Part shown: positions 1-40,135 of the stretch, piece after piece | Layout: each line of letters starts with the position of its first letter | Position numbering within the stretch: the stretch's first letter is position 1 | Virus record (IMG/VR): IMGVR_UViG_3300020472_000063 | Span: 1-40,135 of that record | From: a virus | DNA length: 40,135 nt | Reading direction: 5' to 3' (one strand) | Notes under the pieces: model-generated | Databases searched by the model: none | Seen by the model: only the letters and a program-made list of their open reading frames with translations | What the model was told of the DNA's origin: nothing | Made by a program: the position numbers and the translations under genes

Positions 1-14
1 CCACTAAGTGTGCC
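1..14. repeat. Terminal overlap, left copy
   Basis: The 14 bases ccactaagtgtgcc are identical to 40122-40135. Collapsing the two copies restores a continuous fibre frame, so this is best read as the closing overlap of a circular assembly. A nearly identical stretch at 187-223 shows that the break falls in sequence repeated inside the fibre gene. Confidence 0.85.
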
Positions 15-2144
15 GCCAGTTGCTTCAATAGTTCCTGTCGTTGCTAAACTTCCAGCCGCAATTGCTCCGTTAGCGTAAAGAGTAACACCAGAGTTTGTAA
101 TGTTCCCTGTTGTTGAGATAGTTGAACCAGCAGTGACCCCGCCAGATGCAATCACGTTATCCGCATTTACATTGCCACTAAATGTAGCAGTGGTTCCAGT
201 TAACGCTCCACTAAGCGTGCCGCCACTTGATGTAAGCGTTAAAATGTCAGTTCCACCCGCTGTAAAAATAGTAGATGTTCCAGACTGAAGTTTTAAAGAA
301 CCAGAATTATCTGCACCATTATTTTTTTGCTGAAGAAGAACACCACTATTACCAGATCGGTCTATTAATAATTCACCGCCGCTTGTTGTCTGTACTTCTA
401 AGTCACCCGTGAGTGTGCCGCCAGTTAAGGGGAGATAATTGCCATTAACAAAATCATAAACATGATCGCTTGTAGGAATATTTGACGAACCATCCGATAC
501 AGCACCAAAGGTTAAAGCATCCTGTTTAGCGTTCCATGTTGCAGAACTTTGAACATTCGCATCTGGCAATGCACCAGTAACATCTGTTGTTAGGTTTACC
601 TGATTGCGGGTAATTGTTTGCCCCGAAATTGTAATGTAATCAGGTGTCCCGCTTAAAGTGACGTTAGTTGAGTTATCTGTTCCAGCTTCGTCTACACCTA
701 AAGAAGCTCTTGCTGTAGCACCACTTTCAGTGACCCAAGCAGTCCCAGTGCCTACAATAAATTTACCATTGTGTGCGTTTAAAGCAGCAAGAGCAGTTAA
801 GTCTGAATCGTATGCTTGGACATTAGTTCCTATTGCTAAACCTAAATTTGTTCTAGCTCCACTAGCGGAATTAGCTCCAGTGCCTCCATTCGCAATCGCA
901 ACTATTCCTGTGACGTTTGATGCTGTGCCAGTTGTGTTCTGGTCTCCTGTTGCGTTAACACCCGGCAAATCAATGTTTGCCGTTCCATCAAAGCTAACTC
1001 CACCAATTGTTCTAGCTGTTGCTAAAGCAGTGGCAGTAGCGGCATTGCCAGTGGAACTAGCAGATGAGCCAGTAGTGTTTTGATTCCCAGTAGTATTAAC
1101 ACCGGGTAAATCTATGTTGGCAGAACCATTAAAACTTACTCCACCAATGTTTCTAGCTGTAGCAAGTATAGTTGCTGTATCGGCGTTTCCAGTTGTGTTC
1201 TGATTTCCTGCGGTGTTTACACCCGGTAAATCTATGTTGGCTGATCCGTTAAAACTAACACCGCCGATTGTTCTGGCATTAGCTAACGTAGTAGCAGTAT
1301 CAGCGTTACCGGTTACATCGCCGGTTACATCGCCAGTTACATCGCCAGTTACATCGCCAGTTACATCGCCAGTTACGTTACCAGTAATATTCCCTGTTAC
1401 ATTGCCAGTAATATTCCCTGTTACATTGCCTGTTAGGTTGCCAGTTACATCGCCAGTAAGAGGGCCGATAAAAGATGTTGCTGCAACTGATTTATTAAAA
1501 CTCCATTTAGTTCCAGAATGTAAGTACTGTAATTTTGCATCTGCACCAGCAACAATAATTCCAGCCTCATTAGAATCACTAGAGCTAGTTGAATTAACAG
1601 CAAGAGTTAGTGTTTTATCTACTAAATCAGTATTAATTTCATTAATTGTATCAATGGTTCCCGATACTTGTAAGTCACCAGTGATAATTAACGGCCCCGA
1701 TATAGTGCCTAGTGTTGTAATGTTACTTGATCCAGTCCAAGTTGTTATGTCAACGTCTTGAACATTACCAAGCGACAAGTCGCTTTTAACTTCCGAATAA
1801 CTTCTCCCCTCTAATCCGCTTGCTGTGAATTTTGCAAAATCATTATCAGCTACAGAAGCATGATCTATTTTTACTGCATTAGTATTTGCTATGCCAAAAG
1901 TTAGAGCATCTTGTTTTGCATTCCATGTGCTTGCCGAAGCTATTCTGTCATCTGCAATTGTACCTGATGAAAAGAAATCTGTAGCAGAATCTCCAGCCTG
2001 TGCAGTAGCCGCTGTTGTGGCAGTTAAAGCATTACCAGTTGTGTCTTGGTTCCAAGTAGGGACTGTGCCAGCGACAGTAAGGTTACCCCCAATTTGAACA
2101 TCCTTAATAAAATGATAATCAATATATACTTCTTTATCTGGCAT
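1..2144 (-). CDS. Tail fibre, N-terminal part (continues at right edge)
   Basis: The frame opens with ATG at 2144, overlapping the upstream TAA by one base, and stays open for 714 codons to the left edge. After collapsing the 14-base end overlap it continues in frame at 40121 and gives 1,635 residues in total. The N-terminus starts MPDKEVYIDYHFIKDVQIGG. The rest is Thr/Asn/Gly/Ala-rich repeat sequence: a 12-unit G[DN][VIL]T tandem, three copies of a block containing GVSF.G.ANIDLPGVN, and two copies of WNAKQDALTFG. Such repeats are typical of trimeric beta-structured phage fibres. The last gene of the tail module, it follows two other adhesin-like genes. The role is inferred to be host-surface binding; the N-terminus probably anchors to the tail. 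The frame and repeats are seen directly; the target receptor is unknown. Confidence 0.88.
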   Translation of the reverse strand, partial: MPDKEVYIDYHFIKDVQIGGNLTVAGTVPTWNQDTTGNALTATTAATAQAGDSATDFFSSGTIADDRIASASTWNAKQDALTFGIANTNAVKIDHASVADNDFAKFTASGLEGRSYSEVKSDLSLGNVQDVDITTWTGSSNITTLGTISGPLIITGDLQVSGTIDTINEINTDLVDKTLTLAVNSTSSSDSNEAGIIVAGADAKLQYLHSGTKWSFNKSVAATSFIGPLTGDVTGNLTGNVTGNITGNVTGNITGNVTGDVTGDVTGDVTGDVTGDVTGNADTATTLANARTIGGVSFNGSANIDLPGVNTAGNQNTTGNADTATILATARNIGGVSFNGSANIDLPGVNTTGNQNTTGSSASSTGNAATATALATARTIGGVSFDGTANIDLPGVNATGDQNTTGTASNVTGIVAIANGGTGANSASGARTNLGLAIGTNVQAYDSDLTALAALNAHNGKFIVGTGTAWVTESGATARASLGVDEAGTDNSTNVTLSGTPDYITISGQTITRNQVNLTTDVTGALPDANVQSSATWNAKQDALTFGAVSDGSSNIPTSDHVYDFVNGNYLPLTGGTLTGDLEVQTTSGGELLIDRSGNSGVLLQQKNNGADNSGSLKLQSGTSTIFTAGGTDILTLTSSGGTLSGALTGTTATFSGNVNADNVIASGGVTAGSTISTTGNITNSGVTLYANGAIAAGSLATTGTIEATGGTLS
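961..1287 (-). repeat. Three-copy fibre repeat block
   Basis: Three diverged copies (about 961-1026, 1101-1167 and 1221-1287) each encode a segment of the form LATARTIGGVSFDGTANIDL followed by PGVN. The spacing is about 140 and 120 bases. The copies differ at many third positions, so they are old or under selection for DNA divergence. The motif is common in phage fibres and probably forms one structural repeat of the trimeric shaft. Confidence 0.8.
1309..1452 (-). repeat. 12-bp tandem repeat encoding G[DN][VIL]T
   Basis: Twelve consecutive 12-base units (plus-strand form ccagttacatcg) fill 144 bases. They encode GDVT, GNLT or GNVT/GNIT tetrapeptides in the fibre. Five units at 1309-1368 are almost identical, which points to recent expansion by slippage or recombination. 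The remaining units are diverged. Changes in copy number would keep the frame and alter shaft length. Confidence 0.92.
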
Positions 2145-2887
2145 TATCTGAGGATGATTCTTATGTCAAAATTGATGTAATCAAAATGTACGGTTGTAGT
2201 GGTTGTAGTGCTAGTGACATACATTTCTATTTCTATTAAATCGCTACCAGAAATCTTGTAAATTCTTGCTGATGGTATGTAACCAAAGTTATGAGTTATT
2301 GTAGTTGATGAGGCTCCAGTTCCAGTTCCTTGTGCGTCATAATCGTAGGTAGCAACGATCTGCTTGAAAGGAATTGTTTGAGTAGTGAATGTCAGGCCAT
2401 TACCAGCGTTAGTAGACGTTGAACTTCCAGCGGTTTGGTTGTCTGCATTTGTGTAGTAAGTGCTTTCTTTATTATCCAATTTATTAGCATTGCCAGTTAC
2501 ATCAGAAGTATATGATCTTGTCGCTATATCAGCTTTTTCAGAGCTAATGCTATTAAGAGAATTAATTGCTGTGTTAGCATTTATGTTTCCATTACTGTCT
2601 CTTGTTACAATCTCTCCAGCACCAGAGCCTAACTTAATATATTTATTATTCCCATCCTCAGTGCCTACCTTAACAGAATCAGCAGGAAAAGATTCCTCTT
2701 CCACAACTGTTGTTGTAGTAGTAGATGTGGTTTCTGGAAAATCTGTTGCTGCAAACTTACCATCCGAACCCGCAACAAGAATCTGCCCTTCTTTAGCTGG
2801 GGCTAGTTTTTTGTGTGCAATCTTTGCTTGATTACTAATCTTCCCATCAGTAATTGACAAAGGATCAATTGCGGTTCTGGATGACAT
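2144..2887 (-). CDS. Tail fibre-associated structural protein
   Basis: This encodes 247 residues from ATG at 2887, overlapping the previous stop by one base. The N-terminus (SSRTAIDPLSITDGKISNQA) resembles the attachment segments of fibre proteins with 'dgkI.n' motifs. A low-complexity Thr/Glu linker lies near residues 50-70 and a second Thr run near residue 225. The middle contains a YTSDVTGNANKLDNKESTYY-type fibre motif, and the C-terminal part (from about FKQIVATYDY) looks like a small beta domain. It sits between the glycine-rich adhesin and the long fibre, with one-base stop/start junctions on both sides, so it is probably co-translated with them. Likely a short fibre or fibre adaptor; no enzyme motif is visible. 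Confidence 0.65.
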   Translation of the reverse strand: MSSRTAIDPLSITDGKISNQAKIAHKKLAPAKEGQILVAGSDGKFAATDFPETTSTTTTTVVEEESFPADSVKVGTEDGNNKYIKLGSGAGEIVTRDSNGNINANTAINSLNSISSEKADIATRSYTSDVTGNANKLDNKESTYYTNADNQTAGSSTSTNAGNGLTFTTQTIPFKQIVATYDYDAQGTGTGASSTTITHNFGYIPSARIYKISGSDLIEIEMYVTSTTTTTTVHFDYINFDIRIILR

Positions 2888-4440
2888 TAATTAAGTAAGA
2901 ATATTTTAACGTGACCCCTACCTCCAACAGAAGAATTATCAGAACTTGTACTTACATCGTTATGCCCTCTTCCTCCATAACCATACCCTTGAGCACCCCC
3001 GCTAACACTTACTTGCAAGCCTAAAGACGATGCCCCAAGTCTGGAATGCCCTCCGTGACCTCCGTTTATTGTTGCGTTTGTTGTAATTGGAGTCTCTCCA
3101 TACCACCTAACATTTCCATCCCCACCTTTGCCGCCAGAATAGGTTTTTATATTGTACGCACCAGAACCCGTCTGGCAATTTGATGCTGCCCCCCCTGCTC
3201 CCCCTACACCAGCAGTGTTTCCACTTGTGTTTCCTTTTAATCCAGCTACAGCTTTAATTAAAACATCTCCAGTAGGAGCAGCAGTTGATGCCGCTGGGCT
3301 ACTTGAATCCGCAGCTACTATATTGGTGTAAACATAAGTATCTCCACCGTTATTGTTTACTGCCCCAGCCGCACCTGATTTAATTTTAAGCAAACAAACT
3401 TGAGTAGTATCAACTGTTACAGTTGCGTCAGTTGACCCTCCCGCTCTGTCTGGTTGAACTATTGTTAAAACGTCTCCAGCGGTATAACCAGAACCTCCAC
3501 TTGTTAATGCAACAGTTTGTACTGCCCCATTTCCGTTTACTGATTGAATAGTGATTGTTGCTCCTGTTCCAGTTCCCCCTGTCGTTGCTAAACCGACTGC
3601 TGTAGAATAATTAGTTCCTCCACTATTTCCTATTGAAGAATTTAAAGTTTTAACCCCGCCGTTTCCAGATACAGAAAAATCACTTTGCACAAAAGCCCCT
3701 GCTCCTCCTCCCGAAGACCCGTGATCAGTACCATCTAGATCGCCAACACCCCCGCCTCCACCTCCACCTACAGCTTGAATTCTTATTTTTGTTGTTGAGC
3801 TAGGGACTAGATAATAACAGTCTGCCGTTCCTGTTGTTTCAAAGACAGGAGACTCTGCGATTTCTAGTTCCTTATATTCTGGGTTTTTGCTGCTACCATT
3901 AGAGGTTAATATATAACCAGCAGTACCTTCTTTCTTTAATTTATCAACCCCAATACTGCTATTATTAATTGTAATCTTATCACTTGAAAAACTGAGGTAG
4001 TCATCGTCCAGAGAGTTTGGATTCAAATGCCTCCCCTCTACAGCTTCATCTTTTAAGGTGAATCGCACGGCTCCAAAAGCGTAGTCTACGTCAACGTCTC
4101 CGCTAGTCCCTGTGCCTTTTAAGGCGAACCCTGTTCCAGTATTTACAAGTAACTCTTTTCCAGACGTAGGGCCACTTGAGCTTCCAACTGGAGCAAGTGC
4201 CGATGCCTTATCATTTCCATCACCTATAATTAAATTGTTAGATGTCAGTTGCAGCTTAGAAATATCTATATTTGCTCCTGCTGGAATTTTAGCGTTTGTC
4301 ACGCTATTGTCGGCAAGCTCAGAGCCACTAATTGATCCCGTGATAGCTATTGTCGGAGTAGCTCCTGCATTTAGTGCTGCCCTTGTTACGTTCCCGCTTG
4401 TGAAGTCATGTCCCTTAGAGACAGTTACATTTAAACCCAT
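2887..4440 (-). CDS. Glycine-rich tail fibre/adhesin
   Basis: This encodes 517 residues. The first 200 carry repeated fibre-like motifs (ISGSELADNSVTNAKIPAGA, then ISKLQLTSNNLIIGD and SVDD/SIGVDKLKKEG segments). The C-terminal half is very rich in glycine, with blocks such as AVGGGGGGGVGDLD, GGHGGHSRLG and GGAQGYGYGGRGHND. Glycine-rich blocks of this kind form polyglycine-II-like sandwiches in some receptor-binding adhesins (for example T4-like S16 gp38); that comparison is an inference. A purine-rich AAAGGA lies about 9 bases before ATG at 4440, so the start has an SD-type signal. It is tightly spaced after the nozzle-like gene. Likely exposed at the tail tip and involved in host recognition. 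Confidence 0.65.
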   Translation of the reverse strand: MGLNVTVSKGHDFTSGNVTRAALNAGATPTIAITGSISGSELADNSVTNAKIPAGANIDISKLQLTSNNLIIGDGNDKASALAPVGSSSGPTSGKELLVNTGTGFALKGTGTSGDVDVDYAFGAVRFTLKDEAVEGRHLNPNSLDDDYLSFSSDKITINNSSIGVDKLKKEGTAGYILTSNGSSKNPEYKELEIAESPVFETTGTADCYYLVPSSTTKIRIQAVGGGGGGGVGDLDGTDHGSSGGGAGAFVQSDFSVSGNGGVKTLNSSIGNSGGTNYSTAVGLATTGGTGTGATITIQSVNGNGAVQTVALTSGGSGYTAGDVLTIVQPDRAGGSTDATVTVDTTQVCLLKIKSGAAGAVNNNGGDTYVYTNIVAADSSSPAASTAAPTGDVLIKAVAGLKGNTSGNTAGVGGAGGAASNCQTGSGAYNIKTYSGGKGGDGNVRWYGETPITTNATINGGHGGHSRLGASSLGLQVSVSGGAQGYGYGGRGHNDVSTSSDNSSVGGRGHVKIFLLN

Positions 4441-4441
4441 T

Positions 4442-6448
4442 TTATAATTCCTTTCTTATTAAATTCTCTCCAGCTAAAGCTCCTACCTTAACTGTATTAA
4501 GCTCTAGTCTTCCTTGTGTGTTAGATACTTTTATTTGAACGTATCTTCCTGTTCCTCTAAATTTATATTTGTTGCTACTAGACTGATGTAGATCAGGGTC
4601 AAAGCCTTTGTCAGTGTTATCAGTTGGTAAAATTAAATCTACCCCTCCTGATGATGGGGCTAATTTAACACTGTAATCTTCACGATACTTTGTGAAAAAA
4701 TCATTGTTAGTATTAGACTGAACATATTCTGGCTTATCAAATGGCTTGTCGTATTTTGTTCTGCTAAATGTTTTATCAGTTATAAGTTCTACACCATTTT
4801 CTTCTGGCCCATCATATAATGTTGATACTGTAAACTTAGGATCATTTGTAGAAATATGAACCTCTGCTGATCTCCATTTTTTTTGATCAATATTATTAGC
4901 AGTATATCCTCTTGTGGTTATTTCATCTGAGATTTGCTCGTAATTTAAAACACCTTCAGCAGCACCTACTTCATCAACAAAACCACACACTTCTAATTCA
5001 TCATCATAAAGATTTACATAGCCATCATTAGACAAAAAGAATAAACGCCTTTTGCCTTGATAATCCATGCTTACAAATTCTTTAACATTTATAGCTGATC
5101 CTGTGTCATAACCGCTCCATGCTTTTTGAAGCATATCAAAAACCAAAATTGCGTTACATTTTTCTGAACCATCAATTGGGCAAGCTAAATAGTAACGGTT
5201 GTTATAGGTAGCAGCTACAGCCCTGTGAGCATAATTCCAGTTAATCCTGTCAATCAAAGGCTGTATAGATTCAGAGATAGGTTGGTGTACCGCCGTAGCT
5301 TTTCCATTAGATGCTACCGACAAACTGCACACCCCTTTTTTACTAGATAAAAACCAAACATCATTGCCAACTGGAATAGTGGATTTAAAACTTACCGCTC
5401 CGAAATCTCGCGTTAACTCATCGAGTGTTGCATCTTGCAGATTCCCCCAAATCCCAGAAACGAGATATATAGAGTTACTCTTAAAAACTGCTAGAGTAGT
5501 TGTATTTACTCTTTGGATTCCTGTTAGCTCTCCATCTGTTCCCTGTTGAACCCTAAAGCTGCTCATAATAGGGGCATACCTCGTATAATTTAGGTAATCA
5601 CTCACCCCAACATTATCCCTACCATGAGGAACCAAAAGACGGTTCCCAAAAAATAGTCCATGATCCGAGTTAGGGATTGGCTCTGTTCCATCCGATTCGT
5701 TTTCATCTATATCTTTGTCAGTAGATTCTTGTACAATGGAAACAAAACCATCTTCAATGTTCTTCATTACCAAAGGACGAAGGTCTTTCCCTCTAAACAT
5801 AACAACCACATTGAAACATTGAACAAATGTAACGTCTGAAGAAATTACTGGGCAAGTTAACTTGAGAGTGTATGAACCTTGGCGGGTTGCATATGTGCCA
5901 GATGAGCTTGCTACTATTAAATACTCTTTACCAGAAGGGTGGCGAAACACTCCTGCTCCATAAACAGTGCCATAACCAAAAACTCTGCTTCCTGCATTTA
6001 TCCATCCAGATAAATTTTGAACATTGTTACTTCCATCTATAGGATTTATCCCTGCTGCAATGCCCTGTGTCGCTTTAAAATAAGGCCCATGAATATTATT
6101 ACTAGCTGGGCCTGTTGTAGCTGCAATTGTTACAGAGCCATCTGTGCTAGTGTTATTAGAAACAGTTACATTAGAAAAAGCTGGATCAGAACCAGATGTA
6201 TCTACTTTTTTCCCACTGTATAAAACAAAGTCTCCATTGCTGTAGCCTGCTGTGTCATCATAAGCATCAGCCTGCACATTTGACCAAGGCATTTTTTTAA
6301 TTCCTGCCCGAGTCTCTGCAACACCATTTACAAACCTTTTATTAATAGCAGAGGCAACAAAACCTTGAGGTAACTGGCTAGGTTCAAGACGAGAGTTTAC
6401 ACCAACAAACCCTGTGTCACCATCAACTATGCTTTCACCAACTGGCAT
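4442..6448 (-). CDS. Tail nozzle/stabilisation-like protein
   Basis: This encodes 668 residues starting at ATG 6448, one base into the stop of the putative outer spanin. The N-terminal pattern (SRLEPSQLPQGF..S.INKRF followed by VNGVAETRAGIKK) resembles the opening of podovirus tail tube/nozzle and P22 gp10-like proteins, in which a genome-spanning beta-propeller closes the tail. The remainder is beta-rich, with repeated short hydrophobic strands and segments such as GNRLLVPHGRDN, SNSIYLVSGIWG and NDVWFLSSKKGV spaced like propeller blades. Its place between the lysis cassette and the fibre genes fits a tail-tip component. The family assignment is by pattern only; a structure prediction showing a propeller would settle it. 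Confidence 0.6.
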   Translation of the reverse strand: MPVGESIVDGDTGFVGVNSRLEPSQLPQGFVASAINKRFVNGVAETRAGIKKMPWSNVQADAYDDTAGYSNGDFVLYSGKKVDTSGSDPAFSNVTVSNNTSTDGSVTIAATTGPASNNIHGPYFKATQGIAAGINPIDGSNNVQNLSGWINAGSRVFGYGTVYGAGVFRHPSGKEYLIVASSSGTYATRQGSYTLKLTCPVISSDVTFVQCFNVVVMFRGKDLRPLVMKNIEDGFVSIVQESTDKDIDENESDGTEPIPNSDHGLFFGNRLLVPHGRDNVGVSDYLNYTRYAPIMSSFRVQQGTDGELTGIQRVNTTTLAVFKSNSIYLVSGIWGNLQDATLDELTRDFGAVSFKSTIPVGNDVWFLSSKKGVCSLSVASNGKATAVHQPISESIQPLIDRINWNYAHRAVAATYNNRYYLACPIDGSEKCNAILVFDMLQKAWSGYDTGSAINVKEFVSMDYQGKRRLFFLSNDGYVNLYDDELEVCGFVDEVGAAEGVLNYEQISDEITTRGYTANNIDQKKWRSAEVHISTNDPKFTVSTLYDGPEENGVELITDKTFSRTKYDKPFDKPEYVQSNTNNDFFTKYREDYSVKLAPSSGGVDLILPTDNTDKGFDPDLHQSSSNKYKFRGTGRYVQIKVSNTQGRLELNTVKVGALAGENLIRKEL

Positions 6449-6651
6449 TACTTTAACCTAATTATTTTGTTCAACCTTGCCACTTCATTCAGTGCTGCTT
6501 TTGTGAATGCCGGAGCGTTCGTTGCTGCGTTCTGAAACTGGGGGTGATCGATCAGGGTCGAGACTCCATTCAAATCTTGAAACTTTGTTGTCTTGCACCC
6601 CGCTGTTAGCAGCACTAATAGCATCATCAATTTGATCCAATTCTTCATCAT
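6448..6651 (-). CDS. Small lipoprotein, putative outer-membrane spanin
   Basis: This encodes 67 residues with a short positive N-terminus, a hydrophobic stretch (LMMLLVLLTAGC) and a lipobox-like cysteine at residue 19, followed by a polar tail of about 48 residues. That is the architecture of an o-spanin (Rz1-like), anchored by lipid to the inner leaflet of the outer membrane. It overlaps the upstream 92-residue gene by 167 bases in another frame, the arrangement expected of an overlapping i-/o-spanin pair. Unlike Rz1 it is not proline-rich, so the assignment rests on the lipoprotein signal and on gene order after two small membrane proteins. Its stop overlaps the nozzle gene start by one base. 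Confidence 0.6.
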   Translation of the reverse strand: MMKNWIKLMMLLVLLTAGCKTTKFQDLNGVSTLIDHPQFQNAATNAPAFTKAALNEVARLNKIIRLK

Positions 6652-6763
6652 ATCTTTTATTCGCTCTAGACTCTTTTAATGATTGAGCTATAAGCAAAAA
6701 AAGCCGCTCTATGGTTGGAACGGCCTTGATTAGCGAAACTATAGCCGCAAGGATTCCTCCCAT
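6485..6763 (-). CDS. Small membrane/coiled-coil protein, putative inner spanin
   Basis: This encodes 92 residues. A hydrophobic N-terminal segment (roughly residues 3-28, ILAAIVSLIKAVPTIERLFL) is followed by a charged helical stretch rich in Glu, Lys, Arg and Asp (to about residue 55) and a polar tail. This fits an inner-membrane spanin with one anchor and a periplasmic coiled coil. ATG at 6763 overlaps the stop of the preceding holin-like gene by one base. The putative lipoprotein partner starts inside it, shifted by one base in frame. The hydrophobic segment contains Lys, Pro and Glu, so membrane insertion is less clear-cut than usual; a membrane-associated scaffold or minor virion protein remains possible. 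Confidence 0.5.
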   Translation of the reverse strand: MGGILAAIVSLIKAVPTIERLFLLIAQSLKESRANKRYDEELDQIDDAISAANSGVQDNKVSRFEWSLDPDRSPPVSERSNERSGIHKSSTE

Positions 6764-6933
6764 TAGCCTACTTTTTTCTCAACTTTATGCACAGCGTGTT
6801 TGACGAAAATCGCCAAGATACTTGTTGTGCCGATTGAGATTGCATTACCAAGTTCGATTTCTCCAGTGGCCCATCCCGCGATTGCCCCGAGCAAACCCGT
6901 AATGCCTCCCCAGAAACTTTTTGACTTAAACAT
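6763..6933 (-). CDS. Small holin-like membrane protein
   Basis: This is a 56-residue protein starting MFKSKSFWGGITGLLGAIAG and ending HKVEKKVG. It has two hydrophobic segments (about residues 7-23 and 30-45) around a short acidic turn (TGEIELG) and a basic C-terminal tail. Length, charge pattern and the FKSKSFW opening match the general form of small class II-type holins or holin-like proteins in phages. The stop overlaps the start of the putative i-spanin by one base, which places it inside a lysis cassette. It would sit in the inner membrane and release or activate the endolysin. Similar proteins are often annotated only as membrane proteins. Confidence 0.6.
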   Translation of the reverse strand: MFKSKSFWGGITGLLGAIAGWATGEIELGNAISIGTTSILAIFVKHAVHKVEKKVG

Positions 6934-6940
6934 AATTATT

Positions 6941-7108
6941 TTATTTTCCTTTATTTATAAACATATAATAGGTCTTCCCTACTATAAAAACTAAACACGT
7001 TAGAGATATTAGAATTTGGATCACTTGAGATAGCTCAGTATACCATGAACCAACTCCAACGACTCCCGCCGTTGATACCTTTACCATATCTAATATATCT
7101 GTAAGCAT
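6941..7108 (-). CDS. Small single-span membrane protein, possible holin or antiholin
   Basis: This is a 55-residue protein starting MLTDILDMVKVSTAGVVGVG. It has one clear transmembrane helix near residues 28-44 (VIQILISLTCLVFIVGK) and a short basic C-terminus (FINKGK). A weaker hydrophobic stretch at 10-21 may make a second span. Its ATG at 7108 overlaps the upstream stop as TGATG. Together with the 56-residue gene immediately after it, this makes two small membrane proteins ahead of the spanin pair. One may be the holin and the other a partner or antiholin; which is which cannot be told from sequence. Confidence 0.5.
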   Translation of the reverse strand: MLTDILDMVKVSTAGVVGVGSWYTELSQVIQILISLTCLVFIVGKTYYMFINKGK

Positions 7109-7341
7109 CAAAAAAGCTCAACAAGCTCAACGCTTCCTGTTCCAGTTGCTGCTCCAATATAATCGCTTATAACAACAGTTGTGCTTCCAGCAATTTTTAA
7201 TGTGCCAGAAGAATCTAAACTGTAATCACCAACACTTGTCCCTGTGTTGTTAATTAATAGTTTTCTCCGTCTCTCGTTATAAGAAACACTGTTTGCCTGT
7301 GCAGTTGCTTTTGCTGCACTTGCTATTTTTACATTATTCAT
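7108..7341 (-). CDS. Small beta-rich structural protein, unknown
   Basis: This encodes 77 residues, not recognised. After an Ala-rich start (NNVKIASAAKATAQANSVSY) comes a basic patch (NERRRKLLINN) and then a Gly/Ser/Thr-rich, strand-like second half (GDYSLDSSGTLKIAGSTTVVISDYI). It resembles small head or tail decoration or connector proteins that present 'nnxGt...i..ag..~~i.g.' beta patterns. It starts 8 bases inside the preceding gene and ends as TGATG with the next. The position between connector and lysis genes suggests a minor virion protein (inference). Confidence 0.5.
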   Translation of the reverse strand: MNNVKIASAAKATAQANSVSYNERRRKLLINNTGTSVGDYSLDSSGTLKIAGSTTVVISDYIGAATGTGSVELVELF

Positions 7342-7522
7342 CTTTTACTACTTCTGGTTCTAAAACTTCTTGCGATCCATTAGGTTGTTCTTCTAGACCG
7401 CACTCTTGCATTATAACACGAGCAGCATTCGTTACAACTTCGTGTTGTTGGCGATTTAAGTTCGCGTTCCCACTAGCTACAAATAATATATCTAGTGCCT
7501 CTTTAACTTTGTTCTTGTCCAT
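7334..7522 (-). CDS. Small helical protein, unknown
   Basis: This encodes 62 residues and is not recognised. The first 45 look like two amphipathic helices (KNKVKEALDILFVAS, then LNRQQHEVVTNAARVIMQ), and the C-terminus is acidic (EVLEPEVVKDE). It lies one base after the connector-like gene and overlaps the next gene by 8 bases, so it belongs to the virion-assembly operon. Similar small helical proteins with acidic tails accompany head-tail connectors in several podoviruses, but no function can be given. Confidence 0.5.
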   Translation of the reverse strand: MDKNKVKEALDILFVASGNANLNRQQHEVVTNAARVIMQECGLEEQPNGSQEVLEPEVVKDE

Positions 7523-7523
7523 A

Positions 7524-8204
7524 TTAATATGTTGTTACTTTAACTTTCCTTACTTGACCTTCTTCTCTAACAAGAGAATCAATCTCCAAGGAAAGTAATC
7601 CTTCAGCTTTTTGCTCTTCCATATCCGCTGGAGTACCATTAGCTGTTAAATAGTCTGTAAAGATACCTTGTATAAGATACCCTAAAAATCTTGTTGGTAT
7701 TTCTACCTTATCCCAATTTGCGTGAGGAGGTTCCTGAGTTGTGCTTGATGCATTAACTGTATAAAAATTATCACTGTTATACGCTTGAGTTCCATTATTG
7801 TATGTGCCTGCTGACCAAACATCTCCAGTTAAATCTACTCTGGCTTTTCTGTATTCTACAAAAATAGTTTTCTTACTGTCTCTAGTATAAATGTATCTAT
7901 CAGTTCCATCGTCGTACAATCTGTAAGTTTGTGGTACAGCATCAATGTTTAATAAAGGGTCTTTATCGTAAACCTCAACTATCTCTCCCATTGTGCTGGT
8001 CATTGTAAACTTATCAGCAGTTGTAGTTGTTAACTCACTTATTCTAACAAGCTCGGGCCAAGGAGCAGAAGGATAAGCGATTGCTAATCTTCTGTTGGAC
8101 AAGTCACGGACTTGCTTAAAAAAATGGCTAGGCAAGTTGTCCCTGTCTAGCCCTGCAAGTTGAGCAACTCCGTATAATACTGTTCCAAAATCTAAAGATA
8201 ACAT
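7524..8204 (-). CDS. Head-tail adaptor/tail tubular-like protein
   Basis: This encodes 226 residues from ATG 8204 (TGATG junction with the preceding gene). The N-terminal half is helical (FGTVLYGVAQLAGLDRDNLP, then FFKQVRDLSNRRLAIAYPSAPWPELVRI). The middle is strand-rich (IGEIVEVYDKDPL, RYIYTRDSKKTIFVEYRKA), and the last 50 residues are helical again with a 'RFLGYLIQGIFTDYL' stretch. This helix-strand-helix layout, its size and its place after the capsid gene match podovirus adaptors that dock under the portal (T7 gp11-like role). That is an inference from context and fold pattern; no diagnostic motif is present. Confidence 0.6.
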   Translation of the reverse strand: MLSLDFGTVLYGVAQLAGLDRDNLPSHFFKQVRDLSNRRLAIAYPSAPWPELVRISELTTTTADKFTMTSTMGEIVEVYDKDPLLNIDAVPQTYRLYDDGTDRYIYTRDSKKTIFVEYRKARVDLTGDVWSAGTYNNGTQAYNSDNFYTVNASSTTQEPPHANWDKVEIPTRFLGYLIQGIFTDYLTANGTPADMEEQKAEGLLSLEIDSLVREEGQVRKVKVTTY

Positions 8205-8554
8205 CAGCTATATACTTTTCTGTATTTAGGTGTGGATGCATAACCCACTTGTAGCTTAGTGCCTTTGCTGTTCACTTTGCATTGAGGATTGTCGTTAAGA
8301 TAGTTGTTCATAAACTGTTTATCTTTCCAACAATCATAGCCAAGTCTTTGGCCCCAATAGTGATAGCTGTCAGCACTAATTTGTGCCTTCATTTGGCCTA
8401 GTCCATCAACGGATTTTCGCTCCTTTTGGTTGGTTTGCCCGAGCCGCTTTTGTGCGGCCCGAGCTATAACCTTTTGGCGATTCCAACCCGTCTTGAACTC
8501 CTTGAGCATCCCACTAATTAGGGACTCTTCAAGTCCATCAAGACTTACTAGCAT
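8204..8554 (-). CDS. Basic virion-module protein, unknown
   Basis: This encodes 116 residues and is not recognised. The N-terminus is helical and amphipathic, with a strongly basic central part (RQKVIARAAQKRLGQTNQKE) and an aromatic-rich C-terminal part (SYHYWGQRLGYDCWKDKQF). It sits one base after the capsid gene and joins the adaptor-like gene by TGATG, so it is translated with head-completion genes. A head-closure or DNA-contacting minor protein would fit, but this is context only. Confidence 0.5.
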   Translation of the reverse strand: MLVSLDGLEESLISGMLKEFKTGWNRQKVIARAAQKRLGQTNQKERKSVDGLGQMKAQISADSYHYWGQRLGYDCWKDKQFMNNYLNDNPQCKVNSKGTKLQVGYASTPKYRKVYS

Positions 8555-8555
8555 A

Positions 8556-9707
8556 TTAACCTAATGCTAAATTAGCGGCGAATTTACCGAAACCTTGTGG
8601 CTGCTTCACAACGAGTGAGGCACAGGCTTCAATAATACGTCCTTCACCAGAACCAGAGTTAGGAATATCCTGCACTCTCGGCAACATACCATAACGAATT
8701 TCAGTCATTTCCAATGGGATAATATATCCTGTTTGGTTGTTTGGAGTGAAATTGTCAACGTGAATGTTTAGAGTACCGAAATCACCCTCAAAAACTGTGA
8801 TTGTGTTTTTGAAAGTGCTAGAACCTAACTCTTGGTTAAAAGTGCGAACCTTTGTTGCAGAATGATTAGCGTCATCCCCATCAACCAAAGCAGCAGTTGT
8901 GTTAGTAGAAGTGAGATTCGTAAAACCTCGCTTAATCTTAGCACCGCAAATTAAGTCATAAGACCTAACAGTACCAGTAACATCGTATATAGATTCTAAA
9001 ACTGTTTGAATAGCGTCTTCAGTCAGAAGCTCAGTTCCTGTGCCAGCAGAAACATCAAAAATGCTTGTTGCAGGTGTGTAAAGAGTAGATGGAATATCTG
9101 CATCTCCAGCAGGAGTCGCACCAGATGGGTCGTTGTTTATCCAACCTCCCATGCCGCGAGTTTTATAAGGAACAGAACCAGTTTCTTTAACTGGAGCATT
9201 GTTAGACAAGAAAGTTTTTTCCATGTCTCGTTTCAACTCAACTGTTTTCTTAGCAACACCTTGAGCTAGAAGGTTTTTACCCCCAACTGGGTTAGTTACT
9301 TCAGCAGCCAAAGGAGATACCTTGGTAGCCCTACGGAAATACTGAGCGTAGTTAGCAAGCTCATCACGGTTGCGAGCGTGATTCATTACTAATGGTGCAT
9401 AAGCAGCTTGCCCAGTAGGGCCATGAGTCACAGATGCTCCACTCTCAACAACACCAATAGATGCGTGAGCAGTGTCAACAGCATTTTGACCGTCTTTAAA
9501 ACCTTCAGTGTTAGCTGCTTCGTAACTATCAGCCGACCAACGGTGATACATATTTCCTAAGTCTTTTCCTTTTGGAGCCATGCTCGAAAAAGGAGTGTCT
9601 TTTGCGTCTATTAGCGAAATGTAATCCGCTAAATCTTCCCGTTTACTCGGGCCTGTTGTAGCTGAACTTCCAGAACCTTGGAAGTCGCTTTCAAATAATT
9701 GTGCCAT
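8556..9707 (-). CDS. Major capsid protein, SU10-like (HK97 fold)
   Basis: This encodes 383 residues. The N-terminal segment LADYISLIDAKDTPFSSMAP followed by KGKDLGNMYHRWSADSY is characteristic of the SU10-type capsid family (DUF5309-like). The alanine-rich spine helix region (QAAYAPLVMNHARNRDELAN) and the C-terminal Gly/Pro-rich strand region (LEMTEIRYGMLPRVQDIP) agree with an HK97 fold. Length is typical. It follows the acidic scaffold-like gene directly, the standard order portal, scaffold, capsid. The start has AAAGG about 11 bases upstream. This protein forms the icosahedral shell; high expression is expected, and the preceding terminator-like hairpin at 10785-10809 may mark a separate transcription unit for scaffold and capsid. 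Confidence 0.88.
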   Translation of the reverse strand: MAQLFESDFQGSGSSATTGPSKREDLADYISLIDAKDTPFSSMAPKGKDLGNMYHRWSADSYEAANTEGFKDGQNAVDTAHASIGVVESGASVTHGPTGQAAYAPLVMNHARNRDELANYAQYFRRATKVSPLAAEVTNPVGGKNLLAQGVAKKTVELKRDMEKTFLSNNAPVKETGSVPYKTRGMGGWINNDPSGATPAGDADIPSTLYTPATSIFDVSAGTGTELLTEDAIQTVLESIYDVTGTVRSYDLICGAKIKRGFTNLTSTNTTAALVDGDDANHSATKVRTFNQELGSSTFKNTITVFEGDFGTLNIHVDNFTPNNQTGYIIPLEMTEIRYGMLPRVQDIPNSGSGEGRIIEACASLVVKQPQGFGKFAANLALG

Positions 9708-9708
9708 C

Positions 9709-10728
9709 TTAAATAAAACCTTTCATTAATTCAGTTAGTGAGTCTCGATCCCTTCTTGTAGTGAAGTTTTTGACTGCGTTTGACTTTTTCTGTTTTTCTT
9801 TACTAACAGACTTTTTTGCAGCAGTTGGCTTGGTCGGTTGTGCTGGTGCTTTAGCAACTGGTTTTTTCTGGCCTCTTGAATTTTGCAATTCTTCATATGC
9901 CATCAAACCCATTTGATAAATCGTAACATCAGCCTTCCACTCGGCATGACTTTTAATCTCTGGCCTATTGCGAACTATTTCCATAGCTTGCTGGTACATA
10001 GGATGAGATCGATCTTTCCAATAAGGAAAAGCATTCTCTACTACGTTTGAGTTTTCACGTTCTCGTAATAAATAGTCTTTCCGTTTTGGCAAGTCTCTTA
10101 AAGCCTTCCTAGCTCTCCGCTTAATAGCTAAAACGTCTTCTTCGGAATAATCCTTATCACCTTGTACAGCCCCATTAGGGTTGTCTTCGGCCCAATCATA
10201 AACCTCTTGAGCTTCTGTTAATTTAGCATCTACATCTTTAATAGTTACAACACTCGAATAAGGAACATTGCTATTAACAACAGTAGGAGCTTCATCACCT
10301 TTTTGCTCAAGTTGAGCTCTTAGGTCTGCTACTTCATCTTCAAGAGTTGAGACTTTACCCTCTGCCTCTTTTCGGATAGCGGTTAGCTTACCTATGCGTT
10401 TAAGAAGTCCGTCTTGGCCTTTGCCAGACTCGTCATCTTCTTCACTTTGAGAAAGAACTTCTGACTCGGTTTCAGAATCTTCATTTTCCTCACCACTCGG
10501 CTCGGTAGATTCTTTTTCCTCATCATCACCATCTTCAGCTTCATTTTCGACGGGGTGCGTAGGATCAGGTGTTTCACTTTCCTCTTGCTCCGGCTCAAAG
10601 AGCGAATCAGGCTCCATAAGACGGTCAAGTCCCGCTTGGTCTAAAAGACCACCAATGTTTTGCTTCAGCCCTTCGTTAGCTTCCTGCGACTCGGGCAGTG
10701 AGTCACTCTTAGTCTGTCCTTCAGCCAT
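9709..10728 (-). CDS. Scaffolding protein (putative)
   Basis: This encodes 339 residues. Residues 40-100 are extremely acidic (Glu/Asp/Ser-rich, for example EPEQEESETPDPTHPVENEA). A predicted coiled coil follows around residues 110-145 (GLLKRIGKLTAIRKEAEGKV and onward), and the C-terminus is very basic (KKSVSKEKQKKSNAVKNF). An acidic, coiled-coil protein with a basic C-terminal tail just upstream of the capsid gene is the standard profile of an internal scaffold that binds capsid subunits through its basic end and leaves before packaging. No protease motif is visible, so scaffold loss would be by exit or host proteolysis. Confidence 0.75.
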   Translation of the reverse strand: MAEGQTKSDSLPESQEANEGLKQNIGGLLDQAGLDRLMEPDSLFEPEQEESETPDPTHPVENEAEDGDDEEKESTEPSGEENEDSETESEVLSQSEEDDESGKGQDGLLKRIGKLTAIRKEAEGKVSTLEDEVADLRAQLEQKGDEAPTVVNSNVPYSSVVTIKDVDAKLTEAQEVYDWAEDNPNGAVQGDKDYSEEDVLAIKRRARKALRDLPKRKDYLLRERENSNVVENAFPYWKDRSHPMYQQAMEIVRNRPEIKSHAEWKADVTIYQMGLMAYEELQNSRGQKKPVAKAPAQPTKPTAAKKSVSKEKQKKSNAVKNFTTRRDRDSLTELMKGFI

Positions 10729-10784
10729 GCGTTTAGGTGCAAGATTCCTCGCCAGTATTTTTTATAAATGGAAATACAGAAAAC

Positions 10785-10809
10785 CCCCACAGCTATAACG
10801 CTGAAGGGG
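10785..10809 (-). terminator. Intrinsic terminator-like hairpin before scaffold gene
   Basis: On the minus strand CCCC-TT-CAGC pairs with GCTG-T-GGGG around a six-base loop, followed by GTTTTCTGTATTTC. The stem is interrupted by a small internal loop and the U tract is only moderate. It lies in the 138-base gap between the 72-residue gene and the scaffold gene, the largest gap in the head region. It probably attenuates transcription between the portal and capsid units. Confidence 0.5.
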
Positions 10810-10866
10810 CTCCAAATCCTAACTAATTGATAATGTAAAACCTGATATGATATGTTCTAATAGATT

Positions 10867-11085
10867 TTACCTGTTTCTTTTCGCTTCGTTTACTTTTTCA
10901 TCTAGTATGGATTTGAGATTTATCAAGGCATCGAGCCTCCCACAAGCGTGAGCTCTCTCGTTGTCTTCCATCTGTGCTCCTGCGACAAAGCTGACTTCTC
11001 CAGTAATTGATTCTTGAATAATTAAATCAACTGCCTTTAAGACATCTTCGCCGTTTCCTGTTGCTAATAGTTCTGTCGCTTTCAT
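10867..11085 (-). CDS. Small helical protein after portal, unknown
   Basis: This encodes 72 residues and is not recognised. It is helical, with a hydrophobic-acidic first half (ATELLATGNGEDVLKAVDLI) and a basic end (DEKVNEAKRNR). ATG at 11085 overlaps the portal stop as TAATG. A terminator-like hairpin follows downstream, so it closes the packaging/portal unit. Small proteins at this position occur in many podoviruses without a known role. Confidence 0.5.
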   Translation of the reverse strand: MKATELLATGNGEDVLKAVDLIIQESITGEVSFVAGAQMEDNERAHACGRLDALINLKSILDEKVNEAKRNR

Positions 11086-13172
11086 TATTGCACTGGTTTA
11101 ACACCAATTTTCCCTACTTGGGAATTTTGTTGCTGCTGAAGCTGAAATTGCAGTGATTGAGTGTAGTTTTCAAGCAAAGCCTTAAACTGTTCATCTTCCT
11201 GCATTTGCCCCTGAGCTTTTGGATTAGACTCAATAAGTTGTTGCACATATTGCAACTTACTTTGTGCTGCTGGGTCTTTTTCCTGATAATTAGCTTCATA
11301 GCCTGCCTGCATTGCTACAATTTCAGCTTTTGTTTCATTGAACAACTTCTGAGATGCAGAGCCTTGATCGATAAGTATTTCATCAGCCATTTCTGGAGCC
11401 AAACTGCTTACCATTTTCTTAATAAGAGTATTTCTTTCAATTGAACCTCCAGCATCAAGTGGCAATAGCTGCTGTGCAATGACTTCAAGTTTTTTAAGGA
11501 CATAATCGTCATTCATATCCCTTGCATCAAACTTCATTATAAAGTCTGGCAATGTGTTTAGGTCACTGACTTGTAAAGGAACCCCGGTGACCCTCTGAAT
11601 ATCATCAGGGGATAAATATTGCAGAGTTAATGCGAGCATTTGCTGGTACACTTCTGTCCATGAGGCTAACCAGTTGTTGACTAGGGCTTGTTGTTTCATA
11701 GTCGTTGTCAACGGGGGTATATTTCCATGAGGAAGTCCGTAATAGTCTGCTGTATCATGCAATATCATATCTATGCACTGCATTGATGTCGCAGGGACTC
11801 CTGCTGTTAATTGTAATGGCTGATAATCTCCCGGTTTTGAAACAGGAACCATTATCGCTGGGCCTAGATTGTTAACCATTCCAAGCCTTCTATTATATTG
11901 AATTGGTGGGACTGTCTCCAGTGAAGTTCTGTCAATTATACTGTCACGTTGAGCTTTTAACTCTGCTTGATGACAGGCACTAACTTCAGCAACTCCTCGA
12001 CTCTCAGTAATTGCCCTTCTGCTTGGCCTTTCTCTTCTGTATTCAACAAAAGGATATTGACCGTGAGCATAATCAACTAGCTCATGTTTTGCATAAAGAG
12101 GTTCTTCACTATCTGTCTGAGTTGTGTATGGGCTAAATACTGTACAGTAAATACCAGCAACATCATCCTCGTTTAATTGCCGAGTATAAGAGTAAACAAT
12201 TTCTATTAAGTTTTTATTATCATCAGGTAAATTCCCTAATGTGTTTACATTTAAACTAATACCGTTTGGATCAGTTGTTTTTCCAGCAGTTTCAACTGCC
12301 TGTTCAACAAAATCTTCATCCCAACCTTCATCACTAATTTTGCTGCGAAGTTCAACCTCTGTCATTAACACTCTTCTGTAAATAACTCGGGCTTTTTGAA
12401 GTTCACAAGTTTCTTCTGGGAAAACAATATCTTCGTAAGGTTTTAAAGCTACGCAAACAGGCTGATTACGATTAACCTCTGGCATTGGTATTTCTGTCTC
12501 ACCAGTTTCACGAAGTTCTTTAACCATTTTTAAGGCTCTACGCTTTTTAACATTAGGCACAAGACCAATAAACAATTCAGCAACCTGATCAGCAGCTTCT
12601 GGGTTTTGAATCATTTCAATAATGTCTTCTGTTAATCCAATTTCTTCACCTCCCTGTTGAGCCATTGCCTGCAATGCTTCAAGTGTAATTTTTTGAGGTT
12701 TTAAAATTTGAGTTTGCTCCCAACCTACAAACATTACGCTGTAACCGTAAGTTAATCCGTATTCACCAAACAATTCAGCTTCTCGCTGTAGTTCGTTGTA
12801 CAGCCTTGAGCCCACTAACCATCTAAATAATGTGTTAAGGGCTGAAGCTGATTCTGTGTCACTAGTTTCAACAGGATTAATACGAACCTGAGCCCGTCTA
12901 AAGGCTACCATTAAAAGGTCGAGCAGACTCCTTACTGTAGAGTCAACTAATCTGACTCTTGTATCTGCTGCACCCTCCCAAGGAAATGCTTGTGCCTCGT
13001 CTGTTGCGTGTTTTTTAAAATCATTTGTCTGAGAATCCCAAACTGCTAATCTTTGTTTATCACAATAGTCCAAACGCTCCGATGTGAAGCCTTCACCAAT
13101 TGCTCGACGATATTCATCGTGCAATTCCCGTATATCTGGCTTCTCTGAAGCCTCTGCTAATTTATCTTTCAT
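11085..13172 (-). CDS. Portal protein
   Basis: This encodes 695 residues, in the usual size range of large podovirus portals. The N-terminal part has the portal-type sequence AFPWEGAADTRVRLVDSTV and the helix LLDLLMVAFRRAQVRINPVE. The middle holds YSVMFVGWEQ strands and a helical region, and residues from about 620 form a long Gln-rich helical C-terminus (FKALLENYTQSLQFQLQQQQ), as expected for the barrel/crown. It follows the large terminase and a small helix-turn-helix gene and precedes scaffold and capsid. The dodecameric ring forms the DNA entry vertex and docks terminase, then the tail. The start at 13172 lies 11 bases inside the preceding gene. Confidence 0.85.
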   Translation of the reverse strand: MKDKLAEASEKPDIRELHDEYRRAIGEGFTSERLDYCDKQRLAVWDSQTNDFKKHATDEAQAFPWEGAADTRVRLVDSTVRSLLDLLMVAFRRAQVRINPVETSDTESASALNTLFRWLVGSRLYNELQREAELFGEYGLTYGYSVMFVGWEQTQILKPQKITLEALQAMAQQGGEEIGLTEDIIEMIQNPEAADQVAELFIGLVPNVKKRRALKMVKELRETGETEIPMPEVNRNQPVCVALKPYEDIVFPEETCELQKARVIYRRVLMTEVELRSKISDEGWDEDFVEQAVETAGKTTDPNGISLNVNTLGNLPDDNKNLIEIVYSYTRQLNEDDVAGIYCTVFSPYTTQTDSEEPLYAKHELVDYAHGQYPFVEYRRERPSRRAITESRGVAEVSACHQAELKAQRDSIIDRTSLETVPPIQYNRRLGMVNNLGPAIMVPVSKPGDYQPLQLTAGVPATSMQCIDMILHDTADYYGLPHGNIPPLTTTMKQQALVNNWLASWTEVYQQMLALTLQYLSPDDIQRVTGVPLQVSDLNTLPDFIMKFDARDMNDDYVLKKLEVIAQQLLPLDAGGSIERNTLIKKMVSSLAPEMADEILIDQGSASQKLFNETKAEIVAMQAGYEANYQEKDPAAQSKLQYVQQLIESNPKAQGQMQEDEQFKALLENYTQSLQFQLQQQQNSQVGKIGVKPVQ

Positions 13173-13353
13173 TTAATTCAAATACTTGTATCAAGTTTTT
13201 TCTATATAGTTTTCGTTTACCACCATCAGTAGTATACGTTTTAAGAGCTCCTGCATTCGCAAGTTTCTGCAAATAACTAATACTAAATCCTAAAGAGGTT
13301 GCTGCCTCTTTAAATCCTATAAACACACTTTCTTCTGTTAATAACGTATTCAT
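13162..13353 (-). CDS. Small helix-turn-helix DNA-binding protein
   Basis: This encodes 63 residues from ATG at 13353, chosen because it overlaps the terminase stop as TAATG; the frame extends 11 codons further upstream without a plausible start. The pattern FIGFKEAATSLGFSISYLQKLANAG followed by basic TTDGGKRKLYRKNLIQVF is that of excisionase/MerR-like winged helices (HTH_17 type): helix, turn, recognition helix and a wing rich in Gly, Lys and Arg. A DNA binder between terminase and portal is unusual. It could regulate late genes, help terminase recognise the packaging site, or be a relic of an excisionase. No integrase is present to pair with it. Confidence 0.65.
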   Translation of the reverse strand: MNTLLTEESVFIGFKEAATSLGFSISYLQKLANAGALKTYTTDGGKRKLYRKNLIQVFELNER

Positions 13354-14951
13354 TAATATCCTCCACCAACACCGTGTGCCTTCCACGTTTGCCCATCAAC
13401 ATAGATAGGATCGTAAGTAAGTAAATACCTCAAACAATCCACAAAATCTTTCCACTTATTCTTGTCACCTCCAGAAGCTGTTACTTCTTTCATGCAATCA
13501 ATCAAGTTTCCACAATCTTCGCTAATAAATAACGCTGGTTGATTTAGGACGCTTAATGGCTCTTCGATGTTATAGTTTAATTTTTCATTTATCAGGCTTA
13601 ACCCCTGCTCAATAGGCAATCCAGCAGCCTTATAAAAATCCAATCCAATATCCTCAAGTAAATCTATTAATGTCTCTCCACCTTCAGCAGTTGCGGCTGT
13701 ACTTCCTCCTGCTCGGGGGTCAATAAGCCTTACCTCGATGCTTTCATCTGCTTCAAGCTCATCAATTATTTCCTTATACTCAAGTAATCCCCTACCCTCT
13801 GGTTTTGCCGCTGGGCCTATAGCTCCTTCTGGCTTTTGAGCAGGCACAGCCCACTCACCATACGTTTTAAGATCAGGCCACTCACGATAAACGTACATAT
13901 TCCCATCACGATCAACCCGTAGCCAAAGCATAGACCAGTTGCGACTCCCAGCGGGATCGACGCACATATAGTTCGTGCCATCTTCTGGAATCTTTTCGGG
14001 CTTGATGATGTGAGTTTTTCCAAACTTAGGGAAAAAGTTTCCCGCCGATTTATCTGTATATCCATAGGCTCGGATTTTAATTTGCGTTGACGTTTCTCCT
14101 GCCAACGTCTTCTCCATTTGGTCATAAGGGTTATAAGGATTAAATTCTGTGAAGAAAAACATACAAGCCTTCTTAGGATCGATGCAATCCATGATGTAAG
14201 GCATCTCACCCCTCTTGGCTCCAGCAACAGTTGGTTGATTTTCTAAAAGTGGAGCAGGGCGAGTCTCTTTAATTTCTGCACCATTAACAAAAGTGCCATA
14301 GACAGGAGTGTAGCCTGTTATTGGTGTAGCTGTTATCAACATTTTACCTTTGCGGGTTACAAGTCGATAAGCAGCAGTTTCAAACCATGAATGAGGCACA
14401 AGTTCATCAAACCAAATTGCATCTGCCTCAAAACCCTCTAAAATTTCTAATGGTTGCTGGTATGCGTTAAACCAACATTGTGATCCGTTAGGCAAAACGA
14501 ATGTACCATCACTAAATCCATTTTTTTGTGTATATCTAACATTTTGAATTTGTGTCCGTTTCATTTTCTTAAACTCTTTCGGCAACATTTCATAAACAGC
14601 AGGCTGCTGGTCACGAATGCTGCTTTGGTGAGTCATACTGAAACAGGCAATTCTTGCTTCTGGTTTTTTTGTTAAAAGTTGAATAATATACCAACTTGCA
14701 AAGGCAGTTTTGCCGCTACGGTTTCCTCCGCTAATTAATAATTGATCATTCTCTTTTAATAATGCTTCCGCATCTTTCCAATGGTCTAAAACTTGCCTGT
14801 GATTATATGGATCATCTTTTTCCAGCTTGATAAGCTGCTCACGCTCCATCAACAAAGCTACAGTAGCGTCTTGTCCGTAATCTTTTTCATAATCAAGGAT
14901 TTCAGCCTCGCTAGGCTTATAAATAGTTGGATGATCCGTTAGCTCTATCAC
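13353..14951 (-). CDS. terL: Terminase large subunit
   Basis: The protein is 532 residues if translation starts at GTG 14951, which overlaps the previous stop by four bases (GTGA); a TTG two codons earlier at 14957 is the alternative. Walker A is GGNRSGKT at about residues 75-82 and Walker B is IWFDE at about 179-183. The C-terminal nuclease domain shows conserved acidic positions (MCVDPAGS near 330, VRLIDPRAGG and WKDFVDCLRYLL further on). This is the packaging motor: the ATPase pumps DNA through the portal and the RNase H-like nuclease cuts concatemers. It lies immediately upstream of the small HTH gene and the portal. Confidence 0.92.
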   Translation of the reverse strand: MIELTDHPTIYKPSEAEILDYEKDYGQDATVALLMEREQLIKLEKDDPYNHRQVLDHWKDAEALLKENDQLLISGGNRSGKTAFASWYIIQLLTKKPEARIACFSMTHQSSIRDQQPAVYEMLPKEFKKMKRTQIQNVRYTQKNGFSDGTFVLPNGSQCWFNAYQQPLEILEGFEADAIWFDELVPHSWFETAAYRLVTRKGKMLITATPITGYTPVYGTFVNGAEIKETRPAPLLENQPTVAGAKRGEMPYIMDCIDPKKACMFFFTEFNPYNPYDQMEKTLAGETSTQIKIRAYGYTDKSAGNFFPKFGKTHIIKPEKIPEDGTNYMCVDPAGSRNWSMLWLRVDRDGNMYVYREWPDLKTYGEWAVPAQKPEGAIGPAAKPEGRGLLEYKEIIDELEADESIEVRLIDPRAGGSTAATAEGGETLIDLLEDIGLDFYKAAGLPIEQGLSLINEKLNYNIEEPLSVLNQPALFISEDCGNLIDCMKEVTASGGDKNKWKDFVDCLRYLLTYDPIYVDGQTWKAHGVGGGY

Positions 14952-15265
14952 TTCCAAATTTTATTATGCACCATGTAACCAATTAGCCCGTAATTAGCTA
15001 AATCCATCCAGCTATCACTAACACTTTCATGGTTAACTTTTTCTTTACCCAATAAATTTTTTAATCTGCAAATCTTATCCTGACTCCTAACTATAACACC
15101 TAACTCTCCGCTTAAACTTATATTGTCAGAACCATAATCCTGTTGTTTTTGATCTAAGATTTTTATGAATTTTACAGCCTCTTTTAATGCGTCCTTACCC
15201 ATCTGGGTTTTTAAATCCAAACCTACTAATAAATCTTTAATTTCACTCTTCTCCTTCATAGTCAT
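14948..15265 (-). CDS. DUF1599/Nmad1-like protein
   Basis: This encodes 105 residues. The sequence KQQDYGSDNISLSGELGVIV, then RSQDKICRLKNLL and SVSDSWMDLANYGLIGYMV, is the hallmark of DUF1599, also called nucleotide modification associated domain 1. Conserved DYG, the basic RL pair and the DLANY helix are all present. The fold resembles all-alpha nucleotide pyrophosphatase-type proteins, and the family has been linked to nucleotide metabolism or modified bases in phages. The substrate is unknown. It overlaps terminase by four bases. Alternative ATG at 15259 is possible. Confidence 0.75.
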   Translation of the reverse strand: MTMKEKSEIKDLLVGLDLKTQMGKDALKEAVKFIKILDQKQQDYGSDNISLSGELGVIVRSQDKICRLKNLLGKEKVNHESVSDSWMDLANYGLIGYMVHNKIWK

Positions 15266-15464
15266 CTTCTTCGGTTTCTATAAAATATTCTGATCCAATA
15301 TTATAAATTAATTCACGCATCAATGCTTTCAACATAACGCCCCATATAGCTTCTTGAGGTAGATCATATTCTTCGTAAGCTCTATGGATTAACCCCATAA
15401 ACTCGTTCTCTAGCATCTCACATTGACGATCTAGCGGGTTTTCCTCATTTCCCATCTTCGCCAT
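15243..15464 (-). CDS. Small acidic helical protein, unknown
   Basis: This encodes 73 residues if started at ATG 15464 (MAKMGNEENPLDRQ); ATG 15455 is equally possible, and an upstream TTG is unlikely. Helical center (MLENEFMGLIHRAYEEYDLP, QEAIWGVMLKALMRELIYNI) and a very acidic tail (ETEEDDYEGEE). It overlaps the genes on both sides. Not recognised; small acidic proteins are common in phage packaging-adjacent operons. Confidence 0.5.
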   Translation of the reverse strand: MAKMGNEENPLDRQCEMLENEFMGLIHRAYEEYDLPQEAIWGVMLKALMRELIYNIGSEYFIETEEDDYEGEE

Positions 15465-15793
15465 TGTGCTGTTAGTTGATAAATGTCTCCATCTGGAGTT
15501 ACCTCTATCTGCTGTCCAACAGACCAATTCAAATTATCACGAACCTTTACTCTAAACTCTTTATCTCCACTTTTGCAGACAAGCAAATTTTTGTTTCTAG
15601 GACGTTGAACAATACGAACCTCTTCTGGCCCAGAAGGTTTAGAAAAATGCTTCTCAGCTAACTCTACGCCCTCTGCTGTTACCATGTGGCCTATGTTCTT
15701 ACCCACTTTACGCTCTTGGATGTGATTTTCTATGTTGGGAACTTTTCTTAAATCAGTCTCCGTGACGTTTAACGCTTTCGTCACCTGAGTCAT
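15431..15793 (-). CDS. Basic protein, unknown
   Basis: This encodes 120 residues from ATG 15793, preferred over ATG 15835 because GAGG lies about 12 bases upstream and the overlap with the preceding gene is shorter (41 bases). The N-terminal half may be a helical DNA-binding region (TETDLRKVPNIENHIQERKV, then HMVTAEGVELAEKHF). The C-terminal half is strand-rich and basic (VRIVQRPRNKNLLVCKSGDK, FRVKVRDNLNWSVGQQIEV). Two-domain layout with a possible nucleic-acid role is an inference; no known family is recognised. Confidence 0.5.
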   Translation of the reverse strand: MTQVTKALNVTETDLRKVPNIENHIQERKVGKNIGHMVTAEGVELAEKHFSKPSGPEEVRIVQRPRNKNLLVCKSGDKEFRVKVRDNLNWSVGQQIEVTPDGDIYQLTAQWRRWEMRKTR

Positions 15794-16034
15794 CCAAATC
15801 TTCGCCCTCGAAGAACTCTTTTTTGATCCAATCATCTATCAGTTTATTTGCAAAATTAATATCTATAGCACTGTCACATTTAGCTCTTACAGCCACACCC
15901 TCTGTTGACTCAAAAGCCACTGCATGAAACCCAACTCCCTCACTGTTGAGGTATCTAAATATGTACCAATTTTTTTCTGGAAACTCATCTTCATCAAAAT
16001 CATCAAAGTCATCAAAGTTTAAATATTCTTTCAT
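15753..16034 (-). CDS. Acidic small protein, unknown
   Basis: This encodes 93 residues from ATG 16034 (a TTG one codon earlier is less likely). N-terminus is Asp/Phe-rich with a repeated FDD motif (NFDDFDDFDEDEFPEK). The middle is strand-like (WYIFRYLNSEGVGFHAVAFE) and the C-terminus is acidic. It overlaps both neighbours. Strong negative charge recalls DNA-mimic or anti-restriction proteins, but that is speculation from composition. Confidence 0.45.
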   Translation of the reverse strand: MKEYLNFDDFDDFDEDEFPEKNWYIFRYLNSEGVGFHAVAFESTEGVAVRAKCDSAIDINFANKLIDDWIKKEFFEGEDLDDSGDESVKRHGD

Positions 16035-16302
16035 CAATTTTTTTTAATATTTCATCTGGAGCCCAATCTAGCCCTGCTAATATCAAATAATATTGCCCTA
16101 AACCGTCTTCTTTAAAAAACAGCTTAACTTCGTTAGTTACAGCACTCTCAAATATCCTTTGACCATCTTTCTTGAAGCCCTTTTTGCCGCCTCTTTTACG
16201 CATTAATTTATAGTCTTTTATTGCCTGCATTATTACAGCTATAGCCAAAGCTCTAACTCCTGCATCAGAAAAAATGGCTCGGTGTTCAACAATAGGTAAC
16301 AT
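16012..16302 (-). CDS. Small phage protein, unknown
   Basis: This encodes 96 residues with GAGG about 9 bases before ATG 16302. The pattern of a helical start (ALAIAVIMQAIKDYKLMRKR), a glycine/lysine patch, and then VKLFFKEDGLGQYYLILAGL followed by DEILKKIDERI recalls a widespread family of about 100-residue phage proteins with 'eI..FF.s..y..L.gldg..il..i'. Their role is not established. First of four overlapping small genes leading to terminase. Confidence 0.55.
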   Translation of the reverse strand: MLPIVEHRAIFSDAGVRALAIAVIMQAIKDYKLMRKRGGKKGFKKDGQRIFESAVTNEVKLFFKEDGLGQYYLILAGLDWAPDEILKKIDERIFKL

Positions 16303-16392
16303 ACAATTAACCTCGTTCGGAGCTCTCCTCCGACTCTATTCCAAGCCTACCTAATCAGTTCCTCCTAGTTATGACCGCATCGATTAGGCAAA

Positions 16393-17010
16393 TCATTTAC
16401 TGTCTCCCGCTGTATCCACAACATCCATCTGTTGTGAAAGCATTTGTGTCAACTTACCCATGCCTTCTGACATACCTAGGTTCTGGGCCTTACAGTTTAT
16501 AGTGTAGCGACTAGAGAAGTCAGTTTCACGGGTCTGTGAGCTACTTGTGGTCACACTTCCATTATGTGTGCTGCTATGTGAACCCCCTACATCAAACCCA
16601 ATTCCCCAAACCTTGCCACTTGCTGAAGCGTGTCCCTCTGTAGTAGATGAATCTGACTTAGTGCTGTCAGTGGATGAGGTATCGCTTGTGTGGGAGGATA
16701 TCTCCATATCAAACGTAATATCCAAATCAGTGATCCCAACATTAGGAATCTGCACAAGGCTTAACAGAGGTGTTTTAATTGTCTGCTTTACGGGTACAAG
16801 GGTATCATTATCCCCTTTTGTCATCCGTTCAATTTCCACCTCTAAACATTTCGTTTTTCCGTTCTCGTCAAAGCCGATTTCCTGCACAAATTGCAAGGTC
16901 GATTTCGCCAATGCTGTACCCCCATCAGAAGCCGCTAAAATTGGGCTAAGGATAAGATCACCTATGGGCAAATTGCCATAGTCTGCCAGTTGATTTGAGT
17001 CTGCTGCCAT
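16393..17010 (-). CDS. DUF2589 family protein (long paralogue)
   Basis: This encodes 205 residues. The N-terminal stretch LPIGDLILSPILAASDGGTA followed by LAKSTLQFVQEIGF and then a beta-rich half is typical of the DUF2589 family. Residues 105-160 are a Ser/Thr/Gly-rich insert (HTSDTSSTDSTKSDSSTTEG). A conserved core PLLSLVQIPNVGITDLDITF aligns with the shorter gene just upstream (PLVTLVQHNPLKIDELEIDL), showing tandem paralogues. The molecular function of the family is not known to me. Location between putative small and large terminases is unusual; both DUF2589 genes may form a virion or packaging accessory complex (inference). Confidence 0.7.
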   Translation of the reverse strand: MAADSNQLADYGNLPIGDLILSPILAASDGGTALAKSTLQFVQEIGFDENGKTKCLEVEIERMTKGDNDTLVPVKQTIKTPLLSLVQIPNVGITDLDITFDMEISSHTSDTSSTDSTKSDSSTTEGHASASGKVWGIGFDVGGSHSSTHNGSVTTSSSQTRETDFSSRYTINCKAQNLGMSEGMGKLTQMLSQQMDVVDTAGDSK

Positions 17011-17017
17011 TTTATTT

Positions 17018-17410
17018 CTATATCGTTGGTATTAATTTAACTAGGTTGTCACCTACCCGAGCCAAGCCTTCTGCTTGATCCGTAGAGGTAAATTTTATCT
17101 TCATATTAGCCATCTGCTTTCCCTGCCTTAGCTTTCCAAGGCATCCCAGAGCCTTCTCCCCCGTGTGATCCAGATTAAGCTCCAGATCAATCTCTAGCTC
17201 ATCAATTTTAAGAGGGTTATGCTGCACCAGTGTCACCAGTGGAGCCTCCACATTCTTATCATTGAGCTTTAAGGTTATGCTCTTAGGACTACCATCCTTC
17301 TCAAAGTAAGTTGAAACGAATCGTTGTGCCTGCTGCTCCTCCACTGCTCGCTGTGCTTGGGAAGCTGCTGAGTAAATGGAATTAAATATGTTCTGTAAAT
17401 CGCCTGCCAT
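17018..17410 (-). CDS. DUF2589-like protein (short paralogue)
   Basis: This encodes 130 residues beginning AGDLQNIFNSIYSAASQAQR. The first 30 residues are helical; then a Lys-rich strand (KSITLKLNDKNVEAPLVTLV) and a beta-rich core with EIDLELNLDHTG lead to a basic end (KIKFTSTDQAEGLARVGDN). Segment APLVTLVQ....I.ELEIDL matches the longer paralogue. It lacks the Ser/Thr-rich insert. Only 7 bases separate the two genes, so they are co-expressed and may hetero-oligomerise. Confidence 0.6.
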   Translation of the reverse strand: MAGDLQNIFNSIYSAASQAQRAVEEQQAQRFVSTYFEKDGSPKSITLKLNDKNVEAPLVTLVQHNPLKIDELEIDLELNLDHTGEKALGCLGKLRQGKQMANMKIKFTSTDQAEGLARVGDNLVKLIPTI

Positions 17411-17481
17411 AGTATGTCTTTTTATGTAAAAAAATTTAGAGACTCTGTTCCGTCTTGGTTTGGCGAGAAAACCAATTCAAG

Positions 17482-17496
17482 CCCCCCCCCTCCCCC
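17482..17496 (-). repeat. G-rich tract (15 bases)
   Basis: Minus strand reads five G, one A, then nine G within a 138-base AT-rich gap between the putative small terminase and DUF2589 genes. It stands out from the base composition of the genome. It could form a G-quadruplex only with slippage inside the long runs, or be a hypervariable homopolymer. No promoter of clear quality was found in the rest of the gap (17411-17548). Confidence 0.8.
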
Positions 17497-17548
17497 TCTA
17501 TTCCCTTTATTTTGATGTATTTTATTCTTCGCACAATAAACGTTATAT

Positions 17549-18025
17549 TTATTTGCTATCTGTTGGGGGCTCCTCGCTTGGAACATCGATTACATCCCCT
17601 GCCCTGCTTGCTTTCTTCATTTCATTGAGTTTACTAGCTAAATCAGAGTGGTTTAGCCCCTTATGGTGAACAACATGAGTTACATTCTCGTTGTCCAGCA
17701 TAGCCTTCTTATCAGCAGCTATAGCAATGCTGACGGGTACTTGGCCGATAGATAACTTATCAGCCTCAGTAATCAGACGGTCAGAAAGTAGGTCTATTGC
17801 CTCTCCTAGCTTGCTGGAGACTCTTTTCTTCCACTTGCCTAGTTCCTCTGCATTCTCATAGCAAATGCGGCTTATAGTGTTAGGTGAAGCTCCTGTGACG
17901 CTGGTGATCTCGTTATAAGATTTGCCTTGCTTTCTCATGGAGAGAATAAGCTCGTATTTCTCGGGGTCATACTTTTTATAGCTTGACCTATCGTAATCAG
18001 TGCCTTTCTTCGAGCTCCTTGGCAT
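17549..18025 (-). CDS. HTH protein, putative terminase small subunit
   Basis: This encodes 158 residues. A basic N-terminal tail is followed by a homeodomain-like helix-turn-helix (EKYELILSMRKQGKSYNEIT then SVTGASPNTISRICYE). A helical oligomerisation region follows (SSKLGEAIDLLSDRLITEAD) and a conserved-looking IGQVPVSIAIAADKKAMLD segment. This architecture of DNA-binding head plus helical ring-forming body is common in small terminases and in related phage HTH proteins. It lies upstream of terminase large in the same direction, separated by DUF2589 and other small genes. A transcription regulator is the main alternative. Confidence 0.6.
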   Translation of the reverse strand: MPRSSKKGTDYDRSSYKKYDPEKYELILSMRKQGKSYNEITSVTGASPNTISRICYENAEELGKWKKRVSSKLGEAIDLLSDRLITEADKLSIGQVPVSIAIAADKKAMLDNENVTHVVHHKGLNHSDLASKLNEMKKASRAGDVIDVPSEEPPTDSK

Positions 18026-18084
18026 TTGTGGGTGTTATAGCGTCTTATACCTGATTTACCACTTAAATTAATTCACAGAGTTAT

Positions 18085-18480
18085 TCACACCCGTCTATAA
18101 GTCTTGGATAGCTTGTGTAGATCGCTGTAAATCCTGCGAGCGGCTAGGTTGTGTATATCTGTGCCACTTGCGAAGCCGTGAAGCCCGATTGCAGCACATT
18201 TAATCTCACTCAGGTATACTTTCTTCAATCTAGCCTCTGCGAGTATCTCACGCCCATATGCGAGCCAGTAATGAATACTGCCTGTTTTTGGGGGATCATA
18301 ATATGCTTTGAAGTGTAGCTCTGTCTTCTTGCCCCAAGTGCCAGCAGGGTTAACAGTGAGCCCTAAAGCCTTGGCAGCTTGCTTCTTTGCATCCTCGTGT
18401 ACCTTGAGACTCTGGGCTTCCTCTCTGTTCTCTCGTAAGGCATCACTCAGTTCATTTGATTGTTCGTTTGGACTCTCCAT
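18085..18480 (-). CDS. Protein of unknown function
   Basis: This encodes 131 residues. The N-terminal 40 are Glu/Gln/Lys-rich and helical (ELSDALRENREEAQSLKVHE). The rest has aromatic-rich strands (AYYDPPKTGSIHYWLAYGRE) and a helical end (NLAARRIYSDLHKLSKTYRR). No family recognised. It follows a terminator-like hairpin (18498-18522) and precedes the putative small terminase by 59 bases. The gap at 18026-18084 contains a TTATTCACA sequence that matches the relaxed DnaA box. Confidence 0.5.
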   Translation of the reverse strand: MESPNEQSNELSDALRENREEAQSLKVHEDAKKQAAKALGLTVNPAGTWGKKTELHFKAYYDPPKTGSIHYWLAYGREILAEARLKKVYLSEIKCAAIGLHGFASGTDIHNLAARRIYSDLHKLSKTYRRV

Positions 18481-18497
18481 ATACTTTGAGGGGAAAA

Positions 18498-18522
18498 AGC
18501 CCTTAGAATGAATCCTTGGGCT
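18498..18522 (-). terminator. Intrinsic terminator-like hairpin after RlpA-like gene
   Basis: Minus strand: AGCCC, a 15-base loop, GGGCT, then a run of five T. The stem is short but GC-rich and is followed directly by the T run. It lies in the 54-base gap downstream of the RlpA-like gene and probably reduces read-through into the packaging region. Confidence 0.55.
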
Positions 18523-18534
18523 ATTATGATGTAT

Positions 18535-18936
18535 TTACCTTAAAACGGTATATTTAACCTTTATAAGACCAGCATCTAGATCAGCTAACTTAGCAAAAGC
18601 AGCTTTGCTTAGGTCTAGAGTCCTTGTGTATTCCCCTGTTTTTTTATCCTTAGCAAATGGGCCTCTGTCCCGCACATAGCAGATGATATAACGATCTTTA
18701 GTTATGCTGACTTTCAGCTTTGTACCGAAGGGTAATGTTCGATGTGCCACAATTGTAGGGTCACGCTCGTCATACACTGTTCGGCTGTCGGCACACATAT
18801 TACCTCTGTAGGCTTTTCCATACCAACTAGCTGTTACAGTTGGTTGCTCTGCATAGGGTCTGGTTACAATTACACCAAACACCAATGCACTTAGGGCTAT
18901 AGTTATTAACGTATTTTTTATGTTCGTTTGTTTCAT
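18535..18936 (-). CDS. RlpA-like double-psi beta-barrel protein, candidate endolysin
   Basis: This encodes 133 residues. A membrane or signal segment (residues 8-28, ITIALSALVFGVIVTRPYAE) is followed by an RlpA-type domain with ASWYGKAYRGNMCADSR, VAHRTLPFGTKLKV, VRDRGPFAKD and TRTLDLSKAAFAKLADL. RlpA domains cleave peptidoglycan as lytic transglycosylases in several bacteria. The DRGPF and LDLS motifs and the preceding His and Asp are retained. The N-terminus could be cleaved or act as a signal-anchor-release segment, exporting it through Sec. No other cell-wall hydrolase is recognised in the genome, so this is the best endolysin candidate, although it lies about 11 kb from the holin/spanin cassette. 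A TTGACA box lies upstream. Confidence 0.75.
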   Translation of the reverse strand: MKQTNIKNTLITIALSALVFGVIVTRPYAEQPTVTASWYGKAYRGNMCADSRTVYDERDPTIVAHRTLPFGTKLKVSITKDRYIICYVRDRGPFAKDKKTGEYTRTLDLSKAAFAKLADLDAGLIKVKYTVLR

Positions 18937-18948
18937 TATGTTTATTTA

Positions 18949-18980
18949 GTTTCTATGTTTCTATGTTTCTGTGTTTCTAT
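18949..18980 (-). repeat. Four tandem 8-bp units (ATAGAAAC)
   Basis: Minus-strand unit ATAGAAAC is repeated four times without gaps; one copy has ACAGAAAC. It fills the 50-base gap between the helicase loader and the RlpA-like gene. The array could be an iteron, a slippage-prone spacer inside a promoter, or both. Confidence 0.9.
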
Positions 18981-18985
18981 GTCAA
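18958..18985 (-). promoter_or_regulatory. Possible sigma70 promoter for RlpA-like gene
   Basis: A perfect -35 (TTGACA, 18985-18980) is followed after 16 bases by TAGAAA (4 of 6 with the consensus -10). The whole spacer and -10 lie in the 8-bp repeat array, so changes in copy number would change promoter spacing only if in the first unit. The start site would be about 15 bases before ATG 18936. Confidence 0.4.
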
Positions 18986-18986
18986 C

Positions 18987-19616
18987 TTATCTCATTGCAT
19001 AGCTAACACAATCAATCTCCACCACTTCATTATCTCCTCGAATCATCCTGTCAGCAATCCTCACATCAATATCAGAAATATCATTCATGGATAGGTTAGA
19101 TGTTAACACAGTCCACTTACCTAATCTCTGATCTAGCATTGAGGCTAACTGTCTCTGACTAAACTCGGTTGCATACTCTGCACCCAAATCATCAAGCACA
19201 AGAAAATCAGCATCAGCACAGCTTTGAAAAATACCAAAAGCTCCTGATCTCATCTCGTTACACATTTTGGAATAGCTCTTAAACAATCCATGCTTAACCA
19301 TTGTGATTCCACCACGCTCAAAGTATTGGCCCTTGCCTTCCCAACCTTTCCAAATACCTTTGGCGAGATGTGTCTTGCCAGTACCTGAGTTTCCAATCAT
19401 TGATAACCAACGTGGCTCTGTTTTCTTGTAGATCAAGTCCCTAGCAAATCCAGCAGATGCCCTTAGAGGCTTCATCAGCTTTGTGTCTTTGCATGGTTGG
19501 AAGTTGTTAAAAAACTTCGCCCAACTCTTCAGTTGCTCGTTGCTTAATGGCTCCTGAGTAGTCTGCTCTGGCTTTGATGTTATATTCCGAATTGTTTGTT
19601 TTATTGTTTTTTGCAT
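18987..19616 (-). CDS. DnaC/IstB-type AAA+ helicase loader
   Basis: This encodes 209 residues. Walker A is GNSGTGKT at 75-82, Walker B FLVLDDLG at 138-145, sensor TVLTSNLS at 169-176, and the arginine-finger region DVRIADRMIRG at 184-194. The protein matches the length and order of DnaC/DnaI-like loaders, which open and place the host replicative hexameric helicase on DNA. The start at 19616 lies 110 bases inside the initiator gene, and the upstream leader (AATAAGAACA) has no strong SD. Partner of the initiator encoded just before it. No phage helicase is seen, so the host helicase is the likely client. Confidence 0.88.
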   Translation of the reverse strand: MQKTIKQTIRNITSKPEQTTQEPLSNEQLKSWAKFFNNFQPCKDTKLMKPLRASAGFARDLIYKKTEPRWLSMIGNSGTGKTHLAKGIWKGWEGKGQYFERGGITMVKHGLFKSYSKMCNEMRSGAFGIFQSCADADFLVLDDLGAEYATEFSQRQLASMLDQRLGKWTVLTSNLSMNDISDIDVRIADRMIRGDNEVVEIDCVSYAMR

Positions 19617-20346
19617 TGTTCTTATTGTTTAAAAATACTCCCTGCCAACCATTGGCCATTGATGCCTCTATCGCTTCAATTACTAGAGCCGCATTCTCTG
19701 AAGATAACTTAGCCATCAAGATATCCATACCTCTTTGAGTTAGTCTCTTGCCGCTCTCTTTTCTGTACTGAATAAATTCTCGAATGGATTTGAAAAACTC
19801 AGTGTTATGTAACTGATCTGTTAATGTATAAGTTATATATTTATTATTATTATAATAGTAAGTATAGGTCGTTTTTTCGTCGCTTGATAATATGCTGGGA
19901 ATAAGTCCAGACTTAGCTTTAGGTTTTCCTTTAGTTTTAGTTTGTTTTGTATTTACAGCCTTGATTGATTTATCCACAGGTAGTTCGCATTTTGTTCCTA
20001 AGTTGTTCTTAAAATATCCACGCTCTATAACCCACTTACTCGCAAGCTCTTCACAGGATATTCTTGTTTCCTTCGCAAGCTCTTCAGTAGCACACCAATC
20101 ATCTAAAGCCTTAACTCCATGCATAATTGATCCGTGATCTCTGTGGCATAATCTGCCTACCTCGCTAAATGATAACTTCAGATTATTCCTCAACACATGA
20201 TAGACACAGAACCTTGCACACACATAATCCCTTGTTCTGCGTTTTTTATAAATGTCGGTTTCTGAAAAGCCAAATAGATTAGCTATAAGCTCAATCAATT
20301 CACTGACTTTATCCCTGTTTCTATTTACTATAAATTTCATTTGCAT
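19507..20346 (-). CDS. Replication initiator with DnaA domain IV-like head
   Basis: This encodes 279 residues. Residues 40-80 (YVCARFCVYHVLRNNLKLSF, SEVGRLCHRDHGSIMHGVKA) closely match the DnaA domain IV signature used to bind DnaA boxes. A Tyr/Asn-rich linker (TYTYYYNNNKYITYTLTD) leads to a C-terminal region (FFKSIREFIQYRKESGKRLT, then LMAKLSSENAALVIEAIEAS and NGWQGVFLNN) of the kind found at the ends of phage O/DnaD-like initiators. It has no AAA+ domain, so it is not a full DnaA. The gene contains a perfect DnaA box and an AT-rich tract. ATG at 20346 has a CAATAAAAA leader; ATG at 20340 is also possible. Confidence 0.8.
   Translation of the reverse strand: MQMKFIVNRNRDKVSELIELIANLFGFSETDIYKKRRTRDYVCARFCVYHVLRNNLKLSFSEVGRLCHRDHGSIMHGVKALDDWCATEELAKETRISCEELASKWVIERGYFKNNLGTKCELPVDKSIKAVNTKQTKTKGKPKAKSGLIPSILSSDEKTTYTYYYNNNKYITYTLTDQLHNTEFFKSIREFIQYRKESGKRLTQRGMDILMAKLSSENAALVIEAIEASMANGWQGVFLNNKNNAKNNKTNNSEYNIKARADYSGAIKQRATEELGEVF
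19819..19867. other. AT-rich tract, candidate DNA unwinding element
   Basis: Nearly pure A/T sequence, including ttatatatttattattatta, inside the initiator gene. It encodes the low-complexity Tyr/Asn linker. It lies about 100 bases from the DnaA box at 19970-19978, a usual spacing for an origin with the unwinding element beside binding sites, as in lambda O. Confidence 0.5.
19970..19978 (+). promoter_or_regulatory. Perfect DnaA box
   Basis: TTATCCACA, the strict DnaA-box consensus, lies in the coding sequence of the initiator. Either host DnaA or the phage protein with its domain IV-like head could bind it. Only one strict copy was noticed nearby; iterated weaker sites may exist. Confidence 0.6.
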
Positions 20347-20552
20347 TTTTTATTGCCATCAAGAAACTGTTTAATTGTTAAGCCAGACGCATTAAAGTTA
20401 TAGAGCATTTGACGTTCGGCAGATGTCTCAGCAGGCCAACGTCTGCTTAATATGTTTTCTCTGATCTTCCTACTAAGATGTAGGTTTGTATTATGAACCT
20501 CCCAATCCATTGACGGGGGTTCTCCTGCTTGGGGTGCTGTGTTATATTTCAT
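20337..20552 (-). CDS. Small basic protein upstream of initiator, unknown
   Basis: This encodes 71 residues and is not recognised. N-terminal part is Pro/Asn-rich (APQAGEPPSMDWEVHNTN), the rest is helical and basic (SRKIRENILSRRWPAETSAE, GLTIKQFLDGNKKCK). Leader CAATAAAAA before ATG 20552 is shared with the initiator and two early genes. It overlaps the resolvase by 4 bases and the initiator by 10, so it belongs to the replication operon. Confidence 0.5.
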   Translation of the reverse strand: MKYNTAPQAGEPPSMDWEVHNTNLHLSRKIRENILSRRWPAETSAERQMLYNFNASGLTIKQFLDGNKKCK

Positions 20553-20989
20553 TTTTTATTGATTCCGTAGTGCAGTATTAAAGCTGCATCACAAGTTTTT
20601 AAAGTTAGTTTAAGGTTAGGGAACATCTTCTCGGCAACTCGTTTGAGTTCACGCTTGTGCTCCGTTCTACATTCCTGCTTAGGTAATCCTAGAGGCTTCT
20701 GCCACTCTTGTGGTCTAATGAGATGAACCTCGGAATCCAAGCCATGCAGGGCTCCAAGAATGACTCCGAAGTTCACCCCAAAATTAAACATCCGACTAGC
20801 TGGATGTGCTTTACCGATATAGCCAGATACTTTCTCCACATATGCTACATGAGGATTCAAGTAGACAAATAACTCGGCAATATCTTTATTAGTTCTAGGC
20901 ATGGAAATAGAGGTGTAAGAGTTGTCTGTATTCAAGGCAACAATTCCTCCATTAACACCAACATCAACTCCTACAGCTTTAGTTACCAT
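20549..20989 (-). CDS. RuvC-like Holliday junction resolvase
   Basis: This encodes 146 residues of RNase H fold type. GVDVGVNGGIVAL provides the first acidic residue (D9), VAYVEKV the second (E52) and LKTCDAALILHYG the last (D134). Middle part PHVAYVEKVSG and QEWQKPLGLP motifs agree with phage RuvC-like resolvases. It would resolve branched DNA during replication or before packaging. It overlaps the exonuclease stop by 7 bases. Confidence 0.82.
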   Translation of the reverse strand: MVTKAVGVDVGVNGGIVALNTDNSYTSISMPRTNKDIAELFVYLNPHVAYVEKVSGYIGKAHPASRMFNFGVNFGVILGALHGLDSEVHLIRPQEWQKPLGLPKQECRTEHKRELKRVAEKMFPNLKLTLKTCDAALILHYGINKK

Positions 20990-21663
20990 CCTATTTTATC
21001 CCATACGGCTTTAGTGAGCCTCACATCGTTCTCAAGATATTCTAATGCAGCATCCCTATCGTTCAGCCACTTCTCATAGAAATCAGCACCACTGCCAGAC
21101 TTCTCACCAACGCCAACAAACTTAGCAAGTCTGTCTAGGCTAATGCGTTTCTGATATTCTCCTAATGCAAATACGTCCATAGTATCAACCAAATTGTTCT
21201 GCCATTTAATAGGCTTATAAAATTCGGCTGGAAAACCTACACCATGTTTCATGGATCGCCTAACAATAAATGGCCAATCAAATGAATTACTATTGTGACC
21301 GATCCAAGTTGCAGAGCTCATGTCTCTATAGTACGCCCAAAACTCTGTGAGCAATTCACTCTCTGAAGAGTTGCTAAAAACAAACACCTCATCTTCGTCA
21401 GTTAATGCATAACCGATTGCAATCACTCTTCCAGTTTCAGCGTGGAGAGGAGCGTCTTGAATATATTTAAGCTGCTGCTTATCTATGTTCTTCTTAATTG
21501 CCTCCTCGGTCTTGTAGGTTGATGGGGCTTTAAACTTTGGCATCAACTCACGAATCTTGCCAAGAGGCTCTGGGCCTGTCTCGATATCGAAACAAACCCG
21601 AGCCGTACTTGGTGTAGACTTACCCAAAACCCATTCCCTTTTATTATCAGAATGGGACTTCAT
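20983..21663 (-). CDS. DEDDy 3'-5' exonuclease
   Basis: This encodes 226 residues. ExoI motif FDIETG (D26, E28), ExoII motif WIGHNSNSFDWPF (D129) and ExoIII motif YLENDVRLT (Y209, D213) give the full DEDDy set. The best match is the PolB-related stand-alone exonuclease group. No polymerase is encoded, so it probably works in recombination, repair or degradation of DNA. It starts 17 bases inside the SSB-like gene and shares the operon with resolvase. Confidence 0.85.
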   Translation of the reverse strand: MKSHSDNKREWVLGKSTPSTARVCFDIETGPEPLGKIRELMPKFKAPSTYKTEEAIKKNIDKQQLKYIQDAPLHAETGRVIAIGYALTDEDEVFVFSNSSESELLTEFWAYYRDMSSATWIGHNSNSFDWPFIVRRSMKHGVGFPAEFYKPIKWQNNLVDTMDVFALGEYQKRISLDRLAKFVGVGEKSGSGADFYEKWLNDRDAALEYLENDVRLTKAVWDKIGW

Positions 21664-22294
21664 CGTCGGTATCCTCTTTAGTTACTTCCTTAGCAGTATC
21701 CTTTACAATCTTCTTAGCCTCACGCTCTGCCTTAGCCTCTGCACGTTTCTTTTCACGCTCGGCTATTGCTTCAGGTGGGCCAGATGTGAATGCTGAATAT
21801 TCTGGAGCCTCATAACCTTCACGCTCTATCACTCGAACGTATTGGCCTGATGGTTTTACCTCCAATTTAGAAGACTTGCATTTTTCAACGAATGTCCATT
21901 CAACCTCTTCGCCATTTGATCCTGTGAAGGGCTCACCATCCTCAACAACTATAGTTGCAGACCGTCCAATTAGAGTTGAAAGATCAAACTTACCTGATCC
22001 TAACTCCTCATCTCCAATCCAACTTTTAAGAATGTTTTTGTAGATGTAACTCCTTGGTGAGATGACCGCATTCTTAGCTTTGGTTTTTGTCAACATAGCT
22101 TTTACTTCACCCGTCTCCTCGTTCTCTACGAAGACTTCAAAGTAAAATTTAATTTCACCCTTCCATCCAAAAGAACCTTTCTTCCAGCCCATGTCTTCTA
22201 TGTCAACGCACACAGCTTGATAGATGTCTGCTTGTACTGGTATATACTCCCTCTTCTCAAACGAAGAGCCATTAGTGTTTACTGATAATTTCAT
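21647..22294 (-). CDS. Single-stranded DNA-binding-like protein
   Basis: This encodes 215 residues. The first 130 are strand-rich (YQAVCVDIEDMGWKKGSFGW, IKFYFEVFVENEETGEVKAM), compatible with an OB-like fold. A charged helix (EREKKRAEAKAEREAKKIVK) leads to an acidic tail ending DTDDEVPF. The acidic tip finishing in PF copies the C-terminal peptide of bacterial SSB, through which replication and repair proteins are recruited. It sits upstream of exonuclease, resolvase and initiator. Identification rests on tail and context; the core would need a structure comparison. Confidence 0.65.
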   Translation of the reverse strand: MKLSVNTNGSSFEKREYIPVQADIYQAVCVDIEDMGWKKGSFGWKGEIKFYFEVFVENEETGEVKAMLTKTKAKNAVISPRSYIYKNILKSWIGDEELGSGKFDLSTLIGRSATIVVEDGEPFTGSNGEEVEWTFVEKCKSSKLEVKPSGQYVRVIEREGYEAPEYSAFTSGPPEAIAEREKKRAEAKAEREAKKIVKDTAKEVTKEDTDDEVPF

Positions 22295-22333
22295 TCTGTT
22301 ATTTTCTGCCCAGCGAATGTTCTGTCCAAATTG

Positions 22334-22377
22334 GCTACCATGATTCGCCGGACTTTGTCTGCATGGTAGCTTTTTTT
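22334..22377 (+). terminator. Perfect hairpin with T7 run on the plus strand
   Basis: GCTACCATG (22334-22342) and CATGGTAGC (22362-22370) are exact inverted repeats with a 19-base loop, followed by seven T on the plus strand. This is a good intrinsic terminator for plus-strand RNA, yet all genes are on the minus strand. On the minus strand it forms the leader of the SSB-like gene with a poly-A before it. It may block antisense transcripts or serve as a structured leader or protein-binding site. Confidence 0.7.
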
Positions 22378-22516
22378 ACACTTCCTTAATTGAAACAATT
22401 GCTCGCTCCAATATCTCTGTTACTGTTGTTTTTCTTTTCTTAGCAACCCGTCTTAATTTTTTTATATGCTCCTTCGTGAAACGGTACGAGCACAGTATTT
22501 TAGCTTTCTTCGTCAT
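22376..22516 (-). CDS. Small ribbon-helix-helix DNA-binding protein
   Basis: This 46-residue protein starts MTKKAKILCSYRFTKEHIKK and continues LRRVAKKRKTTVTEILERA with an ILERAI second helix. The pattern of one short basic strand (ILCSYRF), a helix with spaced Leu/Val, and a second helix after TTVTE is that of CopG/Arc-type repressors. Such dimers insert paired strands into the DNA major groove and bind repeated sites cooperatively. The gene begins 17 bases inside the preceding one and ends at the hairpin 22334-22377. It is a candidate regulator for the three early promoters with TACATAC repeats. Confidence 0.7.
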   Translation of the reverse strand: MTKKAKILCSYRFTKEHIKKLRRVAKKRKTTVTEILERAIVSIKEV

Positions 22517-22793
22517 AAGAATTTTTTAGTGGTTTGTTGTCATCTGCACATAGCAACGGAGACATTGCATATGATCCGAGTGGAGCAACGCTTTCCATCA
22601 CAGAATTGTTGTGAGGATTACAATCAAAGTAATCTCTTACACGCCTAGCTTTTGGCTTGTCGTGAAAATGTGATTCTAACCAAACTGTTTTATCAGTTCG
22701 CTTAACAACTGTGAACGAGTAGATACAATCCCAATCACCATTCGATCTGGTGTGGTATGTTTCCCCAACTTTGAATTTTAATATATTATCCAT
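22500..22793 (-). CDS. Conserved-looking small protein, unknown
   Basis: This encodes 97 residues. The strand-rich pattern FKVGETYHTRSNGDWDCIYS, FTVVKRTDKTVWLESH and basic KPKARRVRDYF, then SYAMSPLLCAD, resembles a common but uncharacterised phage family ('vG..Y..rs..d.dci..f.v..Rt.ktv'). Cys, His and Asp positions do not form an obvious metal site. It joins the upstream gene with no gap and overlaps the RHH gene. Confidence 0.6.
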   Translation of the reverse strand: MDNILKFKVGETYHTRSNGDWDCIYSFTVVKRTDKTVWLESHFHDKPKARRVRDYFDCNPHNNSVMESVAPLGSYAMSPLLCADDNKPLKNSYDEES

Positions 22794-23096
22794 TTATCGT
22801 AAGCTGATGTCTTCAATTTGCATTTTCCAATTATCTAAACCTTCAGATTTTACCATGTCTTCTAAGTCTAATAAATCAGCCTTAAAGAAATCCAATTTAT
22901 CTTTAGATATTTTGTTGTAAGGATGAAAATCAAGTTCCCCATCCAATTCAATTCGGCCTAGCTCAAATAATTTTTCAAATAATTTGCCAACCTCTTCTGG
23001 AGTTAGGTGTTCGTGTTTTTTTAATTCAACCTTGTAGTGCGTGTCGTGACTATGATTTATAGTCACCCAGTATGTTTTGTTTATTTTATCTGTCAT
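22794..23096 (-). CDS. Small acidic/basic mixed protein, unknown
   Basis: This encodes 100 residues from ATG 23096 (MTDKINKTYWVTINHSHD); the frame runs further upstream through the preceding gene but with no good start. Strands with His (WVTINHSHDTHYKVELKKHE) precede helices (LTPEEVGKLFEKLFELGRIE, KLDFFKADLLDLEDMVKS). No family recognised. Leader is CTAATAGAACA with no SD, like other early genes. Confidence 0.5.
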   Translation of the reverse strand: MTDKINKTYWVTINHSHDTHYKVELKKHEHLTPEEVGKLFEKLFELGRIELDGELDFHPYNKISKDKLDFFKADLLDLEDMVKSEGLDNWKMQIEDISLR

Positions 23097-23157
23097 TGTT
23101 CTATTAGAGGTTGCCCTCAAGTGAACCTTCCGTAGAAAGCTCAACTGAAGGGGAGGC

Positions 23158-23886
23158 TTATGCCTCCACCTTTTCTTCAATATTTTCCCAGAACTCAGTG
23201 TGTGCTTTTTTGAAGGCTTCTGAGTTAGCTCTTCCAAATGTTTTTGCAAATATCTCAGCACAAATATCCAACCCTCTACCTCTTGGCTCTAAGCCCCTCT
23301 TTAAGTCGCTAACGATTGACTGAACAAATGATCCACCTGACTTATTTGATACCAATATTTGAATAACCCAAAAATTCCACTTGCGGCAAACAAGTTTAAT
23401 TCTTTCCTTACGATCAAGTTCAGCCTGCTCACGCTTGGCATTGCGTTGATCAATCCGCTCTTGCTTAATCTCTGCATTTGTCTTGGCAGGATTTTCCTTG
23501 GAGGGAGCAGCCAACCATTTCTCATTTCGGATTTGACGTTTCTCAGCATTACGCTCACGTTGAACTCTGTTCTTATTAATCTTTGCAGCATCAGCAAGAC
23601 TATCCAAGGATGTCTTTACAACGCAGTCAGAGCCAACAACGAACCGCTTACCCTCACTGTCTCTGATAACATTGTGATGGAAAATCCCCATGCCACAATG
23701 ATCGCAAGAGCCGAGAGAAACTCCGAAACTTTTAGCTACATTACGAGCCTCTTCAGCTTGGACTTGAGCGGCTAAAGCGTTGTGCTCCTGCATAGCCGAT
23801 GAAGGGAGGCTGATGTGGCTGATTATTTCAAATGGGCCAATGCCGCATCCTGATCTTTCAAATGGGTGTATTTTGTTGTTTTTCAT
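23158..23886 (-). CDS. Zinc-ribbon-like early protein
   Basis: This encodes 242 residues from ATG 23886; an in-frame GTG at 23895 is less likely because the leader GCATACA resembles those of neighbouring early genes. A cysteine cluster CDHCGMGIFHHNVI, then RFVVGSDCV, supplies CxxC, HH and a later C, suggesting one metal site. A long Arg/Lys/Glu-rich helical stretch (KINKNRVQRERNAEKRQIRN and onward) follows, then a folded C-terminal domain. It is first behind promoter 23941-23914. The function is unknown; nucleic-acid binding is plausible. Confidence 0.55.
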   Translation of the reverse strand: MKNNKIHPFERSGCGIGPFEIISHISLPSSAMQEHNALAAQVQAEEARNVAKSFGVSLGSCDHCGMGIFHHNVIRDSEGKRFVVGSDCVVKTSLDSLADAAKINKNRVQRERNAEKRQIRNEKWLAAPSKENPAKTNAEIKQERIDQRNAKREQAELDRKERIKLVCRKWNFWVIQILVSNKSGGSFVQSIVSDLKRGLEPRGRGLDICAEIFAKTFGRANSEAFKKAHTEFWENIEEKVEA

Positions 23887-23913
23887 TGTATGCACCTTGC
23901 TGGTGTGGGGCTA

Positions 23914-23941
23914 ATTATACATACATTTGTACATACGTCAA
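23914..23941 (-). promoter_or_regulatory. Early promoter A (sigma70 type) with operator
   Basis: TTGACG (23941-23936), a 16-base spacer, then perfect TATAAT (23919-23914). The spacer holds two direct TACATAC copies (plus strand, 18-24 and 30-36 of the local numbering from 23900, i.e. 12 bases apart). The preceding AAGGGGG/GGGGT before -35 is shared with promoters B and C. It would drive the zinc-ribbon gene and the operon behind it. Confidence 0.8.
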
Positions 23942-23952
23942 CCCCCTAAATA

Positions 23953-24912
23953 TTATTTAACTGCCCAAAAACTCTTATCTTTTTTTTCCTCGATGGCTAT
24001 GGCGATTACACATGGCTCACCCTTACGAGTGGGCCATTGTGTAAAAGGTCTGCCATAGCAGGAGTAGTTTGTAATCTGGTGAGTGTTCCATGTTTGCCTC
24101 TCACCGTCCTCACACTCAACTTCTAAAGTCGAGAACGACCATAAATATCCTGTTAGTTTTGCGGTCTTTACTTCCTTACCAATCTTTCTAGCGAGCTTGT
24201 AAACGTATCGCAAGATTTCCATCTTAGCTATTTCAGTAGCTTGAGCTACATCTTTTTCAGACCAAGCCCTTTGTAGCTTTCCAGTTTCTTGCTGCTTTTT
24301 GTTTGCCCTTGCTATGAAAATGTATTTGCAGTTTTTAACAAATTTCTTGATGTAATCAGTTTCATATTCTTCAGCAACTTTCCAGAGCTTACCTTCAAAT
24401 ATTGGATCAACTTTTTTTAGTTGTTCAAATGTGTAATTTTTTCTCTCACGAGCTTTGTCACGTTCTTCCCTAGCTACCATTAGATCGTGCTGGCATCCTT
24501 TAATGTTATCAAAAGCAAACTCAATCTTTTCACGGTATGGTGCAAACTTATCTTCACCAAATGCCTGCTCACCTTTACGAATAAATGAATTAACCATTTT
24601 CTCTGAAGAATTAATTGAAGCGTTTTGAAAAATTGTGAACTTATTTTTTTCTTTCCAGTTATAGCTCATTGCAACATTAACTCTTATGTGTGCTTCACTT
24701 AGTTGCGGAGCAATCCTTTTCTGCAATTTTAATTGATTATTAACAATCTGATCCATCTCGTCACGTTGAGGTTTATTGTTTAACTCTTCAGCTTCAAACT
24801 CTTCCTTAGACAAACCTTTCTCCAAGTCTTGTTGGATTTGATTTACTAATTTTTCAAGTTCTCTTTTTTCTAATTCGACTGAGTCTTGTAGATGTCCGAT
24901 ATATGCTTTCAT
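23953..24912 (-). CDS. Helical early protein, unknown
   Basis: This encodes 319 residues. The first 120 are mainly charged helix (ELEKRELEKLVNQIQQDLEK, KPQRDEMDQIVNNQLKLQKR), probably a coiled coil. The middle is basic (VKNCKYIFIARANKKQQETG). The C-terminal 80 are strand-rich with Trp and Cys (TGYLWSFSTLEVECEDGERQ, TWNTHQITNYSCYGRPF). No catalytic motif is recognised. The leader ACATAAATACA before ATG 24912 is shared with the next upstream gene. A GC hairpin at 24946-24961 precedes it. Confidence 0.5.
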   Translation of the reverse strand: MKAYIGHLQDSVELEKRELEKLVNQIQQDLEKGLSKEEFEAEELNNKPQRDEMDQIVNNQLKLQKRIAPQLSEAHIRVNVAMSYNWKEKNKFTIFQNASINSSEKMVNSFIRKGEQAFGEDKFAPYREKIEFAFDNIKGCQHDLMVAREERDKARERKNYTFEQLKKVDPIFEGKLWKVAEEYETDYIKKFVKNCKYIFIARANKKQQETGKLQRAWSEKDVAQATEIAKMEILRYVYKLARKIGKEVKTAKLTGYLWSFSTLEVECEDGERQTWNTHQITNYSCYGRPFTQWPTRKGEPCVIAIAIEEKKDKSFWAVK

Positions 24913-24945
24913 TGTATTTATGTTTTTTATTTTTGTTACTAATAA

Positions 24946-24961
24946 GGGGGTCTATGCCCCC
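24946..24961 (-). terminator. Weak GC hairpin/attenuator
   Basis: Minus strand GGGGG, a six-base loop including the TAG stop of the upstream gene, then CCCCC followed by TTATTAG. The stem is strong but short and the T tract is poor, so it is more likely an attenuator or RNA-stability element than a full terminator. Confidence 0.35.
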
Positions 24962-25275
24962 GCAATTCCTGCTATCCTTACAAGTGGGCCATTGTGTACG
25001 TTTCCTAAAAGTTCCTTGGCAACAGCATCCCCAAGTAATTTAATAAACTCACCCCTGATTACATTTATTGCTTGTTTGATATCTTCATTCATTAGCAAAT
25101 CTTTTGATATCCCGCCGAGCAGATCGCAAAACCATTCTCCTTTATCACCCTTAATAGAAGCCCATTCTTCAGCATCTTCAAGAGTTGGAGTGTATTGTGA
25201 AACTACTGTACGACCAGCACATGATTCTGTTCTTGGCCATTCCATTGTTAGTTCTATTGTTGTTTTTGATTTCAT
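24952..25275 (-). CDS. Small early protein, unknown
   Basis: This encodes 107 residues from ATG 25275 (MKSKTTIELTMEWPRTESCA), chosen because the leader ACATAAATACA repeats that of the next gene. A strand (TTIELTMEWPRTE) is followed by a helical region with Trp (DAEEWASIKGDKGEWFCDLL, then IKQAINVIRGEFIKLLGDAV) and a hydrophobic C-terminus. It is second behind promoter B. No known family. Confidence 0.5.
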   Translation of the reverse strand: MKSKTTIELTMEWPRTESCAGRTVVSQYTPTLEDAEEWASIKGDKGEWFCDLLGGISKDLLMNEDIKQAINVIRGEFIKLLGDAVAKELLGNVHNGPLVRIAGIAGA

Positions 25276-25297
25276 TGTATTTATGTTTGTTGGTTGA

Positions 25298-25444
25298 TTA
25301 TCCGAAATTAACTGGCTTGATTGTTTCTTCTGTTTCAGCATCCCAAGCGTTAATTATTAACTCGCCTGTGCTATCATCGATGTAAACGGTTTTGCCATTG
25401 ATTGTGATGTAAACTGCCTCTTTTGATGTCTTTTCTATTTTCAT
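25298..25444 (-). CDS. 48-residue early protein, unknown
   Basis: This short frame from ATG 25444 encodes MKIEKTSKEAVYITINGKTV, then YIDDSTGELIINAWDAETE and TIKPVNFG. Strand-turn-strand motifs (VYITINGKTVYID) suggest a small beta sheet. It is the first gene behind promoter B, 30 bases downstream of the -10, and ends 22 bases before the next gene. Position and clear reading frame support it; function unknown. Confidence 0.6.
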   Translation of the reverse strand: MKIEKTSKEAVYITINGKTVYIDDSTGELIINAWDAETEETIKPVNFG

Positions 25445-25473
25445 TGTAAGTTACCCTTTCTTGGGGTGACATC

Positions 25474-25502
25474 AATGTACATACATATATACATACAGTC
25501 AA
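25474..25502 (-). promoter_or_regulatory. Early promoter B (sigma70 type) with operator
   Basis: TTGACT (25502-25497), 17-base spacer, TACATT (25479-25474; 4 of 6 with the consensus). The plus-strand spacer holds TACATAC twice at 12-base spacing (25478-25484 and 25490-25496). The sequence GGGGTTGAC at the -35 is common to all three early promoters. The transcript would start about 20-25 bases before ATG 25444. Confidence 0.75.
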
Positions 25503-25544
25503 CCCCTTATTTATCCCTTTTTGTAATTTTTTTCAAATGGCAAA

Positions 25545-25565
25545 AACCCTAATAAAACAAGGGTT
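25545..25565 (-). terminator. Intrinsic terminator after Lar-like gene
   Basis: Minus strand AACCCT, nine-base loop, AGGGTT followed by TTT. It lies between the stop of the Lar-like gene and promoter B, and separates two early transcription units. Confidence 0.6.
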
Positions 25566-25575
25566 GATTTTTCTA

Positions 25576-25773
25576 TTATGGTTTTCTGCTGTTCCATTTT
25601 TCAATAATATCATACTCGTTTTTGGTAAACATTTCTGAGTCTTGGCACATCATAGTGTCGCAAGGTCTGCAAGAAATCATCCAGCCAGTAATCTCTGAGC
25701 CTTCTCCGTATTCACTTATTGAAACTTCAGCCCCACAATGAGGGCAGGGTTTTAATGATTCATCTTCACTCAT
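25576..25773 (-). CDS. Lar-like zinc-ribbon protein (restriction alleviation family)
   Basis: This encodes 65 residues. LKPCPHCGAEVSISEYGEGS, then GWMISCRPCDTMM and IIEKWNSRKP, match the Lar family: two CxxC knuckles (CPHC and CRPC) and a conserved W-N-R end. Lar of Rac prophage lowers type I restriction by raising methylation; many family members are only known by sequence. The position late in early operon C fits a host-takeover gene. Overlaps the upstream gene by four bases. Confidence 0.65.
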   Translation of the reverse strand: MSEDESLKPCPHCGAEVSISEYGEGSEITGWMISCRPCDTMMCQDSEMFTKNEYDIIEKWNSRKP

Positions 25774-26054
25774 CGTTTTAACTTCCTTAACTTTGGTAGT
25801 GGATCAAGCATGACAAAATCACCATGCTGCATTAGCCACGCTTTAGAGTAATTGTTTTTGGACAGAAACTTTTCTTTGCGATCATATCCAAACTTTTCAG
25901 TATCAGCATCCCAATCAACGCACTTACAAAACCTATCTACAATTGTCTTGGTTGCCTTCAGCTTAGGAAGCAAGCCAACATGGGTTAGCATTTTATATTG
26001 CTTCTCCAGTTTGGCTTGTACTTCCACAAGGTTAGTTTTCTTCTTACTCTTCAT
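25770..26054 (-). CDS. Small basic protein, unknown
   Basis: This encodes 94 residues from ATG 26054 (MKSKKKTNLVEVQAKLEKQY), which lies 11 bases inside the preceding stop; an upstream frame extension has no better start. Basic and helical at first, with a C-terminus rich in Lys and Leu (LDPLPKLRKLKR). FCKCVDWD contains a CxC pair. No family recognised; it joins the Lar-like gene by a four-base overlap. Confidence 0.5.
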   Translation of the reverse strand: MKSKKKTNLVEVQAKLEKQYKMLTHVGLLPKLKATKTIVDRFCKCVDWDADTEKFGYDRKEKFLSKNNYSKAWLMQHGDFVMLDPLPKLRKLKR

Positions 26055-26484
26055 GTCCGTTTTCCAGAAACTGCTCCCACTGGTTTTGGAATCTGTCAAC
26101 AATCTGATCACCCAATTCCTGCTTAACAGTTTGATCTTCTGTGTCACCTAGTTGGATGCTTAAAAACTTATAAACATCATAATCACCAAATTGTGGGAAT
26201 GCTTGCTTGCTGGATAGCTCACCTTTAGCGACTGTAAATTTATTGTTGTTAACATCAATCAGTGACGCTTCTAAATCCCACTCACTAAAACTGAAATCAA
26301 TAATTTCAAACCACTCGCTGTGTGGAGGTTCAGTCTGAGTTGCCTCAACTGCTGGGTGATAATTATATCTAACCATCACATCCACGTTCTCAACCCACAC
26401 TTCAAATCTGACAAACTCGTTGAGGTGTACGGTTAGTGGAGTGTCTGTTATATCGACAGGAATGCGTTGCAGTTTGGTGTCCAT
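26044..26484 (-). CDS. Acidic early protein, unknown
   Basis: This encodes 146 residues. Beta-rich first half (VHLNEFVRFEVWVENVDVMV, then PPHSEWFEIIDFSFSEWDLE) and a helical, Gln/Glu-rich C-terminus (DQIVDRFQNQWEQFLENGHE). Strongly acidic overall. It is joined to the upstream gene by a one-base stop/start overlap. No family known; DNA mimicry is possible on charge alone. Confidence 0.5.
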   Translation of the reverse strand: MDTKLQRIPVDITDTPLTVHLNEFVRFEVWVENVDVMVRYNYHPAVEATQTEPPHSEWFEIIDFSFSEWDLEASLIDVNNNKFTVAKGELSSKQAFPQFGDYDVYKFLSIQLGDTEDQTVKQELGDQIVDRFQNQWEQFLENGHEE

Positions 26485-26834
26485 TATTTTCCCCCCTTTC
26501 TCACAATCTTTTGCATGAAGAACTCATGTCCTCTCTCAAGGTTTCTAACCCTTCTCAAAAGCTCTTCCACAACACTAAGCTGTGCAAGCATCTGGTCGCT
26601 AACCTGACTGCCATGTGTGGCTTTGCCTGTGTTCGGTTTGCGTAAATCTTTACGCTTAATATTTAACCGAGTCCCATTCTTGGCGTAACGTGACACCAAG
26701 TTCACCAGCAATGCATCTTGCTGTGTTTGAATCTCGTCAAGTGCTGCTGCACTGATTGATTTAAGTTTAGGGTTAGCAACCTTGCCAACCTCCATGACTC
26801 TCTTGTGGAGTCGTTTTCTGTTATGATAACTCAT
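26484..26834 (-). CDS. Basic helical early protein, unknown
   Basis: This encodes 116 residues. Very basic N-terminus (SYHNRKRLHKRVMEVGKVAN), a helical middle (ALDEIQTQQDALLVNLVSRY), a basic loop and a C-terminal leucine/arginine helix (LSVVEELLRRVRNLERGHEF). Possible nucleic-acid binding with a coiled-coil end. The leader contains a 35-base sequence duplicated before the next upstream gene. Confidence 0.5.
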   Translation of the reverse strand: MSYHNRKRLHKRVMEVGKVANPKLKSISAAALDEIQTQQDALLVNLVSRYAKNGTRLNIKRKDLRKPNTGKATHGSQVSDQMLAQLSVVEELLRRVRNLERGHEFFMQKIVRKGGK

Positions 26835-26837
26835 AGT

Positions 26838-26872
26838 ATTTTTTATTGTTTGTTGATTAATAAGTTCCTGTT
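26838..26872 (-). repeat. 35-base direct repeat, downstream copy
   Basis: Identical to 27329-27363. This copy includes the last codons and stop of the 157-residue gene and the leader of the 116-residue gene. Minus strand contains AACAGGAACTTATTAATC and ends in CAATAAAAAAT. Confidence 0.95.
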
Positions 26873-27330
26873 AGTGATTCTAGTTCTTTTAAAACATCTT
26901 CTTTAGTCAGGGTTGCTGTTGCAATTGCATCTGTATGCTCCCCTGTTGGTTCTGGATCAACTCCTTCAAGTTTCTCCCTGTGCGATTCGTAACAATATAC
27001 AGCAGCATCCATTAAGATGGTAAAACCGTATGCGGGGATTCCGTTTTCAATATCATTTTTGATATGAAATAAAGCTCCTCTAATTTCTGACTCTATATTT
27101 TTTCTTGTTGGAAAATCGCTATCGTAATAAGCCCTTAAATCAGATGTGTCTGTGTGTTCTGGAGGAGGGCTTTGATAACCATCTTCATCAATTGGGTGAA
27201 CGACTGAAGTGTGATTGCTGGTAAAGAAAATCCATTTACGCCTTTCTCCAGATGTATAATAATCTTTAACAGATTCACGTTTAATTTTTGCAAACTTTTC
27301 TCGGATGTTTTTATGTATGTACTTATTCAT
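26857..27330 (-). CDS. Early protein, unknown
   Basis: This encodes 157 residues. N-terminus is basic and helical (NKYIHKNIREKFAKIKRESV), followed by an aromatic region (YYTSGERRKWIFFTSNHTSV), a Pro/Asp-rich loop and helices (NIESEIRGALFHIKNDIENG, YGFTILMDAAVYCYESHREK). No known family. It is flanked by the two copies of the 35-base repeat. Leader CAATAAAAA immediately before ATG. Confidence 0.5.
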   Translation of the reverse strand: MNKYIHKNIREKFAKIKRESVKDYYTSGERRKWIFFTSNHTSVVHPIDEDGYQSPPPEHTDTSDLRAYYDSDFPTRKNIESEIRGALFHIKNDIENGIPAYGFTILMDAAVYCYESHREKLEGVDPEPTGEHTDAIATATLTKEDVLKELESLTGTY

Positions 27331-27363
27331 TTTTTATTGTTTGTTGATTAATAAGTTCCTGTT
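27329..27363 (-). repeat. 35-base direct repeat, upstream copy
   Basis: Exact copy of 26838-26872; here the first two bases include the start of the 157-residue gene's ATG and the rest is intergenic. The copies frame that gene, so it could be deleted or duplicated by recombination. Confidence 0.95.
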
Positions 27364-27365
27364 CA

Positions 27366-27602
27366 TTAAATAGGGCAAACCTCACAGGCGTTTGGGTTAT
27401 CCTTACTGTATTCGTTATATGTGTTTATAATTTCTTCAGCCCTTGCCATAGCTGCTTTTTTGGTTCTGAAAAACTCGGTGAGTGTTGTGCCGATAACTTG
27501 CACAGACCATTTCCATTTGCCTGTTTCGTGATCACTTCTCCATACATCAACTCTTGTTTCCAAGTTTGTGTACCCTTTCCAGACTTTTTTGTAGTTTATC
27601 AT
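27366..27602 (-). CDS. Small basic early protein, unknown
   Basis: This encodes 78 residues from ATG 27602 (MINYKKVWKGYTNLETRVDV); an in-frame ATG at 27632 lies close to the predicted transcription start. Strands (VDVWRSDHETGKWKWSVQVI) are followed by a helix (EFFRTKKAAMARAEEIINTY) and a C-terminal CEVCPI pair. First gene behind promoter C. The basic Trp-rich N-terminus and helix could bind nucleic acid; no family known. Confidence 0.55.
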   Translation of the reverse strand: MINYKKVWKGYTNLETRVDVWRSDHETGKWKWSVQVIGTTLTEFFRTKKAAMARAEEIINTYNEYSKDNPNACEVCPI

Positions 27603-27652
27603 TTGTATTTTTATTTTTGATTTGGTGCTCACCTAATCGAGCGAACACAGAC

Positions 27653-27681
27653 AGTATACATACAACTGTATGTATAGTCAA
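27653..27681 (-). promoter_or_regulatory. Early promoter C (sigma70 type) with operator
   Basis: TTGACT (27681-27676), 17-base spacer, TATACT (27658-27653; 5 of 6 with the consensus -10). Start about 40 bases before ATG 27602. The spacer is occupied by the perfect palindrome at 27655-27676. It is the furthest upstream of the three related promoters and sits just behind the winged-helix gene. Confidence 0.8.
27655..27676. promoter_or_regulatory. Operator-like palindrome in promoter C
   Basis: TATACATACA and TGTATGTATA are exact 10-base inverted repeats with a two-base gap. They cover the whole spacer and reach into -10 and -35, so a bound protein would block RNA polymerase. Promoters A and B have one matching half and a direct TACATAC repeat 12 bases away. 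Confidence 0.75.
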
Positions 27682-27701
27682 CCCCTATTTTAACCCCAGT
27701 T

Positions 27702-27980
27702 TTATTGGGTATTTGGAGGGCCGTAGTATTTTATTTTACGAAGAACACCATCAAGTTTATGCCTGCAAGTTATCTCTGCAAGCTCACCACTTGCGACCAT
27801 TGCTTTAACTCGATAGTGCAATGTGTTTTTGTTAACGCCCAATTCTTGAACAAGTTGGTTAACAGATTTGTAATTATCTGGAGGTGTGGATTCCTCGTAA
27901 TTTTTTTGAAGATCAGCTACCCAATCTGAATTAGGTTTTTTAGTCCTATGAATTTTTCCCCTACCTTTTCCATCTGCCAT
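27702..27980 (-). CDS. Winged helix-turn-helix regulator
   Basis: This encodes 92 residues with AGGAGA about 9 bases before ATG 27980. A basic N-terminus (ADGKGRGKIHRTKKPNSDW) precedes a winged-helix pattern: SVNQLVQELGVNKNTLHYRV as helix-turn-helix and MVASGELAEITCRHKLDGVL as wing. The gene lies immediately upstream of promoter C and overlaps the phosphoesterase by 64 bases. Role as an early-gene regulator is likely but target unproven. Unlike the RHH protein it is not preceded by an early promoter. Confidence 0.65.
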   Translation of the reverse strand: MADGKGRGKIHRTKKPNSDWVADLQKNYEESTPPDNYKSVNQLVQELGVNKNTLHYRVKAMVASGELAEITCRHKLDGVLRKIKYYGPPNTQ

Positions 27981-28645
27981 ACTTTGAAATCTCCTGTCTT
28001 ATTATTGATCACTCCATAACTCCAACCATGTGAGTGTCTGAGCGTGGTGACCATTCGTTGATTATATGGGTGATCTAATCTGCAAATACACCCCACTGCT
28101 CTTGCTTGTATTCTCTCAAGAGATGGAACACTTGCAACATCGATTGTGTGAACGTGTCCAAACAAACATGAGCCATAAACTAAAGCGTGTTGCCTTGCTG
28201 CATTAACACCATGAAAATATCCGTGAAGCATTGAGAGCTTACCCATTTTCAAAATACCTTTACGTTTGCAGTATGGTAGAGTTTTTATTTTTTGTAATTT
28301 GCATTTAGTGTCTAAATCACTAACTCCTAATTTTGCAAACTCACCCTCTATGCCATCCTTTTCTGCAAACTCCCAAAGTCGCTCATCGTGATTACCCCTT
28401 AACCAATAATCAGGTTTCCATGCTGAAAGAAATTTTAATCCAGCATTTAAATCGTGCTGTATTGTTTCCGCTTTTTCTTCTGTTGTTGCACCTTTGCGAA
28501 GTGGTCGGAAGTCAAACAAATCCCCGCCAAATATTTTGTGATGTGGTTTCCACTCCTTAGTAAAAGCATATAACGCATCAACCGCTTCACTGTCTAGTAA
28601 ATCCCCATGTAAATCACTTGCGAATATTATTCGTTCTAATCCCAC
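27917..28645 (-). CDS. Calcineurin-like metallophosphoesterase
   Basis: This encodes 242 residues from GTG 28645, with AGGAA six bases upstream; the frame extends 15 codons further. The five family motifs are in order: ASDLHGD (near residue 10), GGDLFD (about 42), RGNHDE (about 84), LHGYFHG (about 140) and GHVHT (about 163). These residues bind two metal ions and cleave phosphoesters. The substrate could be a nucleotide, phosphoprotein or nucleic acid end. It overlaps the large ejection protein and the winged-helix gene, and links late virion genes to the early region. Confidence 0.85.
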   Translation of the reverse strand: MGLERIIFASDLHGDLLDSEAVDALYAFTKEWKPHHKIFGGDLFDFRPLRKGATTEEKAETIQHDLNAGLKFLSAWKPDYWLRGNHDERLWEFAEKDGIEGEFAKLGVSDLDTKCKLQKIKTLPYCKRKGILKMGKLSMLHGYFHGVNAARQHALVYGSCLFGHVHTIDVASVPSLERIQARAVGCICRLDHPYNQRMVTTLRHSHGWSYGVINNKTGDFKVWQMEKVGEKFIGLKNLIQIG

Positions 28646-31600
28646 TGTGTTTCCTATAAATCTTATCAGCGACCTTCTCTGAGCTTGCAACGCCTATTAG
28701 CTTTCCACTAGGTGAGTATACTCTTGTCTTGCCTGCTCGCTCAATAGCCTTATAACCATCACCACTTTCGCTGACTTTAGATTCACCAACTGTTTCTGGC
28801 ATATAAGTGAACAGGCTCAACCTTTCATCTTCTGTATGAAATTTTGGTTTCCTTACATAAACTGTATTCCCAAAAGAAATAGCTTCGGCTCCACCCTTAA
28901 CAGCTTTACCAGTTTTCCTGTCATAAAAATAAGAATGACGCTTAGGATTCATCCCTACTTGAATCCAATTCTCTCTTAATTCTTTTGATGATGGCAAAGC
29001 TCGGCTTTGTATAAGTTTACCTTCTGCGGTTGCCATTGTTGTTTTGTTTATTTTTCCAATTCCTATTTTTTCAGAAGTCTTTTGGCTTGTTATATTGAAA
29101 GTAAAATCTTCTACTCTAGAGAAAATATCATAACCTATAACCTTACCTAACTTACTTTTATTTTCTTTTTTGTGGTGAATTGTCACAGCGTAAACAGGCT
29201 TTTCTAATTCCCCTGATGCAACTTTAGAAACTGAATTATTATATGTTGGAATGTCTATTCTTAAACCAACTTCATAACCATCAGGATATTTCTGAGCCTC
29301 ACCAACTAAAGGAAATTTATCTTTAGACATAGTCGCTGATAACTTGTCTAGGTTCTCCTGAGTTAAATGAACATCATTTTCATTAGGGACATCAACTTCT
29401 TTATCTATCGGTCTTAAAATTTCAGTAGCTTGATCCCATTGCTGTCTGTTTATTTTTCCATCTAGTAGAGACTGAAGAAGTAATTCCGAAGTGGGGCCAA
29501 CAGGCTTGCCGTCCACCTCGGGCATATATATGCCCTTGTTATATTTGCCTCCCAGCTTTTCGTTTGCCTGTTTTCGCTTATCAAGCTCGGCTTTGATGCG
29601 TGCATCTTGACCCTTTTTTTGTGATGCCTTGAAACGTAGCATCCCTTTCTTGCCTTTAGGGGTGAAAGAATCTGCTCTTAACACAGGGTTCAAACCTTTG
29701 TCTTTATCACCCAGCACATTCTTCTGTAGGAACGGAATTACATATGAACTAGCGTAATCTCCATCTACTGTCTGGTGTTTTCCTCCTTCTATAATTTTTA
29801 AGTCTTTTTTAAGAAGATCAATGACGTTCACAAACCCTTTCGGATTCCCCAAAGACTCACCTTCTACAAGTAAGTCATAAGAAGTATGGGCAGGAGTGCC
29901 AGTTTCTTTGGGAGTTTTAATAGGGCTCCCTTTTTTAAATTGTATGATTTTAGTTACATCCCCCTGCCTCCAGCCATCCGACTCTTTCCTGTCTATTATA
30001 TCTGAAACTAAATCTTTCCAAAAGATAGCTTCTGACTTTGCAAACTTGTGATCTATTTTTAAATCTTTATCTCTTATGAGTTTGTTAAGCTGAGAGTTGC
30101 TTGGGGCAAGCTGCTTAAACAATGCACTCCTGTGAGGAAAAGGCATTTTCCTATATTTACTTTTTATATCATCTAGAGATTTTAATGGCTTAATGTTGTC
30201 AGCGGCTTTTTGAGCCCTGCTTTCTATTTCTTCATTAGATAGCCTTTCTTTGGCTGGAAGTTTTCTGTTGTCTGAGTTTAGCGTTGATATCTTTTGGCTG
30301 TAGGCAGTTTTTCTAATTGATGCATTTGCATTTTTAAGCAAGTGAGGAAATAACTTTTTATAAGGAATGCTGTTACTTATTTCATATGATATCTCGTCAA
30401 GCATCATTGCTGCAAAATCAGCGTTACCGCTAACAGCCTCTTCTTTCATTAACAAAACAATACCGATTCCATCGGTTGAATTGATGGCTTTCTCAAGGCC
30501 CGTAGCAACACCTCCCCCATCCACAGCCCAAGCGACTCTCCCCATGTTGTCCACTATATCGGGGTGATCAGAACCTCCGCGAAGGTTGTAAACCTTTCCG
30601 CTACGAGTAGTGTGAGTGCCTACTTTCATCCTGTCAGCAAACATGAAGAAAGCCTTCTTGCCTTTTATAGCTTTTGGATCAACAAACTTTTGATCTATAA
30701 GCTCGGGCATGAACTTAAAGGAATCTGTAATTTCTACAGTCTCTGTTGATACATTGCCGTCCCTTGCTTGATCCATATCAACCAAAGATTTAGGCATCTC
30801 GTCTGGCATGAAGTTAACCTTGTTTAATTTGTAAGATGTTTCTGAGAATGGGAAACGCCTAAATGAATTATCAAGATTAAGACTAGCCATTCTATCCAAT
30901 CTAAAGCTACGGATTAAAAACTCTTTTTCTGCTACATTTAATAAAGCTAAAGGGTTCATTCCCTTTCTGCCTCTGGCTCCAATAAACTCATTCATTATGT
31001 TTCGTTTAGTTTCACCAAATAAACTTGCAGAAGGAGTAGGCTCGGGCAGGGCTAAGTTTGTTAGATAGCCTTGTATGTCTCTGTAAAAATCAACATCTGA
31101 ATCCCAATGTTCTAACCATTCTTTTTTTCCTTTCTTCCAATCTTGAAACTTTCTATCTAATGCGGAAATGTCCAAGGCTCTTGCATAAAAATTACCGTCA
31201 CTACTAACAAGAATATTATAAGGAACAACATTTCTTCTAGCTAATTTAATACTGGCATAGCTTCCTTTACGAAGTGCTGCCCAATACTCAATATCAAATA
31301 TTCTTCCATCACCAAGAGATTCGTGAAGTGTTCCTAGAAATTCTTTTATGCTTGGGTGAATATCTGATTTATATATTTCTTTTAATTGAGCTTCACTAAA
31401 TTTTAATCCGCTGTAAACAGTGTTACCTTTTTCATCAACAGTCTTTCTTACATGAGATGATTCTCCAGTGTCTGGTACTTTATCAATTGCATCAATAATT
31501 TTAGCTGATGTTTCAGCCTCAACAACAGCAGCTTGTTTTGGGGTTAATGTTTTTAATCTTCCTTTTTTATCAGTAACAAATATCTCCTCTAATGCAGAAC

Positions 31601-33794
31601 CTTTTACTGTGTCTCGTAACCTAGACATTTCTTGTTGGGAAAGGTTCCTAGTGCGAATTACATTTTTTGATAATTTATTATCTATATGGTGAGCATCTCT
31701 TATTGCCCTTTTTCCTCTAACCATGTCACGCATGATTGCTTGGACAACAGGGGAGCCATGCTTTAAAGGATTGCCAGCAACATCCTTAAAAACCATTGAG
31801 CCTATTGATTCTCCAGTTGTTCCAAACTTAACACCAAAAACATTCTGCAAAGCGTTTTGCATTTTCCCAAAAGTGCTGTCTGCGTCTGCAAGCAACAACC
31901 TATCAAGGGCTCTTCTTGTTAATGAATCAAATCCTTTACCAGCAAGCAAAGAGTCTCTTTTTCCTCCAGTTAGCAATGCAGCAAACCATTCAGCAGAAAG
32001 TTCTTCTACAGTTTTGTTAACCCAATCTTTTCTAAACTCTGCTTTATTCGCATCTGAAAATTTGTTCATGTATTGAACAGCAAGTTTTGTTAGGTCTTTC
32101 TTTGTAAGAATACCTTCTCTAATTGTTTTTCCACCAGCACCTTCTATTCCTACAATTTCATTTTTAAGTCTCTGGAAGTAAGCATCCATTCCATCAAGAT
32201 TTTTAATTGCATGAAAAGATTCGTGTGCGAGTGTGTAAGCTCCTTTTTGGTAATCAGTGTTAATTGCAATAGCAGGCTTATCTCCTTGAATGTATTGGAT
32301 GCCTCTTGCTCTTTGTCCTCCTGTTAATTTTAAGAAGTCATCACCTTTTAAGAATTGTACTGCAACATCCTGCTTTGAGTTTCCTATAATAAGATTGTGC
32401 AAATCCATAACAAGAGCAGCTTGTTCAAGGTCACCCCCTGTCATTTTAACAATGCCTTGTCTTTCTAATTCTGGCCTGCTTTCTAAAAACTTTCTAAACT
32501 CATTTTGAATTGCTGACTTTCTTTGAATCCCAGAAAGTTTTCTGAATCCATGCCCAGCTAATCCACCCGCTACACCAAATGCGGCTCCACCAGAAAGACC
32601 TCCAGCGGCTCCTTCTTCTCTGGCTGTAAGATAACCTAACCCTCCTCCAACTGCTCCACCTTCAATTGCACCTCTTGTAGCGGCTCCTGCTGTGCTTAAA
32701 ACACTATCACCCCCAAGGATTGATGCTGTTCTTGAAACACCTCTAGTTAGTCTTGATTTATTTGGATCAGCAGCCAACCCTGCAAACAATCCCATCCTTG
32801 ATGGTTGTCCTGCTATTTGTTCACCTACCCCTTGTATAATATCCCCTGCTGCTTCTGCAACCTTGGCTCCTCCATAAGCAACCCCTGCTGCTTGAGCAGT
32901 TGGATTAACTACTGCTGCCCCTAATCCAGTTGCACCTAGTCCTACTTGCACAGTTCCTTTAGGTGTGTCTGGTAAGGTTTTAGCAATTCCTTCAGAGACT
33001 ACTTCTGTGATTTTTTCAATTGGTCTTGAGACAAGTTTTGATCCAGCTTTTAATCCTTTCCCTGCACCAGTCGCTCCAACAGAAGCTGCTTTTGCAAGTC
33101 CTTTTGCTACTGTGCCAGAACCAAAAGAAACAAATAATGAGGGGTCTAAAACAAGACCTAAAGCAGAAGCTGCTTTTCTATTAACTTTAAACTCTTCAGA
33201 TAAAAGCTGCTCTTCTCCTTGTTCTAGTCTATACGTTTGTTGTGCAAAATCTCTAGCCTCCAACCACTGTTTGTAACCTGAACCGTCTTGCTCTTCATTA
33301 AGAAATTCACCAAGTAATTTTTTGCCTTTAAAGAAAAGACTGTTTGGGTCAGCAGACTGAGTTGCCATTCCTGTTAACCCTCTATAGCCTTGAAGTCCTC
33401 CCTCAACAACAGTTGCTGCCATATTAGCATCTTCATCCCAGCTAAACCCTTGAGCAACCATATTGCCAATGTGAGCAATAGCAGCCTTTCCTGTTTCAGC
33501 CCAATCCACATCAGGATCATGTTTCTTGAATTGTTCAAACTCAGATTCTGGAGGTCTGTATTCTGGGATAGTTGCTGCTAAGGTGTAAACTTCTTTAGGT
33601 GTTAATTTTATATTATTAGAAGAGTATTCCTCGTTTTCATTTGCTAACTCAAGAAATTCTTTTTTAAGATTTTCATCAGAGGCAACATATGCAGGGAATT
33701 TTTTAGAGAAATCGACGAACAATTTATTATCGTCAACATCTTTATATGAAGGGAATTTTTCCCTTATGTCAGAGAGATACTTTTCTTTTTCCAT
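28614..33794 (-). CDS. 1,726-residue internal virion/ejection protein with metallopeptidase motif
   Basis: Largest gene of the genome. N-terminus (residues 1-60) has a repeated 'fpsY..v.dn.l...F..kfP.y' pattern also seen in other phage ejection proteins. Residues about 280-430 are a Gly/Ala-rich hydrophobic zone that might insert in membranes. HESFH at 524-528 in AYTLAHESFHAIKN is an HExxH zinc-peptidase motif. The last 250 residues include ENWIQVGMNPKRHSYFYDRK and KAVKGGAEAISFGNTVYVRK, a signature of large polyvalent phage proteins. Its place after two other internal virion-type genes suggests it is packaged and injected. The role as both peptidase and translocation protein is inferred. Confidence 0.75.
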   Translation of the reverse strand: MEKEKYLSDIREKFPSYKDVDDNKLFVDFSKKFPAYVASDENLKKEFLELANENEEYSSNNIKLTPKEVYTLAATIPEYRPPESEFEQFKKHDPDVDWAETGKAAIAHIGNMVAQGFSWDEDANMAATVVEGGLQGYRGLTGMATQSADPNSLFFKGKKLLGEFLNEEQDGSGYKQWLEARDFAQQTYRLEQGEEQLLSEEFKVNRKAASALGLVLDPSLFVSFGSGTVAKGLAKAASVGATGAGKGLKAGSKLVSRPIEKITEVVSEGIAKTLPDTPKGTVQVGLGATGLGAAVVNPTAQAAGVAYGGAKVAEAAGDIIQGVGEQIAGQPSRMGLFAGLAADPNKSRLTRGVSRTASILGGDSVLSTAGAATRGAIEGGAVGGGLGYLTAREEGAAGGLSGGAAFGVAGGLAGHGFRKLSGIQRKSAIQNEFRKFLESRPELERQGIVKMTGGDLEQAALVMDLHNLIIGNSKQDVAVQFLKGDDFLKLTGGQRARGIQYIQGDKPAIAINTDYQKGAYTLAHESFHAIKNLDGMDAYFQRLKNEIVGIEGAGGKTIREGILTKKDLTKLAVQYMNKFSDANKAEFRKDWVNKTVEELSAEWFAALLTGGKRDSLLAGKGFDSLTRRALDRLLLADADSTFGKMQNALQNVFGVKFGTTGESIGSMVFKDVAGNPLKHGSPVVQAIMRDMVRGKRAIRDAHHIDNKLSKNVIRTRNLSQQEMSRLRDTVKGSALEEIFVTDKKGRLKTLTPKQAAVVEAETSAKIIDAIDKVPDTGESSHVRKTVDEKGNTVYSGLKFSEAQLKEIYKSDIHPSIKEFLGTLHESLGDGRIFDIEYWAALRKGSYASIKLARRNVVPYNILVSSDGNFYARALDISALDRKFQDWKKGKKEWLEHWDSDVDFYRDIQGYLTNLALPEPTPSASLFGETKRNIMNEFIGARGRKGMNPLALLNVAEKEFLIRSFRLDRMASLNLDNSFRRFPFSETSYKLNKVNFMPDEMPKSLVDMDQARDGNVSTETVEITDSFKFMPELIDQKFVDPKAIKGKKAFFMFADRMKVGTHTTRSGKVYNLRGGSDHPDIVDNMGRVAWAVDGGGVATGLEKAINSTDGIGIVLLMKEEAVSGNADFAAMMLDEISYEISNSIPYKKLFPHLLKNANASIRKTAYSQKISTLNSDNRKLPAKERLSNEEIESRAQKAADNIKPLKSLDDIKSKYRKMPFPHRSALFKQLAPSNSQLNKLIRDKDLKIDHKFAKSEAIFWKDLVSDIIDRKESDGWRQGDVTKIIQFKKGSPIKTPKETGTPAHTSYDLLVEGESLGNPKGFVNVIDLLKKDLKIIEGGKHQTVDGDYASSYVIPFLQKNVLGDKDKGLNPVLRADSFTPKGKKGMLRFKASQKKGQDARIKAELDKRKQANEKLGGKYNKGIYMPEVDGKPVGPTSELLLQSLLDGKINRQQWDQATEILRPIDKEVDVPNENDVHLTQENLDKLSATMSKDKFPLVGEAQKYPDGYEVGLRIDIPTYNNSVSKVASGELEKPVYAVTIHHKKENKSKLGKVIGYDIFSRVEDFTFNITSQKTSEKIGIGKINKTTMATAEGKLIQSRALPSSKELRENWIQVGMNPKRHSYFYDRKTGKAVKGGAEAISFGNTVYVRKPKFHTEDERLSLFTYMPETVGESKVSESGDGYKAIERAGKTRVYSPSGKLIGVASSEKVADKIYRKHSGIRTNNIRK

Positions 33795-35713
33795 TAATAC
33801 GACAAGGGGTTAGTCGGTGATTCTTCTTTACTGGGATTCTTTGCATCATAATCCCATAAGCCAATAGATTCACCATGATATTTAATTTTTTTATCAACCA
33901 AATCTCCTAGAGTTTCAAACCTCTTAATAGTAGCTGAATCAAGTCGGAAAAAATCACTTGGATTTGGTAGAGCGTTAGCCAACATCTTTTGCTCAATGTC
34001 ACTCATAGCCCCCGGCCCTATTAATAATGGTCGGAGCTTTCCTTTCATTGTTGCTATTCTAGTTTCAACATCAGCCCTAAAAGCTCTATCAGTTAATCTT
34101 TGTTCAAAGAACGATGCGTCCTTTGTCATTTCCATTAGATATTTTGCGTCTGCAATTATTGCCTTAGCATTAGCTGCTGCTGTATTAAACTCTTTTGCCT
34201 GACCTTCGCTTGGAGCATTTTCATTTTTCAATGTTAAGTCACTATATTCTCCAGCTATTTTTCCTGCTGTTGGAATATAAGTTGGAAGGTTCTTAGGGTT
34301 TTCATACGTCAATGTTACTTTGCCAGTTGCTCCATCAACAGAGCGGGATTTAACTCTCCAGCCTTGAGGAGTGTTTTCTTTGCCTTTGTTATAAGTTCTA
34401 ACAAAAGAACCTTTTACATTGTACCCAATTTGATCTCCATCAGAGGTAATAACTTCTGTAGCAATTTCTTTTAGCTTTGGATATTTTTCGCTAATCATGT
34501 CTATTGCTTTCTTTCTATCTTCTGGAGTTAAATCGTAATCAGCTAAAGCACCGATTAACTTCTCTCTTCTTTCAACAGGAGTATCCCCTTCATCTTCTAA
34601 GAATCTTCCGCTTACTTGTTTTTCTCCTAGTCGATCTCCTTCTGCCATCACCCTGTTGTCTATAGCATTTAAATAATCTTCATCTCTTTTTTCCCGATAA
34701 TAATTTTCATCTGCTGCTAAGTTAGCGGCAACTTTAGAGGAGTCATAACTAACAACTGGTTCTTGTTCTACTCCTTCAATTACTAAAGGAGGCAAGTATT
34801 CATTTGTTTCTATTTCTTTCTCTAGATATTGCTTTCTTTCTAAAGCCCTATCTAGCTTCCTGCTCAACTCTCTGCTTTTTTGAAAACCAGCATCATCATA
34901 ACCAAGCAGGATTCCTGCACCTTCCGCTTCTTGAGCTAGGTTAGCTATTTTAGATTTAATTGTACCTACAACCCCTTCTCCTTGAGGAATAGGTTCAACA
35001 TAACCGAGATTGCCCCATGCTTTGTGAGCTTCTAATTCTTTTTTAGCATCTTCGTATTCTCCTCCATATATTTTTAATTGTTCATTAAGCCATCTTTCAG
35101 ATTTCTTTTGGCTCATTGGTTTAGAAGTTGGCGGCATTGGTGGCATTTCTGTAATTATTTTTTCAACATCTTTTTCCATTTCCAAAGTTGCTGGGCCATA
35201 TTCTCTATCAATATTAGGAAGCTCGCTGTAACTAGGAATAACAGGATCACCTAATTGTCTTTGAGCAGGATCAAGTAAATAAGCTGGAACATTTTTAAAC
35301 TCACCAAAAGAAGGATCAGCAAACCCCTCTTCCATTGTTGGCTTATCTTTGTGAAACTTCATTAAGCCTGCTTGACTTTTTCCAGCCCTTTCAGCCGCTT
35401 CTGTTTGTTGTTGCAGTATTCTTTTTTGAAGTTGCAGTTTCTCCATCTTCTCATCTGTTTCATACTCTGAAATAATTCCTTGAAGTTCACGGGTTCCCAT
35501 GTCTCCAACGTTCTCCAGTTTTTTCAGCATAGCTTCTTCGTTTGAAGATAGCTTTTCACCTTTAGCTTTTTTCTCTTTTAACTGTCCTCCGTAAGCCATT
35601 GCCTCACCAGAAAGAAGTTCACGCCTTTCTCTTCCTGCTGTGTAATTCTGGAACCCTTGCCCTATGTTTGAACCAAAGGACGACAACCCTGCTGCTAATG
35701 CTTGACTACTCAT
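33794..35713 (-). CDS. Internal virion protein (639 residues)
   Basis: AGGAGG lies 10 bases before ATG 35713, a strong SD. The N-terminus (SSQALAAGLSSFGSNIGQGF) may be a membrane-active or packaging helix. A long charged coiled coil follows (residues 30-110, GGQLKEKKAKGEKLSSNEEA and beyond), then a helical, Pro-containing body and a C-terminal strand/helix domain with 'ITYENPKNLPTYIPTAGKIA'-type sequence. Coiled-coil internal proteins of this size form the ejectosome core in podoviruses (T7 gp15-like role). It overlaps the start of the giant gene as TAATG. Confidence 0.6.
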   Translation of the reverse strand: MSSQALAAGLSSFGSNIGQGFQNYTAGRERRELLSGEAMAYGGQLKEKKAKGEKLSSNEEAMLKKLENVGDMGTRELQGIISEYETDEKMEKLQLQKRILQQQTEAAERAGKSQAGLMKFHKDKPTMEEGFADPSFGEFKNVPAYLLDPAQRQLGDPVIPSYSELPNIDREYGPATLEMEKDVEKIITEMPPMPPTSKPMSQKKSERWLNEQLKIYGGEYEDAKKELEAHKAWGNLGYVEPIPQGEGVVGTIKSKIANLAQEAEGAGILLGYDDAGFQKSRELSRKLDRALERKQYLEKEIETNEYLPPLVIEGVEQEPVVSYDSSKVAANLAADENYYREKRDEDYLNAIDNRVMAEGDRLGEKQVSGRFLEDEGDTPVERREKLIGALADYDLTPEDRKKAIDMISEKYPKLKEIATEVITSDGDQIGYNVKGSFVRTYNKGKENTPQGWRVKSRSVDGATGKVTLTYENPKNLPTYIPTAGKIAGEYSDLTLKNENAPSEGQAKEFNTAAANAKAIIADAKYLMEMTKDASFFEQRLTDRAFRADVETRIATMKGKLRPLLIGPGAMSDIEQKMLANALPNPSDFFRLDSATIKRFETLGDLVDKKIKYHGESIGLWDYDAKNPSKEESPTNPLSY

Positions 35714-35735
35714 TTTATATTAACCTCCTAATGCT

Positions 35736-36587
35736 TTAACTAAATAATTTTGAAAATCCCCCTGCTGTTCCCGCTCCCGAAATTAAGCCCCCACCAAGAC
35801 CTCCTAACGCACCCATCGCACCTCCAAACATTGCGGCATTCATATTGGCATTATGCTGTTTTGCCTGCATAGCCATGTTTGCATTCTGTCCATGCAATTG
35901 TCCCGCATAGCCACTCTCAGGGTTAAATACGTTACCTCCTCTGTAACTTCCTGCCTGCCCTAGAGCAGCAGCAGGATTGTAAGCTCTTGATGACCTACCA
36001 AGCACAGCCATCATTGGGTCTGCTGTGAGGCTACTAGAGAGCCCTAGTTGCCCTTGAGCGAATTGCTGCCTGCCTCTCCTGCGATCCTCCATAGCGTTCA
36101 TCTCAGCTAATGTTTCCATCGCTTGGTCGTTTATGCCAAAACCAAATCCACGAGCACTCTGGCCCCCTCTCACGCTCTCTCTAAGGGCTCTTTGCTGGAA
36201 TGGGGTGAGCTTACCCCCTAGAGCTAATTCGTCCATTGCTTGACGGTTAAGCTCCTTCTTCATGGCAGTTTCCTCTGGTGATGCCCCTTCAAGAGCACTA
36301 ACCATTCTACCCCCATATTTCTCTATCGCCTCTACATCACCTAGCCTAGCTTGTTCAGTAGCGGCTCTGTCCATCTCTGCCATGCGTGGATATATCTCGT
36401 TCTGATATAAATCCATCACTTGCGGAGTTAGATTCTTCGCTATGTTGAATTGCATTTCAGCATACTTAGGCTGATATTCTGCCTCTTTGCCGTAAAGCTG
36501 ATCTGCGTACTTTAATTGAGTTTGGAGGTTCTTTTCGTACTCTCCAGCGTAATCTCTTTTTTCGCTACTAATTTTTGTTGATCCCAT
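35736..36587 (-). CDS. Internal virion/structural protein (283 residues)
   Basis: The N-terminal 130 residues are helical with Tyr/Gln/Glu-rich repeats (YAGEYEKNLQTQLKYADQLY, EYQPKYAEMQFNIAKNLTPQ). The central part is basic and Gly-rich (LRESVRGGQSARGFGFG). The C-terminus is a hydrophobic Gly/Ala stretch (FGGAMGALGGLGGGLISGAG) that may span or insert in a membrane. Such a layout fits small ejection proteins that open a channel for the genome. It precedes the 639- and 1,726-residue proteins, an order similar to podoviral ejection operons. Confidence 0.65.
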   Translation of the reverse strand: MGSTKISSEKRDYAGEYEKNLQTQLKYADQLYGKEAEYQPKYAEMQFNIAKNLTPQVMDLYQNEIYPRMAEMDRAATEQARLGDVEAIEKYGGRMVSALEGASPEETAMKKELNRQAMDELALGGKLTPFQQRALRESVRGGQSARGFGFGINDQAMETLAEMNAMEDRRRGRQQFAQGQLGLSSSLTADPMMAVLGRSSRAYNPAAALGQAGSYRGGNVFNPESGYAGQLHGQNANMAMQAKQHNANMNAAMFGGAMGALGGLGGGLISGAGTAGGFSKLFS

Positions 36588-36940
36588 TATTCTACCTTAT
36601 CTTTATACGTTTCCCATTTATAATAATTTAATTCTTTTTTATCAGATTTGTTTTTGTGCCAGCAAACCCATTCAAGCGGGAAAGGAGCGATATCAAGAAA
36701 CCTCCGCAAAGAGTTCTTTCCCGATGCAAGATGTACAAACCAAGTATCGGCATCACTAAAACTAAAACTATAGTCGAGTACGAATCCATCGTCTTCTTTT
36801 CTAATTGGCCGCCCCATTATAAAAAAGTCTCCACCGCTGTAAACATAACCTTTTGAAAGATAAAAGGCTAAATCCTCCCCGAATGATCGAGTAGAATCTT
36901 TGTCATACAACTTCTGAGCCTCTTCTATAGGGTTAATCAC
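36587..36940 (-). CDS. Small protein in ejection/tail operon, unknown
   Basis: This encodes 117 residues. Strand-rich and aromatic (LAFYLSKGYVYSGGDFFIMG, FVLDYSFSFSDADTWFVHLA), with an acidic to basic C-terminus. APFPLEWVCWHKN contains a conserved-looking Trp-Cys-Trp-His run. It overlaps the upstream gene by 4 bases and the next by one base. Similar small proteins of unknown role accompany fibre genes in other phages. Confidence 0.5.
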   Translation of the reverse strand: MINPIEEAQKLYDKDSTRSFGEDLAFYLSKGYVYSGGDFFIMGRPIRKEDDGFVLDYSFSFSDADTWFVHLASGKNSLRRFLDIAPFPLEWVCWHKNKSDKKELNYYKWETYKDKVE

Positions 36941-37356
36941 TCTTCGCTAGTGTCTTCCTCCTCATCAACATCCTCAACAACAGGATCAGGGGTTGGTTCT
37001 GGTGTAACTGGTTCTGGTGTTGGTTCTACAGTTGTATCCAAAGTCACTTCAGGTGCTTCAAAGTTTTGAGCATTAATCGGTTGCTTTGACTGACTAACTA
37101 ATTGAGCGTCCAAGCTACTCCACCAGTTTTGATCTGCTGCAAATTGATTAACTATTTCTGAAGATTTCTCAGCAGTTAAATCATTTAGCATAAGCATAGT
37201 GCCTTCTTCTGGTTTCCAGATTCCGTCAATGTACGCAGAGTTACCCTCACCGTCTTCAGCAGTAAGGCCGATTACTAATTCACAGCAGCACAATTTGTTG
37301 TCTGCTAAACAGCGAGGTTCAAAGCGAACCAAGCGATATGTGTTATTATTTGCCAT
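36937..37356 (-). CDS. Small virion-module protein with Pro/Glu tail, unknown
   Basis: This encodes 139 residues. The first 60 are strand-like with CCCE cysteines (YRLVRFEPRCLADNKLCCCE), then a helical part, then a repetitive acidic tail from residue 100 (VEPTPEPVTPEPTPDPVVED and an Asp/Glu end). Extended Pro/Glu tails are typical of linkers in virion proteins or chaperones. Lies one base after the fibre gene and may help fibre assembly or attachment (inference). Confidence 0.5.
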   Translation of the reverse strand: MANNNTYRLVRFEPRCLADNKLCCCELVIGLTAEDGEGNSAYIDGIWKPEEGTMLMLNDLTAEKSSEIVNQFAADQNWWSSLDAQLVSQSKQPINAQNFEAPEVTLDTTVEPTPEPVTPEPTPDPVVEDVDEEEDTSEE

Positions 37357-37357
37357 A

Positions 37358-40135
37358 TTATTTACTTTCTAAATCTTCTATTCTCTTCAATGCGTCTTGC
37401 AATGCTGCCCAAAGTATTGGGATCATGTCGGTCTGATTGACGCTCTTATATCTATCCACATGGGTAGACGTAACCACTAAATCGTTCTTATTAATTTTCT
37501 CCTCAACCTCATGTGCAAGAAATCCGATTCTATCTTGTGTTTGGATTTTCTTAGCATCGCATTTGTCGTTCCAACGGTAGCTGTAAACTGGAACGTCTTT
37601 TACTAACGATGCAGCTTCAGAAGTATCCCACAATGCAGTATCATCTTTTAATCGCTGATCTGACCAAGTGGTATGTCCATAGGAAGCAATGTAACCAGCG
37701 ACCTTTATTCCGTAACTTGAGTCTACTGATGTAGCTATAGCCATTCGGTTTGAAATATATCCATCGCCAGTAATGAATAATCCTCCTGTGCTGTTTTTAA
37801 TTCCACCAGATACATAGAGTGCGTAAGTAGAATCTGTTTGAGAACTTGTGTTGTTTACAGTTAAGCCAGAAGTTTCATTGTATATGAGCTTGTGACCTTC
37901 CCCTACAGTGCTGCTACCAAGATGAACTGCAACCTCATGGTCTGTTCCTGTTCCATGAGTTTCGTTTACTGTTCCGCTGCCACTGCCGCTTCCTCCGTCT
38001 ATCCAATGAACCTGACCGTTGCCATTTGTGGAAAGCACTTGCCCGTCTGATCCATAGTCACCCCCTTCATCTTTAATGCCGCCTTTAAACCAAACGTAAT
38101 CATCAAATTTACCAATGCCATTTACGTTCAGCTTGTAGCTGCTTGTAGCTGCCGTTCCTATGCCTACGTCACCTGCAATATCAACGTGACCCGCACTGGT
38201 TATTTTGAATCGTTCGTTAAAATTAGAATTATCGTCGTTGAGTGTGAGAAATTTAAGACTGCCAGAGTTAACTTGAATATCCCAATTGGTGTTTGTTGTG
38301 TCCGATTCATATAAACGAATACCGGGATTGTTACTGGTCAGTGAAAGGAAGCCACCATTGACAGCTAATGTTCCAGTAAGTGCAGTATTTCCGCCAACAG
38401 TTAACCCTGAACTAAGCGTAACACTTTGTGAAAAATATCCAGTGCCTACACAATGAAAGGTGTATGCTGGAGCGGAAGTTTTAATACCAACCCGATCATT
38501 GCTTGCATCAGTGCGAATTAGGTTGGCATCACCATCACCCTCAACTCTGAAATCAACATTGTTACTTCCTTCATTGATCGTGACTTCACCAGAAGTTATC
38601 CGCATCCGCTCTCCATTGTTCACACGAACAGCTACATAGTTATCGGCGTTTGAACCGTAGATTCCATTAGTATCACCACCCCACTCCAGTAAAGCAGTGT
38701 CTACCAGACGACATGAGCCATTAGAACGAAATGTAAACTTCTCCGCTGAGCCGATGAAAAATGCAATGTCGGAAGTCTCATAGTTTTGCAGACGTAACTC
38801 GCCAGCGTTATAACCCAAACGCATCCCTTGATCGCTGCCACTGGTAGTAACGGAGTCGGTGATCCTAAGATAGCCTGTGCCGTCTGACGGACCGTGCAGA
38901 TGGAGGAGGTTTATCGGTGCAGCGACCCCTATGCCAACCGATCCAGAAGTTATACTTACGGTATTCAGATAATTAGTTCCCCCCTGCCTAGTGCCTAGAT
39001 AAAACCTACTAGGCGTATAGCCAAACATAGCCCTGTTATTATCGTCTGCCCCACAAGAAATCTCTGAATTGACATGAAGGCGAGATGAGGGAGCAGTAAG
39101 GCCCAGCGCAAAATCACCAGTGAGAGTTACATCACCATCTGAACTTATTTTTAAATCAGCAGCATCAACTGTTCCAGACGCACTGATATGTAAATCACGG
39201 TTTGCTCCAACTGTTGAAATGTAATGTGTGTCTGAGTCATGCCCTATCTGCATATAGTTACCAGAACTACGTTGTATAGTTAGGTTTCCAGTTGCGGTTA
39301 TTGCTCCAGCAGACGATATGGTTAGCCTCTCCGCATCATCGGTGAACATACGAATTGATCCCGCTTTTTTATGCAGAATATCTAGATGTCCAGCAGTGCC
39401 AGTGACCCCGATCATGCTCATGGTGGTGCTGCCATCTTTTAAGTGAATGTAACTGGTGGCGTTTGTTCCCCATGTTCCTCCATCTTGTATTATTAATTCT
39501 GGAGCAGAGGAATATAAATGGAGGAGGCTTGATGCTGCCGCAGTTCCCACCCCTACGTTACCGCCAATGAAGGATGCACAATAACTACTGCTCCCGCCTC
39601 CGTGGTTAACCACTAAACTTGTGCCGTTGTTGTTGTTCTCAGTGTCAATTGTCGTCGCACCTTTGTTAGTGATTCGGAAACGGTTAGTAGTTCCCTGTCT
39701 CCCTATAAATATATAACCACTGCTAGCTTGGTCTGCATATAAAGCAGATGAGGTGTTGGAGGCACTTATCGTTGCTCCTGTTGCGGTTAAGTCACCAGTA
39801 AGTGCTAGTTGACCTTCTTCATCAAATCTAGCTACCTCAGTTGAACTATTAACGCCATTCTTCCTGACTCCAAATGCGAGTCCAAAACTGTAGTCTGCAC
39901 TTGTTGAATTTATTTTTACTCCTCTAATATATGGCCCACCACCAAGAAAATTATTTGTAGAATATCTCCCGCCAAAAACTATTGAACCACCAATGCCAGC
40001 AGCAAGAGAAGATTGGTCATTGAGATAAATACTAGAGGACGAGTCTGTTGGCTGACCGTTACCTACGCTTTTGTTTACAGTTAATGTACCACTAAACCCA
40101 GCAGTGGTTCCAGTTAACGCTCCACTAAGTGTGCC
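37358..40135 (-). CDS. Tail fibre, C-terminal part with S74 chaperone domain
   Basis: The frame is open from the right edge to the stop at 37358 and joins the left part after removing the 14-base overlap (920 codons here after the junction). Repeated beta segments such as GIGTAATSSYKLNVNGIGKF, VGVGTAAASSLLHLYSSAPE and VGIGVAAPINLLHLHG make the shaft. The last 101 residues are a peptidase S74 intramolecular chaperone: SDQRLKDD, YSYRWND, RIGFLAHEVEE and YKSVNQTDMIPILWAALQDA. The Ser before DQRLK (residue 1535 of the joined protein) and the Lys form the usual self-cleavage dyad; the chaperone trimerises the fibre and is cut off. A GTG at 39613 is only an internal codon. Confidence 0.88.
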   Translation of the reverse strand, partial: GTLSGALTGTTAGFSGTLTVNKSVGNGQPTDSSSSIYLNDQSSLAAGIGGSIVFGGRYSTNNFLGGGPYIRGVKINSTSADYSFGLAFGVRKNGVNSSTEVARFDEEGQLALTGDLTATGATISASNTSSALYADQASSGYIFIGRQGTTNRFRITNKGATTIDTENNNNGTSLVVNHGGGSSSYCASFIGGNVGVGTAAASSLLHLYSSAPELIIQDGGTWGTNATSYIHLKDGSTTMSMIGVTGTAGHLDILHKKAGSIRMFTDDAERLTISSAGAITATGNLTIQRSSGNYMQIGHDSDTHYISTVGANRDLHISASGTVDAADLKISSDGDVTLTGDFALGLTAPSSRLHVNSEISCGADDNNRAMFGYTPSRFYLGTRQGGTNYLNTVSITSGSVGIGVAAPINLLHLHGPSDGTGYLRITDSVTTSGSDQGMRLGYNAGELRLQNYETSDIAFFIGSAEKFTFRSNGSCRLVDTALLEWGGDTNGIYGSNADNYVAVRVNNGERMRITSGEVTINEGSNNVDFRVEGDGDANLIRTDASNDRVGIKTSAPAYTFHCVGTGYFSQSVTLSSGLTVGGNTALTGTLAVNGGFLSLTSNNPGIRLYESDTTNTNWDIQVNSGSLKFLTLNDDNSNFNERFKITSAGHVDIAGDVGIGTAATSSYKLNVNGIGKFDDYVWFKGGIKDEGGDYGSDGQVLSTNGNGQVHWIDGGSGSGSGTVNETHGTGTDHEVAVHLGSSTVGEGHKLIYNETSGLTVNNTSSQTDSTYALYVSGGIKNSTGGLFITGDGYISNRMAIATSVDSSYGIKVAGYIASYGHTTWSDQRLKDDTALWDTSEAASLVKDVPVYSYRWNDKCDAKKIQTQDRIGFLAHEVEEKINKNDLVVTSTHVDRYKSVNQTDMIPILWAALQDALKRIEDLESK
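40122..40135. repeat. Terminal overlap, right copy
   Basis: Identical to bases 1-14 (ccactaagtgtgcc). The codon phase of the fibre is the same in both copies, as needed for circular closure. Confidence 0.85.

Follow-up and report, generated by a model that had tools for sequence, protein, structure and literature searches.

Three early promoters of an uncultured phage share a putative operator, the predicted target of a small Arc-like RHH protein

The window, which is the whole IMG/VR virus record G000 (40,135 bp), contains three promoters, P1, P2 and P3, that are best explained as host sigma-70 promoters of the early region. As part of the same explanation, each of them is overlaid by a putative 20-bp operator, RTAYRTAYA-NN-TGTATGTAY, composed of two quasi-palindromic octamers 12 bp apart. 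Judged from sequence comparisons, a 46-aa RHH protein encoded downstream of P1 is probably an Arc-like early autorepressor, the predicted reader of the operators at P1, P2 and P3, which would also repress its own operon. We regard the reading as a whole as probable, with considerable room left for doubt. The features concerned are:

23914..23941, minus strand: predicted promoter P1, TTGACG-16-TATAAT, preceded by GGGG; octamers at 23929-23936 and 23917-23924
23917..23936, minus strand: putative operator of P1, GTATGTAC-AAAT-GTATGTAT, direct form
25474..25502, minus strand: predicted promoter P2, TTGACT-17-TACATT, preceded by GGGG
25477..25496, minus strand: putative operator of P2, GTATGTAT-ATAT-GTATGTAC
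27653..27681, minus strand: predicted promoter P3, TTGACT-17-TATACT, preceded by GGGG
27656..27675, minus strand: putative operator of P3, ATACATAC-AGTT-GTATGTAT, perfect inverted repeat
23158..23886, minus strand: first gene of the P1 operon, 242 aa, weak match to phrog_2319
25298..25444, minus strand: first gene of the P2 operon, 48 aa
27366..27602, minus strand: first gene of the P3 operon, 78 aa
22376..22516, minus strand: 46-aa RHH (Arc-like) protein, fourth predicted gene downstream of P1, best candidate for the reader and autorepressor
27702..27980, minus strand: winged-helix protein, 92 aa, just upstream of P3, rival reader

On re-reading of the window, the coordinates, hexamers and spacer lengths (16-17) that an earlier note had given for the three promoters were all correct. 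The same was true of the shared GGGGTTGAC at their -35 regions, of which the 40 kb contain only three exact copies, all of them at P1, P2 and P3. Each spacer harbors two RTAYRTAY octamers spaced 12 bp from start to start, i.e. in an 8-4-8 frame. The window contains exactly three instances of RTAYRTAY-N4-RTAYRTAY, again only at P1-P3, and 300 first-order Markov sequences contained none; TACATAC alone showed a mild enrichment (8 seen, 3.7 expected). Beyond this core the flanks of the three promoters have no likeness to each other. The direct repeats at 12 bases that had been reported for P1 and P2 are real, and so is the 10-base inverted repeat of P3 (TATACATACA-GT-TGTATGTATA; in 7-4-7 terms the core reads TACATAC-AGTT-GTATGTA). 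They do not form separate classes, as all of them fit the one 8-4-8 frame, which the earlier note had not recognized. RTAYRTAY is its own reverse complement and each half is quasi-palindromic, so that only the central TG or CA determines whether a pair is 'direct' or 'inverted'.

All three promoters are also present in the nearest relative, G001 (37,131 bp). Its P1 operator is the inverted GTACATAC-AGAT-GTATGTAT, which differs from the direct form of the window by two adjacent transitions and one N4 change, and the flank downstream of P1 is identical over more than 100 bases. Because the inverted form lies only these two adjacent transitions away within nearly identical flanks, we consider direct and inverted pairs as variants of one site, and the direct repeat was dropped as an operator class of its own. 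Between the window and G001, six out of 60 operator positions differ as against 14 out of 756 flanking ones (Fisher p 0.002). Four of the six differences reside at the central NN, the other two constitute the flip at P1. Thus, the outer octamer letters are kept and the centre can vary, the pattern that a binding site would be predicted to show. The 46-aa RHH protein is 100% identical in G001. Among the terminase relatives the exact 20-bp pair was limited to G001, and a search for single octamers was adopted after this had become apparent. The window and G001 are nearly the same phage and hence not independent of each other; G006, G007, G033 and G034 are separate records of more distant phages. 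Outside this group, matches to TTGAC-N0-2-GTATGTA-N5-GTATGTA in L002-L009 (viral_contigs) looked like one coding sequence at the start of a gene (MPYIPKYIQSS) on unrelated contigs and were discarded as chance hits, which left G001 as the only other match; a match in L023 lay in coding sequence and was discarded as well.

Further phage fragments were gathered by terminase and exonuclease searches. Six records (the window, G001, G006, G007, G033 and G034) possess an RHH protein with LCS[FY]R. Their early regions contain 36 octamers against 2.6 expected, 29 of which are situated within 45 nt of TTGAC, and octamers were found upstream of the exonuclease gene in all six. The rest of the same records' loci gave 13 octamers (9.2 expected). 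In the 14 loci of relatives without a detectable homologue of the 46-aa protein no octamer was seen (about 1.6 expected), nor in the early regions of all relatives lacking an LCS-type RHH protein (1.9 expected). Sites, promoter restriction, conservation and switching across relatives as well as gene order can be read from the DNA directly. The possibility that the operators resemble each other by chance or by recent promoter duplication has a practically negligible probability. It could draw on G001 being nearly the same phage, but the absence of the pattern from all 300 Markov shuffles and its recurrence in four further lineages refute it, and the dissimilar flanks of P1, P2 and P3 speak against it, too.

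In the early promoters of G006, G007, G033 and G034 the octamer takes the form GTAYRTAC and mostly lies over the -10 box. A second copy is often located upstream of the -35 region about 30 bp away, or at a spacing of 10 bp inside the spacer. Most early-operon promoters of these four records retain only the -10-side octamer in the spacer, a finding which counts against our explanation. In most relatives the beginning of the -10 box is overlapped by the conserved copy, so GTATGTA might belong to the core promoter that the host polymerase recognizes, and no repressor would be needed. We hold this to be very unlikely, since copies also occur upstream of and at the -35 side with spacings of 10, 12 or 30 bp, and relatives with a variant RHH protein use a different repeat at matching promoters. 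The placement relative to -10 and -35 and the spacing of the octamers are variable, so a core promoter element alone does not account for them. The earlier claim that the spacers are read by a protein is well supported by the recurrence of the element in divergent relatives at differing positions and by the swapped repeat in the variant-RHH relatives. After the early promoters of relatives, a conserved hairpin-like leader (CTCCCCGAGGAAGGGG and variants) was noticed (L078:1480-1530 and 3080-3130; L072:720-760 and 1770-1815), of which the window has a weaker version at 25445-25470 after P2 (CACCCCAAGAAAGGGT).

Nearly all genes of the window are carried on the minus strand, in the order late block (right), phosphoesterase, winged-helix gene, P3, P2, P1, replication genes, terminase and capsid. 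PaP3/LUZ24-type phages and phiM5 have distant relatives of the window's major capsid protein (25-29% identity). Among the window ORFs searched there was neither an integrase nor an XRE/CI-like lysogeny repressor. In the early region, the intergenic sequence TTTTTTATTGTTTGTTGATTAATAAGTTCCTGTT is duplicated (26838-26872 and 27330-27365) ahead of two successive early genes. The gene at 23953-24912 shares 77% identity with L011:2950-3912, which lies on a phage fragment whose lambda-like head genes are unrelated, and so it looks like a mobile cassette. The promoter of the L011 cassette, TTGACT-AAACCTAACAGTTAGGT-TTTACT, contains a different perfect inverted repeat in its spacer.

The earlier note had listed two small DNA-binding genes, at 22376-22516 and 27702-27980, without deciding between their products as reader of the sites. 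Both calls turned out to be weaker than stated with respect to Pfam, where matches were absent or below cutoff, and both are backed by fold matches. The 46-aa protein of the window showed no RHH match in Pfam (only DUF6364, E 0.055); its homologue in L042 gave RHH_1 with E 0.018, under the cutoff, and a PDB sequence search with the RHH alignment yielded no match. In the structural model (pLDDT 79) both helices are of high confidence, and the N-terminal segment of the monomer is drawn, with low confidence, as a helix and not as a strand. A fold search with this model returned Arc first and almost only RHH proteins (ParG, CopG, CdbA, AmrZ), with E-values above 1 because the model is so small. 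On account of these fold matches and the weak RHH matches of its homologues, the protein likely belongs to the RHH superfamily, although formally it stays below the Pfam threshold. Homologues are encoded at the same place in G006, G007, G033, G034, L042, L080 and L114.

The 46-aa-type RHH gene is immediately preceded by an octamer in G006, G007, G033 and G034; in G007 and G033 the octamers there are inside the spacer. Three relatives (G006, G007 and G033) also contain an octamer upstream of a second, divergent and longer RHH gene, whose product matched Pfam RHH_1 above the cutoff in two of the three cases and RHH_3 and RHH_1 under the cutoff in the third. These positions suggest an autoregulatory layout. 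In those three relatives the sites could be read by this second RHH protein rather than by the 46-aa type. Its gene, however, is missing from the window and G001, which makes the 46-aa protein the only candidate common to all. G007 apparently encodes in its early region, besides two others, a further RHH-like protein of 80 aa (L071:1258 and L071:2769, both minus strand), which suggests layered RHH control in this phage.

Another candidate reader is the winged-helix protein (27702-27980), whose gene stands at the end of the late block before P3 and whose product might read the operators and shut the early promoters off late. In Pfam it produced winged-HTH matches below the cutoff only; its model (pLDDT 62) folds as a winged helix and matches winged-helix regulators. 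The gene adjoins P3, and a homologue in G033 (29%) occupies a matching place just before the early region. Moreover, all eight amino-acid differences to the G001 protein are in residues 22-50, a stretch that spans the HTH, with surroundings that are otherwise nearly the same, and the operators of the two phages diverge as well, at the rates given above. At the DNA level, 25 of 126 bases differ from G001 at 27792-27917, confined to the HTH-coding part within about 2 kb of almost identical DNA. Yet other short diverged tracts exist in the same region, and the common divergence of protein and operators may be due to mosaic recombination. In addition, no octamer precedes the winged-helix gene itself, no homologue was found in the octamer-bearing fragments G006, G007 and G034, and a helix-turn-helix dimer is unlikely to tolerate a flipped half-site. 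Used as search seed, the protein reached G001 only, as did the first P1 gene, and a search of the phage record collection yielded no relative of it. We judge this alternative as unlikely, and the comparison favours the RHH protein as the reader.

A host or resident-prophage repressor might also recognize the operator, in the sense of immunity or host control of phage entry. XRE repressors do have operators of this kind, since in the Mu-like phage L022 an almost identical one (TTGAC-TTACATACGTTTGTATGTAA) is located beside a divergent CI-like repressor gene. There, the promoter TTGACT-TACATACGTTTGTATG-TAAACT (L022:5111-5140) carries it in its spacer, with the gene for the CI-like XRE repressor on one side and, on the other, that for a small HTH protein presumably resembling BcepMu gp16-type proteins; the likeness to our operators is probably convergence. 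However, the octamers vary with the type of RHH protein that the phage itself encodes and lie next to its gene, and no relative of the phage exonuclease was found in 84,980 bacterial and archaeal genomes. Both points argue against a foreign repressor and make it highly improbable.

Returning to the RHH protein, its homologues can be divided according to the motif they contain. LCS[FY]R homologues accompany GTATGTA or GTATATAC, while the LCNFR/LMNFR homologues of L042, L080 and L114 are accompanied by GTAAAGAC repeats without GTATGTA. L114, fetched after the idea of a link between RHH type and operator had been formed, exhibits TCTTTAC-TGAT-GTAAAGA shortly before its RHH gene, in an inverted 7-4-7 arrangement identical to that of P3. 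The β-strand contacts of Arc are made by Q9, N11 and R13, and in a gap-free alignment the S/N position coincides with Arc N11. The N-type proteins form one clade, and the association hence represents a single switch on the tree, not repeated evidence. A tentative proposal, less probable than the autorepressor itself, is that these proteins make up one family of small early RHH repressors that control their own genes and have an evolving operator code of their own. In this family the exchange from S to N at one β-strand contact position would accompany the switch of all early-region operators from GTATGTA to GTAAAGA, 7-4-7 would be kept and half-sites would flip freely among close relatives. 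If true, the group would document a natural case in which a repressor and its multi-site regulon shifted specificity in concert.

Transcription from P1 would run into the RHH gene, which is encoded on the same strand and not separated from it by a convincing terminator. The P1 operator resides within the spacer of the promoter of the predicted repressor, as in an Arc-type arrangement. We infer the identity of the binding protein, repression as the sign of its effect, and the timing. On phage entry RNA polymerase would fire P1, P2 and P3, and the RHH protein made from the P1 operon would accumulate. One dimer per octamer would then bind between -35 and -10 and block initiation, so that negative feedback would silence the early genes, including its own operon, ahead of late expression. 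Since an RHH dimer is two-fold symmetric, it could read the short box either way, and a half-site could flip without loss.

In a close known counterpart of this layout, the Arc operator lies between -10 and -35 of Pant and consists of two half-sites about one turn apart. According to Youderian et al. 1982, as cited in PMC2629481, Arc of Salmonella phage P22 controls ant and its own synthesis. The similarities comprise a tiny phage RHH protein, autogenous control (proposed here) and the first rank in the fold search. Unlike P22, the window phage is of a non-lambdoid podovirus type without a detected integrase or an antirepressor, and has a regulon of several early operons in which half-sites flip and spacing varies; the contact residues are L-S-R as opposed to Q-N-R in Arc. 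Dimers of omega, the RHH ParB of plasmid pSM19035, recognize 7-bp boxes in promoters whether these are repeated directly or inverted (PMC9499535), and the tolerance of flipped half-sites predicted here thus fits an RHH reader. However, the heptads of omega are contiguous without gaps, it functions in partition and its sequence is unrelated to the 46-aa protein. In the archaeal virus Aca8 regulon, a regulatory sequence is shared by several strong early promoters, which are expressed first and then repressed by a small viral regulator (PMC11065993), the same scheme as proposed here. Aca8, in contrast, is described as wHTH and acts on archaeal promoters (PMC11065993), and no anti-defence gene is known in the window phage. 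Bruynoghevirus-like phages (PaP3, LUZ24) and Sinorhizobium phage phiM5 resemble it in the major capsid protein (~25% identity), and literature searches disclosed no regulatory counterpart in PaP3/LUZ24-like phages or phiM5.

By analogy, we propose that the circuit works like P22 Arc and also resembles the shared early regulatory sequences of Aca-type systems. It would stand out by a regulon spanning several operons, by a half-site that flips and by operators that seem to change with the RHH type. The analysis supplies a repressor-operator pair that can be tested in a group of uncultured phages. The shared regulatory tag would mark small early genes expressed together on entry, which are candidates for host takeover or counter-defence, and the system may be a natural case of coordinated change of a repressor and all its operators.
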